Shown in pieces: positions 1 through 64,000 of a DNA stretch of 64,000 bases. Below the pieces are notes generated by a model. That model saw nothing but the letters and a program-made list of their open reading frames with translations. It made no database searches and was not told the origin of the DNA. Position 1 is the stretch's first letter, and each line of letters opens with the position of its first letter. The DNA is taken from positions 1 through 64,000 of the forward strand of contig NZ_FNQK01000013.1 of NCBI RefSeq assembly GCF_900107625.1, in the 5' to 3' direction. Position numbers and translations under genes: made by a program. The DNA comes from Bizionia paragorgiae (GTDB taxonomy: Bacteria; Bacteroidota; Bacteroidia; Flavobacteriales; Flavobacteriaceae).

Positions 1-1
1 G

Positions 2-328
2 GAACCTCTGATTTTTCATTCTGATAGAGGTATACAATATGCTAGTCAAAAATTCACCTCTATCATTAAAAACTATGATGGGCTAGTTAAGCAATCTATG
101 AGTCGTAAAGGAAACTGTTGGGATAACGCGGTGGCAGAATCCTTTTTTAAATCCTTAAAAGTAGAATGGGTATATAGGCACAATTATAAACGAAAATCTG
201 AAGCTGAATTATCTATCTTTCAGTGGATAGAAACATGGTACAATAATAAACGAAGACATTCCTTTTTAGGGAACAAAACTATCAAAGAATTTGAATTAGA
301 TATGTATAATCATGAACTAGCAGCTTAG
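2..328 (+). mobile_element. IS3-family transposase (OrfB), C-terminal part
   Basis: The open frame enters from the left edge, so the N-terminus is missing. It reads as the end of an IS3-family (IS150-like) DDE integrase: HSDRGIQYAS carries the second catalytic Asp, and SMSRKGNCWDNAVAESFF carries the final Glu, followed by the usual ETWYNNKRRHSFLG ending. The first ATG in frame (98) is internal and is not the real start. The stop is at 326-328. Whether the element is complete cannot be judged because its left part is outside the window. Family assignment is firm; the exact IS name is not recognised. Confidence 0.93.
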
Positions 329-366
329 TCATTCAACTAATTGTCCAGTTTTTTGTTGCAAGTCCA
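329..366 (+). repeat. Probable right terminal end of the IS3-family element
   Basis: Between the transposase stop and the resumption of the dehydrogenase frame lies non-coding sequence. Read on the minus strand from 366 it begins TGGACTTGCAACAAAAAACT, i.e. with the 5'-TG expected of IS3-family ends. The left inverted repeat is not in the window, so the boundary is an inference from the point where the downstream gene's homology appears to resume (about 367). Confidence 0.5.
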
Positions 367-1035
367 TTAGAAAAAGTAAAAAGCCTGTGTGACAATCAAG
401 AAAATATATCAGTTTTAACTTTAGACTTAGCTGAAACCGATACGCTCGCAGGTATTGCAGAACATGCCATTTCTATTTTCGGAAAAATTGATATGCTTAT
501 TAATAATGGCGGAATTAGTCAGCGCTCAGCAATTATTGAAACGACTATAGCCGTGGACAGAAAACTCATGGAGGTTGATTATTTAGGGACAGTGGCTTTA
601 AGCAAGGCCCTTCTACCTCATTTTGTTGCTCATAAATCGGGTCATTATGTTGTAGTTTCAAGTTTAATGGGAAAATTTAGCTCGCCATTTAGATCTGCTT
701 ACTGTGGAGCAAAACATGCTTTACATGGGTTTTTTGATGCCTTACGATTAGAACATGATGCCGATAATATTAAAGTCACTATGATTTGCCCTGGTTTTGT
801 AAATACGAATGTAGCAAGAAACGCACTAACTGCAGATGGAAGTAAACAAGAAGAACAAGATAGTATGACAGAAAATGGTTTGCAGGTCGATGTATTTACG
901 AAGAAAATGATTCGAGCTATCCGCAAAGAAAAATTTGAAGCTTATATAGGAAAAAAAGAAACACTTGGTGTGTACTTAAAACGGCTATCGCCAAGACTTC
1001 TTCACTATATGGTTTTACGAAGTAAAGTACGTTAA
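367..1035 (+). pseudogene. Short-chain dehydrogenase/reductase, 5'-truncated by the IS element
   Basis: An SDR-family oxidoreductase lacking its start and the N-terminal Rossmann TGxxxGxG nucleotide-binding motif. In frame from 367 it reads LEKVKSLC, then the SDR motif around LINNGG, the catalytic Ser in VVVSSLMG, and the YxxxK pair in SAYCGAKHAL. The first ATG is at 493 (180 aa), well inside the domain, so any product would lack the cofactor-binding half. The 3' part is intact, so the disruption looks recent. The original substrate cannot be inferred. Confidence 0.85.
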
Positions 1036-1063
1036 GCTTGCTAGCAGGAGTATTAAAAAAATA

Positions 1064-1104
1064 AAAACCTTATAGCTGTAGTTTGCACTAGTCTATAAGG
1101 TTTT
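1064..1104. terminator. Bidirectional hairpin terminator between convergent genes
   Basis: Perfect 12-bp inverted repeat AAAACCTTATAG (1064-1075) / CTATAAGGTTTT (1093-1104), with T-rich sequence on each exit side. It separates the plus-strand SDR remnant from the minus-strand UPF0173 hydrolase. Confidence 0.8.
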
Positions 1105-1127
1105 CATTTAAATTGTAAAAGCGTTTC

Positions 1128-1805
1128 CTAAAGCTCTATACTCTCGCCTATTTCTAATAACATAAGATCTTTATTTTTATCAAAGAACATACGTTTTGCC
1201 TTTTCATGATCTATTTCAATATATCCAAAAGTATCAAAGTGATAGCCTAATATTTTGTCGCACTGCACAAAATCACTAGCAATAATAGCATCTTTAATTC
1301 CCATCGTAAAATTATCTCCAATAGGTAAAATCGCTAAATCTAACTGTGTTTGCATAGGAATAAGCTTCATATCAAAAGTTAAAGCAGTATCTCCAGCTAT
1401 ATAAATATTTTTATGCTCGCCTTCTATAACAAAGCCACCTGGCTGTCCGCCATATTTCCCATCTGGAAAAGAAGAGGTGTGAATAGCATTTACGTATTTT
1501 AGTTTTCCGAATTCGAAATCCCACGACCCTCCGTGATTCATTGGGTGTCCTTCTAGTCCTAAAGCTTGAAAATGAGACACTATTTCAAAGTTAGAAACAA
1601 TAACTGCATCTGTACGTTTTGCAATAGCTTCAACATCTAGAATATGATCTTGATGCGCGTGCGTTAGCAAAATATAATCGGCTTTTAAATCATCTATATT
1701 TATATGAGAAGCTTTTGGGTTTCCTGTAATAAACGGATCTACTAAAATATGTATATCCTCTATTTGTATTCCTAAACTGGCGTGGCCATAAAATGTGATT
1801 TTCAT
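1128..1805 (-). CDS. UPF0173-type metal-dependent hydrolase (metallo-beta-lactamase fold)
   Basis: A 225-aa metallo-beta-lactamase-fold protein of the UPF0173/YtkL type. The opening MKITFYGHAS and the metal-binding motif THAHQDH (H49, H51, D53, H54) are clear, with later conserved histidines near IHTS and AGDTA. Its length is normal for the family. The substrate is unknown in most bacteria. It is the last minus-strand gene of the menaquinone block, 94 nt downstream of menA and possibly co-transcribed; a role in menaquinone synthesis is not implied by sequence. A hairpin terminator follows at 1064-1104. Confidence 0.85.
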   Translation of the reverse strand: MKITFYGHASLGIQIEDIHILVDPFITGNPKASHINIDDLKADYILLTHAHQDHILDVEAIAKRTDAVIVSNFEIVSHFQALGLEGHPMNHGGSWDFEFGKLKYVNAIHTSSFPDGKYGGQPGGFVIEGEHKNIYIAGDTALTFDMKLIPMQTQLDLAILPIGDNFTMGIKDAIIASDFVQCDKILGYHFDTFGYIEIDHEKAKRMFFDKNKDLMLLEIGESIEL

Positions 1806-1899
1806 ATATAAATTTTTTAAAAAAGAAAATTACAAAAAACTTCAGACCTACTATAATATACTTCTGGGTTTTTCTAATTGTAAAAATAGATTTATAAAA

Positions 1900-2802
1900 C
1901 TATATCAAATGTCCTAAACCCAATAAAACAGATAACAATACTGTTGTAAGTGCTAACTTTTTTAATTCTGGATCTAATTCTTTAGGAATCGTATTATTTT
2001 TTACTGTAATGATATGTTTAATTAACGGTAGGTAGGCTATTACAAACAGCAAATTGTATGGCGAAGTATAATACAAAACACCAAATAGTGACGCTGTAAA
2101 TAGTGCTCCAACGATTAAAAAGTAATGGTATTTTTTCGATCCTTCAGCGCCTAATTTAACAGCCTTAGTGATTTTATTTGATTTAATATCACTTTCTATA
2201 TCGCGCATATTATTAAGGTTTAACACTCCTGTACTTAGCAAACCAATAGTAATTGCAGGTAAAAACACCACGTGATCTATTTGTTTAGCAAACAAGAAAT
2301 ACCCTCCTATAACACTGACCAATCCGAAAAACAGAAATACGAAAATATCCCCCAATCCTCTATAACCATAGGCACTATCGCCTACCGTATATTTAATGGC
2401 CGCGACTACAGAGAGAACGCCTAACACAAAAAACAAAAAGATTAACAATAGGTTTTCAGAACCAAAGGCCATAAAAATTAAAAGTACTGTAAGCACAATA
2501 CTAATAAATACATTAAGTCGTATCGCATTAAGCATACTTTGTGGTGAAATGGCACCACTTTGTAACCCGCGTTCTGGACCAATCCTATCGTTATTATCTG
2601 TGCCTTTAACACCATCACCATAATCATTGGCGAGGTTAGAAAGTATTTGATAACTTAAGGTTACCCCAATAGCCAGCAGAAAGATGCCCCAATCGAAGAC
2701 ACCATTATATTCGGCCAAACAGCCGGCTACAATAATCCCTGATATTGATAGCGGTAAGGTTCGTAATCGCATTGCAGATAACCATACGGAGACTCTATTC
2801 AT
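1900..2802 (-). CDS. menA: 1,4-dihydroxy-2-naphthoate polyprenyltransferase
   Basis: UbiA-superfamily integral membrane prenyltransferase that attaches the polyprenyl tail to DHNA, giving demethylmenaquinone. Length is 300 aa with about eight hydrophobic segments. Both aspartate-rich motifs are visible: NLANDYGDGVKGTDN near residues 60-75 and NNMRDIESDIKSNK near 195-210. It starts 10 nt after the stop of menB, which supports co-transcription and the menaquinone rather than heme or ubiquinone branch of the family. Confidence 0.93.
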   Translation of the reverse strand: MNRVSVWLSAMRLRTLPLSISGIIVAGCLAEYNGVFDWGIFLLAIGVTLSYQILSNLANDYGDGVKGTDNNDRIGPERGLQSGAISPQSMLNAIRLNVFISIVLTVLLIFMAFGSENLLLIFLFFVLGVLSVVAAIKYTVGDSAYGYRGLGDIFVFLFFGLVSVIGGYFLFAKQIDHVVFLPAITIGLLSTGVLNLNNMRDIESDIKSNKITKAVKLGAEGSKKYHYFLIVGALFTASLFGVLYYTSPYNLLFVIAYLPLIKHIITVKNNTIPKELDPELKKLALTTVLLSVLLGLGHLI

Positions 2803-2812
2803 AAGTTACCGA

Positions 2813-3652
2813 CTATGGGATCCACTGTTTTGGAAAGTTAGGTTTTCTTTTCTCTAAAAACGCATCTCTACCTTCTTTAGCTTCATCGGTCATATACGCT
2901 AAGCGTGTTGCTTCACCAGCAAATACTTGCTGACCAACCATACCATCGTCTGTTAAATTCATTGCGAACTTAAGCATTTTAATAGATGTAGGGGACTTGG
3001 CTAAAATTTCTTGAGCCCACTCGTAAGCGGTTATTTCTAATTTATCATGAGGGATTACGGCATTCACCATTCCCATTTCGTAAGCTTCTTGTGCTGAATA
3101 GTCGCGACCTAAAAAGAAAATTTCACGCGCTTTTTTCTGGCCCACCATTTTTGCTAAGTAAGCAGAACCATAACCACCATCAAAGCTAGTTACATCTGCA
3201 TCTGTTTGCTTAAAAATAGCATGTTCTTTACTGGCAAGTGTTAAATCGCAAACCACATGTAAACTATGACCTCCACCAACAGCCCATCCTGGAACTACAG
3301 CGATAACAGCTTTTGGCATAAAACGGATAAGACGTTGTACTTCTAATATGTTTAAACGGTGGTAACCATCTTCACCAACATAGCCTTGATGACCTCTTGC
3401 CTTTTGATCTCCACCCGAACAAAACGAATATATGCCATCTTTTGTTGAAGGACCTTCAGCAGATAATAAAACAACACCAATATTAGTATCTTCTTGCGCA
3501 TCGTAAAATGCTTCATACAATTCTTTGGTTGTTTTTGGTCTAAATGCGTTTCTTACATTTGGTCTGTTAAAAGCAATTCGTGCTACTCCGTTACATTTAT
3601 TATAAGTGATGTCTTCAAAGTCTTTAACTTTTATCCATTTAATTTCGCTCAT
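2813..3652 (-). CDS. menB: 1,4-dihydroxy-2-naphthoyl-CoA synthase
   Basis: Crotonase-fold enzyme that cyclises o-succinylbenzoyl-CoA to DHNA-CoA in the cytoplasm. It has 279 aa, the usual length. Family signatures are FCSGGDQKARG (oxyanion-hole region), AVVPGWAVGGGHSLHVVCD and SFDGGYGSAYLAKMVG with the active-site Asp. The C-terminus ends KPNFPKQWIP, typical of MenB. It lies directly upstream of menA on the minus strand. Confidence 0.97.
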   Translation of the reverse strand: MSEIKWIKVKDFEDITYNKCNGVARIAFNRPNVRNAFRPKTTKELYEAFYDAQEDTNIGVVLLSAEGPSTKDGIYSFCSGGDQKARGHQGYVGEDGYHRLNILEVQRLIRFMPKAVIAVVPGWAVGGGHSLHVVCDLTLASKEHAIFKQTDADVTSFDGGYGSAYLAKMVGQKKAREIFFLGRDYSAQEAYEMGMVNAVIPHDKLEITAYEWAQEILAKSPTSIKMLKFAMNLTDDGMVGQQVFAGEATRLAYMTDEAKEGRDAFLEKRKPNFPKQWIP

Positions 3653-3706
3653 TGTTTTCTGTTTTATTGAACACTAAAAATCACAAATCAATAGGTTGTG
3701 ATTGGT

Positions 3707-4537
3707 TTAATTTAAATAAATCCCATCCGGTTTAATGGTAATTGTTTTTTCTTTATATAACGATCCGATCGCCTTCTTAAAAAGTTTTTTACTCATCTGA
3801 AGTGTGTCTTTAATAGCTTCAGGAGAAGACTTATCATTTAAAGGAAGAAACCCCGAATTATTTTGAAGTTCTTCAACTATTTTTTGCGCGTTCGGCTCGA
3901 TATTTCTATACCCTATTTGGCCTAAAGTAATATCAATTTTATTACCGGGTCTAATTTTTTTAACGATCCCTTTAAGGTTATCGCCAATACTTAAATCTGT
4001 ATAAATATTATCTTTATAGATTAATCCCGCATGCTTGTTATTTACAATAACATTCATCCCTATATCACTAGGGTGAGAAACAATTAAATCGACCTCATCA
4101 AACTCTTCAACTGTCAATTCTGAATTGTCTAAAAAGCGATTGGTTTTACTAGACGCTACTAAACGTTCTGTTTTCTCATCTAAATAACAGTGTACGAGGT
4201 ACCATCCTCCTTTTTTCATTGGGAAGGCTTGTTCTTTAAATGGGCAAAACAGCTCTTTAACCATTCCCCAATCTAAAAACGCACCGTGTGGTGTCACTGC
4301 ATTACAACGTAAAACAGCAAATTGGTCTCTTAAAATATAGGGTTTGTCGGTTACAGCAACCAAACGCTCGTTATTATCTAAATAAATAAAAACCTCTATA
4401 GAATCTCCTATTTCAAAGGTTTCGGGAACGTATCGGTTGGGTAACAACACTTCATTTTCATCTTCATCGCCCAAGAATAATCCTGGCTCTGTATCTCTTA
4501 AAATTTCAAGAGTATTATATTTTCCTACTTGTATCAT
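3707..4537 (-). CDS. CvfB-like S1-domain RNA-binding protein
   Basis: A 276-aa protein resembling the CvfB/YitL family: repeated S1-like beta-barrel modules (about residues 1-60, 65-130 and 145-210) followed by a C-terminal winged-helix-like segment (about 220-276, SPEAIKDTLQMSKKLFKKAIGSLY). Family members bind RNA and affect virulence-factor or translational control in Firmicutes; its role here is not known. A -7 match TATCTTTG (4542-4549, minus strand) ends only five bases before the ATG, so the mRNA may be nearly leaderless. It sits in the menaquinone block, 54 nt from menB. Confidence 0.8.
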   Translation of the reverse strand: MIQVGKYNTLEILRDTEPGLFLGDEDENEVLLPNRYVPETFEIGDSIEVFIYLDNNERLVAVTDKPYILRDQFAVLRCNAVTPHGAFLDWGMVKELFCPFKEQAFPMKKGGWYLVHCYLDEKTERLVASSKTNRFLDNSELTVEEFDEVDLIVSHPSDIGMNVIVNNKHAGLIYKDNIYTDLSIGDNLKGIVKKIRPGNKIDITLGQIGYRNIEPNAQKIVEELQNNSGFLPLNDKSSPEAIKDTLQMSKKLFKKAIGSLYKEKTITIKPDGIYLN

Positions 4538-4541
4538 TTTG

Positions 4542-4549
4542 CAAAGATA
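4542..4549 (-). promoter_or_regulatory. Candidate -7 element for the CvfB-like gene
   Basis: TATCTTTG on the minus strand fits the Bacteroidota -7 consensus TAnnTTTG. A -33-like GTTG lies 20 nt upstream (4570-4573), inside the hairpin of the preceding terminator. The start codon begins five bases downstream. Confidence 0.5.
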
Positions 4550-4561
4550 GTTATATAAAAA

Positions 4562-4589
4562 AAGCGTTACAACAAATGTTGCAACGCTT
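4562..4589 (-). terminator. Terminator after the DUF2853 gene
   Basis: Stem AAGCGTTACAAC / GTTGCAACGCTT (one mismatch) with loop AAAT, followed on the minus strand by a run of T. It closes the DUF2853 gene and separates it from the CvfB-like gene. Confidence 0.75.
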
Positions 4590-4609
4590 ATGGTAAATTA
4601 TTCTGTATT

Positions 4610-4951
4610 TTATTTATAAACAGATTCTTTTTTGAAGTGTTTAGCTAAAAGATAGTAAACAACAGCTCTATATTTATTTCTGTTTGAGCGTCCGTAAGTT
4701 TCCATAACTGAGTCAATTGCTTTATCTAACTCAGGACCATCATTAAGACCTAGTTTCTTGATTAAAAAGTTATTTTTAACCGTTAATAATTCAGACTCAT
4801 CACTCCCTGAAACAGTAGCTGCGTCTTTATTGTAAATTGAAGGTCCGCAACCAATAGTTACCTTAGTTAAAAAATCCATGTCTGGATTTACACCACATTT
4901 ATCTTTTAAATCTGCAGCATATTTAGTGATTAGTTCGTCACGCTTACTCAT
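4610..4951 (-). CDS. DUF2853 family protein
   Basis: A 113-aa soluble, mostly helical protein matching my recollection of DUF2853: MSKRDELITKYAADLK, then a central DMDFLTKVTIGCGPSIYNKD and a C-terminal NKYRAVVYYLLAKHF. No catalytic motif is evident and no function is established for the family. It lies between menD and the CvfB-like gene but has its own strong terminator, so it may be a separate transcription unit. Confidence 0.75.
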   Translation of the reverse strand: MSKRDELITKYAADLKDKCGVNPDMDFLTKVTIGCGPSIYNKDAATVSGSDESELLTVKNNFLIKKLGLNDGPELDKAIDSVMETYGRSNRNKYRAVVYYLLAKHFKKESVYK

Positions 4952-5054
4952 ATTTTATAATTTTTAAGTTAATTAATGTGTTTAAATATACGAATTATTA
5001 TGAAGTATTTTTCTTTAAATTAAAAAAATACTTAAAAAGTAATAAAAGCTTATT

Positions 5055-6776
5055 TTATTTAATAAAACTGAAGTATTTCAGCAATATTTCATCATTTTTT
5101 GTACTTGGTGTTGCTATTTCCATCACCCTTGGTTTATCCGATAAACTATAAAAATCTTCAAGGGCTAACTCCAGGTCGTTTTCATTAGTAATATAACGGT
5201 AATCCAAACCATAAAGGTCGCATAATGGCTTCGCCGTTAATTGGTGTTTAGTTTCAAAATAGGTATCAAAATTTTCAGTGTTTTTATGACCTGGTAAAAT
5301 TCTAAAGATGCCTCCACCATTATTATTAACTATAATTATTCTAAAATTCTTAGGTATATAATTATTCCACAAGGCATTGCTATCATAGAAAAAGCTAAGA
5401 TCTCCGGTAATAAAAACTGTTGGCTCCTTTGAAGCTACAGCTGCACCTACCGCCGTACTTGTACTACCATCTATACCACTCGTCCCCCGATTACAAAACA
5501 CCTTTAATGAGGGGTCTAAATCAAATAATTGCGCATAGCGTATCGCCGAGCTATTCCCGATTTGCAATTGATTATGACTCGGTATGCTTTTTAAAAGAAT
5601 ATTAAAAACTTTAAAATCTGAATACGGCATCTCCTTTACATAGTCCCTATGTTTTTCTCTTCGTTTTTCCATCTCGCTTAACCAAAATGATTGGTATGTG
5701 CTAGTTATTGGAGTTGTATGGTCTAAAAACTGTGAAAAAAATGTGTTTTCGGACATTTTAAATACCTTATTTAATATAAAGAAGGTGTCGTTGGCATTAT
5801 GTTCCCCAATATGCCAATGCTGTTTTGGTTGATAGGTGCGGAGAAATTGTTTAATTTTTTTGGAAATAACCAAACCTCCAAACGTAAGCAATACATCTGG
5901 CTTAAGAGCTTCAAACTCCGAAGGGGATAATGCACCGATTAACTTATCGATACTCGGTATAAAATTATTGTGATGAATATTCGATGTGCTTTCTGTAAGT
6001 ACCAGTACACTATCGTCTGCAGCCAAGCGATCCAAATACTGTTGTTCTATTTTATTTGGCTGATTAACACCAACCAACACCAATTTTCTTTGGGCTTGAT
6101 TCCAGTCCGAAATAAAAGACTTAAGATCTTCAGTCCCCATGTCATTCTCACTAGGCATTACATTCGCAGGTGCTACCGAAAGTGCATCAACCCGATCGTA
6201 AAGCGGTTCGTTAAACGGAATATTAATATGCACAGGACCTGGTTTCTGAATCGCCATGTTTAGCGCTTCATTAATTCCTTTTTCATTATTTTTTTGAATG
6301 ATTGCTTGTTGCTTTTCTCTATCAGTAACACATCCTATTTCAGCTTGCGACTCATTTTCATTTACATCTTCCACTAAATTCGCAGAATACAGAATATGAT
6401 TCTCAAAAACATTTTGCTGATTAATCGTTTGTCCGTCACCAATACCTATTCGTGATTGTGGTCTATCTGCCGATAGAACTACTAATGGAATATGGCTATA
6501 AAACGCTTCAGAAACGGCAGGGTAATAATTAAGTAAAGCACTTCCTGAGGTACAGACTACCGCTACAGGTTCTTGCAATTGCTGTGCGATTCCTAGGGCA
6601 AAAAATGCAGCACAGCGCTCATCGACAATACTATAACACTTAAAAAAAGGATCATGAGTAAAACCAATAGTTAGAGGTGCATTTCGACTTCCTGGCGATA
6701 ATACAATATGTTTAATACGTTTGGCTTTACAAAGGCTTAGAACCGTTTGTGCTAACGGAATTTTAGGGTAGGTCAT
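5055..6776 (-). CDS. menD: 2-succinyl-5-enolpyruvyl-6-hydroxy-3-cyclohexene-1-carboxylate synthase
   Basis: Thiamine-diphosphate enzyme that condenses isochorismate with 2-oxoglutarate-derived succinic semialdehyde (SEPHCHC synthase). It has 573 aa, the expected size. The N-terminal PYR domain shows LSPGSRNAPLT and VDERCAAFFALGIAQ (the ThDP-activating Glu); the C-terminal PP domain shows NRGTSGIDGSTSTAVGAA, the Mg/ThDP motif ITGDLSFFYD...NALWN, and VNNNGGGIF. It is downstream of menF by 53 nt on the same strand. Confidence 0.97.
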   Translation of the reverse strand: MTYPKIPLAQTVLSLCKAKRIKHIVLSPGSRNAPLTIGFTHDPFFKCYSIVDERCAAFFALGIAQQLQEPVAVVCTSGSALLNYYPAVSEAFYSHIPLVVLSADRPQSRIGIGDGQTINQQNVFENHILYSANLVEDVNENESQAEIGCVTDREKQQAIIQKNNEKGINEALNMAIQKPGPVHINIPFNEPLYDRVDALSVAPANVMPSENDMGTEDLKSFISDWNQAQRKLVLVGVNQPNKIEQQYLDRLAADDSVLVLTESTSNIHHNNFIPSIDKLIGALSPSEFEALKPDVLLTFGGLVISKKIKQFLRTYQPKQHWHIGEHNANDTFFILNKVFKMSENTFFSQFLDHTTPITSTYQSFWLSEMEKRREKHRDYVKEMPYSDFKVFNILLKSIPSHNQLQIGNSSAIRYAQLFDLDPSLKVFCNRGTSGIDGSTSTAVGAAVASKEPTVFITGDLSFFYDSNALWNNYIPKNFRIIIVNNNGGGIFRILPGHKNTENFDTYFETKHQLTAKPLCDLYGLDYRYITNENDLELALEDFYSLSDKPRVMEIATPSTKNDEILLKYFSFIK

Positions 6777-6829
6777 AGGATAAAAAATCGAAGCGTAAAT
6801 TTACGGAAAAGGCGAACGATTTAAAATTT

Positions 6830-7948
6830 TTACAGACTATTTTTAATGGTTCTAGATTTATTAATGGTTTCCTCCCACTCTGATTCCGGATCCGAACTGG
6901 TTGTTATTCCGCCACCCACATAAATATAGCCTTCATGTTCTTTAAGCTGCATACAGCGCAGGTTTACAAACAGATTCGACACTGTTTTCACTGTTCCGTA
7001 GGCGCTATTTTCTACATTTCGCAACTTAGGGTTTCTATTGATTTTCACTTTTTTATTTAACTCACCCAAAAAGCCAGCATAAAACTCGCGGCGGTAATTT
7101 TCATTTTCTAAAATAAAAGCTTTAGCCAATAGCTTAGGGTAACCACAAACTGCAGGCGTAGGATGCAAGGCACCAATTACCGATTGCAAATCTAAATGAC
7201 GTGAGTTGGAGCGTCCTGAAATCTCCGTTTTTAAGTGTAAAACACCTCCTGCTCGAACGGTTTGTAAGTCGGATACTTCCAAGCGATCGGAAACCCCTTG
7301 CAAACTAGACGTGATAAACTGGGTTACAATATGTTGTTCTTCTTTTTCCTTCTCTTGCCATTCTACAGCTTCTGTATCCTTATACTTTTGAGTTCCTGCT
7401 AACGACATGGTTTTAAAGCGATTCCCCTCGGTTTTTAATAAGGTTTCGGGAGTAGCACCTAACCACAATCCTATTTTAGGGTGATACCAACAATATACAT
7501 ATGCAGTTCTATAGTTAGACAGTAAGCGCTTGTAGATCGCCAAAAAATCTTCTGCTTTGACCTCTACCATCTCCTTGCGCGATAGGACTACTTTTTGAAA
7601 GTTACCAGCTTTCATAGATTCAATTGCTTTTTCTACAACAGCAATATGAGCTTCCTTATCGGCTAAGGTAGCAGTATCCTTACTTTTTGATTTTAAAGAC
7701 ACCTCATCATAGTTTACAGTAACTGAAAAAGCTTCAGAATTAGCGAATGGGAGTAACACTGTTTTTTGCTCACTATCGAAAGGAGCGAAAACAAAACCAC
7801 TTTCGCTATAATCGGTCGTATAATAAACGGTATCATCCGTTTGAAATACCCCTTTAAGCTCTGTCGCATTGGGTTCTCGATATAATACAAAAGGTAAGGC
7901 CTCGTTAAAATACGTTTCGGCACTTTCTAAGAGTGAACTAAAAGTCAT
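6830..7948 (-). CDS. menF: Isochorismate synthase
   Basis: Chorismate-binding enzyme that converts chorismate to isochorismate, the entry to menaquinone synthesis. It has 372 aa, somewhat short at the N-terminus, as is usual for MenF/EntC-type proteins in this phylum. Motifs: KVVLSRKE, LGATPETLL, MSLAGT, SVIGALHPTPAVCGYP, and the C-terminal YVGGGITTSSDPESEWEET. Its place directly upstream of menD favours MenF over a siderophore EntC. It starts 17 nt after the thioesterase stop. Confidence 0.93.
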   Translation of the reverse strand: MTFSSLLESAETYFNEALPFVLYREPNATELKGVFQTDDTVYYTTDYSESGFVFAPFDSEQKTVLLPFANSEAFSVTVNYDEVSLKSKSKDTATLADKEAHIAVVEKAIESMKAGNFQKVVLSRKEMVEVKAEDFLAIYKRLLSNYRTAYVYCWYHPKIGLWLGATPETLLKTEGNRFKTMSLAGTQKYKDTEAVEWQEKEKEEQHIVTQFITSSLQGVSDRLEVSDLQTVRAGGVLHLKTEISGRSNSRHLDLQSVIGALHPTPAVCGYPKLLAKAFILENENYRREFYAGFLGELNKKVKINRNPKLRNVENSAYGTVKTVSNLFVNLRCMQLKEHEGYIYVGGGITTSSDPESEWEETINKSRTIKNSL

Positions 7949-7965
7949 AATTTTCCAGTTAATAT

Positions 7966-8394
7966 TTACTTTTTCCTAGGTAAAGAAATAGTTGAGAGTC
8001 TGCAAATAGACACTAAATTATCATCGTCATCGGTGACTCTAATATCTAATAACTGAGTAGTTTTTCCTTTATGTAAAAAGGTTGCTTTGGCATAAATAAA
8101 TCCTTCTGTAACACTTTTTAGGTGATTGGCAGTAATTTCTGTACCGCGGACAAATTTATTGGTAACATCCAGAAAAATATGCGATGCAAAACTACCTACA
8201 CTTTCGGCCAAGGCAGCGGTTGCACCACCATGTAGCACCCCGTCCGGTTGATATACTCTTGAGTTTACTGGCATTCTAGCCACTAAAAAGTCTGGACCAT
8301 AATCTACCATTTCAATGTTTAATGTTTCCATTAATGTATTCTTAGAGGCAGCATTTGCTTTTGCTAATATTTCAGCTTTAGATAAATTCATCAA
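7966..8394 (-). CDS. Hotdog-fold thioesterase, probable DHNA-CoA thioesterase
   Basis: A 142-aa PaaI/YdiI-type hotdog thioesterase. The motif HGGATAALAESVGSFAS matches the catalytic helix of YdiI/MenI (HGGxxxxLAESxGS, with the catalytic Glu). As first gene of the men block, adjacent to menF, it is likely to hydrolyse DHNA-CoA to DHNA, the step between MenB and MenA. The family is promiscuous, so the substrate is inferred mainly from context. Confidence 0.82.
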   Translation of the reverse strand: MMNLSKAEILAKANAASKNTLMETLNIEMVDYGPDFLVARMPVNSRVYQPDGVLHGGATAALAESVGSFASHIFLDVTNKFVRGTEITANHLKSVTEGFIYAKATFLHKGKTTQLLDIRVTDDDDNLVSICRLSTISLPRKK

Positions 8395-8401
8395 ATTACA
8401 G

Positions 8402-8409
8402 TATTTTTG
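8402..8409 (+). promoter_or_regulatory. Candidate -7 element for the alpha/beta hydrolase gene
   Basis: TATTTTTG matches TAnnTTTG and overlaps an in-frame TTG codon at 8407. This argues that the TTG is not the translation start and that the ATG at 8446 is. Confidence 0.5.
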
Positions 8410-8445
8410 TTGTGTAAAAATACAAAACCAAAGCCTAAGCCTAAA

Positions 8446-9087
8446 ATGAATTCTACTGAAAAAGAAATTTCTTACGTTTCTAAAAATTCTTATTCCACAC
8501 TAAACCGTTTAACTGAAAAAACCAAGACTATTTGGTTCGTTTGTCACGGTATGGGCTATTTAAGTCGTTATTTTATAAAGTATTTTTCGCAACTGAATCC
8601 CGAAGAAAATTATATTATCGCACCTCAAGCACAAAGTAAGTACTACCAATCAAAAAACTTCAAACATGTAGGTGCAAGTTGGTTAACCAAAGAAAACACG
8701 GTTGTAGAAACTAAAAATATCTACGCCTATTTTGATGCCGTTTTAAAAGCTGAATACTTCCCGAAATCTGTAAACCTCATCGTCTTTGGCTATTCTCAAG
8801 GTGTTAGTGTATCCCTGCGCTATCTCGCAAAAACAAAACTACAATGTCAGCAATTGGTAATCCACTCTGGAGGAATCCCAAAGGAATTAACCCCCGATGA
8901 TTTTTCTTACTTAAACCAAGAGACGTCTGTTCGATTAATTTATGGCACTGAAGATGAATATTTAAACTCGGGCCGCATAGAAGAGGAAACAAAAAAGGCT
9001 GAAGCTTTGTTTGGAAAGCGTATAGATATTATGCCTTTTAAAGGAAAGCATGTGGTAAATGTAGAGTTAATTAATACCTTAGTATAA
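8446..9087 (+). CDS. Alpha/beta hydrolase, carboxylesterase/phospholipase type
   Basis: A 213-aa serine hydrolase resembling small YpfH/carboxylesterase proteins. The nucleophile elbow is FGYSQGVS, preceded by WFVCHGMGYLS as oxyanion-hole region; the acid is likely in LIYGTEDEYL and the His in KGKHVVN near the C-terminus. I chose ATG 8446 because the upstream TTG (8407) lies within a promoter-like motif and the intervening residues are a low-complexity KPKPKPK run. It is divergent from the men block and convergent with the gene at 9099. The substrate is unknown. Confidence 0.82.
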   Translation: MNSTEKEISYVSKNSYSTLNRLTEKTKTIWFVCHGMGYLSRYFIKYFSQLNPEENYIIAPQAQSKYYQSKNFKHVGASWLTKENTVVETKNIYAYFDAVLKAEYFPKSVNLIVFGYSQGVSVSLRYLAKTKLQCQQLVIHSGGIPKELTPDDFSYLNQETSVRLIYGTEDEYLNSGRIEEETKKAEALFGKRIDIMPFKGKHVVNVELINTLV

Positions 9088-9098
9088 TCTCATAAGTA

Positions 9099-10373
9099 TT
9101 ACTCACAACTAAAGCAGCGTTGCAAGGCTTCACTTAATTGAATATCTTCAGACCCTTTTAAGGGAGCTGTTAACCCTCCTTTATTATCGATTTCCTTTTT
9201 AAAAGCAATCGCATAATCTACAATTGCGTTTCGGCGCTTTATGACTATGTCTTTAATTTCCGATTGATCTAAATCCGATATCGCTTTTGGCCAAACACTA
9301 AAGGCAGCTTCTATCTGATTGTCTGTAAGTACATTTTGCAAAGCTTTAGCTTCCTCAATAAAAACCGATTCAGGAGTTTGTAAAAGGAAGTAGCGATCGA
9401 ACGGGTATACCAAGCCCGGCATGTATTTTATTTGTTCCTGAAAAGGACGTAATCTCGGGACTATATTTTCGTTAGACAATAGTGAAGGTATCAATCCTTC
9501 AGCCTTAAAAAAGGCATTATCACGATCACCAGGAATAGGGATGCCTTTTAATTTACCATTCTCCTTTTGTAACACCCAGCCCCATTGTTTTGCGTGCCTA
9601 TCCCAATCGCCAATAATTAAATCAAAAAGCCGTGCACGAACCAATTGTCTTTCATCAATAAAAACGGAATCTTTTAGCTCTTGTTTTAACTCTTGAAGAT
9701 CATCAGTTTCTACAATCGATTGCACATCTTTTAAAGCCGTCCAATTCGTATCACTTTCGGTTTCATACTCTAATAGAAAGAGTCGGTTACCATACTTTTC
9801 ATTATACGTGTCGCCCAAAGTTTCTTGTTTAGGAATAAAAACAACTTTTGGGTGTGTCGATAATACATTGGCGTATTTGGCCAATTCTGCGACTAATATA
9901 GCTCCGTAAGGATGTTGAGCCGAAATACCATCGACTACAATATTCTCTAGACTTAGTGCTTTTAGTAAATCTGGAATTAAAGCTTCAGGGTCTTTATTTA
10001 TACTACGTAAGGTGTATTGAATATTATTTTTACACTCTAATTTTAGGGAGTGTGTTTGTTTACCTCCGCCTTCTTTTGTAATGTTTACCCCTCCAAACAA
10101 GGTGTCTAAATATACAACAGGAACTTTTATAGGCGTTTCCCAAGCTTTTCTATACTGCTCACCTTGCATCACCCTTTTTACAGGATCCCCCGTGTATAAT
10201 GTACTAGCGGCTATTACAATGGAATCGTGCGATTTAAAATCGATAGATTCGATGGTATCATTATGAATTACTTTACCATAGGTAGTGATCTCCGGAGTGC
10301 TTTTAACCGACCAATATAAAAAGGCGATAAAAACAACGAAAAGAAGAGCTACTACAAGTAATACTTTTTTCAT
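9099..10373 (-). CDS. Membrane-anchored protein with HipA/Fam20-like kinase signatures
   Basis: A 424-aa protein with a single N-terminal hydrophobic segment (residues 4-22), so probably an envelope protein facing the periplasm. I see a Gly-rich stretch (about 94-105), YTLRSINKDP (possible nucleotide-binding Lys127), IIGDWDRHAKQWGW (D256/D258-R-H, like the catalytic loop GNxDRHxxN of HipA or GDxDRH of Fam20 kinases) and PIPGDRDNAFFK (D283/D285, like the metal-binding Asp). These suggest an atypical protein or small-molecule kinase fold, but this is inference from motif order. No known substrate; neighbours give no clue. Confidence 0.6.
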   Translation of the reverse strand: MKKVLLVVALLFVVFIAFLYWSVKSTPEITTYGKVIHNDTIESIDFKSHDSIVIAASTLYTGDPVKRVMQGEQYRKAWETPIKVPVVYLDTLFGGVNITKEGGGKQTHSLKLECKNNIQYTLRSINKDPEALIPDLLKALSLENIVVDGISAQHPYGAILVAELAKYANVLSTHPKVVFIPKQETLGDTYNEKYGNRLFLLEYETESDTNWTALKDVQSIVETDDLQELKQELKDSVFIDERQLVRARLFDLIIGDWDRHAKQWGWVLQKENGKLKGIPIPGDRDNAFFKAEGLIPSLLSNENIVPRLRPFQEQIKYMPGLVYPFDRYFLLQTPESVFIEEAKALQNVLTDNQIEAAFSVWPKAISDLDQSEIKDIVIKRRNAIVDYAIAFKKEIDNKGGLTAPLKGSEDIQLSEALQRCFSCE

Positions 10374-10472
10374 ACGGACTAATAACTATTTAATAATTAG
10401 TTAAGCAGCATAAAAAGTACTAATAAATCCATAAAGAATCAAATCATTAGATCAAATAAATAAGGGCATATG

Positions 10473-11423
10473 CTAATCGTGGGTTAACTTATAAATAATA
10501 TCCTTAACAGGAAGAATAGCTTTTGTATGCTCGATACTAGGTCCTGCCACCCATACGGTTTTGTAAGTGGCTTTTGTAGCTGCTTTTTCTGTAGCACGCA
10601 TTCCAATACCGAATCGAATCATTTTAACCCACTTTTTAAGTTTTTTATTACGGTTTAAAATAGTCTCTAACCAAGATTCTTTAGTTCCTATTTTCTGAAC
10701 GTAAGGCGTGTTAATCACTGTACATGGCGTTCCAGAAATACGTTGTGTCATTATAATATCATCGGCCCCATAGTCTACACAGGCTTGTTTATACTCTTCG
10801 GTTACCCCTGCTTCTACTGAAGCGATAAACGGACTACCAACAGATACACCTTCTGCCCCATAACTAATCATTTTATCAATATCTGCTTTACAACCTACAC
10901 CACCGGCAGAAATAACTGGAATCGCTAATTTATCACATAATAAGCTGGTAAGTTCTTGAGGCGATAAATTACCTCTATGTCCTCCTGCTTCGTTATTTAC
11001 AGCTATTGCTGCATCGGCACCGAGCTCTTGAACTTTCATTCCGAAACGTAAATCGGTGACATCACAAAAGACTTTTATACCTACCTTATGCGCTTCTCTA
11101 ATAGTCTCTTCTGGGCTACCTAAAGAGGTGATAATAAAATCACACCCTTCTTCACATAAAACACGTAATTGCTCTTTGTATTTAAGATTAGATTTATTGA
11201 CAATTAAATTAAACCCAAAGGATCCGCCTTCTACTTTTGCAGCCTTTAATTCTTGAATAGCCGCCTTTAATTCTTCTAGCGTTCTATAGTTTAAGGCAGG
11301 AATACATCCTGCAATCCCGGCTTTCATAGCTTCTGTCACCATCGCAACATTGGAAACTAAAAACATAGGCGCTTGAATAATTGGATATTTTATTTTAAGA
11401 AGTTGTGTGAGTTTTGTTTGCAT
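10473..11423 (-). CDS. Nitronate monooxygenase (2-nitropropane dioxygenase family)
   Basis: FMN-dependent TIM-barrel enzyme that oxidises nitronates such as propionate-3-nitronate. From ATG 11423 it gives 316 aa beginning MQTKLTQLLKIKYPIIQAPM, the canonical family start. An in-frame ATG at 11495 would add 24 residues, but a -7 promoter match (11493-11500) covers it, so it is rejected. Motifs: NNEAGGHRG (contains the catalytic His), PVISAGGVG and GAEGVSVGSPF (FMN phosphate binding). Similar proteins can also be enoyl-ACP reductases of the FabK type; the motif set fits class I NMO less exactly than the general family. Confidence 0.85.
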   Translation of the reverse strand: MQTKLTQLLKIKYPIIQAPMFLVSNVAMVTEAMKAGIAGCIPALNYRTLEELKAAIQELKAAKVEGGSFGFNLIVNKSNLKYKEQLRVLCEEGCDFIITSLGSPEETIREAHKVGIKVFCDVTDLRFGMKVQELGADAAIAVNNEAGGHRGNLSPQELTSLLCDKLAIPVISAGGVGCKADIDKMISYGAEGVSVGSPFIASVEAGVTEEYKQACVDYGADDIIMTQRISGTPCTVINTPYVQKIGTKESWLETILNRNKKLKKWVKMIRFGIGMRATEKAATKATYKTVWVAGPSIEHTKAILPVKDIIYKLTHD

Positions 11424-11492
11424 AATCAATTCTATAGTTAGAAAAATCTTTAGATTTAATGATTTAAAATAAGTGTGCTTTTGAAGCAATAA

Positions 11493-11500
11493 CAAATATA
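11493..11500 (-). promoter_or_regulatory. Candidate -7 element for the nitronate monooxygenase gene
   Basis: TATATTTG on the minus strand matches TAnnTTTG and lies about 70 nt upstream of the chosen start, overlapping the discarded upstream ATG. Confidence 0.55.
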
Positions 11501-11558
11501 ATCAATAATTTGTTATGCGTGCATAATACATTGTTAATAATAGCGCCCTATAAAAAAA

Positions 11559-12296
11559 TCATACGCGTTTTTGGGCTTTTAAAATGGTTTCTTGTGCAGC
11601 ATACCCATTAACATTATTAGCATCACTTTTAAAATCTAAGCGTTCTATGGTAAAACCGACATGCTCCAGCCGTTTTATTAAACCAGAAACCGAATAAATC
11701 CTAACATGATCAGATTGACCAAAATGAAGAAGACGTTCACTTTCAGTTTGAACAGAGGGATCTTCGTAAATTTCACCATCTTTAAAAGGTGTTTGAATAT
11801 AACACACACCATTAGGCTTTAATATTCTAAACAGCTCAGACATTGCCTGAATATCGTTTTCTATATGTTCTAAGATATGATAGCAAATTACACAATCAAA
11901 ATAGCTGTCAGGTTCTGCAATGTCTAATATATCTAAGCGTTTATCTGCTTTAAACTCTTTTGAAAAATCTGTAGTAATATATTCCTTAGTATGAGCTTTG
12001 CGAATACATTCACTCAATTTTAAGGCTGGTGAAAAATGGAGTACCACGCGATCTTTAAGGCTTGACTCTAAAATACTCCACAAGCGTCTTGCACGTGCTA
12101 CGCTACCACATTTAGGACACAAGTTCCCACCTCTTTGATTTTCTATAAACTTAGAAGCTTTAAATCCGCATAAATTACAGTGTACCGTATTTCCTTTATA
12201 AAACAGAGCCACTAGGGGTCTTATTTTAGATTCATTTTTTTTAAGAAAAGTTTTTGGTATGAGTTGCTTTAAAGTATTGTACATAGACACGGACAT
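11559..12296 (-). CDS. SAM-dependent methyltransferase with N-terminal zinc ribbon
   Basis: A 245-aa class I methyltransferase. Residues 40-63 form a zinc ribbon (C40, C43, C60, C63: CNLC ... CPKC), followed by a type-11 methyltransferase domain with the post-I region LDILDIAEPDSYFDCVICYHILEHIEND and RILKPNGVCYIQTP. Motif I is degenerate (VVLHFSPALKLSECI rather than the GxGxG loop), a feature also seen in this glycan-associated subfamily. The acceptor is unknown. It stands alone between nitronate monooxygenase and dnaK. Confidence 0.8.
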   Translation of the reverse strand: MSVSMYNTLKQLIPKTFLKKNESKIRPLVALFYKGNTVHCNLCGFKASKFIENQRGGNLCPKCGSVARARRLWSILESSLKDRVVLHFSPALKLSECIRKAHTKEYITTDFSKEFKADKRLDILDIAEPDSYFDCVICYHILEHIENDIQAMSELFRILKPNGVCYIQTPFKDGEIYEDPSVQTESERLLHFGQSDHVRIYSVSGLIKRLEHVGFTIERLDFKSDANNVNGYAAQETILKAQKRV

Positions 12297-12340
12297 TTAA
12301 CACTGCTAATTTAATATATTGACAGCGTTTAAAGCATAAA

Positions 12341-12370
12341 AAAACGCAATCAAATTAATGATTGCGTTTT
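12341..12370 (-). terminator. dnaK terminator
   Basis: Perfect 12-bp stem AAAACGCAATCA (12341-12352) / TGATTGCGTTTT (12359-12370), loop AATTAA, with flanking A/T tracts. It lies about 90 nt downstream of the dnaK stop on the minus strand. Confidence 0.8.
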
Positions 12371-12460
12371 ATTTTATTTATGTGTTTTCGTGAAGGTTCC
12401 AAAATAAATTTCGGATAAGCGATTCACTCAATTTTTGCTATGCAAAACTTGGGTTGCTGC

Positions 12461-14371
12461 TTACTTTACTTCTTCGAAATCTACATCTTCTACATCGCTA
12501 CTTTCGTCTGCGTTCCCTGCTCCATTTGCATTTGCATCTGGTCCTGGTTGCGCTCCGCCTTGAGCTTCTGCTTGTGCTTTGTACATTTCTTCACTTGCTA
12601 CTTTCCAAGCTTCATTAATTTTTTCTAAAGCAGGATCGATAACAGCAAGATCTTTAGTTTCGTAAGCTTTCTTTAATTCTTCTAAAGCGTCTTCGATTGG
12701 TTTTTTCTTATCATCAGATAATTTATCACCAAACTCACTTAATTGTTTTTCCGTTTGGAAAATCATAGAATCTGCTTCGTTTAATTTCTTAGCGTTTTCT
12801 GCTGCTTTAGCATCTGCTTCAGCGTTAGCTTCTGCATCGGCTTTCATTTTTTGGATTTCTTCTTCAGTTAAACCAGAAGACGCTTCGATACGAATATCTT
12901 GAGTCTTGTTAGTTGCTTTATCTGTAGCTGATACTTTAATGATTCCGTTTGCATCGATATCGAAAGTTACTTCAATTTGAGGCACTCCTCTTTGTGCTGG
13001 TGGAATACCATCTAAGTGAAAACGTCCAATAGTATTGTTATCGGCAGCCATTGCTCTTTCACCTTGTAATACGTGAATTTCTACAGACGGTTGATTATCT
13101 GCTGCTGTCGAGAATACTTGAGATTTCTTAGTTGGAATAGTCGTATTCGCTTCAATAAGTTTCGTCATAACGTTACCCATTGTTTCGATACCAAGAGATA
13201 AAGGTGTTACGTCTAATAATAAGACATCTTTAACATCTCCTGATAATACACCACCTTGGATTCCTGCTCCTAAAGAAACAACCTCATCTGGATTTACTCC
13301 TTTACTAGGCGCTTTTCCGAAGAAAGACTCTACTGCTTTTTGTACTGCTGGTATACGTGTAGAACCTCCTACTAATATCACTTGATCAATATCACTTTTT
13401 GTTAATCCTGCTGCTTTTAAAGCGGATTGACAAGGCTCAATTGTTCTTTTTACTAAATCGTCTATTAACTGCTCGAATTTAGAACGTGTTAAAGTACGTA
13501 CTAAGTGCTTTGGTCCTGAAGCCGTAGCCGTTATATAAGGTAAGTTAATTTCTGTTGATTCAGAAGATGATAATTCGATCTTCGCTTTTTCAGCAGCTTC
13601 TTTTAAACGTTGTAATGACATAGGATCTTTTCTTAAATCCATAGACTCTTCAGCGTTAAACTCGTCTGCTAACCAGTTAATAATTTTATCATCAACATCA
13701 TCACCACCTAAGTGTGTATCTCCTTCAGTAGATAATACTTCGAATACACCATCACCTAATTCTAAGATAGAGACATCATGTGTTCCTCCACCAAAATCGA
13801 ATACTACGATTTTTTGATCTGTTCCTTTTTTGTCCATACCATAAGCTAAAGCTGCTGCTGTAGGCTCGTTGATAATACGACGTACTTTTAATCCTGCAAT
13901 TTCACCAGCTTCTTTAGTCGCTTGACGTTGTGCATCGTTAAAATATGCTGGTACTGTAATTACTGCTTCAGAAACTGTAGCTCCTAAATAATCCTCGGCT
14001 GTTTTCTTCATTTTTTGAAGAATCATAGCTGATAATTCTTGAGGTGTATATAAACGACCATCGATATCTACTCTTGGTGTATCGTTGTCTCCTTTTACTA
14101 CTTTATAGGCTACACGTCCTGTTTCATCTTTAGCATCAGAAAACTTAGTTCCCATAAAACGCTTAATAGAATAAACTGTTTTAGTTGGGTTTGTTACTGC
14201 TTGTCTTTTTGCTGGGTCACCAACTTTGATTTCGCCTCCTTCAACAAAAGCGATCACTGAAGGTGTTGTTCGTTTACCTTCTGCGTTTGGGATTACAACA
14301 GGCTCGTTTCCTTCCATTACAGAAACACAAGAGTTTGTTGTACCTAAATCGATTCCAATAATCTTACTCAT
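12461..14371 (-). CDS. dnaK: Chaperone DnaK (Hsp70)
   Basis: Cytoplasmic Hsp70, 636 aa, full length. The ATPase domain opens [16 protein letters not shown] and has [42 protein letters not shown] and [13 protein letters not shown]. The substrate-binding domain (about 390-600) has [12 protein letters not shown] and a helical lid; the tail ends in acidic [11 protein letters not shown]. In most flavobacteria DnaK uses DnaJ and GrpE, which are not in this window. A 13-bp palindrome TGACAtcgTGTCA lies 78 nt upstream and may be a heat-shock operator. Confidence 0.98.
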
Positions 14372-14448
14372 AATTTTATATTTTTTTAATTTTGCGTTGT
14401 AAATGTTACGCTCTGTTTAAGACAATGATTATGCCAACTAAAAAAATA

Positions 14449-14461
14449 TGACATCGTGTCA
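14449..14461. promoter_or_regulatory. Palindrome upstream of dnaK, candidate stress-regulator site
   Basis: TGACATCGTGTCA is a perfect 5-bp inverted repeat around TCG in the dnaK-sdaA divergent region. It does not resemble the CIRCE element. Its position 78 nt before dnaK suggests an operator, but no regulator is known from the sequence. Confidence 0.4.
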
Positions 14462-14557
14462 GTACATTTCATTTTATTAATAAATAGTAGCCTTTATATA
14501 TCTGTTAACTTTCCCATTAATACCCTTGATTTATTTAGTAACTCCAGAACTAAAATC

Positions 14558-14565
14558 TATATTTG
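14558..14565 (+). promoter_or_regulatory. Promoter for sdaA
   Basis: TATATTTG matches the -7 consensus, with a -33-like TTTA at 14534-14537 separated by 20 nt. It lies 28 nt before the sdaA start. Confidence 0.6.
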
Positions 14566-14593
14566 TAATACTAATTATAAAATGATTTGAAAA

Positions 14594-16021
14594 ATGGAAT
14601 GCATTTCGGTTTTTGATATGTTAAAAATAGGTGTTGGACCTTCAAGTTCTCATACTTTAGGCCCCTGGCGTGCTGGAGAACGTTGGATTTACGAATTAAA
14701 ATCGGACGATGTGTTTAGCCAGATTGCCAACGTTAAAGTAGATTTATACGGTTCTTTATCATTAACAGGAAAAGGGCACGCGACCGACTTGGCCTCTATG
14801 CTTGGTTTGAGCGGATCGGACCCTGAGTACATTCCTACAGATACCATAGATATTATAATTGCATCGATTAACAATACGCATAAACTAGTCTTAAACAACG
14901 AACGGATTATTAATTTTAATCCCGAAACAGACATCGTTTATAACAAGTCCTTTTTACCTTTTCATGCTAATGGCATGACATTTACCGCTTTTAATGATCA
15001 AAATGAAGAATTACACCAATCGACCTTCTACTCTATTGGCGGTGGTTTTGTAGTTAAAGAAGAACGTACGGTTGACAAAGAGAATAAAGAATTAAAAAAG
15101 GAATTTCCTTACCCTATAGATAAAGCGCACGAACTCTTAGCTTTTTGTATTGCAGAAAACAAAACCATTTCTGAAATAGTATTAGAAAATGAACGTTCCC
15201 TGCGTACTGATGAAGAAATCGATTTCGAATTTAATCGTATTTGGGACACCATGTTAGAATGTATGTTTATTGGCTGTCATACCGAAGGTCATTTACCTGG
15301 CGGACTAAATGTACGTCGTCGTGCTTTTGACATGCACAAAAAACTAAACATTGAAGTCCCTTATGTATGCTCGAAAGAATGGATGCAAAGCATCAGACAA
15401 AGTGAGGTTAAATTCAGACAAATTTTAAAATGGGTAAGTTGTTTTGCACTAAGTGTTAATGAGGTAAATGCCTCTTTAGGACGTGTTGTTACCGCTCCAA
15501 CAAACGGAAGCGCAGGAGTAATTCCTGCTGTACTCATGTATTATTTAGTCATTGAAAACCACGATGCTGGTTATGACGAAATCAAACAATTCTTATTGGT
15601 AGCGGGAGAAATTGGAAGCATCTTTAAAAAAGGAGCTACAATTAGTGCTGCTATGGGAGGTTGTCAAGCAGAAATTGGCGTATCATCGGCAATGGCTGCC
15701 GCTGCTTTATGTGAGTTATTAGGAGGGAGTCCGGAGCAAGTTATGATTGCTGCCGAAATCGCTATGGAACATCACCTAGGGTTAACCTGTGACCCTATAG
15801 GTGGTTTAGTTCAAATACCGTGTATAGAACGTAACTCTATGGGTGCCATTAAAGCGATTAATGCTGCCGAGTTGGCTCTTGAGACCGATCCTAAAAACGT
15901 TAAAGTTCCTTTAGACAAGGTGGTCGATACCATGTGGGAAACGGCTAAGGATATGAACACGAAATATAAAGAAACTAGCGAAGGTGGTTTGGCCGTACGA
16001 GTAAATTTAGCCGACTGTTAA
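14594..16021 (+). CDS. sdaA: L-serine ammonia-lyase, iron-sulfur type
   Basis: Converts L-serine to pyruvate and ammonia using a [4Fe-4S] cluster. It is the single-chain form (475 aa) with the beta domain first ([24 protein letters not shown]) and the alpha domain after about residue 190. Cluster and active-site features are visible in [38 protein letters not shown] and [24 protein letters not shown]. It is divergent from dnaK and apparently monocistronic. Confidence 0.95.
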
Positions 16022-16168
16022 TCTGTACTATAGACTACAATAACAGCTTATAGCTTCAAAAGCAGCTCTATTAAAAAATACTTGACGCAAGAGAAAGCAA
16101 ACAAAAATAACTAACCGGTCTACAGCAAATAGAAAGCCTTTCCGCTTGCGGAGGAAAATAAAATACGC

Positions 16169-16195
16169 TTGGTTATTGATAATTTAGTACTTTTG
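16169..16195 (+). promoter_or_regulatory. Promoter for panB
   Basis: A -33-like TTG (16169-16171), 16-nt spacer, and -7 TACTTTTG (16188-16195), 30 nt before the ATG. The rest of the 200-nt sdaA-panB gap shows nothing I can assign. Confidence 0.6.
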
Positions 16196-16225
16196 CACAA
16201 CAAATAAAACGTAATACTCAAGACT

Positions 16226-17044
16226 ATGTCTGTAGCTAAAAAACAATACAAAAGAATCACAGTAAAATCGTTAGTAGATATGAAAGCTAACGGTGAAAAA
16301 ATATCGATGCTGACAGCTTACGATTATACCATGGCTAAAATTGTGGACGGCGCAGGTATAGATGTTATTTTGGTTGGTGATTCTGCAAGTAATGTTATGG
16401 CAGGTCATGAAACCACCTTACCTATAACTTTAGACCAGATGATTTATCACGCCTCTTCTGTGGTACGTGCTGTAGAGCGCGCATTGGTGGTTGTCGATTT
16501 ACCTTTTGGTAGTTACCAAAGTGATCCTAAAGAAGCTTTACGCTCTGCTATTAGAATCATGAAAGAAAGTGGTGGCCACGCCGTAAAAATTGAAGGTGGA
16601 AAGGAAATTAAAGAATCTATTAAGCGGATTATTAATGCCGGAATCCCTGTGATGGGACACTTAGGCTTAACTCCGCAATCTATCTATAAATTTGGCACCT
16701 ACACTGTTCGTGCTAAAGAAGAAGAAGAAGCAAAACGATTAAAAGAGGATGCCTTACTATTAGAAAAAGCAGGATGTTTCGCTATCGTTTTAGAAAAAAT
16801 ACCCGCTAAATTAGCTCAAGAAGTTGCCGAAAGTGTATCGATTCCAGTTATTGGAATTGGCGCAGGTAACGGTGTTGACGGTCAAGTGCTAGTTACACAC
16901 GATATGATTGGAATGACACATGAGTTTAATCCGCGATTTTTACGTCGCTATATGAATCTTTACGAAGATATGACCACTGCTATTGGTCAATATAGAGATG
17001 ATGTAAAAAGCAAAGATTTCCCTAACGATTCAGAGCAATATTAA
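16226..17044 (+). CDS. panB: 3-methyl-2-oxobutanoate hydroxymethyltransferase
   Basis: First step of pantothenate synthesis: ketopantoate from 2-oxoisovalerate and 5,10-methylene-THF. It has 272 aa, a normal length. Motifs: [39 protein letters not shown] (metal-binding Asp), [10 protein letters not shown] and [10 protein letters not shown], with [18 protein letters not shown] near the C-terminus. A hairpin follows at 17053-17086. Confidence 0.97.
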
Positions 17045-17052
17045 CCCTATTA

Positions 17053-17086
17053 AACAGACGTTATTTTATATACAATAACGTCTGTT
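17053..17086 (+). terminator. Hairpin after panB
   Basis: Perfect 13-bp stem AACAGACGTTATT / AATAACGTCTGTT with an 8-nt loop. There is only a short T-rich tail (CTCATTTT), so it may be a processing or 3'-end stabilising hairpin as much as a strict intrinsic terminator. Confidence 0.6.
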
Positions 17087-17113
17087 CTCATTTTCCCATA
17101 ACCCCATACTAAC

Positions 17114-17812
17114 GTGTCTAAAGTTTTATCTAACGCTACAAACTTACAAGTGCTCTATGAAGACAACCATATTATTGTGGTTAATAAGCGCGCGGGTGAT
17201 ATTGTACAAGGTGATAAAACCGGAGATAAACCACTAAGTGATGTTGTTAAGAAATATATAGCTATTAAATACAACAAACCAGGTAATGTGTACTTAGGAA
17301 CGGTACATCGTTTAGACCGACCAACCACAGGATTGGTTATTTTCTCAAAAACTTCGAAGGCCTTACCACGGTTAAACAAACTCTTTGTTTCTAAGGACAT
17401 CGCTAAAACCTATTGGGCATTGGTTAAGAATAAGCCAAAAAAGGAAGCTGACACACTTATTCACTATTTAAAAAAGAATCCTAAAAACAATAAGTCTACT
17501 GCTCATATTAAAGAGGTTCCGGATAGTAAAAAGGCCATTCTACATTATAAAACCTTAAAAGCTTTAGACAACTATTATTTATTGGAAGTCAATTTGGAAA
17601 CCGGTCGTCATCACCAAATCCGATCACAACTCTCGAGTATTGGATCGCCAATAAAAGGGGATTTAAAATACGGATTTGATCGCAGTAATAAAGATGCTAG
17701 CATCAGTTTACACGCTAGGTCGATTGCTTTTACCCACCCTGTTTCTAATAAAGACTTAAACATTGAAGCTCCCTTACCAAACGACCCTGTGTGGAATGCG
17801 TGTTTAGATTAG
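17114..17812 (+). CDS. RluA-family pseudouridine synthase
   Basis: A 232-aa RNA pseudouridine synthase. The catalytic motif is VHRLDRPTTGLVIFSKT (Asp of HRLD) and the later GRHHQIRSQLSSIG replaces the usual GRTHQIRVH. There is no S4 domain, so it is closest to short RluA/RluC-like proteins; the target uridine (tRNA or 23S rRNA) cannot be told. The start is GTG at 17114, which gives MSKVLSNATNLQVLYEDNHIIVVNK, the normal domain opening. It is 70 nt after panB and may share its transcript. Confidence 0.88.
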   Translation: MSKVLSNATNLQVLYEDNHIIVVNKRAGDIVQGDKTGDKPLSDVVKKYIAIKYNKPGNVYLGTVHRLDRPTTGLVIFSKTSKALPRLNKLFVSKDIAKTYWALVKNKPKKEADTLIHYLKKNPKNNKSTAHIKEVPDSKKAILHYKTLKALDNYYLLEVNLETGRHHQIRSQLSSIGSPIKGDLKYGFDRSNKDASISLHARSIAFTHPVSNKDLNIEAPLPNDPVWNACLD

Positions 17813-17914
17813 ACATTCTATACTTACCAAACAAATATTTTATAGGCCTAAGAAATAAATTAGCCTTAAAATGATTACCTTTTGCTCGGTAAAATTCCTT
17901 AAAATATACAGTTT

Positions 17915-19285
17915 ATGATTTCAGAAACGCTACAGTCGCAAAAAAACTATTTTCAAACCGGTGAAACCAAATCTATTGCCTACAGAAAAAAGATTTTAAA
18001 AGCGCTAAAAACGGAGCTTTTACTACGAGAAGATGATATTGTAGCGGCATTAAAAAAGGATTTTAACAAACCTGCATTCGAAAGTGTATTGTCTGAAACT
18101 GCGGTTGTTATTTCGGAAATCGAACTCACATTAAAGAAACTGAGTGGCTGGGCCAAACCAAAGCGTGTTTTTCCATCACTACTTAACTTCCCCTCTACCG
18201 ATAAAATTTACTCTGAACCTTATGGTACCGTTTTAATTATCGCACCATGGAATTACCCTTACCAATTAGCATTAGCACCGTTAATTGCGGCTATAGCAGC
18301 AGGAAACACTATAGTTTTAAAACCTAGCGAACTTACACCAAATACCTCATCACTAATTAATAGTATAGTGACCACGGTTTTTAAACCCGAACATGTTAGG
18401 GTTATAGAAGGCGGTGTCGACGTTTCTCAAACTCTGTTAGCACAACGCTGGGATTATATCTTTTTTACCGGAAGTGTTGCCGTTGGCAAAATTGTAGCTA
18501 AGGCTGCAGCTGAACATTTAACACCTACGACCTTAGAATTAGGAGGGAAAAACCCGTGTATTATTGATGATACTGCTCCAATTGGCTTAACGGCAAAACG
18601 CATTGTTTGGGGAAAATTCCTAAACGCCGGCCAAACCTGTATTGCACCCGATTACATACTAATACACCACACTAAAAAAGAAGCCTTTTATACGGCATTA
18701 AAAAACGAAATAGACAAGGCGTATTCCCCAAACCCACAACAATCTGATGATTATGCACGCATTGTAAACACGAAAAACTTTGAGCGTTTACAGGCTATGC
18801 TAACTAATGAAAACTGTGTGATTGGCGGAGACACATGTAGCGAACACCTATATATCTCCCCTACGGTAATCGATGAGCCCGATTTGGATAGCGAGGTTAT
18901 GAAGGATGAGATTTTCGGACCTATATTACCTGTGATTTCTTACAGCAACACTTCTGAATTAGAGTCTATTATTTTAAAATACGAAAAGCCATTATCGCTC
19001 TATGTATTTACAAAAAGCACTGCTTTCTATAAAAAGATTATTAATACATTTAGTTTTGGTGGCGGCGTTATAAACGATACGATTATTCATTTTATAAACC
19101 ACAGACTGCCTTTTGGAGGCGTTGGTAATAGTGGGATTGGCGCTTACCATGGTAAATTATCTTTCGACACTTTTTCACATCAAAAAGCAATTGTTAAAAA
19201 AGGAAATTGGTTAGACCTTCCTTTGCGTTATGCCCCATATAACAATAAGCTAGGCTTTATAAAACAGGTACTTAAGTGGTTATAA
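17915..19285 (+). CDS. Aldehyde dehydrogenase family protein
   Basis: A 456-aa NAD(P)-dependent aldehyde dehydrogenase of the class 3/fatty-aldehyde type, shorter than class 1/2 enzymes as expected. Motifs: IAPWNYPYQLALAPLIAAIAAGN, LKPSELTP, FTGSVAVGKIV, LELGGKNPCIID (general base Glu) and FLNAGQTCIAPDY (nucleophile Cys). It ends in FIKQVLKWL, a short amphipathic tail. The physiological substrate is unknown; medium- or long-chain aldehydes are typical. Convergent with the histidine kinase at 19334. Confidence 0.93.
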   Translation: MISETLQSQKNYFQTGETKSIAYRKKILKALKTELLLREDDIVAALKKDFNKPAFESVLSETAVVISEIELTLKKLSGWAKPKRVFPSLLNFPSTDKIYSEPYGTVLIIAPWNYPYQLALAPLIAAIAAGNTIVLKPSELTPNTSSLINSIVTTVFKPEHVRVIEGGVDVSQTLLAQRWDYIFFTGSVAVGKIVAKAAAEHLTPTTLELGGKNPCIIDDTAPIGLTAKRIVWGKFLNAGQTCIAPDYILIHHTKKEAFYTALKNEIDKAYSPNPQQSDDYARIVNTKNFERLQAMLTNENCVIGGDTCSEHLYISPTVIDEPDLDSEVMKDEIFGPILPVISYSNTSELESIILKYEKPLSLYVFTKSTAFYKKIINTFSFGGGVINDTIIHFINHRLPFGGVGNSGIGAYHGKLSFDTFSHQKAIVKKGNWLDLPLRYAPYNNKLGFIKQVLKWL

Positions 19286-19333
19286 AAACTTAATAAATAA
19301 GCTCTAGAGCAGCTCTCGTATTCTGCCACTGCC

Positions 19334-20188
19334 TTATTTTTTAAAACTACTTTTAAAAGCCTCTTGATAGGGATAATTAATTTCTAATTTCATACCCTGA
19401 CCGTTCGCTGTGGTTAATTTAAATTGAGCATTAATCAGTTCGGCTCTATTTCTCATATTAATGAGTCCCGATCCTTTTTCTGCTGAAGCTATATCGAAAC
19501 CAATACCATTATCTATCGCTGTAATGATTAAATGATCTTGGGTAAAATTAAGCACAATTTGAAAGGAAGTCGCTTTTGCGTATTTTATGGTATTCGAGAT
19601 ACATTCTTGGAGAATTCTAAATAAGATTATACTCTGCTTACCTTCAGTAAACAAAGCGGGATTACCCTTAACTTCTATGGAAGCATCAATTAACTTTAAT
19701 TTATTTAAGCGATTAATTTCACTGCTAATAGATTCTTGAAGTCCGCGATTAGAAATCACATCACTATTCAAGGTTTTAGACAAGGCTCGCAACTCGCTTA
19801 AACTATCTTTAACTGCTTGCTTGGTGTCGGTAAAAGACTCCTTAAGATCGGCAGGAACTTGCATGGCCAGAATACTCATATTCATATTGGCTACCGATAA
19901 TATTTGCCCCACATTATCGTGCAGCTCTTGTCCGATGTTTTTTAGTGTTTGCTCTTGAATTTCAATCTGAGTTATGGAAATTTCCTCTTGAAATGCTTGT
20001 TCACGTTCAATTTTCTCTAGAAGTAATTTATTTTTTCGTTTCTGAAATACAATAAAAAAGATAATAATAAGCGAGCAAACGATAAGTAAAACACCAATCA
20101 TATACGCTAATAAATAACGCTCTGCAGCCGTGGACACATTTTGTGTGCTTATTAAAATAAAAAACAATACTATATTCATAATTGGCAT
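19334..20188 (-). CDS. Membrane sensor histidine kinase, HisKA_3 (NarL-partner) type
   Basis: A 284-aa kinase with a signal-like N-terminus, one membrane segment (about 27-48), a short coiled coil, the HisKA_3 phospho-acceptor ELHDNVGQ (His90) and a HATPase_c domain with N box ECISNTIKYA and G box DNGIGFD. Such kinases normally pair with a LuxR/NarL-type response regulator, but none is adjacent. There is almost no sensory domain, so it may sense through a partner. It is the last gene of the minus-strand A1-B1-A2-B2 cluster, 49 nt from B2, which suggests those membrane proteins are its partners. Confidence 0.88.
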   Translation of the reverse strand: MPIMNIVLFFILISTQNVSTAAERYLLAYMIGVLLIVCSLIIIFFIVFQKRKNKLLLEKIEREQAFQEEISITQIEIQEQTLKNIGQELHDNVGQILSVANMNMSILAMQVPADLKESFTDTKQAVKDSLSELRALSKTLNSDVISNRGLQESISSEINRLNKLKLIDASIEVKGNPALFTEGKQSIILFRILQECISNTIKYAKATSFQIVLNFTQDHLIITAIDNGIGFDIASAEKGSGLINMRNRAELINAQFKLTTANGQGMKLEINYPYQEAFKSSFKK

Positions 20189-20237
20189 TTTAAAACTAGG
20201 GAATCTACAGTCAATTTACTCGTGCAACATAAGGACA

Positions 20238-20951
20238 CTATGAATTTTTTTTGAACTCTGGTTTACACCACCATAAAGCAAAACTAAATGTAAAATACAT
20301 AAACATATTGGCAAACAAGTGAATTTGCCATTTTAGGATTATAAAATTCCAATCGGCAGACCTAAAATATAAGTCATAAAATGTTAGAGGCGTTACAATA
20401 ATCCACCATAAAAAAATAGCGATAGTAATATAAAAATATAAGTGCTTATGCATCTGTAAAACAGCATCACTTTGTAGTAATTCGAATAAATAAAAAGCAC
20501 AACACATCAAAATAATTAGCGCTCCTAAAAGTTGAAAAACAGGAAATGTTTGTTTAAATAAGTCTTGGTAATTAATCAGAATAAAAATTACAGAAAAACC
20601 AAAATATAGAATGGTAGCAGCTTTAATAATCCGCTTAAACGCAATGGACTTAATTATTTTTTGATATAATACGGAGAACAATAAAATTACGCCTATATCG
20701 AAAGCTAAAGTATACCACCAATAATTTTTTCTAAAAACCGAATTATATAGGGGTTCTAAAAATTCAACCTTACCATAAAGTCTAGGGTAATTCCCTACTA
20801 ACTCAATAGCAAACAAGTAAAAAATTATAATTATAAAAAAAAACTCGGGGTTACCTTTGTACTTTTTAATTGAAAAAAGGCCGGCAAAAACAGCTATTAA
20901 TATTGTACTATTAGTCAGTAAGAAATAATTTTGTCGAAAAAACTCTTCCAA
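20238..20951 (-). CDS. Polytopic membrane protein B2 of a duplicated two-gene module
   Basis: A 237-aa integral membrane protein with six to seven hydrophobic segments and no catalytic motif. It is a clear paralogue of the protein at 21475-22188: same length, and aligned features such as MEEFFRQNYFLL versus LKDFILKNYSFL, IE(L/T).GNY after the second segment, KNYWW/KNYWL, LFKQTFPVFQLLGALIIL versus VLYSGFYTPITLLGLLTIL, and ITPLTFYD/TTPLEFYE. It starts 5 nt after A2's stop. Function unknown; a sensor or transport role alongside the downstream kinase is inference from order only. Confidence 0.8.
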   Translation of the reverse strand: MEEFFRQNYFLLTNSTILIAVFAGLFSIKKYKGNPEFFFIIIIFYLFAIELVGNYPRLYGKVEFLEPLYNSVFRKNYWWYTLAFDIGVILLFSVLYQKIIKSIAFKRIIKAATILYFGFSVIFILINYQDLFKQTFPVFQLLGALIILMCCAFYLFELLQSDAVLQMHKHLYFYITIAIFLWWIIVTPLTFYDLYFRSADWNFIILKWQIHLFANMFMYFTFSFALWWCKPEFKKNS

Positions 20952-20956
20952 AATAT

Positions 20957-21316
20957 TTAGTTTGGGTAGTCTTCACCTGGAGGCATACCATTAGCTCCCT
21001 TATCCATACCTCTAGCCTCTGGAATATCTTTATTCTCACTGTCAATTTCTTCTGTAGGCACCATAAATATTGTGGTTAATCCTTTTGGCGCTTCTTTTGT
21101 AGTCTGCACTCCCAAATAAAAGCGCACGCCATTTACTGTTGGATTTTCTGCCTTGATAAGGCTTAAAAATTGCTCCATATCCTCTAAAGAATACCAAGAC
21201 GAACGATTGTCGGGCTGCCCGGCCGCAGTCTCGTTTTCTTTAGCTCTTAAAGATGTCCAATTATCGTTTAACTCTTTAGCTTCTGCAGCGGTGATTATTC
21301 CTTTTGGTGTTGACAT
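20957..21316 (-). CDS. Small soluble protein A2 of the duplicated module
   Basis: A 119-aa protein without signal or membrane segment. It is paralogous to A1 at 22199: GIITAAEAKELNDNWTSLR, GQPDNRSSWYSLEDMEQFL, NGVRFYLGVQTT, TTIFMVPTE and KGANGMPPGEDYP match the A1 copy closely. Unlike A1 it lacks the N-terminal membrane anchor. No known domain is recognised. It lies between B1 and B2, reproducing the A-B order. Confidence 0.8.
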   Translation of the reverse strand: MSTPKGIITAAEAKELNDNWTSLRAKENETAAGQPDNRSSWYSLEDMEQFLSLIKAENPTVNGVRFYLGVQTTKEAPKGLTTIFMVPTEEIDSENKDIPEARGMDKGANGMPPGEDYPN

Positions 21317-21474
21317 TTAATGTTTTGGTTAATGGTTAATTAGAATCTAAAATTATAAAAAAATCTGTTAACAACACTACTGTAGTAGTTTTATTACAAA
21401 AAATATACAAAATTGCCTTTTCCAAAAACGTTAATCCTATTTAATATAACTTCAAACCACTTTACACCAATCAC

Positions 21475-22188
21475 TTAACTGTTTTTCGGATTAGAAACCA
21501 GTAAGCCAATTATGAAAATTAAATACATAAATACAATAGAGAATAGAAATACCATAAATTTAAAAAACACAAAACTATAATCATAGGCATTGAAGTATTT
21601 TTCATAAAACTCTAAAGGCGTTGTTAATAACCAAAAAACCAAAATACCACAACTAATATAAAACGTCATAGTTCTATAAAACACCAAAATAGTATTGGAG
21701 TTCGTGAGTTCTATAAAGTAAGAGAAAACCAAAAACAAAATGGTTAACAAGCCTAGTAATGTTATAGGGGTATAAAAGCCACTATATAACACGTGATAAT
21801 TTACACTTACTAAAACAATAGAAACTACGGCAAAAGAAATAGCTACATATTTTATACTTGTTTTTAAAGTCTTGTTTTTAATAATTTGATAGTAGTAGAA
21901 CGAAAAGAACAATGGACTACCAATAATCCAAAAGACCTGAAAAAGCCAATAATTTTTTACAAAAAGAGTATCCTCTACAAGGAAAAACAACCAACACAAG
22001 ACACCGTCTTTAGTTATCCATACGGTATAGTTCCCTAAGGTCTCTATAAGTAGCGCATAGGCTAAAAAGTAAATAAAATATTTTACTGGGGTATCCTTAT
22101 ATTTTCTAAAACTTAAAAAACCTACAACACATGCCAATAGCTCGATACTAAGGATTAAAAAACTGTAATTTTTAAGTATAAAATCTTT
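21475..22188 (-). CDS. Polytopic membrane protein B1 of the duplicated module, TTG start
   Basis: A 237-aa polytopic membrane protein, paralogue of B2. The longest frame starts at ATG 22233, overlapping A1 by 35 nt and adding 15 His-rich residues (MVCHHKQHTHNS...). A TTG codon at 22188 gives MKDFILKNYSFLILSIELLA, aligns exactly with B2's MEEFFRQNYFLL start, gives exactly the same length (237 aa), and sits 10 nt after the A1 stop. I therefore prefer TTG. Function unknown. Confidence 0.8.
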   Translation of the reverse strand, partial: KDFILKNYSFLILSIELLACVVGFLSFRKYKDTPVKYFIYFLAYALLIETLGNYTVWITKDGVLCWLFFLVEDTLFVKNYWLFQVFWIIGSPLFFSFYYYQIIKNKTLKTSIKYVAISFAVVSIVLVSVNYHVLYSGFYTPITLLGLLTILFLVFSYFIELTNSNTILVFYRTMTFYISCGILVFWLLTTPLEFYEKYFNAYDYSFVFFKFMVFLFSIVFMYLIFIIGLLVSNPKNS

Positions 22189-22198
22189 CAAAAAAATA

Positions 22199-22657
22199 CT
22201 ATTGTGGGTATGTTGCTTGTGGTGGCATACCATTACTGCCCATATCTAATACTTTGGCGGAAGAAATATCTTTGGTATCTCCGCGATCATCTTCAGTAGG
22301 AACGATAAATACTGTTGTATATCCTGTTTCGTCAGTTTCCGTTGTTTTCACCCCCAAATACAAACGAAAACCATTAACACGCTCTTGTTCCGTTTTCGTT
22401 AAGGCTATATAGTTTTCCATATCTTCCAAGGCATACCACGTAGAACGGTTGTCAGGTTTTCCTGCGGCACTATCGTTTGCCACCTTTCTAAGTGCAGTCC
22501 AATTTTCATCAAGCACTCTTGCTTGAGCCGGTGTAATTACACCTGATGGTACAGCAGGCGTGCCATTTCCAGGAGAAGATAATGTGCTTTTTAAAACGAA
22601 ATAGGTAACTCCTACTCCAACAACAAGTCCTAGTAATAAAATTCCAAATGTTTTCAT
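22199..22657 (-). CDS. Membrane-anchored protein A1 of the duplicated module
   Basis: A 152-aa protein: N-terminal membrane segment (about 5-22), a Gly/Pro-rich linker, then a domain shared with A2 (residues about 38-152) with GVITPAQARVLDENWTALR, GKPDNRSTWYALEDMENYI, NGFRLYLGVKTT, TTVFIVPTE and MGSNGMPPQATYPQ. The globular part is predicted outside the membrane. First gene of the A1-B1-A2-B2-kinase cluster. No recognised family. Confidence 0.8.
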   Translation of the reverse strand: MKTFGILLLGLVVGVGVTYFVLKSTLSSPGNGTPAVPSGVITPAQARVLDENWTALRKVANDSAAGKPDNRSTWYALEDMENYIALTKTEQERVNGFRLYLGVKTTETDETGYTTVFIVPTEDDRGDTKDISSAKVLDMGSNGMPPQATYPQ

Positions 22658-22730
22658 AATTGATTAATAGCGTTAGGTTTATAATTTATTAATTAGTATT
22701 TAAATACCGTAAGTTTTGATTCTGGAACGT

Positions 22731-24269
22731 TTAGCCCAACCATCCTTCACGATCTAAACTTCTATACTGAATCGCCTCGCTAATATGCGAACCGTTTATG
22801 GCTTCGACACCTTCCAAATCGGCAATTGTTCGTGATACTTTTAAAATGCGATCGTAAGCACGGGCGGAAAGATTTAAGCGCTCCATAGCGGTTTTTAACA
22901 AGCCTTTCGACGCCTCGTCCAACACGCAATATTTTCTTATTTGTTTGGTATTCATTTGTGCATTATAATGCACAGCTAAAGATTCTTTAAAACGTTCTGT
23001 TTGAAGCGACCTTGCCAAAGTGACACGCTTTCTTATATCTACAGACGATTCCCCTTTACGCTCGTCGCTTAATTTTTCGAAAGGCACAGGAGTAACTTCA
23101 ATATGGATATCTATACGATCTAGTAACGGCCCAGATACTTTACTTAGATAACGTTGCATTTCGGCGGGGCTTGAAGTTACTGGAGCATCGGGATCATTGA
23201 AATACCCACTAGGACTCGGGTTCATACTAGCAACTAGCATAAAAGACGAAGGATAGGTCACCGTAAACTTTGCTCTAGATATTGTCACTTCGCGGTCTTC
23301 TAGCGGCTGACGCATAACTTCGAGCACCTCGCGTTTAAACTCTGGCAGTTCATCTAAAAACAACACGCCATTATGCGATAAAGATATTTCTCCTGGCTGG
23401 GGATAACTTCCCCCACCAACAAGAGCCACATTGGAAATGGTGTGGTGCGGACTGCGAAAAGGGCGTTGCGCCATTATACCAACATGCGATTTAATTCGTC
23501 CTGCAACCGAGTGAATTTTTGTCGTTTCTAAAGCTTCATTTAAGGTCATAGGTGGTAAAATACTTGGCAATCGTTTTGCCAACATAGTTTTACCTGCTCC
23601 AGGCGGACCGATTAAAATAATATTATGCCCTCCCGCCGCTGCTATTTCCATACAGCGTTTTATGGATTCCTGACCTTTAACATCACTAAAATCAAATTCC
23701 GGGAAGTTGAGATTTTTTTCAAATTCTAATTTAGTATCGATAATAGTTTCTTCTAGAGGCTCATTCTTATCAAAAAAGTGAATTACTTGCTCGATATTAT
23801 CTACACCATAAACAGTTAATCCTTCAACAATAGCAGCTTCTTTTGCATTTTGTGTCGGTAAAATAAACCCTTTAAAACCTTCTTCCTTAGCTTTTATAGC
23901 AATAGGAAGCACACCTCGAATTGGCTGTAAGCTTCCGTCTAAGGACAATTCACCCATAATAAGGTATTCATCTATTGTTTCTGCTATAATTTGATTAGAA
24001 GCAGCCAATATACCAATAGCCAAAGTTAAATCGTAAGCACTTCCCTCCTTGCGTAAATCGGCAGGTGCCATATTAATAGTGATTTTTTTACCTGGAATTT
24101 TGTAACCGTTATTTTGAAGCGCTGCCGCAATACGGTAGTTACTTTCTTTAATGGCATTATCAGGCAAGCCTACCAAGTGATAGCCTATACCGCTATCGAC
24201 ATTGACTTCAACTGTAATTGTTGTGGCTTCAACTCCAAACACCGCACTTCCAAAAACTTTTCTCAGCAT
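22731..24269 (-). CDS. YifB/ComM-family Mg-chelatase-like AAA+ ATPase
   Basis: A 512-aa protein with an N-terminal Lon-protease-S16-like domain (about 20-150, MNAPADLRKEGSAYDL type), a central Mg-chelatase AAA+ domain with Walker A GPPGAGKTMLAKRLPS and Walker B GVLFLDELPEF, and a C-terminal zinc-less helical domain (LNLSARAYDRILKVSRTIADL). ComM is a helicase that promotes branch migration during natural transformation. Length and domain order are normal. Confidence 0.95.
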   Translation of the reverse strand: MLRKVFGSAVFGVEATTITVEVNVDSGIGYHLVGLPDNAIKESNYRIAAALQNNGYKIPGKKITINMAPADLRKEGSAYDLTLAIGILAASNQIIAETIDEYLIMGELSLDGSLQPIRGVLPIAIKAKEEGFKGFILPTQNAKEAAIVEGLTVYGVDNIEQVIHFFDKNEPLEETIIDTKLEFEKNLNFPEFDFSDVKGQESIKRCMEIAAAGGHNIILIGPPGAGKTMLAKRLPSILPPMTLNEALETTKIHSVAGRIKSHVGIMAQRPFRSPHHTISNVALVGGGSYPQPGEISLSHNGVLFLDELPEFKREVLEVMRQPLEDREVTISRAKFTVTYPSSFMLVASMNPSPSGYFNDPDAPVTSSPAEMQRYLSKVSGPLLDRIDIHIEVTPVPFEKLSDERKGESSVDIRKRVTLARSLQTERFKESLAVHYNAQMNTKQIRKYCVLDEASKGLLKTAMERLNLSARAYDRILKVSRTIADLEGVEAINGSHISEAIQYRSLDREGWLG

Positions 24270-24304
24270 AAACGCCTGATTTTTACAACAATGTAAGGAA
24301 AATT

Positions 24305-24628
24305 TTACAATACAACACGAATTACCGTATCAACCACTGTTTTAATAATTTTATTTTTTAAGTGTCCTAACCGACGTTTAGAAGCTCCCGCTGCATACAA
24401 GGCTTCTAAGACCAAAATATCTTTCTGACTTTTTACTAACCACTCATAATCTTTAACGGTTAGTTCTGTGGATACCAATAAGTGCGTCCACCGTTCTAAT
24501 TTTACCTTTGAAGATTCCAAAAAGGCATCAATATCTTCCTTTGCTTCTTCCTTATATTCGGCATAACTTTCCCCTAGAACACGGATTAACTCCTCTTTTA
24601 TCAATTTTAACAACTCTTCGAAATCCAT
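24305..24628 (-). CDS. Small hypothetical protein, helical
   Basis: A 107-aa, highly charged and mostly alpha-helical protein (MDFEELLKLIKEELIRVLG, then WTHLLVSTELTVKDYEWLVKSQKD and a basic C-terminus). No signal peptide and no family recognised. It follows the lipoprotein gene at 24666 by 37 nt and together with the amidase gene forms a three-gene minus-strand set. Confidence 0.7.
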   Translation of the reverse strand: MDFEELLKLIKEELIRVLGESYAEYKEEAKEDIDAFLESSKVKLERWTHLLVSTELTVKDYEWLVKSQKDILVLEALYAAGASKRRLGHLKNKIIKTVVDTVIRVVL

Positions 24629-24665
24629 AATTTAGCGGTATTAGTTTTTAATATTAACGACATTT

Positions 24666-25133
24666 TTATTTCTCTAAAAAATTGAGAATATTAGTTTCGT
24701 TGGTTTTATTTTTTTCAGCTTCATATTTAATGATTAAGTCAAAAGCCTCCATAATTTGTGCCTTAGCCTCCTTGGTAAAGGCTTCAGACAGTTGTTGCTC
24801 CTCTTCCCATCGTTTTAAAAATCCTCCTAATAGATTCCTGTCTTCATTCTCTAACAATTGAAGCATAGCATACGAAATGGAGTTATTAGGTTTGTTTTTT
24901 TCATACTCTACTAACTTCTTCAAATCCATTCGCAACCCCGTGATTACGTTAATATGATCGCGAAACGGTGTTGTAGCATGGTCAATAATAGCATCGCTTT
25001 CAACTTTTAAGGAAATGGCTTGTTGATAGGAATACTGGTCGTAAACTGCCGTTTTTAAACTCTGACATGAAATGACTAAAAAGGTCATTATTAGCAGCAC
25101 TAGTGATCGGGTGTAGTTTTTTTTTAAAAGCAT
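24666..25133 (-). CDS. Putative lipoprotein, hypothetical
   Basis: A 155-aa protein with a type II signal peptide: basic MLLKKNYTRS, hydrophobic core, lipobox LVISC with Cys23. The mature part is helical and charged, with no recognised domain. It starts 11 nt after the amidase gene, suggesting co-expression, perhaps as an envelope partner. Confidence 0.75.
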   Translation of the reverse strand: MLLKKNYTRSLVLLIMTFLVISCQSLKTAVYDQYSYQQAISLKVESDAIIDHATTPFRDHINVITGLRMDLKKLVEYEKNKPNNSISYAMLQLLENEDRNLLGGFLKRWEEEQQLSEAFTKEAKAQIMEAFDLIIKYEAEKNKTNETNILNFLEK

Positions 25134-25144
25134 ATTGATGGGTA

Positions 25145-25738
25145 TTAGAATATTTGGTTTTGGATTCTAGTAATGGCATTAACGTGATACTTTACAATAC
25201 GCTCACGACCTTCTTTAGTGTTTAAAATGGACTGAAAATCTTTAAGACTGTCCATAAAGAAGTTTTCGGTTAAAACCGCGGGCATTTTGGTTTTCCTCAA
25301 CAGGAAAAACCGCCGTTCTTTATCTAAATCAAAATCTGAGAAGTCATGTCTTAAAATTTCTTTAGGAAATTCAGATTGAAAAGCATCACCAAATACAGTA
25401 GCTATAGCATCGCTTTTTGTTTCCCCTGGGCTAGTATAGACTTCAAAGCCAGAACCACCACCAGCATTAGCGTGAACAGAAACCAAGAACGCATCTTTAA
25501 AGTTATACCTGTTGGCACGATTAACACGTGTTTGCAAGGTAACATCACGATATTCGGGTGTAATATTGACGTATCGAATACCTAAACGGGTTAGCGCTTC
25601 GATAATGCCGTTTACGATAGCGCGATTAAATTCGCCTTCATAAAAGACACCTTGGGGTCCCCAATCTTTTTGCTTACCAGAAGTCTGGTAAACACCATTT
25701 ATAAGTCCTCCATGGCCATTGTCTAATAACACCAACAT
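25145..25738 (-). CDS. N-acetylmuramoyl-L-alanine amidase (amidase_3)
   Basis: A 197-aa zinc amidase that would cleave the lactyl-L-Ala bond of peptidoglycan. The zinc ligands H9 (DNGHGG), E34 (YEGEFN) and H89 (SVHANAGGG) and the catalytic E158 (LTENFFM) are all in place. It is only the catalytic domain: no signal peptide, no cell-wall-binding domain. That resembles phage-type lysins or spore/tail amidases and raises the question how it reaches the wall. Followed by a lipoprotein and a small helical protein. Confidence 0.9.
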   Translation of the reverse strand: MLVLLDNGHGGLINGVYQTSGKQKDWGPQGVFYEGEFNRAIVNGIIEALTRLGIRYVNITPEYRDVTLQTRVNRANRYNFKDAFLVSVHANAGGGSGFEVYTSPGETKSDAIATVFGDAFQSEFPKEILRHDFSDFDLDKERRFFLLRKTKMPAVLTENFFMDSLKDFQSILNTKEGRERIVKYHVNAITRIQNQIF

Positions 25739-25780
25739 AACGAAACCAATTGATTTCCTTAAAGTTAGTAAAATTTTAAT

Positions 25781-26740
25781 CTAAATGGATTGAATAAACT
25801 CTAAAGTTCGTTTCTCGCTATAATACAGGTTATTTTTATCGTAAAAGCCGACGTGTCCTCCATACTTAGGCATTTCTAAAAATAAATTCGGATTGTTTTT
25901 AGCTTCTTTTACAGGATAACACTCCGGGGATAAAAAGGAGTCATTAAGTGCATTAATCAGTAATGTAGGTATTGAAATCGACGGTAAAAACTGTCGGCTA
26001 CTGCTCTTTTCGTAATAATCGTAAGCATCTTGAAACCCATGAGCTTTAGACGTGTAAACATCATCAAAATCTTTTAAGGTTTTTACCCTGTTAATCATAT
26101 CTTGCGATACGTCTTCAGGAAAATGGAGTTGCTTCCGTTTTAGTTTTTCGATTAGGTGTTTTTTAAACCGTCTATTATATAAACTGTTTTTAACCGTATG
26201 CAGCTGCAACATCGACCCTTTTAAAAATACTGGAACTGAAATAGCAACTGCTCCTTTTATTGAAGCTGGCAAATCATTATGAGTTCCTAAATATTTCAGC
26301 AATACATTGCCACCTAAACTAAAACCGTTAAGATAGATTTCCGTGTAGTTTTTATGTTTAAGTACAAACTGTATGACCTCATCTAAATCTTCCACGACTC
26401 CAGAATGGTACGAACGGTATTTTATATTATCCTCACCACTACATCCCCTAAAATTTATACAAACGGCATCACCTTCTTCTTCATTAAAAAGTTTAGCCAC
26501 ACCCAACATATAATGCCGTTGAGCATCGCCTTCCAGTCCGTGAAGAACAACTATAAGTTTCTCCGATTTTTTCTTAGAAAAACTCCAATCTAAATCGATA
26601 AAATCCCCATCCGATAAGGTGATACGCTCACGTTCTTGCTGCACACCTTTTACACGGCGCATAATTCCGGAGTAGATTGTCGCCAAGTGACCATTTTTAG
26701 AATAAAAAGGCGGTTTGTAAGTCGAGGTAATTATTGGCAT
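25781..26740 (-). CDS. YheT-family alpha/beta hydrolase
   Basis: A 319-aa hydrolase of the YheT/embryogenesis-associated EMB8 family. It opens STYKPPFYSKNGHLATIYSGIMRR, has the oxyanion-hole region VVLHGLEGDAQRHYMLG, the family motif NFRGCSGEDN and the nucleophile elbow NGFSLGGNVLLKYLG; late Asp and His are in NALNDSFLSPE and GGHVGF. Predicted cytoplasmic; substrate not established. Confidence 0.92.
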   Translation of the reverse strand: MPIITSTYKPPFYSKNGHLATIYSGIMRRVKGVQQERERITLSDGDFIDLDWSFSKKKSEKLIVVLHGLEGDAQRHYMLGVAKLFNEEEGDAVCINFRGCSGEDNIKYRSYHSGVVEDLDEVIQFVLKHKNYTEIYLNGFSLGGNVLLKYLGTHNDLPASIKGAVAISVPVFLKGSMLQLHTVKNSLYNRRFKKHLIEKLKRKQLHFPEDVSQDMINRVKTLKDFDDVYTSKAHGFQDAYDYYEKSSSRQFLPSISIPTLLINALNDSFLSPECYPVKEAKNNPNLFLEMPKYGGHVGFYDKNNLYYSEKRTLEFIQSI

Positions 26741-26779
26741 TTAGAATCTGTTTTTATACTAATTAATACAATGTAGGTT

Positions 26780-28399
26780 TTAAACCTCCAACGGGGTAAA
26801 TTTAAAATCGGTACCGTTAAATAAGCCTTTATCACTTAATTTTAAAGCAGGAATCACTAATAAGGCCATAAAAGACAAGGTCATATAGGGTGCTTTTAAT
26901 GTGCATCCCATTGCTTTAGCCATTTGGTCTAATTCGGCATATTGCTTACCAATAGTGTAACCATCCTTATCACTCATAATCCCTGCAACTGGTAAGGCTA
27001 CTGTTTTTGAGTTTGTATTATTAACCGCACAAATCCCACCTTGAGCTTCAATAATAGCATTTACCGCCTTACAAATTTCAGCATCATTAACTCCGACAGC
27101 AATAATATTATGAGAATCATGACCTACCGAACTGGCAATCGCCCCTTCTTTTAATCCGAAATTTTTGATAAATGCAACAGCTGGTTTTTGATTCTGATAG
27201 CGATTAACAACCGTCATTTTTAAAACATCTGTCTTCGTGTTGGACACTAAATTTCCGTTGTCTATTAAGGATTCTGTAATAATCTCATGGGTCACCAACT
27301 CGCCATCTAAACACGCTATAACGCGAATATTTTTAGCGGTTGATTCATATCTAAAATCTTCAACCGTCTTAAGGTCGGTATTAAAATTATTCAAATTCTC
27401 GAAGGCGACATCCTTAATATGTGCTTTCCCTTCTGAATACACGCAGTTCCCATCAATATAAGTTGCCACGGTTTTAAAATCTATTAGGTCCTTAACCATA
27501 ATAAAATCGGCAGCATCTCCTTTTTGTAGTAATCCCACATCCAAATTATAATGTTTTACAGGATTAACACAGGCCACTTGCAAAACCTTAAACAGGTCCA
27601 TTTGTTTAGCAATTGCTCGCGCACAAAGGGCATTAATATGGTTAATCATTAAATCGTCGGGGTGCTTATCGTCACTACAAAACATCATATTTTCATAGTA
27701 CTCAGGTAACAAATCGATTAAAGCGTTAAAATTTTTAGCAGCACTGCCTTCACGAATAATCACTTTCATACCCTTTTGCAACTTCTCTAGAGCTTCTTCA
27801 TAAGTAAAACACTCATGGTCTGTAGAGATTCCAGCCGCAATGTATTTTGTAATCGCTTCACCTTTTAATCCCGGGGCATGACCATCTACTGGTTTATTGT
27901 AGTGTTTGGCCCATTTTATTTTTTCTAATACCTGTTCATCATCAAATAAAACGCCCGGATAGTTCATCATTTCGGCCAAATATTTTATATCCGGATTTGC
28001 CATAAGGGTTTTAATTGCATCGGCATCGATAACCGCTCCTGCCGATTCAAATTCGGTTGCTGGTACACATGACGGTGCTCCAAAATTAAACTTAAACGGG
28101 GTCTGCTTTCCATTTTCAATCATAAACTCTACCCCTTTTACTCCTAAAACATTAGCTATTTCATGAGGATCGGATACCGTGGATACGGTACCGTGTGTTA
28201 CCGCTAATTTAGCGAACTCGCTAGGGACTAACATGGAACTCTCAATATGAATATGCGCATCTACAAATCCTGGTAAAATAAAGGTCTCTACAGCATGATC
28301 TCGTTCTTCAATCGCAACAATTTTACCCGCTTCAACCGTAATTTCTCCTTTATAAATGCGTTTGTTTTGTATATCGACTAGTTGTCCTTGTATTTTCAT
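26780..28399 (-). CDS. ade: Adenine deaminase
   Basis: Amidohydrolase of 539 aa converting adenine to hypoxanthine in purine salvage. The metal motif is [19 protein letters not shown]; further signatures are [44 protein letters not shown] and [10 protein letters not shown], with the C-terminal [12 protein letters not shown] domain. Length is close to the usual 540-590 aa. Downstream of tilS on the same strand (63 nt). Confidence 0.95.
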
Positions 28400-28462
28400 T
28401 TTTGGTATTTTTATAGGCGTTACGAACCGTGGTAATCCGTCGTAACAGACGCTATTTATGAT

Positions 28463-29779
28463 TTACTTTTTATACGTTATTTTTAGAATACTCTGCGTGT
28501 TATGGGTAACTTTAAATCGGTTATCTAAACGTTTCCCAACCACCCAGACTATAGCACTATCCGTGCACAATAACCTACAGTTTGATTTTTCTATAAGCGA
28601 TAGCTTTTCATCTTTAAAAAACTTACTCAGCTTCTTTTTACCAGTCATTCCTAAGGGATAAAAAATATCGCCTTTTTCCCAGTGCCTCAACACCAAGGGA
28701 AACGCAAGCTTATCCTTATCTACAAATACAGAATAGGTATCATGTTCAGAAATGCTATCGACTTCCGTTATGGTTAATTCCCCATCGTTTAGACGAACAC
28801 TATTAACGTTAGGTGCTATAATAATACTGTCATTTTCTAAAGCCTCTTTTTTTACTGTAACGACTAATTCCGATCTGTTTTTTAAAAGCATGTGTGTCGC
28901 ACTAAGCAAGTATTTACCAGATTGCGCGCTCATTAACTCTAAAATTGCGGTACCACTATTAAACCCATACCCTTTAAATAGTTCGTAAAGGTATGCTTCG
29001 CTAGCTTTTAAGCGCTGTAACACAGCAATGTCATAACGCGTGCTCGTAGCGTCTGAAAACAGCACAGCCTCTTTTAAAACAGCTTCTATACTTTCGTTGA
29101 TAATAGACTGACTGGCTTTTAAATGCTGTAAGGTGTTTTCAAAGTTATTTAAAAACTGCGGATTAACCGCTTTGAGCTGCGGAATGATATCGTGACGTAA
29201 TTTGTTTCTTAAGTATTTTGTAGAAGCATTACTACCATCCTCACGCCATTCAATATCCTGTGAATTTGCATAGTTTTCAAGTTCAGACCTAGAAAACGGC
29301 AACAACGGTCTTACAATGCTATTATTAATTTCTGGAATCCCCGTTAAACCATCTAAACCGGTGCCACGAGACAAATTAATTAGAAAGGTTTCTAGTGCAT
29401 CATCGGCGTGATGCGCGGTGAGCACATAATCGAATTTTAGCAAGGTTTGTAAGTCATTAAACCAATTATAGCGCAACTCGCGTGCAGCCATTTGAGTCGA
29501 CAATTTATGCTCGTCTGCATAAGTACTAGTCTCAAAACGCTGTACAAAAACTTCAACATCCAGGGTATCGGCGAGATGTACCACAAAATCCTCATCCTCA
29601 TCACAATCGCCTGGTCGCAGGTTAAAATTACAGTGTGCCAGAGCGACATTTAAACCCGCCTTGTGGCATAAATGTGTAAGCACGACACTATCCAATCCGC
29701 CAGAAATAGCGATTAGTAGTCGGCCATTTTTTAAAAAAGGAAGCTGATTGTTGATATGGTTTATAAAGGCGTTTTGCAC
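28463..29779 (-). CDS. tilS: tRNA(Ile)-lysidine synthase
   Basis: Modifies C34 of tRNA-Ile(CAU) to lysidine. The N-terminal PP-loop motif ISGGLDS (Ser26-Ser31) is followed by ATP-site residues, AHHADDALETFLINLSRGTGLDGL and RPLLPFSR; C-terminal TilS domain has FYPLGMTGKKKLSKFFKDEK. Full length, 438 aa. It follows pabB on the minus strand by 84 nt, a common flavobacterial neighbour pair. Confidence 0.95.
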   Translation of the reverse strand: MQNAFINHINNQLPFLKNGRLLIAISGGLDSVVLTHLCHKAGLNVALAHCNFNLRPGDCDEDEDFVVHLADTLDVEVFVQRFETSTYADEHKLSTQMAARELRYNWFNDLQTLLKFDYVLTAHHADDALETFLINLSRGTGLDGLTGIPEINNSIVRPLLPFSRSELENYANSQDIEWREDGSNASTKYLRNKLRHDIIPQLKAVNPQFLNNFENTLQHLKASQSIINESIEAVLKEAVLFSDATSTRYDIAVLQRLKASEAYLYELFKGYGFNSGTAILELMSAQSGKYLLSATHMLLKNRSELVVTVKKEALENDSIIIAPNVNSVRLNDGELTITEVDSISEHDTYSVFVDKDKLAFPLVLRHWEKGDIFYPLGMTGKKKLSKFFKDEKLSLIEKSNCRLLCTDSAIVWVVGKRLDNRFKVTHNTQSILKITYKK

Positions 29780-29863
29780 GGTATGGATTTCAATTATAGA
29801 GGTCTTAATCCCTTATACAAATGTAAGAAAGGATTGTAAATTAAACCCTAAATAGCAACAAAA

Positions 29864-31156
29864 CTAGTTTTCTAGAACCTCGCGCATGGCTTTGGCTTTA
29901 ACCAAACACTCTTCATACTCCTTTTGAGGCGTACTTTTGGCGGTTATTGCACCACCAACAGAATAGGAAACATAGTGTTTTGACTCATTATATAAAATAC
30001 TACGTATTACCACATTAAAATCAAAATCACCAGAAGGCGTTATATACCCAACAGCACCAGAATACAAACCGCGTTTGGTTTCCTCTAAATTTTCAATAAT
30101 TTCTAAAGCTGAAATTTTTGGTACGCCAGTCATACTCCCCATAGGAAAGGTCGTTTGGAGGATGGATACTGGACTGGTTGCAGGATCAACTTCAGAAACT
30201 ACGGTAGATATCATTTGATGCACCTGTTCGAAAGAGTATATTTTGCAAAGCTCTTCTACCTTTACACTGCCTTTGGTTGCTGTATGCGATAGATCGTTTC
30301 GCACCAAATCTACTATCATAATATTTTCACTACGCTCTTTATCGTCTGATGCTAACGCTTGCTTTAAGGCCTCGTCTTTATTAGGGTCACTTGCCCGTTT
30401 TGCCGTCCCCTTAATAGGTTGAGAAATAATCTTGCAACCTTCTTTTTTTAAATAGCGCTCTGGGGTTGCCGATAACAAAAATTTATCTCCTAGCTTTAAA
30501 AAGGTTGCAAATGGTGGTTTTGAGATCGCATTAAGTTTACGGTAGGTATCTAAAGGATGAATTGTGGTGTTTTCAGCATAAAACTCCTGACAAAAATTGG
30601 CTTCATAAATGTCTCCCCTATGAATATGTGCCAAAAGGATTTTTAGCTTTTCGTAATAAGCAGATTCTGGAATGCGCTGTTGTATATAAATCTTATCGAC
30701 TGTTTCGAATAGAGTATTGCTATTTAAACGTTCTATGGCTTTTAAATCATTTTCCAAATCCTCTTCTACTGCATGTAAATACAATGTTTCGACCGTATTC
30801 CCCTGAATTAAAAAGAGTTTTTTTGGTTGAAAGAAATAGAGATCAGGAAATGCTAAGCCATCATAATTATTAGACTGTAGCTCTTCAGTCGTGTTCTTTA
30901 AATCGTAGGTAAGATAACCAAATAACCAATCCTTAGTGGATTTCTGATACTCCTCTAACTTTTCAAAAGCCCCTACATAGTCGGTTTGAATCGCTGTAAA
31001 TGCATCCACTGCCAGCACCGCATCATAGCTAGAATACTGTTGTTTATGGTGATTAGAATCTAACCATACCACATCGTCAAATTGCTGAGACCATGCTAGT
31101 AATTGCTGTTTAAATTCTTGAATCTCCTCTTTTACAAATACCGTTTTATTCCTCAA
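29864..31156 (-). CDS. pabB: Aminodeoxychorismate synthase component I
   Basis: A 430-aa chorismate-utilising enzyme for p-aminobenzoate synthesis. PIKGTAKR contains the Lys that marks PabB (TrpE has PIAGT). Other motifs are LLSATPERYL, ENIMIVDLVRNDLS, TFPMGSMTGVPKISALEIIE and RGLYSGAVGYITPSGDFDFNVVIRSI. No glutaminase domain is fused, so PabA/TrpG must come from elsewhere. Confidence 0.9.
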   Translation of the reverse strand: MRNKTVFVKEEIQEFKQQLLAWSQQFDDVVWLDSNHHKQQYSSYDAVLAVDAFTAIQTDYVGAFEKLEEYQKSTKDWLFGYLTYDLKNTTEELQSNNYDGLAFPDLYFFQPKKLFLIQGNTVETLYLHAVEEDLENDLKAIERLNSNTLFETVDKIYIQQRIPESAYYEKLKILLAHIHRGDIYEANFCQEFYAENTTIHPLDTYRKLNAISKPPFATFLKLGDKFLLSATPERYLKKEGCKIISQPIKGTAKRASDPNKDEALKQALASDDKERSENIMIVDLVRNDLSHTATKGSVKVEELCKIYSFEQVHQMISTVVSEVDPATSPVSILQTTFPMGSMTGVPKISALEIIENLEETKRGLYSGAVGYITPSGDFDFNVVIRSILYNESKHYVSYSVGGAITAKSTPQKEYEECLVKAKAMREVLEN

Positions 31157-31178
31157 TCTTAGTGATTTTTGTCGGTGG

Positions 31179-31186
31179 CAAATTTA
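31179..31186 (-). promoter_or_regulatory. Candidate -7 element for pabB-tilS
   Basis: TAAATTTG on the minus strand matches TAnnTTTG, 22 nt before the pabB start. No clear -33 element. Confidence 0.45.
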
Positions 31187-31365
31187 TTAAGAATTAAGCT
31201 ATTTTTAGTATAAACCGATCAGTATTTATTGTGGCGTTAAGCTTTGTTTTGTTATTTTAGGACAATTTATAAAACAAAATTTAAAGACTATTATCATATT
31301 AAATAGGATTTAACAGGTTTTTCAGCAAAAACGCAATAATGTAAAACAGATTAAGTTTTAAAACT

Positions 31366-31373
31366 TACCTTTG
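31366..31373 (+). promoter_or_regulatory. Candidate -7 element for the RNA helicase gene
   Basis: TACCTTTG matches TAnnTTTG, 24 nt before the GTG start. The remaining 31187-31365 is AT-rich with nothing else assigned. Confidence 0.55.
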
Positions 31374-31397
31374 CAGCATAAATAAAAATACAATAGA

Positions 31398-32747
31398 GTG
31401 ACTTTTCAAGATTTAAATTTAAACACAGCATTATACAACGGACTTGACGATTTAGGCTTTACGGCACCCACGCCAATACAGGCAGAGGCGTATGGCGTTA
31501 TTGCTGGCGGAAAAGATATGGTAGGAATTGCACAAACAGGAACGGGAAAAACCTTTGCCTACATGCTACCTATTTTAAAGAATCTACCGTATTCTAAACA
31601 AGAAAATCCTCGTATTTTAGTTTTAGTACCCACTCGAGAATTGGTCGTTCAGGTTGTTGATGAAATCGAAAAACTAGCCAAATACATTAATCTTCGCGTG
31701 CTTGGTGTGTATGGGGGTACCAATATAAACACCCAAAAACAAGCCATTGCACAAGGTCAAGATATTATCGTTGCAACTCCGGGTCGCTTATATGATTTAG
31801 CACTAAGTCGTGTTTTACAATTAAAATCGATAAAAAAACTAGTGATTGATGAGGTAGATGTTATGTTAGACTTAGGGTTTAGACATCAGCTGATTAATAT
31901 TTTTGATATTTTACCAGAGCGTCGTCAAAATATCATGTTTTCGGCTACGATGACAAATGATGTAGACGAGTTAATTTCTGATTTCTTTGTTAACCCTGAG
32001 AAAGTATCGATTGCAACTTCGGGAACACCTTTAGAAAACATCAATCAAACACGTTATGATGTACCAAATTACTATACTAAATTTAACTTACTAAAAGAAC
32101 TCCTTCAAGACAAAGAGACTTTTAATAAAGTATTAATTTTTGTGGCTTATAAAAAGATGGCCGATCGTTTATTTGAAAGTTTAGACGACTTCTTTCACGA
32201 AGAATTATGTGTTATTCACTCGAATAAAACTCAGAATTACCGATTGAGAAGCATCGAGCAGTTCCGTGAAGGTTTTAACCGTATTTTGGTCGCTACCGAT
32301 GTTATGGCACGTGGTTTGGATATTGATAATATCTCTCACGTTATCAATTTTGACACACCAGACTACCCTGAAAATTACATGCATAGAATTGGTAGAACCG
32401 GTCGTGCAGAACGTGAAGGAGAAGCTATTTTGTTTTCAACGGAAAATGAGCAAGAATCTTTAGAAGCGATAGAAAGCTTGATGCAAATGAAAATTAAGCG
32501 TCTAGATATTCCTGAAACGGTTGAGATTTCTACCGAACTTATCGAAGAGGAGCGTCCGCAAATAAAAGAAAGAAACAACCCGCACAAGCGTAAAACTTTA
32601 GAAGAACGCGGTGAAGCTTTCCATGAGAAATCGGCTAAAAACTCTAAAGAAAACTTAGGAGGTTCTTATAAATTTAAAATTGCTGCGAAATATAAAAAGC
32701 CAAAAACACGTGGTGATAAGAATTATAATAAGCGTAATAAAAAATAG
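31398..32747 (+). CDS. DEAD-box family ATP-dependent RNA helicase (motif II is DEVD)
   Basis: A 449-aa RNA helicase. Q motif FTAPTPIQAEAY, Walker A AQTGTGKT, PTRELVVQV, TPGRL, motif II VIDEVDVMLDLGF, motif III SAT, and HRIGRTGRAER. Motif II reads DEVD instead of DEAD; the ATPase Asp-Glu is kept. The C-terminal ~70 residues are basic (KRKTLEERG ... KKPKTRGDKNYNKRNKK), suited to RNA binding. GTG start. Closest in type to RhlE/CsdA-like flavobacterial helicases; involvement in ribosome assembly or RNA decay is likely but not shown. Confidence 0.93.
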   Translation: MTFQDLNLNTALYNGLDDLGFTAPTPIQAEAYGVIAGGKDMVGIAQTGTGKTFAYMLPILKNLPYSKQENPRILVLVPTRELVVQVVDEIEKLAKYINLRVLGVYGGTNINTQKQAIAQGQDIIVATPGRLYDLALSRVLQLKSIKKLVIDEVDVMLDLGFRHQLINIFDILPERRQNIMFSATMTNDVDELISDFFVNPEKVSIATSGTPLENINQTRYDVPNYYTKFNLLKELLQDKETFNKVLIFVAYKKMADRLFESLDDFFHEELCVIHSNKTQNYRLRSIEQFREGFNRILVATDVMARGLDIDNISHVINFDTPDYPENYMHRIGRTGRAEREGEAILFSTENEQESLEAIESLMQMKIKRLDIPETVEISTELIEEERPQIKERNNPHKRKTLEERGEAFHEKSAKNSKENLGGSYKFKIAAKYKKPKTRGDKNYNKRNKK

Positions 32748-32841
32748 TATACCGGCCATTTCGCTATAGATTTCTCGCTGTAATTCAAATAAAATTAATT
32801 TATTTTCGTTATTTTTATTGTGAATCATACGTGCCCAAATA

Positions 32842-33429
32842 ATGCCTTCAGACATTTTCGAACTACTTCCTAACCTTGTTGCGTTTAATTATGAACGTCA
32901 CTATGAGCCCCTTTTTATTAATCAGAATTGGGTATTAATAAATGGGATATCAGAAAAAAAAGCAACTTACGTTTTTAAGGACGATAATATCCTTAGTATT
33001 CAAGATGATGATGTAGTTAGCGAAACCTCGTGGACTATTAGTTTTCACAATATTTTTTCTATAGAAACCACCGATGGATTAATTACTGTTAAGGCCTACT
33101 TTAAGGATAAAGATGTCTTGGTCTTAGAACATCAAGACAAGGAAGATTATGCCTTATTTATAAATGAAGACAAGGTAGAAGACGGTATCAACTCTATTGA
33201 CGATGTGACCCGATTTTTAAAGGCTAAATATGAAAAAAAAGTAAAAGAGGTCATCCATAAACATGAGTTTTATTACATCGATAATTTTAAAGAATTTGGT
33301 CCTTATACAGCAAAGGAACTCGTAGAAAAGGTTAAAAGCAATGCCTTAAGTGTGTATTGTTTTATTAGAGATATTAATGACCACGACTACAGTAAACGGC
33401 TACGCATTAAAGATTTACTTTATTCTTAA
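32842..33429 (+). CDS. Hypothetical protein with C-terminal GYF-like domain
   Basis: A 195-aa soluble protein. The C-terminal ~55 residues (FYYIDNFKEFGPYTAKELVEKV ... FIRDINDHDYSKRLRIKDLL) fit the GYF_2 (DUF4339) pattern, a peptide-binding module that starts with YY and has GPY/Fxxxxl. The N-terminal ~130 residues are beta-rich and not recognised. It lies between the helicase and PBP1A genes on the same strand. Confidence 0.65.
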   Translation: MPSDIFELLPNLVAFNYERHYEPLFINQNWVLINGISEKKATYVFKDDNILSIQDDDVVSETSWTISFHNIFSIETTDGLITVKAYFKDKDVLVLEHQDKEDYALFINEDKVEDGINSIDDVTRFLKAKYEKKVKEVIHKHEFYYIDNFKEFGPYTAKELVEKVKSNALSVYCFIRDINDHDYSKRLRIKDLLYS

Positions 33430-33528
33430 TACGCTTTTTTACAGCGTGATGAGCTATAAATCTTTGTTAAGAGCTTAGCTTAATAAATTCTAAACTTCTA
33501 ATTTTCCGATTTTAAAAGCAACTTATAT

Positions 33529-35769
33529 TTGAAACGCCTTATACTTCTTGCTACTAAAATAGCAATCTGCTTACTACTTTTACTCATCGTCTTTGTACTT
33601 GCCGTACGCTTTAACGTGTTTGGTAAAGTATATACAGAGGACGAGCTTATCAATTATAAAAATGAAACCGCATCGGTAGTACTCTCGGAAAACCAAGTGG
33701 TCTTGGGTAAGTATTTTGATAAAAACCGTACCAATGCAAATTACGAGCAATTTCCTAAGCATTTAATTAATGCTTTAGTAGCAACAGAGGACGCTCGCTT
33801 TTTTGAACATGAGGGTGTCGACACCCGAAGTCTGCTTCGCGTACTTTTTAAATCTATATTGTCTGGCGATAAGCGTTCTGGTGGTGGTAGCACCCTGTCA
33901 CAACAATTGGCGAAAAACATGACGGGACGAAGTCATCACGGCATATTAAGTCTTCCTGTTAACAAAATCAAAGAGATTATTCAAGCGCGACGTATTGAAT
34001 CTATTTACTCCAAGGAAAACATATTGACGCTTTATTTTAACACCGTTTCTTTTGGTGAAAATATTTACGGTATTGAAAGTGCTGCCCTACGCTATTTTAA
34101 TAAAAAGGTAAGCGCCTTATCTATTGAAGAGTCTGCAGTATTAGTCGGTATTTTAAAAGCAAACACGTTTTACAATCCGAATAAAAATCCCGAAAACGCC
34201 CTTATGCGTCGTAATGTGGTTTTAGGCCAAATGCATCGCTATGAGTATATCGATAAAAAAACTAGCGATTCACTTCAAAACCTACCCTTAAAATTAAATT
34301 ACAATAATTTAACGACTAAAAACAAGTCGGGCCACTTTCTTACCTATGTAAAAAAGGAAGCTACTAAACTTATCGATTCTATAAATAAAGCGAATAAAAC
34401 ATCCTACAGTTTAGAAAAGGACGGACTAGTAATTTCAACATCTTTAAACGATAAACTTCAAACTTATGCTACAGACGCTTTTGCTTCACACTTAAGTGGT
34501 ATGCAAGAAAAGATTAGATCGCAATACCAGCGCAACGGCTATCAAAAGCGGACATTAAATGAGCTTGTGGACGCCCAAATAAAGCAGATGAATATTCATC
34601 CTGATTCCGCCAAAATAAAACGTAAGCAATCGGTTTTTACTTGGAAAGGTTTAGAAACCGATTCTATTAGTACTAGAGACAGTTTAAAATTAGAACACAC
34701 GATACTGCATGCTGGTCTTTTAGCCCTATCACCAAAAACTGGGGCTGTAAAAGCTTATGTTGGAGGTATTGATAACCAACGTTACGCTTACGATCAAATA
34801 TTTTCACAACGGCAATTAGCTTCTACTTTCAAACCTATATTATATGCAACAGCATTTGAAAGTGGCAAACAACCCTGTTACTATTTAGATAATGACTCCA
34901 TAAAATTAAAAGAATATAAAGATTGGAATCCTACTAATGCCGACCATACTTTTGGTGGTAAATATTCACTTCAAGGTGCTTTATTAAATTCGAAAAACAT
35001 TCCGACAATAAACTTATATTTAGAAACAGATTTTAGCACATTAGACAGCGTATGGTCGCGTTTAAATTTCACTTCTAAACTAAAAAACGTTCCGTCTTTA
35101 GCCTTGGGAACCACCAATGCGAGTATATATGAAGTTGCCAATGCCTATAGTGCATTTGCTAATTCCGGACAATCGACTACGCCTTACTCCATTGTAAAAA
35201 TTGAAACAGCATCGGGTGTTGTTTTATACGAACACAAAAACAAAGCACAAAAAGAAGTGCTTTCTAAACGCACCACTGCTTATATAAACGAAATTCTACA
35301 AAATGCTATTTCGCGAGGTACCGGACAGCGTTTACGCAGCCAGTATGGTGTTACAGTACCATTAGCCGGAAAAACAGGAACCTCTCAAGACTATACCGAT
35401 GCTTGGTTTGTAGGCTACAACCCCGATATTGTAGTGGTAAGTCGCGTGGGATGTGATTCGCCAAAAATTCATTTTAATAGTGGTTTAGGATCAGGTAGCG
35501 CTTTAGCTTTACCTCTAGTCGCTAAAACCCTTAAAAAAGCAGAAGGTGATACCGAATTAAAAAAGAAAATCCGTGGTAACTTTGCCCCATTAACAGAAGA
35601 TGAACGCAATCAGCTGGACTGTGAAGATTTTAAAGAAAAATCTGGAATAGAAAAATTCTTTGAATTATTTAAGAAATCTGAGGTTTCTTACGAAAAGAAG
35701 CAAGAACAAATAAAAAAGAAGGAAAAACGGAAGAAAAAAGGCTTTTTTAAACGCCTTTTTGGCAACTAA
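33529..35769 (+). CDS. Penicillin-binding protein 1A-type transglycosylase/transpeptidase
   Basis: Bifunctional class A PBP of 746 aa that polymerises and cross-links peptidoglycan. N-terminal membrane anchor (residues 3-25); GT51 glycosyltransferase with EDARFFEHEGVD and GGGSTLSQQLAKN; transpeptidase with SxxK in ASTFKP, a later SxN-like SKN and the KTGT box AGKTGTSQD; basic C-terminal tail. The only in-frame start giving the anchor is TTG 33529 (MKRLILLATK), but a -7-like TATATTTG (33524-33531) overlaps that codon, so either the promoter match is chance or the start is unusual. Confidence 0.93.
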   Translation: MKRLILLATKIAICLLLLLIVFVLAVRFNVFGKVYTEDELINYKNETASVVLSENQVVLGKYFDKNRTNANYEQFPKHLINALVATEDARFFEHEGVDTRSLLRVLFKSILSGDKRSGGGSTLSQQLAKNMTGRSHHGILSLPVNKIKEIIQARRIESIYSKENILTLYFNTVSFGENIYGIESAALRYFNKKVSALSIEESAVLVGILKANTFYNPNKNPENALMRRNVVLGQMHRYEYIDKKTSDSLQNLPLKLNYNNLTTKNKSGHFLTYVKKEATKLIDSINKANKTSYSLEKDGLVISTSLNDKLQTYATDAFASHLSGMQEKIRSQYQRNGYQKRTLNELVDAQIKQMNIHPDSAKIKRKQSVFTWKGLETDSISTRDSLKLEHTILHAGLLALSPKTGAVKAYVGGIDNQRYAYDQIFSQRQLASTFKPILYATAFESGKQPCYYLDNDSIKLKEYKDWNPTNADHTFGGKYSLQGALLNSKNIPTINLYLETDFSTLDSVWSRLNFTSKLKNVPSLALGTTNASIYEVANAYSAFANSGQSTTPYSIVKIETASGVVLYEHKNKAQKEVLSKRTTAYINEILQNAISRGTGQRLRSQYGVTVPLAGKTGTSQDYTDAWFVGYNPDIVVVSRVGCDSPKIHFNSGLGSGSALALPLVAKTLKKAEGDTELKKKIRGNFAPLTEDERNQLDCEDFKEKSGIEKFFELFKKSEVSYEKKQEQIKKKEKRKKKGFFKRLFGN

Positions 35770-35798
35770 TAGACAGCAAAGAAAAACCCCTATACTAA

Positions 35799-35827
35799 AA
35801 AAAGAGAACCAAAATGGTTCTCTTTTT
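35799..35827. terminator. Bidirectional terminator between PBP1A and fabV
   Basis: Stem AAAAAGAGAACCA (35799-35811) / TGGTTCTCTTTTT (35815-35827), 13 bp perfect, loop AAA, with poly-A/poly-T on both sides. It serves both converging genes. Confidence 0.85.
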
Positions 35828-35847
35828 AATTAGTTATAACGCGATAA

Positions 35848-37038
35848 TTACTCCTGTAATCCAGGAATACTCACCATTTCGTTAACATCTTTATCGTAAT
35901 CTATACCTTCTACATCAAACCCAAATAGGTAAAAGAAATCCTTAGCATAGCCTTTTAAATCCCCTATTTCTGGTAGGGTCTCCGTCGTTGCTATTTTCCA
36001 AAGATCGGCAACTTTAGCTTGAATATCTTCACGCATTTCCCAATCGTCCACACGAATTCTTCCTTCACTATCCAATGGCATATTATCGGCATACAAACGC
36101 TGATTAAACAAACGTTCAATTTGCTCGATACACCCTTCGTGAATTCCTTCTTCTTTCATCACTTTATATAACAACGATATATACAAAGGAATAACAGGAA
36201 TCGCCGAGCTGGCTTGAGTTACTAGTGCTTTATTTACTGAAACGTAAGCCTCTCCTTTTATGTCTTTTAACTGGTCTTTAATTTTAAAAGCCGTCGCTTC
36301 CAAGTGGTCTTTAGCGCGACCTATGGTTCCGTCTCTATATACCGCTTTTGTTAATGAAGGGCCAATATAAGAATAGGCAACCGTTTTAAAATCTTCAGCT
36401 AATACATCCTGTTCTTTTAAGGCGTCAATCCAAAATTCCCAATCTTCGCCACCCATTACGGCAACAGTATTTTTTATTTCCTCCTCAGTACAAGGTTCAA
36501 TAGTAATATCTTTAACCTCACCTGTATGGAAATCTACTGTTTTATTCGTAAATGTTTGTCCGATAGGTTTTAAGGTCGATTTAAACTTCTCTCCCGTTAC
36601 AGGGTGCTGTCTTACTGGAGATGCTAAACTGTATACTAATAAGTCTATTTTCCCTAAATCTTCTTTAATCAGTTTTATGGTTTGCGCTTTAATTTCGTTA
36701 GAAAAGGCATCACCATTTATGCTTTTCGCATACAAGCCATCTTTATGTGCTTGGTCTTCAAAAGCGGCTGAGTTATAGTATCCAGGAGATGCTGGTCGTC
36801 CTTCGCTTGGTGGTTTTTCAAAATACACACCAATAGTCGACGCATTAGAACCGTAAGCACTTGTAATTCGTGATGCTAAACCGAATCCTGTAGATGCTCC
36901 AATTACCAATACACGTTTTGGGCCATTGGTTGTTGGGTGGTCTTTTATATAGTTTATCTGGCTTAAAACATTGCTTTTACAGCCTTCCGGATGTGCTGTT
37001 AAGCATATAAATCCGCGTGTTTTTGGTTCTATAATCAT
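35848..37038 (-). CDS. fabV: FabV-type trans-2-enoyl-ACP/CoA reductase
   Basis: A 396-aa NADH-dependent enoyl reductase, last step of fatty-acid elongation and less sensitive to triclosan than FabI. Start MIIEPKTRGFICLTAHPEGC is diagnostic, followed by VLVIGASTGFGLASRI (NAD binding) and the active-site YX8K in YRDGTIGRAK. The length is normal. Whether it is the main enoyl reductase or backs up a FabI elsewhere cannot be told here. Confidence 0.96.
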   Translation of the reverse strand: MIIEPKTRGFICLTAHPEGCKSNVLSQINYIKDHPTTNGPKRVLVIGASTGFGLASRITSAYGSNASTIGVYFEKPPSEGRPASPGYYNSAAFEDQAHKDGLYAKSINGDAFSNEIKAQTIKLIKEDLGKIDLLVYSLASPVRQHPVTGEKFKSTLKPIGQTFTNKTVDFHTGEVKDITIEPCTEEEIKNTVAVMGGEDWEFWIDALKEQDVLAEDFKTVAYSYIGPSLTKAVYRDGTIGRAKDHLEATAFKIKDQLKDIKGEAYVSVNKALVTQASSAIPVIPLYISLLYKVMKEEGIHEGCIEQIERLFNQRLYADNMPLDSEGRIRVDDWEMREDIQAKVADLWKIATTETLPEIGDLKGYAKDFFYLFGFDVEGIDYDKDVNEMVSIPGLQE

Positions 37039-37071
37039 TCTTTTACGTTTTTATTTTATCGTAGTTTATAA

Positions 37072-37079
37072 CAAATTTA
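37072..37079 (-). promoter_or_regulatory. Candidate -7 element for fabV
   Basis: TAAATTTG on the minus strand, 33 nt before the fabV ATG. No convincing -33. Confidence 0.45.
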
Positions 37080-37146
37080 GGCTATATAAATGTAATGGAA
37101 AAACTTATAACAGATGTTTATAGTGCATACGGCTATAAAACAAACA

Positions 37147-37178
37147 AAAAAAAGCGAACCCGAAAGTCCGCTTTTTTT
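37147..37178 (-). terminator. lpd terminator
   Basis: Stem AAAAAAAGCGAAC (37147-37159) / GTCCGCTTTTTTT (37166-37178), one mismatch, loop CCGAAA. It follows the lpd stop at 37203 on the minus strand. Confidence 0.8.
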
Positions 37179-37202
37179 ATCTATACAATTATATAAGGTT
37201 TA

Positions 37203-38603
37203 CTATACATGTAAAGCACGATCTTCAGTAGCTGCTAATGCCGCTTCTTTAATCGCTTCTGTAAATGTTGGGTGAGCATGAGACATTCTAGACACATCTT
37301 CTGCACTCGCTCGGTATTCCATAGCTACTACCGCTTCTGCAATCATATCTGCTGCACGTGCACCAACCATATGAACTCCTAAAATTTCATCAGTAGTTTT
37401 ATCAGCAAGGATTTTAACAAAACCATCTAAATCCATACTTGCTCTACTTCTACCTAAAGCACGCATTGGAAATTGTCCTGTTTTGTATTCTATTTTTTCT
37501 TCTTTTAACTGCTCTTCAGTCTTCCCAACTGATGCTGCTTCTGGCCATGTGTAAACTACACCTGGGATTAAGTTATAATCGATATGTGGTTTTTGACCTG
37601 CTAAAGTTTCAGCTACAAACACCCCTTCTTCTTCGGCTTTATGCGCTAACATAGCACCTTTAATAACATCTCCAATAGCATAAATATTAGAAGCACTTGT
37701 TTGTAAACGTTCGTTCACATCCACTAAACCTCTATCTGTTAGTTTTACACCTGCAGCTTCAGCATTTAAACCATCGGTATAAGCACGACGCCCCACAGAA
37801 ACAAGACAGTAATCTCCTTTAATTTCTACCTCTTCTCCTTTTTTATTATCCGCTTTAACAATGATCTCATCACCAACACGCTCTACAGATTTCACTTTGT
37901 GAGACGTGTTAATCGTCATTTTTTGCTTCTTAAATATTTTGTTTAATTCTTTAGAAACACCTTTATCCATTGTTGGTACGATACGGTCGATATATTCAAC
38001 AACAGTAACTTCTGCTCCTAAACGTTTGTAAACTTGACCTAATTCTAAACCAATAACTCCACCTCCAATAACAATTAAATGCTTAGGAACTTCTTTAAGT
38101 TTTAAAGCTTCAGTAGAGGTAATGATACGTTCTTTATCAATAGAAATAAATGGTAAAGAAGCCGGTTTAGACCCCGTAGCAATAATGGTGTTTTTTGCTT
38201 CAATTTCTAAAGTTTCTTTTCCTTTTATGGTAATATGAGTTGCATCTTTAAAGCTACCAACACCTTCATAAACATCGATATTGTTTTTCTTCATTAAAAA
38301 ATCAATCCCTCCAGTTGTTTGATCAACAACCGATTGTTTACGAGCAATCATTTTTTCTAAATTCACTTTAATTTCGCCTGGTATTTCAATACCGTGCTCT
38401 TCAAAATGTTTTACAGCATCTTCGTAGTGGTGAGAAGAATCCAGTAAGGCTTTACTTGGAATACATCCCACGTTTAGACAAGTACCGCCAAGTGTTGAAT
38501 ATTTTTCGATAATTGCAGTTTTCATTCCTAGTTGTGCACAACGTATTGCTGCTACATATCCTCCAGGTCCTGAGCCGATAACGGCTACATCGTATTTACT
38601 CAT
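37203..38603 (-). CDS. lpdA: Dihydrolipoyl dehydrogenase
   Basis: E3 subunit of 2-oxoacid dehydrogenase complexes; reoxidises dihydrolipoyl groups with NAD. It has 466 aa. FAD site IGSGPGGYVAAIRCAQLG, redox disulfide GGTCLNVGCIPSK, NAD site VIGGGVIGLELGQVYKRLG, FAD site YAIGDVIKGAMLAHKA, and the active-site HAHPTFTEA near the C-terminus. No E1/E2 genes are adjacent. Confidence 0.97.
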   Translation of the reverse strand: MSKYDVAVIGSGPGGYVAAIRCAQLGMKTAIIEKYSTLGGTCLNVGCIPSKALLDSSHHYEDAVKHFEEHGIEIPGEIKVNLEKMIARKQSVVDQTTGGIDFLMKKNNIDVYEGVGSFKDATHITIKGKETLEIEAKNTIIATGSKPASLPFISIDKERIITSTEALKLKEVPKHLIVIGGGVIGLELGQVYKRLGAEVTVVEYIDRIVPTMDKGVSKELNKIFKKQKMTINTSHKVKSVERVGDEIIVKADNKKGEEVEIKGDYCLVSVGRRAYTDGLNAEAAGVKLTDRGLVDVNERLQTSASNIYAIGDVIKGAMLAHKAEEEGVFVAETLAGQKPHIDYNLIPGVVYTWPEAASVGKTEEQLKEEKIEYKTGQFPMRALGRSRASMDLDGFVKILADKTTDEILGVHMVGARAADMIAEAVVAMEYRASAEDVSRMSHAHPTFTEAIKEAALAATEDRALHV

Positions 38604-38663
38604 AAAAAGTGTTTATTTTATATTATTTCGCTTGTGCTGAAATAGTGAAATTTTAAATTTATA

Positions 38664-38671
38664 CAAAAGTA
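38664..38671 (-). promoter_or_regulatory. Candidate -7 element for lpdA
   Basis: TACTTTTG on the minus strand, about 60 nt before the lpdA start, matches TAnnTTTG. Confidence 0.5.
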
Positions 38672-38839
38672 CAATTTTGTAGGATGAATTGCGAATGACT
38701 TATGATGATTTTTTTATTTGTTTTCCCAACTGATTATCAACGGATAAATATCACATCTTAAATATGAGGTTCCACGCGATATACAAAATCAATATAACAC
38801 TATAAATTGTCTTTTCGTACCTTCTTTTAAGTCCTATGA

Positions 38840-39298
38840 TTACATCGAAATAGCCGTAGTATATTTAACCTCATTAATCATAAACATACTGTGTGTACTC
38901 CCAATATGATTAATCGTTGTGAGTTTTTCGACCATAAATTCTCTAAACGCCTCCATATCTTTTACAATCACCTTGAGTAAATAATCGTAATCGCCACTAA
39001 TATGAAAGCACTCCAACACTTCATTTAAATTATTCACCGCATTCTCGAATTCTACAATATTATTTTGTGTGTGTTGCGTGAGTTTAATATGACAAAAAGC
39101 AACAAAGGCCATATCGGCTTTTTCTTTGGTTAGCAACGCCACATATTTACTAATAACCCCTAGGTTTTCTAGCTTTTTAACGCGCTCATATACGGCAGTA
39201 ACCGATAAGTTTAATTTATTAGCTAGCGCTTTATTGGTTTGCTTACTATCGTTTTGAAGTAAATCGAGTAATTTTTTATCTATAGTATCTAATGTCAT
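38840..39298 (-). CDS. Lrp/AsnC family transcriptional regulator
   Basis: A 152-aa regulator: N-terminal winged HTH (DKKLLDLLQNDSKQTNKALANKLNLSVTAVYERVKKLENLGVI) and C-terminal RAM ligand-binding domain (CFHISGDYDYLLKVIVKDMEAFREFM). Such proteins sense amino acids. It is divergent from the methionine gamma-lyase gene, which is therefore a probable target, and methionine or a related amino acid a probable effector. Inference from position only. Confidence 0.93.
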   Translation of the reverse strand: MTLDTIDKKLLDLLQNDSKQTNKALANKLNLSVTAVYERVKKLENLGVISKYVALLTKEKADMAFVAFCHIKLTQHTQNNIVEFENAVNNLNEVLECFHISGDYDYLLKVIVKDMEAFREFMVEKLTTINHIGSTHSMFMINEVKYTTAISM

Positions 39299-39422
39299 TT
39301 TGAAAATTTTTCATCGGAAAAGCGGTTTAGCTATTCAGAAACGCAATATTATCATCAAATTTAACTATTATCAGAATAAAAATCTAATTTATAATACATC
39401 TATTGATTATCTATCTAATATT

Positions 39423-39436
39423 CATCACATTTGATG
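39423..39436. promoter_or_regulatory. Inverted repeat in the lrp-megL divergent region
   Basis: CATCAcattTGATG, a perfect 5-bp inverted repeat 43 nt before the lyase start. Candidate site for the Lrp-type regulator; related ATCATCAAAT and TTATCAG words occur between 39350 and 39375. Functional assignment is inference. Confidence 0.35.
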
Positions 39437-39478
39437 TAATTATAAAATAGTATAAACACACTAATAAAATTAATAATT

Positions 39479-40678
39479 ATGTCTTTTAAACCTGCAAATA
39501 AAATTCAAGACTTGCAATACTTCGGTGAGTTCGGTGGAGTAAACCCATCAATTTCAGACTCTTCGACCTACACGTTTCTATCTGCAAAAACCATGTTTGA
39601 CACTTTTGAAGGGAATGCCGACGGGTGCTACTTATACTCACGTCACTCCACGCCTTCTAACTTGTATTTAGGTGAAGCCTTAGCAGCTATGGAAGGAACA
39701 GAGACAGCAAATGTTACCGCTTCTGGAATGGGTGCTATTACACCGGTGCTTATGCAATTATGCGGCGCTGGAGATCATATTGTATCTAGCCGTACTATTT
39801 ATGGTGGTACTTATGCCTTCTTAAAAAACTTTACACCGCGTTTTAATATTGAAACATCATTTGTAGATATTACAAAATTGGATGTTGTTGAAGCAGCTAT
39901 TACTCCTAACACAAAAGTACTTTACTGCGAGTCGGTAAGTAACCCTTTGTTAGAAGTTGCAGATATTAAAGGACTAGCTGCTATTGCAAAAAAGCACAAC
40001 TTAAAACTAATAGTAGACAACACGTTTTCACCCCTATCGATTACACCTACTCAATTTGGTGCAGATATCGTAATTCACAGTTTAACAAAATTTATCAATG
40101 GTTCTAGTGATACTGTTGGTGGCGTGGTTTGCGGTACCCAAGATTTTATTAACGAATTAAGAAGCGTTAATGATGGTGCCTGCATGCTTTTAGGATCGAC
40201 TATGGATAGTTTACGTGCTGCTTCTGTATTAAAAAACTTAAGAACATTACATCTTAGAATACAACAACACAGTAAAAATGCGCATTATTTAGCAGAGAAA
40301 TTTGAAGGTCTAGGATTAAAAACAGTATATCCTGGTTTAGCCTCACACCCATCTCATGAGTTAATAAAAAGCATGCTTAACGATAAATATGGTTATGGCG
40401 GTATGCTAACTGTAGATGCCGGATCATTGGATAAAGCCAATGCTTTAATGGAATTAATGCAAGAAAAAAATCTTGGTTATTTAGCGGTGAGTTTAGGTTT
40501 CTACAAAACCTTATTCAGCGCACCTGGAAGTTCTACATCTTCAGAAATTCCTGAAGACGAGCAAAAGGAAATGGGACTGAGCGATGGTTTAATCCGTTTT
40601 TCAATTGGACTAGACGACGATATTGAGCGTACTTTCGAGATGATGAAATCATGTATGAAAGAACTTAATATAATATAA
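39479..40678 (+). CDS. Cys/Met metabolism PLP enzyme, probable methionine gamma-lyase
   Basis: A 399-aa aspartate-aminotransferase-fold PLP enzyme. YSRHSTPSNLYLGEALAAMEGTE (PLP phosphate and substrate binding), TASGMGAITPVLM, YCESVSNPLLEVADI, VDNTFSPL, and the PLP lysine in IHSLTKFINGSSDTVGG. Homologues split methionine into methanethiol, 2-oxobutyrate and ammonia, or act as cystathionine lyases; the exact reaction cannot be settled from sequence. Divergent Lrp-type regulator. Confidence 0.88.
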   Translation: MSFKPANKIQDLQYFGEFGGVNPSISDSSTYTFLSAKTMFDTFEGNADGCYLYSRHSTPSNLYLGEALAAMEGTETANVTASGMGAITPVLMQLCGAGDHIVSSRTIYGGTYAFLKNFTPRFNIETSFVDITKLDVVEAAITPNTKVLYCESVSNPLLEVADIKGLAAIAKKHNLKLIVDNTFSPLSITPTQFGADIVIHSLTKFINGSSDTVGGVVCGTQDFINELRSVNDGACMLLGSTMDSLRAASVLKNLRTLHLRIQQHSKNAHYLAEKFEGLGLKTVYPGLASHPSHELIKSMLNDKYGYGGMLTVDAGSLDKANALMELMQEKNLGYLAVSLGFYKTLFSAPGSSTSSEIPEDEQKEMGLSDGLIRFSIGLDDDIERTFEMMKSCMKELNII

Positions 40679-40733
40679 CACGTTTTCAGTAAAATAAAAC
40701 CCCTTATTTAAAGAGCACTTCTTTTTATATAAG

Positions 40734-40766
40734 CATTGAGCCAGCGCCATAACGCCTGGCTCAATG
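40734..40766 (+). terminator. Hairpin after the methionine gamma-lyase gene
   Basis: Perfect 11-bp stem CATTGAGCCAG (40734-40744) / CTGGCTCAATG (40756-40766). The tail TGTTTATAAC is only weakly T-rich. Probably ends the lyase transcript. Confidence 0.6.
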
Positions 40767-40790
40767 TGTTTATAACACCTTTTTATTAAT

Positions 40791-41153
40791 TTGGTTTATC
40801 TTACCGCAAATACCAGCTTTGTGACGAGATCAACAAAAACTAAGCCTTTAGAAAACACTCCGCATTTAATAGGTACCCAGCGTAAATTAAGCAAAATGCA
40901 AAAGCAGATTCCCAGGGTTCTCATTGGGATTTTGATTGCAGCCTTTATACTTCCATTTACACCTAGTCGCCGTGGAGGCGATGGTCTTTTAACGTATATC
41001 GATTATCATTACCTAGTTATTATCACCTTTATTTTACTCTTATTATTTTATGCTATTGGCTATCACATAACTAAGGACCGCTATAAAACCAAGCTATTAA
41101 AAGCAACTCAAAAAAGACAAAGAGCCGACAACAACGAGGCGATAAAAGATTAA
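40791..41153 (+). CDS. Small membrane protein, hypothetical
   Basis: At most 120 aa from TTG 40791; a GTG at 40821 (MTRSTKTKPLENTPHL) is an equally possible start. Two hydrophobic segments (about 43-58 and 73-94) flank a short RRGGDGLLTYIDYHYL loop, and the C-terminus is basic. No family recognised. It lies between the lyase terminator and nhaC. Confidence 0.65.
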   Translation: MVYLTANTSFVTRSTKTKPLENTPHLIGTQRKLSKMQKQIPRVLIGILIAAFILPFTPSRRGGDGLLTYIDYHYLVIITFILLLLFYAIGYHITKDRYKTKLLKATQKRQRADNNEAIKD

Positions 41154-41335
41154 AATTAAGATTGTATTCCTTATGTATTTGAAAGCATAGATGGCTAAAC
41201 GCTCTTTATATGCAATGAAACCTATTTATTTCTAAGATATTAACAACAAAACAAAGACTATCTGCTTTGGTTTTTTAGTTTATTTGCATAACAACACCGA
41301 AAATCGTAACATTACAATCCTAAAAACAAACCTGA

Positions 41336-42805
41336 ATGCAAGACGATAATAACCTTTCGAATATAGAGTTAGAAGACGAAACTATTATAGATAACAAAGA
41401 ATTAAGTCTAGTTGAAGCATTAATCCCAGTTGTAATACTTATGGGGTTATTGGCATACAACATCTTTTTTGTAGACGGTCAAGAATGGTTTGGAACCTAC
41501 ACGAATCAGATTATATTATTAATGGGAGGAGCCGTATCGGCAATTGTAGGCTTGTTTAATAAGGTTACGGTTTCATTAATGATTCGAGAAGTATGGTCGA
41601 ACCTAAAAAGCGTATTGGTTCCGATTATGATTCTATTTCTTGTAGGAGCTTTAGCAGGAACTTGGCTCGTTAGCGGGGTAATTCCAGCCATGGTTTTTTA
41701 TGGCTTAGAAGTCTTAAAACCGTCAATTTTCCTACCTGCATCGGTTATTATTTGCGCCTTAATATCTATTGCAACGGGAAGCTCATGGACCACCTCGGCA
41801 ACTGTTGGTATTGCCTTAATAGGTATTGGTGGTGCCTTAGGAATTAATCCGGGTATGATTGCCGGAGCTGTAATTTCTGGTGGTTACTTCGGTGATAAAA
41901 TGTCACCTTTAAGTGATACCACAAATTTAGCACCTGCTATGGCTGGAACAGATTTGTTTACCCACATTAGATATATGGCGATGACCACGGTACCTACTTT
42001 TATTGTTACCATAATAGCGTTTAGCGTTATGAGCGCTATGATTGTCACAAAAGGAACTGCCGATGTTACTCCCTTATTAGAAAGCATTCAAAGTACATTT
42101 AACACCACACCTCTGTTATTTATAGTTCCTATAGTAGTTATCGCACTTATATTATTTAAAACAAAACCTTTAATAGCTCTTACTGTTGGCGTATTATTAG
42201 CTGCTGTATTTGCTTTTATCTTTCAACCTAACATATTAGATAGTTTGTCGTCTTCTAAAATCGAAGCTATTGTTACCACCATCCTATCCGATGTACAAAT
42301 AGTAACTGATAATGACAAGCTTAACGACTTGTTTAGTTCTGGAGGAATGCAAGGTATGATTTGGACCATCCTATTAATATGCTGTGCCATGGTATTTGGA
42401 GGTATTATGGATGGTATTGGAGCCTTATCACGCATCACTAAAGAACTCTTAAAACTAGCGTCTAGTGTTTTCGGGTTATTTGCAAGTACCGTTGTAAGCT
42501 GCCTCGGATTAAACCTTATTGCATCCGATCAATATTTGGCGATTGTTATACCTGGAAAAATGTTTAAAAAAGCCTATCAAGACAAAAACTTAGCTCCAGA
42601 AAATTTAAGCCGAACCCTGGAAGACTCTGGAACGGTAACTTCAGCTTTAATTCCTTGGAATACTTGTGGTGCATACCATAGCGGTGTCCTAGGTGTTGGC
42701 GTAGGTGAGTATTTTATGTATGCCATCTTTAACTGGTTAAGTCCGTTTACAACATTACTTTTTGCAGCTTTTAGCATTAAAATTAAGCAGCTTACTTCTA
42801 AATAA
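41336..42805 (+). CDS. nhaC: NhaC-family Na+/H+ antiporter
   Basis: A 489-aa polytopic inner-membrane protein with about 11-12 hydrophobic segments. Typical motifs are ATGSSWTTSATVGIALIGIG, VISGGYFGDKMSPLSDTTNLAPA and LEDSGTVTSALIPWNTCGAY. NhaC antiporters exchange sodium for protons; some relatives carry organic substrates (malate/lactate antiport), so the substrate is not absolutely certain. Acidic cytoplasmic N-terminus. Confidence 0.92.
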   Translation: MQDDNNLSNIELEDETIIDNKELSLVEALIPVVILMGLLAYNIFFVDGQEWFGTYTNQIILLMGGAVSAIVGLFNKVTVSLMIREVWSNLKSVLVPIMILFLVGALAGTWLVSGVIPAMVFYGLEVLKPSIFLPASVIICALISIATGSSWTTSATVGIALIGIGGALGINPGMIAGAVISGGYFGDKMSPLSDTTNLAPAMAGTDLFTHIRYMAMTTVPTFIVTIIAFSVMSAMIVTKGTADVTPLLESIQSTFNTTPLLFIVPIVVIALILFKTKPLIALTVGVLLAAVFAFIFQPNILDSLSSSKIEAIVTTILSDVQIVTDNDKLNDLFSSGGMQGMIWTILLICCAMVFGGIMDGIGALSRITKELLKLASSVFGLFASTVVSCLGLNLIASDQYLAIVIPGKMFKKAYQDKNLAPENLSRTLEDSGTVTSALIPWNTCGAYHSGVLGVGVGEYFMYAIFNWLSPFTTLLFAAFSIKIKQLTSK

Positions 42806-42809
42806 GATA

Positions 42810-42840
42810 AACTTATCATTAAATTAATTCATGATAAGTT
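42810..42840 (+). terminator. Weak hairpin after nhaC
   Basis: 9-bp stem AACTTATCA (42810-42818) / TGATAAGTT (42832-42840), 13-nt loop, no T tract. Could be a weak terminator or a regulator site. Confidence 0.35.
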
Positions 42841-42901
42841 AAATCTATTAAGTAATAAATATTAAGAATTTCATTTCTTATGCAGAATGCCTTTTCTATA
42901 C

Positions 42902-42909
42902 TATATTTG
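42902..42909 (+). promoter_or_regulatory. Candidate -7 element for the peroxiredoxin gene
   Basis: TATATTTG matches TAnnTTTG and lies 36 nt before the ATG. Confidence 0.6.
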
Positions 42910-42945
42910 TAGTAGAAAAATTAATAACAATTAAATATATATAAT

Positions 42946-43584
42946 ATGGCATTTGTAGGAAAAAAATTCCCTGATTTAAACGTTGACGCAATGAACGAAA
43001 TGGGCGACACTTTTAAAGTGAACGTTCTTGAAGAAGCAGTTAACAACAAGAAAAAAGTATTACTTTTTTGGTACCCAAAAGACTTTACATTTGTTTGCCC
43101 AACAGAATTACACGCTTTTCAAGAAGCTATGGCTGAATTCGAAAAACGTAACACGATCGTTATTGGAGCATCATGTGATACACCAGAAGTTCACTTTGCA
43201 TGGTTAAACACACCAAAAGACAATGGCGGAATCGAAGGTGTAACATACCCAATATTAGCAGATTCTAACAGAAACTTATCTTCAACTTTAGGTATTTTAG
43301 ATATCACTAACGAAGAGTACAACGAAGAAACTGGAAACATCACAGTAGAAGGTGACAACGTTACTTACAGAGCAACATACATTATTGATGAAGAAGGAAC
43401 TGTAGTTCACGAAGGTATTAACCACATGCCACTAGGAAGAAACGTAAACGAATTTTTACGTTTAATCGACGCTTACACTCACGTTCAAGAAAAAGGTGAA
43501 GTTTGCCCAGCAAACTGGGAAGAAGGTAAAGACGCTATGCAAGCAAACCGAGAAGGTACTGCTGCGTATTTAGCATCTCACTAA
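42946..43584 (+). CDS. Typical 2-Cys peroxiredoxin
   Basis: A 212-aa AhpC/Prx1-type peroxidase reducing hydrogen and alkyl peroxides. Peroxidatic Cys51 lies in FTFVCPTE and the resolving Cys187 in GEVCPANW; a GGIEGVTYPILAD segment corresponds to the GGLG flexible loop of sensitive Prx. The usual AhpF is not adjacent; the thioredoxin-like protein 60 nt downstream may be its reductant. Codon choice looks highly optimised (repeated AAC, GAA, TTC), suggesting strong expression. Confidence 0.95.
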   Translation: MAFVGKKFPDLNVDAMNEMGDTFKVNVLEEAVNNKKKVLLFWYPKDFTFVCPTELHAFQEAMAEFEKRNTIVIGASCDTPEVHFAWLNTPKDNGGIEGVTYPILADSNRNLSSTLGILDITNEEYNEETGNITVEGDNVTYRATYIIDEEGTVVHEGINHMPLGRNVNEFLRLIDAYTHVQEKGEVCPANWEEGKDAMQANREGTAAYLASH

Positions 43585-43593
43585 TCTCATATT

Positions 43594-43628
43594 AAAACCA
43601 CACGGTTAGTTTAAAATCGTGTGGTTTT
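43594..43628 (+). terminator. Terminator after the peroxiredoxin gene
   Basis: Perfect 11-bp stem AAAACCACACG / CGTGTGGTTTT with 13-nt loop. It probably limits read-through into the thioredoxin gene. Confidence 0.75.
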
Positions 43629-43646
43629 ATTAAAAATCTAAATATT

Positions 43647-43955
43647 ATGGTAAAAGAATTAGAACAAGATAATTTGCAAGATGTTGTAAATACTAACGAC
43701 ACTGTTGTTGTACAATATTCTGCAACCTGGTGCGGTAACTGCCGCATTATGAAGCCTAAATTTAAAAAATTAGCTTCAGAACACGAAAATGCAACCTTTG
43801 TTATGGTAGATTCAGAAAAATTTCCAGAGTCTCGAAAAATGGCAACGGTAGATAATTTACCAACTTTCGCTGTATTTAAGGATGGAAAGTTTGTAAACCA
43901 AGTACAAACAAATAAGTTTGACGTTTTAAAAGATTTAGTTAATCCCGTATTATAA
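43647..43955 (+). CDS. Thioredoxin-family protein
   Basis: A 102-aa single-domain thioredoxin-like protein with active site WCGNC (C29, C32) instead of the usual WCGPC, and the cis-Pro in DNLPTFAVF. Probably cytoplasmic. It lies between two peroxidase genes and is a likely electron donor to one of them; the changed CxxC dipeptide suggests altered redox potential. Confidence 0.92.
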   Translation: MVKELEQDNLQDVVNTNDTVVVQYSATWCGNCRIMKPKFKKLASEHENATFVMVDSEKFPESRKMATVDNLPTFAVFKDGKFVNQVQTNKFDVLKDLVNPVL

Positions 43956-43966
43956 ACTACTAAGAC

Positions 43967-44224
43967 ATGAAATTACCTGTAATAAAACATTTAACTCAGT
44001 TTATTGCCGAAAATGACGAGGATTATGTTGTAGAAACTATTGAAACACTTGAAGCATTAACCGAAGTACCGTCTTTAAAAGACGAGGAATTAGATGTTAT
44101 TGGAGAATTAATTTCTAATATGTACGGCGCTATCGAAGTCAATAAAATGATTAAAGAGGGAACACCTCAAAAAGAAGCGTTAAATTCATTTATGAAACGC
44201 GTTTTAGGATCTATAGACACATAG
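43967..44224 (+). CDS. DUF6952-like small protein
   Basis: An 85-aa acidic helical protein (MKLPVIKHLTQFIAENDEDYV ... IKEGTPQKEALNSFMKRVLG). I associate it with DUF6952, which often follows a thioredoxin gene in flavobacteria. It starts 11 nt after the thioredoxin stop, so the two are co-transcribed. No function known. Confidence 0.7.
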   Translation: MKLPVIKHLTQFIAENDEDYVVETIETLEALTEVPSLKDEELDVIGELISNMYGAIEVNKMIKEGTPQKEALNSFMKRVLGSIDT

Positions 44225-44246
44225 ACCTTTCACTATAAAGCATTAC

Positions 44247-44272
44247 AAAACCACCTTAATTAAGGTGGTTTT
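44247..44272 (+). terminator. Terminator after the thioredoxin operon
   Basis: Perfect 26-nt palindrome AAAACCACCTTAA / TTAAGGTGGTTTT followed by TGCTTTTTT. Confidence 0.8.
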
Positions 44273-44424
44273 TGCTTTTTTATAGGTTTATAACCACTAA
44301 AACCTAAAGCTTATCATTTTTCTAAGCTGATTTTTTTAAACACTCTAAAAAAAAACACCCTTTACACTTCATTACTATTTTTTATAGTCTTAAATTTATG
44401 CTTTAACCTTAAACAGTAATTATT

Positions 44425-44931
44425 TTGAGCACAATAAAATTAAAAGGGAACCCAATAGAAACTTCTGGTTCACTACCTAAAGTTGGGGATAAAGCACCTA
44501 ATTTCACCTTAACAACAACAGAGTTAGGAACTAAAACACTTGCAGATTACAAAGGCAAAAAAGTTATTTTAAACATTTTCCCTAGTGTAGACACTGGGAC
44601 TTGCGCACAGTCCGTTCGCTCGTTTAATACCGAAGCTTCAGAAATAGAAAACACTAAAGTTCTATGTATTTCTAAAGACTTACCTTTTGCTCAAGCACGT
44701 TTTTGTGGTGCCGAAGGCATCAAAAATGTCGAGATGCTTTCTGCTTTTAAAGGCGATAACTTTGGTAAAGATTACGGACTAGATATGACCACAGGACCTT
44801 TAGAAACCTTGCTTTCACGTTGTGTGATTGTACTAGACGAAAACGGCGTTGTAACCTATACCGAACAAGTTCCGGATATTGTAGACGAGCCTAATTACAA
44901 AGCTTCTTTATACGCTTTATTAGATAACTAA
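44425..44931 (+). CDS. tpx: Thiol peroxidase (Tpx, atypical 2-Cys)
   Basis: A 168-aa lipid-hydroperoxide-preferring peroxidase. TTG start gives the canonical MSTIKLKGNPIETSG. The peroxidatic Cys is in DTGTCAQSVRSF, the resolving Cys in ARFCGAEG. Thioredoxin-dependent in other bacteria, which fits the nearby thioredoxin gene. Confidence 0.95.
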   Translation: MSTIKLKGNPIETSGSLPKVGDKAPNFTLTTTELGTKTLADYKGKKVILNIFPSVDTGTCAQSVRSFNTEASEIENTKVLCISKDLPFAQARFCGAEGIKNVEMLSAFKGDNFGKDYGLDMTTGPLETLLSRCVIVLDENGVVTYTEQVPDIVDEPNYKASLYALLDN

Positions 44932-44963
44932 TCTCCTAAAATTTACAGCTAAACTTAAATTAG

Positions 44964-45009
44964 TAAGACGCTTGTTAGTGTTATTGTTTAATAACGTTCA
45001 AGCGTCTTA
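44964..45009 (+). terminator. Terminator after tpx
   Basis: Outer stem TAAGACGCTTG (44964-44974) / CAAGCGTCTTA (44999-45009) perfect over 11 bp, with further internal pairing (GTTATT/AATAAC). Confidence 0.7.
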
Positions 45010-45023
45010 TATAATATAACCTT

Positions 45024-45395
45024 ATGGCTAAAAAAGAATCGTTTTTTATAAATCGAGTAAAAAGTGTAGGCTATGCTTTTAAAGGCGCCTATCTATTACT
45101 CACCACTGAAGCCAGCATTCAAGTACAATTTAGTATTGGAATCCTAGTGACTATTGCTGGATTTTATTTTAACATAAGTACCACAGAGTGGATTATTCAA
45201 ACCCTAGTAATAGCTATTATTATGGCCTTAGAAGGCGTAAATACTGCTATTGAAGAAATTGCTGACTTTATACACCCGGAACAACACCCTAAAATTGGGC
45301 TTATAAAAGACTTAGCCGCTGGTGCTGTATTTATTTTCGCTGTCGCTGCAGCTTGTGTTGGCTGTATTATTTACCTCCCTAAACTATTAGCATAA
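45024..45395 (+). CDS. dgkA: Diacylglycerol kinase family protein
   Basis: A 123-aa integral membrane kinase with three hydrophobic segments. The family motif is EGVNTAIEEIADF. In Gram-positives the homologue is an undecaprenol kinase, in proteobacteria a diacylglycerol kinase; which lipid is used here is not evident. It starts 14 nt after the tpx hairpin. Confidence 0.9.
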   Translation: MAKKESFFINRVKSVGYAFKGAYLLLTTEASIQVQFSIGILVTIAGFYFNISTTEWIIQTLVIAIIMALEGVNTAIEEIADFIHPEQHPKIGLIKDLAAGAVFIFAVAAACVGCIIYLPKLLA

Positions 45396-45500
45396 GGGTT
45401 ATTTAGAGGCTAATCACCGTTCTAAAATCCGCATTAAAATAATTGAGGCGAAAGCAATTTTAAAATGTAATTCTCCGTTAGGATAAACGTTAGTAATTTG

Positions 45501-45508
45501 TATTTTTG
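45501..45508 (+). promoter_or_regulatory. Candidate -7 element for ftsK
   Basis: TATTTTTG matches TAnnTTTG, 20 nt before the ftsK ATG. Confidence 0.55.
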
Positions 45509-45528
45509 TCTCATCCTAAAAACCTATA

Positions 45529-47964
45529 ATGGCGAAGAAAAAACCAAAAGCAAAAAAAGCAAAAGAACCGAGAGTTAGAAAACCACTATTTGTTCTGAAC
45601 AGTCAGCAGAAGCTGATTTTTGGTAGTTTTATGGTACTTTCTGGTATCCTTTTATTTATTGCTTTTCTATCGTTTATATTTACAGGAGAAGCAGACCAAA
45701 GTGTGCTTAGCGAATTACCTTCTCGTGCTGTAGAAACAGAAAATTGGGCGAGTCAAACGGGCGCTTGGTTAAGTGATTTCTTTATCCAACGTGGCTTCGG
45801 ACTTTCGGCATTTATATTTTCGGGATTAGTATTTTTATCTGGAATTTTCACCCTGTTAGACTTAAAAAAAGCCAAGCTTATTCAGCATTGGTTTTGGGGC
45901 ACTCTAATTGCCTTATGGATTTCTACCCTATTCGGCTTTTTTGGTCATAAAAATGACCTATTAAGTGGGACTATCGGATTTGAAGTTAATACTTTTATTC
46001 AAGCTTTTATTGGTAAAATCGGAACCATCCTCTTACTGTTATTCGGATTAATAACGTATGTAGCCATCCGTTTTAAAGTCACACCAGAACGCCTTATTAA
46101 CGCATTCAAAAAAGTAAAAAAAGATTTTAAATCAGATCTTAACGATGCTAAAAATGACGTCGTACCTTTTGATAATAATTTAAGCCGTGAAGCCGAATAC
46201 ATAAAGACAGCTTTAGACTTGGATAAGGACACTCCAAAACCGAAACCTGAACCCCCTGTTGAAACCAAAGAACAACCGCAAGTCATACTAGATACCACCG
46301 ACGAATTACCAGCAGAACCTACTGGGGAAACAGCTCTAGAAATTGAAGTTCCACAACAAGAAGATGACGAGGAAGATATCGCTATGGAAGTGGGACAAAT
46401 AGTTGAAGAAAAATCGGAAACCGACAATCTATCGGATAAATTAGTAGCCGATTTTGGTTTATTTGACCCTACCTTAGAATTAGGAAACTTTAAATTCCCT
46501 CCTTTAGATCTATTAAAAAAATATAGTATTGAAGGTATAAAAATTGATCAAGACGAGCTTGAAGAAAAGAAAAACCGAATTGTAGAAACTCTAAATAACT
46601 ACAAAATCGGAATACAATCTATAAAAGCGACTATCGGGCCGACAGTAACCCTTTACGAAATTGTTCCGGATGCGGGAGTACGTATATCAAAGATAAAAAA
46701 CTTAGAAGACGATATTGCTTTATCATTAGCAGCCTTAGGGATTCGTATTATTGCACCCATTCCTGGAAAAGGAACTATTGGTATTGAGGTACCCAATAAA
46801 AATTCGACTATTGTTTCTATGCGATCGGTAATCGCTTCGCAAAAGTTTCAAAAGTCCGAAATGGAATTACCGATAGCCTTAGGAAAAACCATTAGCAACG
46901 AAACTTTCGTTGTTGATTTAGCAAAAATGCCTCACCTTTTAATGGCAGGAGCTACAGGACAAGGTAAATCGGTAGGATTAAATGCGGTTCTTACTTCATT
47001 ATTGTATAAAAAACACCCTGCTGAAGTTAAGTTTGTATTGGTCGACCCGAAAAAGGTTGAATTAACATTATTCAATAAAATAGAAAGACATTATTTAGCA
47101 AAACTTCCAGATAGTGCAGATGCTATTATCACCGATAATACCAAGGTGATAAACACTTTAAATTCACTTTGTATTGAAATGGATAACCGCTACGAGATGC
47201 TAAAAAATGCTTTTTGTAGAAATATCGCTGAATACAATGTAAAGTTTAAAGCCCGCAAGCTAAACCCTAATGATGGCCACGCCTACCTTCCTTATATTGT
47301 ATTGGTTGTAGACGAGTTTGCCGATTTAATTATGACTGCTGGTAAAGAAGTAGAAACGCCTATTGCCCGATTAGCACAACTTGCACGTGCCATAGGAATC
47401 CACTTAATTATCGCTACCCAACGTCCGTCGGTGAACGTCATCACAGGTATTATTAAAGCCAATTTCCCAGCACGTATTGCCTTTAGAGTGACGAGTAAAA
47501 TAGATTCTAGAACCATCCTAGATGGCTCTGGGGCAGACCAGCTAATTGGTCGTGGAGATATGTTATATACTCAAGGTAATGATTTAATCCGTATTCAGTG
47601 TGCCTTTGTAGACACACCAGAAGTCGAAAAAATCACCGAGTTTATAGGGTCTCAAAAAGCGTATCCTGACGCTTATTTACTTCCAGAATATGTAGGCGAA
47701 GAAGGTGGCACAAATCTTGATATAGATATCTCGGAAAGGGATAAACTCTTTAGAGAAGCGGCAGAAATCATAGTGGTAGCGCAACAAGGTTCAGCCTCAT
47801 TATTACAAAGAAAATTAAAGTTAGGTTATAATCGTGCCGGTCGTATTATCGATCAATTGGAAGCCGCAGGAATTGTGGGTGGATTTGAAGGTAGTAAGGC
47901 AAGGCAAGTTATGGTAACCGATTTAGCGTCTTTAGATGCCCTTTTAGAAAATGAAGGTCAATAA
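45529..47964 (+). CDS. ftsK: FtsK/SpoIIIE-family DNA translocase
   Basis: Septal DNA pump for chromosome segregation, 811 aa. Four to five N-terminal membrane segments (about 28-195), an acidic/proline linker (about 225-310), and the RecA-like motor with Walker A GATGQGKS (G474-S481), Walker B VLVVDEFADLI and TQRPSVNVITGIIKANFP, then the winged-helix gamma domain (SASLLQRKLKLGYNRAGRIID) that reads KOPS-like DNA. Followed 20 nt later by lolA, a frequent flavobacterial order. Confidence 0.97.
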   Translation: MAKKKPKAKKAKEPRVRKPLFVLNSQQKLIFGSFMVLSGILLFIAFLSFIFTGEADQSVLSELPSRAVETENWASQTGAWLSDFFIQRGFGLSAFIFSGLVFLSGIFTLLDLKKAKLIQHWFWGTLIALWISTLFGFFGHKNDLLSGTIGFEVNTFIQAFIGKIGTILLLLFGLITYVAIRFKVTPERLINAFKKVKKDFKSDLNDAKNDVVPFDNNLSREAEYIKTALDLDKDTPKPKPEPPVETKEQPQVILDTTDELPAEPTGETALEIEVPQQEDDEEDIAMEVGQIVEEKSETDNLSDKLVADFGLFDPTLELGNFKFPPLDLLKKYSIEGIKIDQDELEEKKNRIVETLNNYKIGIQSIKATIGPTVTLYEIVPDAGVRISKIKNLEDDIALSLAALGIRIIAPIPGKGTIGIEVPNKNSTIVSMRSVIASQKFQKSEMELPIALGKTISNETFVVDLAKMPHLLMAGATGQGKSVGLNAVLTSLLYKKHPAEVKFVLVDPKKVELTLFNKIERHYLAKLPDSADAIITDNTKVINTLNSLCIEMDNRYEMLKNAFCRNIAEYNVKFKARKLNPNDGHAYLPYIVLVVDEFADLIMTAGKEVETPIARLAQLARAIGIHLIIATQRPSVNVITGIIKANFPARIAFRVTSKIDSRTILDGSGADQLIGRGDMLYTQGNDLIRIQCAFVDTPEVEKITEFIGSQKAYPDAYLLPEYVGEEGGTNLDIDISERDKLFREAAEIIVVAQQGSASLLQRKLKLGYNRAGRIIDQLEAAGIVGGFEGSKARQVMVTDLASLDALLENEGQ

Positions 47965-47984
47965 AATAAACGAAACAATTTAAA

Positions 47985-48623
47985 ATGAAAAAATTAGTAC
48001 TACTCTTATTACTCATCAGTTCATCAGTATTTAGTCAATCGTCAAACGAAGCTAAAGCACTTTTAAACGACGTCTCTAAAAAAGTAAAAAGTTATAATAA
48101 TATCTCCATCGATTTTAAGTACGCCTTAAACAATTCTGCCGAAAACATTCAGCAAGAAACCCGTGGTGATGTGACTATGCAAGGCGATAAGTACAAGCTT
48201 AATATTTTAGGCATCACACGTATATTTGATGGTAAAACATTGTATACCATTAGCCCTGAAGACGAAGAGGTAACTATTTCTTCAGAAAATTCTGAAGGCG
48301 AAGGAAGTATTACACCTAGCAAAATGTTATCTTTTTACGAGGATGGCTTTAACTATAAGATGGATATCGTTCAGAATGTTAAGGGACGTAAAATTCAGTA
48401 TGTAAAGTTAACCCCTATAGATTCCGATTCAGAAATTAAACACATCCTTTTAGGTATTGATGTACAAACTAAACACATTTATAATCTTATAGAAACAGGA
48501 AAAAACAGTACCCAAACAACACTTACTGTTAATTCTTTTAAAACTAACGAGCCTATTTCGAAAACCTTGTTTACTTTTGACAAAAGTAAGTATAGTGACT
48601 TCTATATTAATAAATTAGACTAG
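47985..48623 (+). CDS. lolA: LolA-like outer-membrane lipoprotein carrier
   Basis: A 212-aa periplasmic protein: signal peptide MKKLVLLLLLISSSVFSQ, then the open beta-barrel fold (EAKALLNDVSKKVKSYNNISIDFKY ... GDVTMQGDKYKLNILG). It carries lipoproteins from the inner to the outer membrane. Located between ftsK and lptF/G, with which it probably forms an operon. Confidence 0.85.
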   Translation: MKKLVLLLLLISSSVFSQSSNEAKALLNDVSKKVKSYNNISIDFKYALNNSAENIQQETRGDVTMQGDKYKLNILGITRIFDGKTLYTISPEDEEVTISSENSEGEGSITPSKMLSFYEDGFNYKMDIVQNVKGRKIQYVKLTPIDSDSEIKHILLGIDVQTKHIYNLIETGKNSTQTTLTVNSFKTNEPISKTLFTFDKSKYSDFYINKLD

Positions 48624-48630
48624 GCTACCC

Positions 48631-50094
48631 TTGAAAATACTAGATAGATATATATTAAGTTCTTATCTAAAAACTTTTATCAGCGTGTTTGTAATACTCA
48701 TGCTGATTTTTGTATTACAAGCCATATGGCTTTACATCAAAGAGTTGGCAGGAAAAGATTTAGATTTAATTACGGTTGCTAAGTTTTTATTTTACATTAC
48801 CCCTACTCTAATTCCGCTAATACTGCCCTTAACCATTTTGCTATCGTCGATTATGGTTTTTGGTAATTTTGCCGAAAATTATGAGTTTGCCGCCATGAAA
48901 TCTACCGGTATCTCTCTACAACGAGCGATGTCGGGTTTAAGTATATTTATCGTTGGTTTGGCTATAACCACCTTCTTTTTTAGTAATAATGTTATTCCAT
49001 GGGCGGAATACAACAGTTATAATCTTCGTAAAAACATTGCCAAAGTAAAACCTGCTATGGCTATTGCCGAAGGCCAGTTTAATCAAATTGGAGAAAGTTT
49101 TAATATTAAGGTTTCAAAAAAATCTGGTGATCGCGGACAGTTTTTAGACTCGGTAGTTATTCACCAATCGGAAGCAAATAAGGTGGGGAATTTCACCACT
49201 ATCATTGCCAATAAGGGAGAATTAGTAAGTGCTGAAAACTCGAATGTTTTAAAATTGATTTTGTTTGATGGCTATTACTATAATGACACGCCTCCAAAAG
49301 ATATTCAAGAACGCCGTAAAGAACCCTTTCTAAAAAGTGCTTTTGAAAAATACACGATGAATATCGATTTATCGAAATTAAATGAAGTAGATCTAGACGA
49401 CAAGGCTTACGACGATAAGTACTCGATGCTTAATATTAGTGAACTTTCAATTACCACCGACTCGTTAGCAAAAGCAAGACAAAACACGTATACCGATTTT
49501 TCTTCAACACTATATAAGCGTACAAATATAGAAACGCTAAACCTTACTGTAGACACTAAAGAGGCTACTGATTTTACCGGAAACGTTTTAGATTTATTTA
49601 AAACCAAACGTCAGGTACAAGTTATAGAGTATGCTATAAATGCAGTGAGCAGTACGACAAATATTATCAATTCTAAGGAAGCCGATTTAAAAACTAAGAC
49701 CATCTTGTTAAACAAACATATCATGGCCTTTCATGAAAAGTTTGCCTTAGCGATAGCCTGCATTATTCTGTTTTTTGTTGGTGCCCCTCTAGGAGCGCTA
49801 ATTAGAAAAGGAGGTTTAGGATTACCAATGGTTATTGCTATAGTTCTATTTTTAACGTATCACTTTATTGGTATTTTTGCTAAAAATAGCGCTAAAGACA
49901 GTAGTATTAATCCTATAATAGCGACTTGGTTTTCTACTTTAATCATGTTGCCTTTAAGTATATATCTTACGCGAAGAGCGACTGCAGATCGTGGAATATT
50001 TGAATTTGATCATATTACAATTCCTCTAAAAAATTGGATAAGTAAGAGGTTTCCAAACAGTAAGTTATTTAAATCTAATGATGAGACGACTTAA
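48631..50094 (+). CDS. LptF/LptG-family permease (YjgP/YjgQ)
   Basis: A 487-aa inner-membrane subunit of the LPS export ABC transporter, with three membrane segments at each end and a periplasmic jellyroll domain in the middle. MKILDRYILSSYLKTFISVFVI is the typical opening; TTG start at 48631, 7 nt after the lolA stop. LptF versus LptG cannot be decided from this one copy. The insert of about 100 residues before the last three helices is longer than in E. coli. Confidence 0.9.
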   Translation: MKILDRYILSSYLKTFISVFVILMLIFVLQAIWLYIKELAGKDLDLITVAKFLFYITPTLIPLILPLTILLSSIMVFGNFAENYEFAAMKSTGISLQRAMSGLSIFIVGLAITTFFFSNNVIPWAEYNSYNLRKNIAKVKPAMAIAEGQFNQIGESFNIKVSKKSGDRGQFLDSVVIHQSEANKVGNFTTIIANKGELVSAENSNVLKLILFDGYYYNDTPPKDIQERRKEPFLKSAFEKYTMNIDLSKLNEVDLDDKAYDDKYSMLNISELSITTDSLAKARQNTYTDFSSTLYKRTNIETLNLTVDTKEATDFTGNVLDLFKTKRQVQVIEYAINAVSSTTNIINSKEADLKTKTILLNKHIMAFHEKFALAIACIILFFVGAPLGALIRKGGLGLPMVIAIVLFLTYHFIGIFAKNSAKDSSINPIIATWFSTLIMLPLSIYLTRRATADRGIFEFDHITIPLKNWISKRFPNSKLFKSNDETT

Positions 50095-50178
50095 AGTGTA
50101 CTAGCTATTAACTATAGTACTAATAAACAGACGCAGAAATTTCAAATCAGATACTGCCTAAAACCTATTGATAAGTAC

Positions 50179-50186
50179 TATCTTTG
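50179..50186 (+). promoter_or_regulatory. Candidate -7 element for ribBA
   Basis: TATCTTTG matches TAnnTTTG, 20 nt before the ATG. I see no FMN riboswitch in this short leader. Confidence 0.55.
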
Positions 50187-50206
50187 CAAAATAAAACGGC
50201 ATAGTA

Positions 50207-51355
50207 ATGACAACAACAGAAGCTACAAAAGAGATTAAATTAAACACCATTCAAGAAGCAATTAACGACATAAAAGCCGGTAAGGTCATTATTGTTGTTG
50301 ATGATGAAGACAGAGAAAATGAAGGTGATTTTCTTGCGGCTGCCGAATTAGTGACGCCAGAAATGATAAACTTTATGGCCACTCACGGTCGTGGGTTAAT
50401 TTGCGCACCACTAACCGAACACCGTTGTAAAGATTTAGGACTACACATGATGGTTACTAATAATACCGACCCTATGGAGACGGCATTTACCGTTTCTGTT
50501 GATTTAAAAGGTCAAGGTGTAACCACAGGTATTTCGGCCGGAGATCGAGCGCTAACAGTTCAAGCGTTAGTGAATAAGGAAACCAAACCATTCGATTTAG
50601 CGCGACCAGGGCATATTTTTCCTTTAGTCGCTAAAGAAGGTGGGGTTTTACGACGCACAGGCCATACAGAAGCTGCTATCGATTTTGCACGTTTAGCAGG
50701 TTTAGAACCAGCAGGTGTTATTGTAGAAATAATGAATGAAGATGGTACTATGGCCCGTCTGCCACAACTTTTAAAAGTTGCTGAGAAATTTGATTTAAAA
50801 ATTGTTTCTATCGAAGATTTAGTAGCCTATAGAATGGACCACGACTCTTTAATAGACAAAAAAGAAGATTTTAATCTAGAAACACGTTTTGGAAACTTCC
50901 GCTTAAGAGCGTATCAGCAGACAACAAATAACCAAGTTCATATTGCGCTTACTAAGGGCGATTGGACAACCAATGAACCAGTATTAACACGAGTAAACTC
51001 CACTTTAGTAAATAATGATATCTTAGGGACTTTAACCAATAATGCCGACCAGAAATTAGACGGTATGTTTAAGGTGATTAATGAAGCTGGTAAAGGTGCT
51101 ATATTATTTATTAACCAAGAAGCGCAGTCACTAAACCTATTGCAACGTCTCAACGTTTTAAAAGACACACAACAAGACAATACATTGGTAAAAGCACCAG
51201 CTATTCAAATGGATGCTAAAGACTTTGGTATTGGCGCACAAATCTTACACGATTTAAACATTCATAAAGTGAAACTGATCTCTAACTCGCAACAAACAAA
51301 ACGTGTTGGGATGATTGGGTACGGATTAGAAATTCTAGAATATGTGAATTACTAA
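50207..51355 (+). CDS. ribB: RibBA-type protein: active DHBP synthase with degenerate GTP cyclohydrolase II half
   Basis: A 382-aa riboflavin enzyme. The N-terminal 3,4-dihydroxy-2-butanone-4-phosphate synthase domain is intact (VDDEDRENEGDF, THGRGLICAPL, GISAGDRALT, GHIFPLVAKEGGVLRRTGHTEA). The C-terminal GCHII domain (from about residue 220) has lost its zinc ligands: SECLTGD is STLVNND (L267), and RCDCG is TNNAD (N278, A280); the EGRxIGL segment is EAQSLNL. It is therefore predicted monofunctional as RibB, and a separate RibA is needed elsewhere. Confidence 0.9.
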   Translation: MTTTEATKEIKLNTIQEAINDIKAGKVIIVVDDEDRENEGDFLAAAELVTPEMINFMATHGRGLICAPLTEHRCKDLGLHMMVTNNTDPMETAFTVSVDLKGQGVTTGISAGDRALTVQALVNKETKPFDLARPGHIFPLVAKEGGVLRRTGHTEAAIDFARLAGLEPAGVIVEIMNEDGTMARLPQLLKVAEKFDLKIVSIEDLVAYRMDHDSLIDKKEDFNLETRFGNFRLRAYQQTTNNQVHIALTKGDWTTNEPVLTRVNSTLVNNDILGTLTNNADQKLDGMFKVINEAGKGAILFINQEAQSLNLLQRLNVLKDTQQDNTLVKAPAIQMDAKDFGIGAQILHDLNIHKVKLISNSQQTKRVGMIGYGLEILEYVNY

Positions 51356-51369
51356 ATTTAATTGCACAT

Positions 51370-51410
51370 AAAAAAAGCGTCAAATAACTGAGTTACTTGA
51401 CGCTTTTTTT
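51370..51410. terminator. Bidirectional terminator after ribBA
   Basis: Stem AAAAAAAGCGTCAA (51370-51383) / TTGACGCTTTTTTT (51397-51410), 14 bp perfect, with inner pairing TAAC/GTTA. Serves ribBA (plus) and the convergent DegT gene (minus). Confidence 0.85.
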
Positions 51411-51441
51411 ATGACCTCTATATTAGGAATTCACTTTTACT

Positions 51442-52635
51442 TTATAAAGCCCCCTTGATCGCCTCGACCATTAATTCAGCTCTGCGCTTTACTTCCTCTT
51501 CTGTCCATGATAACTTAATTAAGCACGAAATATTTCTAGCGATATAATGATCTGACTGCTCAAAAGTTTTAGTTTCTAAATAAGCTAATCCTTTTTTAAC
51601 CTCTGCTGAAACAGGATATAAAGACTTTATATTTTTAAGGTGACTCCATTCTCGTACATAATGCCAATTATTATCATAATAATGAAAACAACCATCTACA
51701 CCGGCCTCTTTTAATCCTTTAGACGCTTTTCGAGCGCATTCTAAATCTGGTAAAAAGAAACTTAAAAAGGCATAGCTTTCCTCTCCTCCTTTAGGCACGG
51801 TTCTAAACGTTACTTCAGGCACTGCCGATAACGCTTCACGTAACACAGTAAAGTTTCTTTTTTGAACCTCTAAAAACTCTGGCAAGCGTTTAATCTGCGC
51901 TAAACCTACTGCGGCATGCAATTCTGAAATCCTAAAATTATAACCTAAATACGGGTGTGTTTCCGCCCCTCTATCCGATCCTATATGATCGTGACCGTGG
52001 TCACTGTATTGATCGGTATGCGTATAGTAACTGTCGTTGTTAGTAACAACCGCCCCCCCTTCACCACTTGTAATGGTTTTTACAAAATCGAATGAAAAAC
52101 AACCTAAATCACCTATGCTTCCAAGAGGTTTGTTATTAAAAGTGGCTCCTATCGCTTGACAAGCATCCTCAATTAATAAGAGCTTATTGTTCTTACAAAT
52201 AGCTTCCAGCTCTTCCATACGCCCCATACTTCCACACATTTGCACTACCATTACAGCTTTTGTTTTTGGTGTAATAGCAGCTTCTACTGCTTTGGGATCT
52301 ACAGCCAAGGTATCATCGATATCCACTAACACTGGGACCGCACCAAGCATCATAATCGCTTCAAAACTGGCTACAAAGGTAAAGGTTGGCATAATCACTT
52401 CATCTCCTGCTCCTATACCTGCCGATGCTAAAGCCACGGTAACTGCTGCCGTTCCACTAGACACTAGTTGTGCGTGTTTGGTTTGTAATGTACGCTCTAA
52501 CTCGCGCTCCAATTCTTTGGCTTTCCAATGGCCGTTTCGCATCCCATCAAAACCGTAGCGCATTAATACACCGTTATCTAATACATCTTGTACTTCTTTG
52601 CGTTCTTGGTCTCCAAAGCGTTCAAATCCTGGCAT
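51442..52635 (-). CDS. DegT/DnrJ/EryC1/StrS-family aminotransferase
   Basis: A 397-aa PLP enzyme of the sugar-aminotransferase family. Signatures: LVSSGTAAVTVALASAGIGAGDEVIMPTFTF, LIEDACQAIGA, and the PLP lysine segment FDFVKTITSGEGGAVVTN; HPYLGYNFRISELHAAVGLAQ. Family members transaminate nucleotide-linked keto sugars for LPS or capsule, but no glycan genes are adjacent, so the substrate is open. The region GCFHYYDNNWHYVREW near the C-terminus is aromatic-rich. Confidence 0.9.
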   Translation of the reverse strand: MPGFERFGDQERKEVQDVLDNGVLMRYGFDGMRNGHWKAKELERELERTLQTKHAQLVSSGTAAVTVALASAGIGAGDEVIMPTFTFVASFEAIMMLGAVPVLVDIDDTLAVDPKAVEAAITPKTKAVMVVQMCGSMGRMEELEAICKNNKLLLIEDACQAIGATFNNKPLGSIGDLGCFSFDFVKTITSGEGGAVVTNNDSYYTHTDQYSDHGHDHIGSDRGAETHPYLGYNFRISELHAAVGLAQIKRLPEFLEVQKRNFTVLREALSAVPEVTFRTVPKGGEESYAFLSFFLPDLECARKASKGLKEAGVDGCFHYYDNNWHYVREWSHLKNIKSLYPVSAEVKKGLAYLETKTFEQSDHYIARNISCLIKLSWTEEEVKRRAELMVEAIKGAL

Positions 52636-52684
52636 CTTTCTTCTTTTTAAATGAACTCAAAATTAATTGAAATTCGTTAATAAA

Positions 52685-52719
52685 AAAAACCGCTTAACAA
52701 ATAGTTTTTAGCGGTTTTT
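52685..52719 (-). terminator. Terminator after the nitroreductase gene
   Basis: Stem AAAAACCGCT (52685-52694) / AGCGGTTTTT (52710-52719), with an inner AAC/GTT pair. It lies 32 nt downstream of the nitroreductase stop and also upstream of the DegT gene. Confidence 0.7.
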
Positions 52720-52750
52720 AAAGGGGTGTCTTTTAAAATAAGCTGTTTTA

Positions 52751-53380
52751 TTAGATTTCTATAATGGCATCCGACAAGGGTTTACGTACCTTTTTAAAAT
52801 CGGCAAACATATCATCTTCCGCACGGTAACCAATAGGCATAATTAACACTGACTTTAGGTCTTTCGACTTTAAATCAAGAATAGCGTCGTATTTATCATT
52901 TTCAAAGCCTTCCATTGGACAGGCGTCAATTTTATTTAGCGCACATACAGTTAATAGGTTTCCCATAGCCAAATAGGCTTGCTTTACTGCCCATGTTTCT
53001 ATATCTTCTTGCGACTTCTTATAAAAATCTTCAATTAAAAACTGTTTAAAGGGGTTTAAAATGGCGTCTGGTGTATTTCTAATCGCTTTTACCCTTTTAA
53101 AATAAGCTTCTATAAATGCAGTATCTATTTTTGTTTCTATACAAAATACTAGGACATGAGATGCTTGCAAAACTTGTCCTTGATTCATAGCGTTAACCAT
53201 CAATTCTTTTTGCAGCACTTTATCACTAATAATCACCAGTTTTATAGGCTGTAATCCAAATGAAGTCGCTGTTAAATTAAACGCTTCTTTAATCTGGTGT
53301 ATATGTTGAGCGGATAGTTGTTTATTCTCATCGAATTTTTTCGTGGCATACCGCCACTGTAACTGCTCTATTATCTCCAT
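52751..53380 (-). CDS. Nitroreductase-family NAD(P)H-dependent flavoprotein
   Basis: A 209-aa FMN-binding oxidoreductase of the NfsB type. N-terminal QWRYATKKFDENKQLS (FMN phosphate contact), SFGLQPIKLVIISD, QASHVLVFC, and the late GYRAEDD before the C-terminus. Reduces nitroaromatics or quinones in vitro in other bacteria; physiological substrate unknown. Monocistronic. Confidence 0.9.
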   Translation of the reverse strand: MEIIEQLQWRYATKKFDENKQLSAQHIHQIKEAFNLTATSFGLQPIKLVIISDKVLQKELMVNAMNQGQVLQASHVLVFCIETKIDTAFIEAYFKRVKAIRNTPDAILNPFKQFLIEDFYKKSQEDIETWAVKQAYLAMGNLLTVCALNKIDACPMEGFENDKYDAILDLKSKDLKSVLIMPIGYRAEDDMFADFKKVRKPLSDAIIEI

Positions 53381-53399
53381 GGGTTTGTTATTTAATCTG

Positions 53400-53407
53400 C
53401 AAAAGTA
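53400..53407 (-). promoter_or_regulatory. Candidate -7 element for the nitroreductase gene
   Basis: TACTTTTG on the minus strand, 19 nt before the nitroreductase ATG. Matches TAnnTTTG. Confidence 0.5.
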
Positions 53408-53519
53408 CTATTTGATATGATTATAAGATAATGCAATAAAAAAAATAATTTGATAACTCACTTATTAATAAGCAGATAATGATTGAAAATAAAAAAAATA
53501 AAAAAAAGGTGTCAAATTA

Positions 53520-53551
53520 TTTGAAATAAACTAAAAAGGATTCTATATTTG
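53520..53551 (+). promoter_or_regulatory. tRNA-Ser promoter
   Basis: -33 TTTG (53520-53523), 20-nt spacer, -7 TATATTTG (53544-53551), with transcription expected about 30 nt before the tRNA. The best full match to the Bacteroidota consensus in the window. Confidence 0.75.
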
Positions 53552-53585
53552 CACCCGCAATCAGGGAATACTTGATGAGACACTC

Positions 53586-53670
53586 GGAGAATTGGCAGAG
53601 TGGTCGAATGCGGCAGTCTTGAAAACTGTTGAGGGTCACACCTCCGGGGGTTCGAATCCCTCATTCTCCG
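53586..53670 (+). tRNA. tRNA-Ser (anticodon TGA)
   Basis: An 85-nt type II tRNA. Acceptor GGAGAAT (53586-53592) pairs with ATTCTCC (53663-53669), discriminator G670; D-loop region GGCAGAGTGGTCGAATGC, anticodon loop CTTGAAA (TGA), long variable arm, and T arm GGGGGTTCGAATCCC. The CCA is not encoded. It is the probable integration target of the neighbouring element. Confidence 0.95.
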
Positions 53671-53693
53671 CTAGGAATAGCATAAATTCCACC

Positions 53694-53726
53694 AAAACCC
53701 TATAAACTCAATGTTTATAGGGTTTT
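53694..53726 (+). terminator. Terminator after tRNA-Ser
   Basis: Perfect 13-bp stem AAAACCCTATAAA / TTTATAGGGTTTT, loop CTCAATG, then a T tract. It may belong to the tRNA unit or to the first segment of the island. Confidence 0.8.
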
Positions 53727-53772
53727 TACTTTTCTACAAATACCAAATTATAACATAAAATAACATCTTATA

Positions 53773-53920
53773 GGTTACCTATTCGGTTACCTAATTGAAA
53801 TTTACCAACAGGTAACCGAATTAGACGTAAACACCTATTAATAAAGCTATTACAGACTGATTTTTAATTTAAATTTTGTATATTTAGTTAGATTTAGTAG
53901 TTATAATATAATAGGTAACC
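53773..53920. repeat. Cluster of four GGTTACC repeats, candidate integrase/excisionase arm sites
   Basis: Two direct copies of GGTTACC (53773-53779 and 53785-53791, 12 nt apart) and two inverted copies (GGTAACC at 53811-53817 and 53914-53920). The flanks are also shared: TCGGTTACCTAATT on one side is mirrored by GGTAACCGAATTAG on the other. The last copy ends directly before the integrase ATG. Position between the tRNA and the integrase fits recombinase arm-type sites or integrase autoregulation. Confidence 0.6.
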
Positions 53921-53921
53921 G

Positions 53922-55172
53922 ATGATTTCTACGTATAGTATTCTTTTTATACTACATAAAATAAAAGCCACTCCTGATGGAAAGGCTCCTATTTACGCAC
54001 GTATCACCGTAAATGGAAAAAGATCACTTATAAGTATCCAGCGTAAAATATTAATCCAAAAATGGGATAGTACTAATGGTAAAGTTTTAGGAAATTCCGC
54101 AGAAGCGCGAGCCATCAATAAGTATATTGACGATGTAAGGTATAAGCTAAACAAAATCCACGAACGTCTTTTAGATCTTGAAAGACCATTCACTGCAATG
54201 ATTATTAAAAACCGATATATCGGAAAAGATCAGCCGACTAAAATGCTCCTAGTAATATTCCAGGACCACAACGACGAAGTAGAAAGTCTAATTGGTAAAG
54301 ACTTTGCTCCTGGCACTGCAGAACGCTATCGAACTACTAAAAAACACGTGCAAAATTATATCCATAAGGAATACCAAGTAGACGATATTCCTGTTAAAAG
54401 TGTAGACCATAAATTTATCACCGGTTTAGAGTACTATTTAAAGACTAACCGAAAGTGCAGTCATAACACCGCGATTAAATACATTACCAATTTTAAGAAA
54501 ATCATCCGAATTGCCTACGCTAACGATTGGATAAGCAAAGATCCTTTCGTTCATTATAAAGCAAAATTAAAAACTATCGATCGTGAATTCTTATCAAAAG
54601 AGGAGCTCCAAACCATAATAGAGAAGAAATTCGAAATTCCTCGCCTACAATTAGTAAAAGACATATTCATCTTTAGCTGCTTTACAGGTCTAGCTTATAT
54701 TGATGTTAAACAACTATCAAAAAACGATATTGTAAAGGGCATTGATGGAGAAAATTGGATTAAAACAAAAAGAGCCAAAACACATACGCGAAGTAATATT
54801 CCGTTACTACCTATTCCGGCCGATATCATAAAGGGCTACGAGGACCACCCACAAGTAGTAAACAGTGACAAACTGTTACCGATCCTAAGCAATCAAAAAA
54901 TGAATTCGTATTTAAAAACGATTGCAGATAACTGTGGTATAAATAAAAATCTCACCTACCACTTGGCAAGACACACTTTTGCCACTACTGTAACACTTAC
55001 CAATGGAGTTCCTATTGAGTCCGTTAGTAAAATGCTCGGACATAAATCATTAAAAACCACCCAGCACTACGCAAAAATACTAGACCGTAAAGTCAGCTCC
55101 GATATGAGCGCTTTAAAATCAATTTTAAATAAGGAAGAAAAAAAGTCCAGGGAGTCTAAAAAACAGCTATAA
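53922..55172 (+). CDS. Tyrosine recombinase (integrase) of an integrated element
   Basis: A 416-aa CTn-type integrase: N-terminal arm-binding beta domain (about 5-90), SAM-like core-binding domain (about 105-210), catalytic domain (about 225-400). HLARHTF carries H347 and R350, GHKS the later His, and HYAKIL the nucleophile Tyr383. The first catalytic Arg is absent: the usual TGLR is TGLAYID (Ala258), as in several Bacteroidota integrases such as IntDOT where this Arg is also replaced. It lies 251 nt after tRNA-Ser, which marks the left end of the island. Confidence 0.95.
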   Translation: MISTYSILFILHKIKATPDGKAPIYARITVNGKRSLISIQRKILIQKWDSTNGKVLGNSAEARAINKYIDDVRYKLNKIHERLLDLERPFTAMIIKNRYIGKDQPTKMLLVIFQDHNDEVESLIGKDFAPGTAERYRTTKKHVQNYIHKEYQVDDIPVKSVDHKFITGLEYYLKTNRKCSHNTAIKYITNFKKIIRIAYANDWISKDPFVHYKAKLKTIDREFLSKEELQTIIEKKFEIPRLQLVKDIFIFSCFTGLAYIDVKQLSKNDIVKGIDGENWIKTKRAKTHTRSNIPLLPIPADIIKGYEDHPQVVNSDKLLPILSNQKMNSYLKTIADNCGINKNLTYHLARHTFATTVTLTNGVPIESVSKMLGHKSLKTTQHYAKILDRKVSSDMSALKSILNKEEKKSRESKKQL

Positions 55173-55238
55173 TACTCATTTTCACTTATTTATTGAAAAT
55201 TAAGTATATTTATAATCCCAACTCAAATCTAACCATTT

Positions 55239-56102
55239 ATGGATAAGATAAACACCCTTATTGATGAATACAAAATTGAACTCATCAAATATCATCAAGG
55301 CAACCTAAATGAAATTACTAATTTAAGAGACCTAATACATTTAAGCTGTGATTACCTTCAACTCTTAAGAGTATCGGTAAGGCAACGTGGTTTCAATTCT
55401 GTATCAGATGAAATTCTATTCTTTAAAAGCCTAAAACCTTTTGTTAACGGACATTTAAAATACTTCTCTCACGTTCACTCCTATTTAATAAATCGACCCA
55501 AGGTAAGCACCTCTAAACAAAGAAAACATATTTATCATATTTTAGACAAATACGAAGAGACCAAAGCCCAAGAGATGGACTTCGTAAAATACTACAGACA
55601 TAAATCTACAAAGCTAGATCAAATCTATTTCGTTAGGGGTTCCAACAGCATTGATCTTTCCAACAACATAAACCATTTTATAGACCCAGAATTCTCCACA
55701 AGTCACGATGATAAAGTTGCTCAAATTGTTGCTTACGATTTACTTATAAGCTATTTCCAAAAAGAACTTAAAAACCTAAAGTCTAAAAAAAAACTTCCAA
55801 ATCCAAACCCCACTACCCCGCTATCAGACAAACCATCTTGGACAGCTTCCAAAACAGATCTCGTAGAATTATTATATGCCATTAATGCCACCGGCGCCAT
55901 TAAGAATGGCAAAGTTGATATTAGAAGTCAAGCTAAAATATGCGAATCCCTTTTTGGCATAGAATTAGGAAATTACTACAAAACCTACGGAGAGATCAAA
56001 GCTCGAGGTAAAAACAAAACAAAATTCTTAGATAATCTAAAATTTTCATTACTAAGAAAAATGGCTAAGGACGATGCCAACGAGCCTATAAGCAACCAAT
56101 AA
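55239..56102 (+). CDS. RteC-domain protein
   Basis: A 287-aa protein with the RteC pattern: EILFFKSLKPFVNGHLKYFSHV, DFVKYYRHKSTKLDQIYFVRG, and the C-terminal SWTASKTDLVELLYAINATGAIKNGKVDI ... KTKFLDNLKFSLL. RteC in CTnDOT is a regulator of excision and transfer; in other flavobacterial islands it often accompanies the integrase. DNA binding is likely. Located 66 nt after the integrase. Confidence 0.82.
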   Translation: MDKINTLIDEYKIELIKYHQGNLNEITNLRDLIHLSCDYLQLLRVSVRQRGFNSVSDEILFFKSLKPFVNGHLKYFSHVHSYLINRPKVSTSKQRKHIYHILDKYEETKAQEMDFVKYYRHKSTKLDQIYFVRGSNSIDLSNNINHFIDPEFSTSHDDKVAQIVAYDLLISYFQKELKNLKSKKKLPNPNPTTPLSDKPSWTASKTDLVELLYAINATGAIKNGKVDIRSQAKICESLFGIELGNYYKTYGEIKARGKNKTKFLDNLKFSLLRKMAKDDANEPISNQ

Positions 56103-56135
56103 ACACCAATATCTTCCCTCTTTAAAATGTTAAAT

Positions 56136-56167
56136 TTTTTCGGTACCTCTTCGGTACTACCGAAAAA
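56136..56167. repeat. Nested repeats TTCGGTAC x2 and a 10-bp inverted repeat
   Basis: Inverted repeat TTTTTCGGTA (56136-56145) / TACCGAAAAA (56158-56167) with an interior that holds direct repeats of TTCGGTAC at 56139-56146 and 56150-56157, 11 nt apart. This places three copies of the CGGTA word on one face of the helix. It lies in the rteC-excisionase gap and looks like an operator or a recombinase/relaxase site. Confidence 0.55.
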
Positions 56168-56220
56168 TCTCCAACAAATTGTCTCAAATTTGTTTTGTGA
56201 TGGACGGATTAGTAGCTAGA

Positions 56221-56260
56221 AGCCATCATCACATGCGAAAGCTTATGATGGTGGCTTTTT
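56221..56260 (+). terminator. Hairpin with T tract upstream of the HTH gene
   Basis: Stem AGCCATCATCA (56221-56231) / TGATGGTGGCT (56246-56256) with one G-U pair, followed by TTTTT. It lies 51 nt before the HTH start and could be either an intrinsic terminator or an attenuator. Confidence 0.7.
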
Positions 56261-56310
56261 ACAATCTCGTATCAACAAATTACATTTTTACTAACTTAAT
56301 TTTAATGATT

Positions 56311-56580
56311 ATGCCAACAGCTATTCTTACTACAGACGATCTGTATCAATTCAAAACAGAGTTATTCGAAGAAATCAAAACCATTATTTCAAACGCACAA
56401 CCCTCAAAAAGGTATTTAAGGTCTTCAGAAGCTATGGACCTCCTACAAGTAAGTCCAGGAACACTACAAAACTTAAGAGTTAATGGCGTGTTACCATATA
56501 CCAAATTAGGAGGTATAATTTATTATGACGAAGAAGACATAAACAAGGTTCTTGAAGCCAATCGTATTCATCATATCTAA
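56311..56580 (+). CDS. Excisionase-like helix-turn-helix protein
   Basis: An 89-aa DNA-binding protein. The C-terminal part is a MerR/HTH_17-type domain: RYLRSSEAMDLLQVSPGTLQNLRVNGVLPYTKLGGIIYYDEEDINKV, as in excisionases of Bacteroidota islands. The frame is open back to an ATG at 56179, but that region contains the terminator-like hairpin 56221-56260, and ATG 56311 gives the usual start MPTAILTTDDL, so I chose it. Confidence 0.85.
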   Translation: MPTAILTTDDLYQFKTELFEEIKTIISNAQPSKRYLRSSEAMDLLQVSPGTLQNLRVNGVLPYTKLGGIIYYDEEDINKVLEANRIHHI

Positions 56581-56607
56581 TCCCAGAAAAAGTGGTGACC
56601 TTTTATA

Positions 56608-56650
56608 CAACTTACCCCTGCTTACCTAAAAATAAGCAGATAAGAAGTTG
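56608..56650. repeat. Hairpin upstream of the replication-type gene
   Basis: Two-tier inverted repeat: inner CTGCTTA (56618-56624) / TAAGCAG (56633-56639) and outer CAACTT (56608-56613) / AAGTTG (56645-56650). It sits 22 nt before the replication-initiator-like gene and could be an origin, initiator-binding or attenuator structure. Confidence 0.4.
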
Positions 56651-56671
56651 AAGTAAACACAAAAGCTCTCT

Positions 56672-57400
56672 ATGTCAACTATAAACTACATAAAGCATCT
56701 TAACGCAGTCTTCCATCAGTTCTCTAAAGACAGTAGATTAAACCCTACCCATATTAGCTTATACATGGCATTCTTTCAATTGTGGAACCACAACCGATTC
56801 CCAAAAAAATTCCACGTCAATCGAGAGGATGTCATGAAGCTATCTAAAATCGGGTCCAAATCTACCTATCATAAGTGTATTAAGGAATTAGATCACTATA
56901 AGTACCTCGTCTATTTTCCCTCGCACAACCCTTTTAAAGGCTCACAAATTAGGATGCTTATTTTTCATCCCGTATCCGATGAAGATCCTATTAAAATAAC
57001 AAATGATTTTCTTGAAAAAACAACTGTCCCAAAATCAAGACAAGTACCAAACCAACCAGTGGACTTAGGTGTCCCAAATCAAGGACAAGCAGTGGTACCT
57101 TTATATAAACATAATAAACAAATAAAAAACAGTTATAAACTTGACCAGCCAAAAAATGAATTTGAAGTTTTAACCTTTTTTAAAAAAGAAAATTGGCCGG
57201 AATTAGAAGCTAAAAAATTCTACAACCATTACCTGGGAATTGGGTGGAAAGTTGGTGGGAAAACTAAAATTGTAAACTGGAAAGCAACAGCTCAAAACTG
57301 GATGCTAAAAGCAGTAGAAATAAAAAACAGCAAGCAAGTGTCCCAAAACAAGGACAACCTAAAAACTACCAAAAACAAAAATTACAACCAGCCACTCTAA
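56672..57400 (+). CDS. Replication-initiator-like protein (N-terminal winged helix)
   Basis: A 242-aa protein. The N-terminal ~100 residues look like a winged-helix domain (LNPTHISLYMAFFQLWN, REDVMKLSKIGSKSTYHKCIKELDHYKYL). The C-terminal part, FFKKENWPELEAKKFYNHYLGIGWKVGG ... NWKATAQNWM, resembles DnaD-like C-terminal segments of phage and plasmid replication proteins. With the DnaC-like ATPase directly downstream this forms a replication module. Assignment rests on pattern and neighbourhood. Confidence 0.6.
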   Translation: MSTINYIKHLNAVFHQFSKDSRLNPTHISLYMAFFQLWNHNRFPKKFHVNREDVMKLSKIGSKSTYHKCIKELDHYKYLVYFPSHNPFKGSQIRMLIFHPVSDEDPIKITNDFLEKTTVPKSRQVPNQPVDLGVPNQGQAVVPLYKHNKQIKNSYKLDQPKNEFEVLTFFKKENWPELEAKKFYNHYLGIGWKVGGKTKIVNWKATAQNWMLKAVEIKNSKQVSQNKDNLKTTKNKNYNQPL

Positions 57401-57412
57401 ACGACTAAGATC

Positions 57413-58087
57413 ATGAAGAATCCAGAACCACATATTATCACCGAAGGCGGTATAACCTATCATCTAGGTTCAATAAATAAAAACTGTATTCACTACGACT
57501 TCCAGAAGATATTAATTTACCTAGAAGCCAAAGGAAAACTCTTATTCGGTAAGTATTTCAAAATTTATGAAGAAGACCACCCTATAATTTTCAAATTGTG
57601 TATCTACGCTATTCAAGATTTCGAATACTGCAAAAAACTAGATATCGATATAACCAAAGGCATTCTCCTTACGGGACCTGTTGGATGCGGAAAAACAAGC
57701 TTAATGAAACTGATAAGACACATCACTCCACACCGCAAAGCCTATAATATCATTCCGTGCCGAAACACCGTATTTAGCTTTAATCACTTAGGTTATAAAA
57801 CAATAGATGAATATGGCAGCGAAGGCTTTTACTGCTTCGATGATCTGGGCGTAGAACCTACCGGAAGACATTACGGACAAGACTGCAACGTCATGGGAGA
57901 AATACTCTTATCTAGGTACCAAATCCATGACCACACAGAAAACAAGCGACAAATCTTAACCCACGCCACCACCAACCTCAACGCAACCGAATTAGAAGAA
58001 CGCTACGGCAACCGCGTACGCTCCCGAATGCGCTCTATGTTTAACCTGGTTAGTTTTAATACTAACAGTAGAGATAAACGCCAATAA
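57413..58087 (+). CDS. DnaC/IstB-like helicase-loader ATPase
   Basis: A 224-aa AAA+ ATPase. Walker A GPVGCGKTS (G88-T95), Walker B YCFDDLGVEP, sensor TTNLNATELEERYGNRVRSRM (arginine-finger region). It is most like DnaC/phage helicase loaders. Starts 12 nt after the replication-like gene, so the two act together. An IstB role is unlikely since no IstA transposase is adjacent. Confidence 0.82.
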   Translation: MKNPEPHIITEGGITYHLGSINKNCIHYDFQKILIYLEAKGKLLFGKYFKIYEEDHPIIFKLCIYAIQDFEYCKKLDIDITKGILLTGPVGCGKTSLMKLIRHITPHRKAYNIIPCRNTVFSFNHLGYKTIDEYGSEGFYCFDDLGVEPTGRHYGQDCNVMGEILLSRYQIHDHTENKRQILTHATTNLNATELEERYGNRVRSRMRSMFNLVSFNTNSRDKRQ

Positions 58088-58229
58088 CTGTAAATAGAGA
58101 CCTATCACCACATCCACTTAAGATTTCTACCTCTAAAATCAAACTCACATTTACGATTTTTTACAATAATTTAGAATAAGTAATTTCTATATTGTGTTGA
58201 CTAAAAACAATGCGGTCAAAGTCTCCATT

Positions 58230-59120
58230 ATGGGAAAATCTCTAATCATCTTTATTTTTCTTTTTACATGTTTTAAAAATTTCTCCCAGGTTATTATTAT
58301 AGTAGATTCATTGAATAAGAAACCTTTACCTTTTGTAGGAGTTAAGTATAACAATACTGGCTTTTATACTTCAAAAGAAGGATTGTTTAATTTAAACCAG
58401 GTCAATACTGACTCCATAGAAGTTTCACTCTTAGGATATAAAAAATTAGTTTTAAAAACTAAAGCCTTACGAGATACAATTTATTTAAATCGTGAAACTT
58501 ACACTTTAAAAGAAGTGGTTTTGACCAAAAAGAAAAATAAAACTAAACAGATTAAACCCTTAAAAAGCCCCAAATCATTCGGCTCTTGGGTTATACAACC
58601 AAAATCTGAACTACTAATTTCAATCTATCCCAAAGACAATATTAAGGACCATTATATAGATAAAATTAAAATCTACTTTTCTAAAGTAATAGAAATAAAA
58701 GAGCTTAAAGACAACAGTTTAATGGCTTATGTGCGTTTGCATATATACGACATTAAAGATGGCAAACCTTTTAATTCGGTATACAGCAGTAATGCTATTG
58801 ATGTAAATTCATTTAAGAAAGACGAAATATCATTAGATATTTCGAACAACCTTATCGTTTTAAAAGAAAGCGGACTTTTTATAGGTCTCGAATTAATTGG
58901 ATATTACAAGAATGACTCCTCAATAATTAATAACAATCCAATTATAAGACCTACACTAACTAATAAAATTAATAAAGACATTTCTTCAAAGACATTTGTT
59001 AGATCTATTTTTAAAAATCAATACAAAATAGAGCCCATCAATGAATTATTAAAAAGAGGTCGACCGGCTAAGAAAGAAATAGTTAGAAATTTAAATATAG
59101 GTTTAGAGCTCAGTAATTAG
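58230..59120 (+). CDS. Exported carboxypeptidase-regulatory-like domain protein
   Basis: A 296-aa protein from ATG 58230: signal peptide MGKSLIIFIFLFTCFKNFSQ, then a CarboxypepD_reg-like/CNA-B-type beta domain (VDSLNKKPLPFVGVKYNNTGFYTSKEGLFNL ... VSLLGYKKL), as at the N-terminus of TonB-dependent transporters, followed by a beta-rich domain without recognised family. A TTG at 58194 would extend it by 12 residues before the signal and is unlikely. It is cargo unlike its mobile-element neighbours. Confidence 0.7.
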   Translation: MGKSLIIFIFLFTCFKNFSQVIIIVDSLNKKPLPFVGVKYNNTGFYTSKEGLFNLNQVNTDSIEVSLLGYKKLVLKTKALRDTIYLNRETYTLKEVVLTKKKNKTKQIKPLKSPKSFGSWVIQPKSELLISIYPKDNIKDHYIDKIKIYFSKVIEIKELKDNSLMAYVRLHIYDIKDGKPFNSVYSSNAIDVNSFKKDEISLDISNNLIVLKESGLFIGLELIGYYKNDSSIINNNPIIRPTLTNKINKDISSKTFVRSIFKNQYKIEPINELLKRGRPAKKEIVRNLNIGLELSN

Positions 59121-59255
59121 AATCTTAACGTACACAACGAAGGCTAGTAATACACATGACAATGACTAAGAATAATAGCAAACCAACAAATACTATTAAG
59201 TAAAATATAGAATTTCACTTTTAAGTAGTTCAGAAAAATTAAGGGATCATCACAT

Positions 59256-59335
59256 GTTAACCTATTTGTACACAAATAACAATAAATTAAATTTGTTTAT
59301 TATCTAAATTAAATTTATGTTTGTACACAGTTAAC
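59256..59335. repeat. Paired GTTAAC and TTTGTACACA repeats at the restriction operon promoter
   Basis: GTTAAC occurs at 59256-59261 and 59330-59335; TTTGTACACA at 59265-59274 and 59320-59329, in mirror order (GTTAAC...TTTGTACACA, then TTTGTACACA-GTTAAC). The first copy forms ATTTGTacACAAAT. The repeats bracket the promoter of the restriction operon, suggesting repression by a dimeric regulator. Confidence 0.55.
59292..59323 (+). promoter_or_regulatory. Promoter of the type I restriction-modification operon
   Basis: -33 TTTG (59292-59295), 20-nt spacer and -7 TATGTTTG (59316-59323), 22 nt before the first operon gene. The -7 element overlaps the second TTTGTACACA repeat. Confidence 0.65.
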
Positions 59336-59345
59336 AACAAACAAA

Positions 59346-59900
59346 ATGAAGTTAAGTCAAATCACATCTATTACCTCAGGTATTAACGAGCGCAGAAACC
59401 CGCAAGGGAGTATCTATTATTTGAGTGCAAGTGATTTTATCGCTCCTCACACTTTAGATCCTCTTCTGGAGCCAAGCATAATGCCTTCACCTAAATTAGA
59501 ACGTCACTTTCTAAACAAGGGGGATGTAATTATTTTATCCAAAGGACATCACGGGTTTATTGCACACAGCTATCAGGCCATAAAAGAACCGGCAGTAGCC
59601 TCTTCTATATTTATGGTATTAAGGGATATCAACCCTAAAGTATTACCAGAATACATAGCCTGGTATATAAACCTAAAATCAACACAAAAAGAACTAATCA
59701 ACTTTAGTCGAGGGTCAGCACTACCAGCCATCAACAAAAGAATTCTGAGCGATCTAAAAATTCAAATTCCAGATTTAGAAACTCAAAGAAAAATAGTAAG
59801 ATTAGATTCTCTAAAAAAAGCGGAAACCAAAATCATCAATAAGCTAGATCAGCTTAAAACAATAGAGTTAGAAATAGTATTAAAAAATAAAATCCAATAA
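59346..59900 (+). CDS. Half-length type I restriction specificity subunit (HsdS-like)
   Basis: A 184-aa protein with one target-recognition domain and one conserved helix. SASDFIAPHTLDP, KGDVIILSKGHHG, AVASSIFMVLRDI, LPEYIAWYINLKSTQKEL and SALPAINKRILSDLKIQIPDLETQRKIV are S-subunit features; full S proteins have two copies of this unit. Such half-S proteins can act as homodimers with HsdM. It is first in the operon and its stop is 2 nt before hsdM. Confidence 0.82.
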   Translation: MKLSQITSITSGINERRNPQGSIYYLSASDFIAPHTLDPLLEPSIMPSPKLERHFLNKGDVIILSKGHHGFIAHSYQAIKEPAVASSIFMVLRDINPKVLPEYIAWYINLKSTQKELINFSRGSALPAINKRILSDLKIQIPDLETQRKIVRLDSLKKAETKIINKLDQLKTIELEIVLKNKIQ

Positions 59901-59902
59901 AC

Positions 59903-61429
59903 ATGAGCAATAAAATCAAATCAGAAGACATCAATAGAATTATTTGGCAAGCGTGCGACACCTTTAGAGGGGTTATAGATCCCAGTCAATACAAAGACTA
60001 TATTTTAGTTATGTTGTTCTTGAAGTATGTTTCTGATACCTATACAGAAAAATATGAGGCCCACCTTAAAAAATACGACGGAGATATTGCTCGTGCACAA
60101 AGAGCTATGGCTTCAGAACGTTTTATTGTACCAGAGCATAGTCATTTTGATGCTTTGTACGACAAACGTAACGAACCTAATATTGGAGAGTTAATAGATA
60201 TTGCTTTAGCAGACTTAGAAGATGCCAATCGTGAAAAATTAACAAGTAGTGATGGTGCAGGAATTTTTAGAAACATTAGTTTCAATAGCAGCAATTTAGG
60301 TGATAAGAAAGACAAAAACTCGCGCTTAAAAACTCTGCTAACAGATTTCAATAAGCTAGATCTTAGACCTTCAGCATTAGACGGTCAAGATGTATTAGGG
60401 GATACTTATGAGTTTTTAATCTCAAACTTTGCTAGTGATGCAGGTAAAAAGGCAGGAGAATTCTATACCCCTAAAGAAGTATCTACAGTCTTAGCACGTT
60501 TAACTAAATCGAAACCTGGAGCACGTATTTATGATCCTACATGTGGGTCGGCTTCTCTTTTAATTAAAGCTGGACAAGAAGTTGGTGACCCTAACTTTTC
60601 CCTATATGGTCAAGAAGCTAACGGAAGCACCTGGGCACTAGCTGTTATGAATATGTTTTTACACGGTTTCGATAACGCATCTATTCGTTGGGGAGATACA
60701 TTACGTAACCCAAAGCACACCGAAGGAGACAACCTAATGAAGTTTGATACGGTAGTTGCAAATCCGCCATTCTCATTAGATAAATGGGGTCAGGAAGAAG
60801 CAGAAGACGATAAGTTTAATCGATTCAACCGTGGAGTTCCTCCAAAAAGCAAGGGAGACTGGGCATTTATATTGCACATGATTGAAAGCGCTTACGAAGA
60901 TACAGGTATTGTAGGTGTTGTTGTGCCACACGGAGTACTCTTTAGAGGAAGTGCTGAAGGACGAATTCGTAAACGCGTAATAGAAGACAATTTACTGGAT
61001 GCAGTTATAGGACTTCCAGCCAACCTGTTTTTCGGTACAGGTATTCCTGCAGCCATACTTATTTTCAATAAAGCGAAGGACAAAAGAACGGAAACCCTAT
61101 TTATTGACGCAAGCGAAGAATACCTTAATGGAAAAAATCAAAATATTCTAGCAGACAAACATATAGACCACATTGTAGAAACCTATACCCGTTTTCGTGA
61201 AGGCGAAATCAAACCAGGTATAGTAGAAGACAAATACAGCTATATCGCTACGCTTTCAGAAATGAAAGAAAACGAATACAACCTCAACATACCACGATAC
61301 GTAGACACATTTGAGGAAGAGGCCGAAATTGATATTTCAGAAGTACAAACAGAAATCTCTAAATTAGAAAATGATCTAGCAGATGTACGTTCTAAAATGC
61401 AAGAATACCTTAAAGAATTAAGTTTATAA
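59903..61429 (+). CDS. hsdM: Type I restriction-modification DNA methyltransferase subunit
   Basis: A 508-aa N6-adenine methyltransferase. N-terminal helical HsdM_N domain, then motif I DPTCGSASLLI (D211) for SAM binding and the catalytic NPPF (N287), plus FYTPKEVSTVLARL upstream of motif I. The C-terminal ~50 residues form a coiled coil (ISKLENDLADVRSKMQEYLKEL) for contact with HsdS. All catalytic residues are kept. Nearly contiguous with both neighbours. Confidence 0.96.
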   Translation: MSNKIKSEDINRIIWQACDTFRGVIDPSQYKDYILVMLFLKYVSDTYTEKYEAHLKKYDGDIARAQRAMASERFIVPEHSHFDALYDKRNEPNIGELIDIALADLEDANREKLTSSDGAGIFRNISFNSSNLGDKKDKNSRLKTLLTDFNKLDLRPSALDGQDVLGDTYEFLISNFASDAGKKAGEFYTPKEVSTVLARLTKSKPGARIYDPTCGSASLLIKAGQEVGDPNFSLYGQEANGSTWALAVMNMFLHGFDNASIRWGDTLRNPKHTEGDNLMKFDTVVANPPFSLDKWGQEEAEDDKFNRFNRGVPPKSKGDWAFILHMIESAYEDTGIVGVVVPHGVLFRGSAEGRIRKRVIEDNLLDAVIGLPANLFFGTGIPAAILIFNKAKDKRTETLFIDASEEYLNGKNQNILADKHIDHIVETYTRFREGEIKPGIVEDKYSYIATLSEMKENEYNLNIPRYVDTFEEEAEIDISEVQTEISKLENDLADVRSKMQEYLKELSL

Positions 61430-61432
61430 ATC

Positions 61433-62440
61433 ATGGAAGAGCAAAATAATATCATTATCTATACTGCGGATGATGGAAAAGCTTCTGTAGCTTTATTTGA
61501 AAGAGATGGGACTGTTTGGTTAAATCAAAAACAACTCTCTGAACTTTTTGACACCTCTGTTCCCAATATAAGTATGCATATTAAAAGCATACTGAAAGAC
61601 AAGGAGTTAAATACCAATTCAGTTGTTAAGGATTACTTAACAACTGCCGCAGATGGCAAAGAATACAACATTACATTTTATACTTTAGAAATGATACTTG
61701 CTATTGGCTATCGTGTACGCAGTAAACGCGGTGTACAATTTAGGCAATGGGCAACCAGAAACTTAGCCAGCTATATGCGTAAGGGTTTTATTATGGATGA
61801 TGAACGTCTTAAAAACCCTGACGGACGTGCCGATTATTTTGATGAGTTACTAGAGCGTATTAGAGACATACGTAGCTCAGAAAAACGTTTTTATCAAAAA
61901 GTACGCGACCTTTTTAGTTTAAGCAGTGATTATGACGCGACAGATAAAGCAACACAAATGTTTTTTGCCGAAGCCCAAAACAAGCTGCTATTTGCAGTAA
62001 CAAAAAAAACAGCTGCCGAGATGATTGTAACACGTGCCGATGCTAGCAAATTGAATATGGGTCTTACCAACTGGAAAGGCAGTGTGGTGAGAAAACAAGA
62101 CATAACCATCGCCAAAAATTATCTCACAGCAGATGAACTCGATAGTTTAAACAGACTTGTGGTTATCTTCTTAGAACAGGCAGAATTAAGAGTAAAAAAC
62201 CAACAAGATCTTACCATGAGCTACTGGCAGGACAACCTAGACAAATTGATAGCCTTTAATGAATTTCCAGTACTTAAAACAACTGGACGCATAAGCAATA
62301 CGCAAATGCAGAAAAAAGTAAAAGCACATTATGAAGCTTTTGATAAACTGCGAAAACAAGAAGCCGCAAAAGAGGCAGATAGGCAAGAACTAGAGGAATT
62401 AAAAGCCCTAGCAGCACAAATTAAAAGGAAAAAGCAATAA
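61433..62440 (+). CDS. RhuM-family protein
   Basis: A 335-aa protein of the RhuM family, often found inside restriction-modification or phage loci. N-terminal domain TADDGKASVALFERDGTVWLNQKQLSELFDTSVPNISMHI (Bro-N-like), then TFYTLEMILAIGYRVRSKRGVQFRQWA, and a helical C-terminus (LNMGLTNWKG, IAKNYLTADELDSLNRLVVIFLEQAE). Its biochemical role is not established. Starts 3 nt after hsdM and its stop overlaps the hsdS start by one base (TAATG), so it is translationally coupled. Confidence 0.9.
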   Translation: MEEQNNIIIYTADDGKASVALFERDGTVWLNQKQLSELFDTSVPNISMHIKSILKDKELNTNSVVKDYLTTAADGKEYNITFYTLEMILAIGYRVRSKRGVQFRQWATRNLASYMRKGFIMDDERLKNPDGRADYFDELLERIRDIRSSEKRFYQKVRDLFSLSSDYDATDKATQMFFAEAQNKLLFAVTKKTAAEMIVTRADASKLNMGLTNWKGSVVRKQDITIAKNYLTADELDSLNRLVVIFLEQAELRVKNQQDLTMSYWQDNLDKLIAFNEFPVLKTTGRISNTQMQKKVKAHYEAFDKLRKQEAAKEADRQELEELKALAAQIKRKKQ

Positions 62441-63660
62441 TGGAAAATACAATTACAGAAAACAAACCAGGCTATAAAAAAACCAAATTAGGATGGATTC
62501 CGGAAGATTGGGAAAATTCAAATATAGGTTCAGAAATTAAATTTACTGGTGGAAGTCAGCCTCCAAGGTCAACATTTGTTTTTGAAGAAATGGAAGGCTA
62601 CACAAGGTTAATTCAGACAAGAGATTATCGAACGGATAGATATAAAACCTATGTTAAGACCATTCTGACCAATAAGTTTTGTGATAAAGACGATATAATG
62701 ATTGGTAGGTATGGACCTCCTATCTTTCAGATCTTTAGAGGCCTCAAAGGCGCATATAATGTAGCGTTGATTAAAGCTGAACCTAAAAGAGATAATTTAT
62801 TTAAAGAATATTTATGGTATTTCCTAAATAGGCGTGATTTAAGGGCTTATTTAGAGTCATTGTCTCAAAGGTCTGGTGGTCAGACAGGTGTTGAAATGGA
62901 TTTGTTGAAAACGTATCACTTCCCACTTCCACCCCTCCCAGAACAAAAAGCCATAGCAAACTGCCTCAGCACCTGGGACACCGCCATCACAAAGCTAGAC
63001 GCGCTTATCAAGGCAAAACAAAAACTTAAAAAAGCACTAATGCAACAATTGCTAAGTGGCAAGAAGCGTTTGCCTGGGTTTGTAGAGGAATGGGAGGGAA
63101 AACGATTAGATTTCTTTTTTAATGAACGGAGTGAACGAAATAACTTGAATTTACCTTTGCTATCTATTGGAGAAGCTGGTGTGTATCCTCAAGATGATTC
63201 TAATAAAAAAGATACCTCAAACAGTGATAAATCGAAATATAAGAAGATCTGTGTTGGAGACATAGGCTACAATACTATGCGCATGTGGCAAGGAAGAAGC
63301 GCCTTAAGTGGTTTAGAAGGAATAGTAAGTCCTGCATACACTATTGTAAAACCTAAAAACAATACAGACTCTAAATTCTTTGCTTATTTATTTAAGGACC
63401 CAGCTATTATACATCGATTCTATAGAAATTCTCAGGGAATGGTTAGTGACACTCTAAATTGCAAGTTTAAGGATTTTGCAATCATAAAATTAATGCTACC
63501 TACCAATAAATCGGAGCAAACAGCCATAGCCCAAGTCCTTAACACTGCAGACGAAGAAATTAACCTTTTAACTGCCCAGCGCAAACAGCTGCAGTTGCAA
63601 AAGAAGGGTCTAATGCAGCAATTGCTAACTGGAAAAAAAAGATTAAAGACTAATGGATAG
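62440..63660 (+). CDS. hsdS: Type I restriction specificity subunit, full length
   Basis: A 406-aa HsdS with two target-recognition domains (about 20-165 and 215-360) separated and ended by conserved helices: PLPEQKAIANCLSTWDTAITKLDALI ... ALMQQLLSGKKRL and SEQTAIAQVLNTADEEINLL ... GLMQQLLTGKKRL. The two copies of the last segment are also near identical at the DNA level (63037-63059 and 63610-63632), which may permit domain exchange. The last 8 nt overlap the start of gene X. Confidence 0.95.
   Translation: MENTITENKPGYKKTKLGWIPEDWENSNIGSEIKFTGGSQPPRSTFVFEEMEGYTRLIQTRDYRTDRYKTYVKTILTNKFCDKDDIMIGRYGPPIFQIFRGLKGAYNVALIKAEPKRDNLFKEYLWYFLNRRDLRAYLESLSQRSGGQTGVEMDLLKTYHFPLPPLPEQKAIANCLSTWDTAITKLDALIKAKQKLKKALMQQLLSGKKRLPGFVEEWEGKRLDFFFNERSERNNLNLPLLSIGEAGVYPQDDSNKKDTSNSDKSKYKKICVGDIGYNTMRMWQGRSALSGLEGIVSPAYTIVKPKNNTDSKFFAYLFKDPAIIHRFYRNSQGMVSDTLNCKFKDFAIIKLMLPTNKSEQTAIAQVLNTADEEINLLTAQRKQLQLQKKGLMQQLLTGKKRLKTNG
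63037..63059 (+). repeat. Direct repeat, first copy, within hsdS
   Basis: A 23-nt segment encoding the LMQQLLSG region, matched by 63610-63632 with two mismatches. It ends the first half of hsdS. Confidence 0.7.
63610..63632 (+). repeat. Direct repeat, second copy, within hsdS
   Basis: Second copy of the 23-nt segment at 63037, encoding LMQQLLTG at the end of the second half of hsdS. Two mismatches to the first copy. Confidence 0.7.
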
Positions 63661-64000
63661 AACTCAAGATCATATAAAGATATTGTCTACTCTGTCCCTG
63701 GCTTCTTCAGACACCAGAGAAGACACACTAGCATCAGTAATTGTAAGAACAATTGATATGTCTGGAAATGGGGTTAAAAGAGATCTTATCAGTGACGTTG
63801 TAAAAGATAATTTTCAATTTGAACCATATAAATCTGAACTAGAAAATATACTAGATAAGCTCATAGACAATGGGGAGGTTATTATTGTTAACGGCTTACT
63901 TCAACTATCCCCTGAAAAGTCTATCTTAGTGAAATCTAATGATTTAGCGCTTACAGATAAGGATAAGAAAAGATTCCAAAATTTTAAGGCTTTTATTCAA
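63653..64000 (+). CDS. Gene X of the restriction operon, 5' part (runs off the window)
   Basis: ATG 63653 overlaps the last eight bases of hsdS, a sign of translational coupling, and the frame is open to the end of the window (116 codons). It reads MDRTQDHIKILSTLSLASSD, then DMSGNGVKRDLISDVVKDNF, ELENILDKLIDNGEVIIVNG and LLQLSPEKSILVKSND, consistent with a helical/winged-helix N-terminal domain. It is not the start of a recognisable HsdR (no helicase or nuclease motif yet). Family unknown; a defence accessory protein is a guess from position. Confidence 0.65.
   Translation, partial: MDRTQDHIKILSTLSLASSDTREDTLASVIVRTIDMSGNGVKRDLISDVVKDNFQFEPYKSELENILDKLIDNGEVIIVNGLLQLSPEKSILVKSNDLALTDKDKKRFQNFKAFIQ

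Follow-up and report, generated by a model that had tools for sequence, protein, structure and literature searches.

A minimal flavobacterial histidine kinase encoded beside tandem pairs of small proteins and predicted seven-helix membrane proteins, and a candidate partner regulator at a distant locus

The window, the whole stretch of 64,000 nucleotides analysed here, contains two gene pairs, each coding for a small protein (A) and a polytopic membrane protein (B), followed by one gene for a histidine kinase. We consider it probable that A and B are input subunits with B as the receptor, that they drive the one-helix kinase, and that the output of the kinase has moved to RR26, a response regulator encoded on another contig. 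A broader reading has roughly even chances: a phylum-wide system in which stand-alone GPCR-like receptors and their small partners act in trans on one sensor-less kinase, the receptor genes having multiplied as tandem copies. On this reading, two systems also merged in one clade by reciprocal loss, so that the kinase drives the regulator of the other system. The features concerned are as follows.

22199..22657, minus strand: A1, unnamed small domain protein of 152 aa with an N-terminal hydrophobic anchor (open reading frame; similarity to A2)
21475..22191, minus strand: B1, stand-alone membrane protein with seven transmembrane (TM) helices (probable TTG start; fold taken from the model of its homologue B2)
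20957..21316, minus strand: A2, paralogue of A1, 119 aa, without signal or anchor (open reading frame)
20238..20951, minus strand: B2, stand-alone membrane protein with seven TM helices, TTG start (AlphaFold2 model)
19334..20188, minus strand: minimal HisKA_3/HATPase_c histidine kinase of 284 aa (Pfam), no regulator adjoining
73540-74187 of contig C26 of the same genome (G000): RR26, NarL-type regulator with an intact receiver, candidate partner, on a contig other than that of the window kinase

The order A1-B1-A2-B2-kinase on one strand, proposed in the first-pass annotation, is borne out by the open reading frame list: all five frames are present on the minus strand, from 22657 down to 19334. 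The listed frame of B1 is 22233-21475, and its ATG at 22233 falls within A1. The most likely start of B1 is instead the TTG at 22191, 7 nt past the stop of A1. B2 starts at the TTG at 20951, 5 nt past the stop of A2, and both A-B junctions thus share one layout, with a TTG start at most 7 nt after the A stop. The intergenic gaps are 7 nt (A1-B1), 158 nt (B1-A2), 5 nt (A2-B2), and 49 nt (B2-kinase). Scans of the locus for sigma-70 and Bacteroidota -7 promoter motifs and for terminators gave matches at chance level only. Identity is 53% between A1 and A2 (E = 2e-48) and 35% between B1 and B2 (E = 4e-37), both far above chance, which confirms that they are paralogous pairs. No further copy of A or B was found in the 3.14 Mb genome. 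The description of A1 as anchored and A2 as soluble is likewise consistent with the N-terminal hydrophobic anchor of A1 and the lack of a signal in A2. As for the suggested tandem duplication, the two A-B pairs are real, but they represent an expansion specific to the lineage: in most relatives there is just one A-B pair, and in some the number of B genes reaches four.

The gene order is conserved in other Flavobacteriaceae. A scan of public genomes gave six complete loci in Lacinutrix, Mesoflavibacter, and Olleya, each with two A genes, two to four B genes, and one kinase gene, A being the first and the kinase the last. Among 249 Flavobacteriaceae genomes, 137 have a member of the A family, 138 one of the B family, and 123 a close kinase; all three are clustered in 98 genomes among the matches listed. 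Also among the matches listed, the pooled coordinates give 83 A>B>kinase clusters, in addition to ABBH, ABABH, ABBBH, and similar arrangements, and 128 of 150 close kinases adjoin A or B. The median gap between B and the kinase in the pooled clusters is -4 nt, that is, an overlap. Several pooled clusters that seemingly lack B contain a diverged B on closer look. Of 395 Bacteroidota genomes, 39 gave a match to A and 65 a match to B; B lies within 1.2 kb of A in 53 of 54 A matches. A and B are therefore not found mostly apart from kinases, a distribution that the first-pass annotation had named as evidence against its proposal. Distant loci with a stand-alone B show the same linkage, with a HisKA_3-type kinase directly downstream in 18/18 and a NarL-type regulator after the kinase in 17/18.

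The kinase matches HisKA_3 (43.5 bits) and HATPase_c (36.8 bits) above the Pfam cut-offs. With these two domains and with H, N, and G boxes it belongs to the HisKA_3 family, and the phospho-accepting His, DxxxQ, the N-box, and the G-boxes are all retained. It has been described as having almost no sensor domain, and the prediction agrees: no sensor domain is seen, and one helix spans the membrane. A single TM helix is seen in 61 of the 64 kinases compared, and this segment is near-invariant among the closest relatives. No regulator is encoded with the kinase, and the locus by itself does not make up a complete two-component system.

Neither A nor B had been recognised in the first reading, and no Pfam, NCBIfam, or PDB family covers either of them. 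For B, Pfam searches with 44 members gave two isolated weak DUF matches only, and none to transporter, enzyme, AgrB/peptidase, rhodopsin, 7TMR-DISM, or LytS-type 5TM families. The AlphaFold2 model of B2 (19 B proteins) has seven TM helices with pLDDT 90 and pTM 0.87. Foldseek ranked GPCRs and microbial rhodopsins at the top, with E-values above 0.02 that are not significant. VIA-align gave Z 12.9 with 201-215 aligned residues and an rmsd of 3.7-4.4 A, a score that lies at the limit of what helical bundles can reach through a shared general layout. Z of at least 8 was reached by 954 of 1000 chains, and all among the matches listed are GPCRs or GPCR-like domains. Since Z values of helical bundles can reflect a common arrangement, the likeness of B to GPCRs is to be taken as resemblance and not as membership; at the sequence level, PDB profiles show no GPCR similarity. 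B is thus predicted, from the model, to be a GPCR/rhodopsin-like seven-helix bundle, receptor-like in shape. Its positive charges are mainly in loops 1, 3, and 5 and at the C-terminus, which fits an orientation with the N-terminus outside and the C-terminus inside. The resemblance to GPCRs extends to this predicted topology, but B shares no sequence similarity with them, the fold match is suggestive only, and no G protein is encoded in the operon.

A polytopic protein paired with a small partner that is often a lipoprotein or anchored could also be a transporter, a transceptor, or a membrane enzyme, whose state is read by the kinase and for which A is the substrate-binding subunit. Transporter-kinase units such as BceAB-BceS have been described and offer a precedent (PMC11109136). 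We judge this distinctly unlikely: none of the 44 B members matches a transporter or enzyme family, the two weak DUF matches being all that came up, the closest folds are receptors and rhodopsins, and strongly conserved polar residues are few in B.

If B is a receptor, each A-B pair would be an input unit of a multi-component sensor in a two-component pathway, with A as a small partner domain. Lacking a sensor domain and crossing the membrane only once, the kinase would receive the signal from B through helix contact in the membrane, by way of its single helix. Sensory rhodopsins signal to their transducers by such helix-helix contact within the membrane, and it is on this analogy that the proposed relay is modelled. 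Two A-B pairs on one kinase might allow two signals to converge, or the receptors might form heteromers. The earlier suggestion that the A-B pairs sense and the kinase transmits gains from the genetic linkage and from the predicted receptor-like shape of B; the contacts of A and B with a signal or with the kinase are the part that we infer.

A close parallel is the pairing of archaeal sensory rhodopsins I and II with Htr transducers, where the gene of a stand-alone seven-TM protein likewise adjoins that of a distinct signalling protein whose TM input is short. B differs in that no lysine for retinal is found in TM7 at any column with at least 75% conservation among the 44 B proteins, which makes a retinal protein unlikely. 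Moreover, the partner of B is the kinase itself, and the module adds the small protein A and several B per kinase. In bacteria, receptors with several membrane helices as a rule form one protein with their effectors. The 7TMR-DISM proteins and the 5TMR-LYT/LytS-type kinases (BtsS, YpdA) also couple a multi-helix membrane receptor to a histidine kinase, but here the receptor and effector genes are separate, and the Pfam profiles of the 44 B proteins set them apart. In LytS-type kinases, receptor and kinase are in one polypeptide (BtsS, PMC10653868; S-component fold, PMC11109136). The open literature, with subscription papers and preprints mostly outside the scope, gave no matching report of separate seven-TM receptors with A-like partners, of orphan kinases in flavobacteria, or of such rewiring as is proposed below.

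For A, Pfam searches over 48 members and a PDB profile search gave isolated chance-level matches only. The AlphaFold2 model of A2 has low confidence (pLDDT 69.8) and shows two helices and beta strands; no fold match was found with it, the best VIA Z being 2.8. A has a conserved core, in which G, R, Y, T, F, and P-T hardly vary. A simple rule sorts the A proteins into those with a TM anchor, lipoproteins, and those that have no signal, and all types are mixed in every group examined; the counts are rough, as at least one evident lipoprotein (L189) was labelled as having no signal. A1 is anchored and probably exported. No simple co-receptor model accounts for a family that is both exported and signal-less.

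The order of a small protein, a polytopic protein, a kinase, and a regulator can be likened to agrBDCA. On this basis A might be a signal or its precursor, which B exports or processes and which the kinase, with B, senses in cell-cell signalling. The conserved C-terminus of A, N-x-G-x-PP-x-x-YP or CPP-x-C in distant members, would suit such a role. A is, however, conserved over its full length like a folded domain, many A proteins are lipoproteins or anchored, and B has no AgrB or peptidase family match, a difference from agr quorum sensing that holds for all 44 B proteins. We consider the agr-like explanation very unlikely.

The A-B-kinase module, preferred here as a sensor, was once part of a longer operon. 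A NarL-type regulator (Response_reg + GerE) is encoded directly after the kinase in 25 of 64 loci and is missing in 39/64. Several loci with and without the regulator occupy the same site, beside a convergent pseudouridine synthase gene and panB. In the maximum-likelihood tree, the 39 regulator-less Flavobacteriaceae kinases, including the window kinase, form one clade (support 100/100), and the kinases of a neighbouring clade have the regulator. A-B-kinase-NarL regulator is thus the ancestral order of the operon, and the regulator was lost once, in the clade of 39 kinases to which the window kinase belongs. The first-pass annotation had called this kinase an orphan. It is right that no response regulator adjoins it, but it became an orphan only secondarily. 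In its family, its DxxxQ motif, and the NarL-type regulator of the ancestral operon, the kinase resembles NarXL/UhpBA/DesKR; unlike them, it has no sensor domain, its inputs would come in trans from A-B, and the regulator is lost in its clade.

With the regulator gone, the locus might be a decaying remnant of the A-B-kinase-regulator operon that no longer functions. This is scarcely credible, since the catalytic motifs are intact in 38-39 of the 39 regulator-less kinases, kinase identity between genera is 51-55%, and the reading frames of A and B are open and their copy number has expanded.

An orthologue of the lost operon regulator was not found in the window genome, where the best match has an E-value of 5.6e-28, against about 1e-100 for orthologues. 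Among genomes with the regulator-less operon, only some have such an orthologue, and it lies beside a second A/HK locus. Genome co-occurrence had been suggested in the first-pass annotation as a way to find the cognate LuxR-type regulator. RR26 is the most likely candidate, and it is the reciprocal loss at its own locus that points to it. In the window genome, RR26 adjoins an aspartyl protease (AspP) and a CHAT-TPR protein. The RR26 locus is orthologous throughout, with AspP upstream and usually sucB downstream. AspP is followed directly by RR26, with no kinase between them, in 29/29 genomes with the regulator-less A-B-kinase, whereas a kinase of 671-692 aa lies between them in 7/7 complete-operon genomes examined. 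In one genome without A-B-kinase (G041), AspP-kinase-RR26 is intact. The ancestral RR26 locus is protease-kinase-regulator. One complete-operon genome (G021) was left uncounted, as it has only a distant RR26 relative (42%) at another site with an adjoining kinase. For regulator-less genomes other than that of the window, the RR26 neighbourhood alone was read, and its kinase may have moved elsewhere in them.

One locus thus has a kinase without a regulator and the other RR26 without a kinase, which suggests that the leftovers form one pathway. The simplest reading is a swap: the regulator of one system and the kinase of the other were lost, and what is left of the two cooperates. The output of the window kinase would then have passed to RR26 after the loss of the operon regulator. 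As sampled, the two losses are confined to a single clade and amount to one evolutionary coincidence, not to 29 replicates. RR26 matches are present in 37/37 genomes with A-B-kinase and in 1/17 without, a contrast that is confounded by phylogeny.

It can also be supposed that the module is a sensor whose kinase cross-talks to other regulators of NarL, LytTR, or OmpR type. It would then be by coincidence that RR26 lost its kinase, and small-molecule phosphodonors or something else would activate RR26. The single-clade pattern of the losses leaves room for this, as does the fact that RR26 predates the loss and then had its own kinase. The distance-matrix co-evolution test is not specific either, since the partial r of kinase and RR26 (0.44) equals that of kinase and protease (0.44). 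Nevertheless, the kinase-less RR26 is kept in all 29 regulator-less genomes, while 16/17 genomes lacking A-B-kinase are without it, and the other kinase-less NarL-type regulator of the window genome has Glu at the phospho-Asp position. Cross-talk of this kind appears rather unlikely, and transfer of the phosphoryl group from the window kinase to RR26 is preferred.

If the swap is true, it is a natural and testable case of two-component rewiring. Both ancestral and derived states exist in cultivable flavobacteria, and specificity changes could therefore be traced residue by residue. A likely partner would be named for an orphan kinase found in dozens of genera, and two uncharacterised protein families would gain a context. 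Separate receptors that form a large family without a name and share a bare kinase would show that bacteria have their own version of receptor-effector modularity.

Two other proteins were considered for the missing positions. The window genome has only two HisKA_3 kinases, that of the window and one on contig C35 with its own regulator. The latter was rejected as a relocated RR26 kinase, given this regulator and its identity of only 25-29% to the lost kinase. A NarL-type regulator encoded between dnaG and nadE-gldBC was set aside as a partner, being present in 36/37 genomes of both kinds and having, in nearly all of them, G000 included, Glu at the phospho-Asp position.

The A domain, a small unnamed domain encoded before the seven-helix membrane protein B, appears in two forms across neighbouring lineages, exported and signal-free. 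It has no signal at loci such as L182, L184, and L186, and is a lipoprotein at loci such as L179, L183, and L185. The window itself contains both forms: A1 is anchored and probably exported, and A2 is signal-free.

When the furthest-upstream start is used for each gene, TTG or GTG starts are seen in 55 of 92 B genes (from 62 loci); for A genes the count is 7 of 72, and for kinase genes 13 of 64. In the window, such starts of B are at positions 22191 (B1) and 20951 (B2). The excess in B suggests that this receptor is translated weakly relative to A. Weak B-like matches (E-values 8e-5 to 3e-4) are also seen inside ORFs of 820–847 aa, at L197 (genome G358) and G529:C1:2722677-2723027. These are possibly B-like domains fused to larger proteins.

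In some loci (L190, L191, L181, L194, and L058) two kinases are encoded near each other, in the order B-HK-HK-RR or B-HK-B-HK-RR (HK, histidine kinase; RR, response regulator). The two kinases of one such locus might act as heterodimers. In a subset of genomes, LamB/YcsF and carboxyltransferase A/B family genes (5-oxoprolinase-like) are often located upstream of A-B-kinase (upstream of A in L062, L071, L069, L056, and others).

Two further genes concern NarL-type regulators, including RR26, the candidate partner of the window kinase:

L115:2451-3077 (G000, the genome holding the window, contig C30), NarL-type regulator between dnaG and nadE-gldBC
L117:7154-9754, CHAT-TPR protein (caspase-like domain) encoded ahead of the aspartyl protease gene and RR26

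The former is near-universal among sampled Flavobacteriaceae, and its phospho-Asp position is Glu. The CHAT-TPR protein accompanies the RR26 locus in a subset of genomes, being also upstream of the protease and regulator at L219, L220, L222, L229, L239, L243, L246, and L249.
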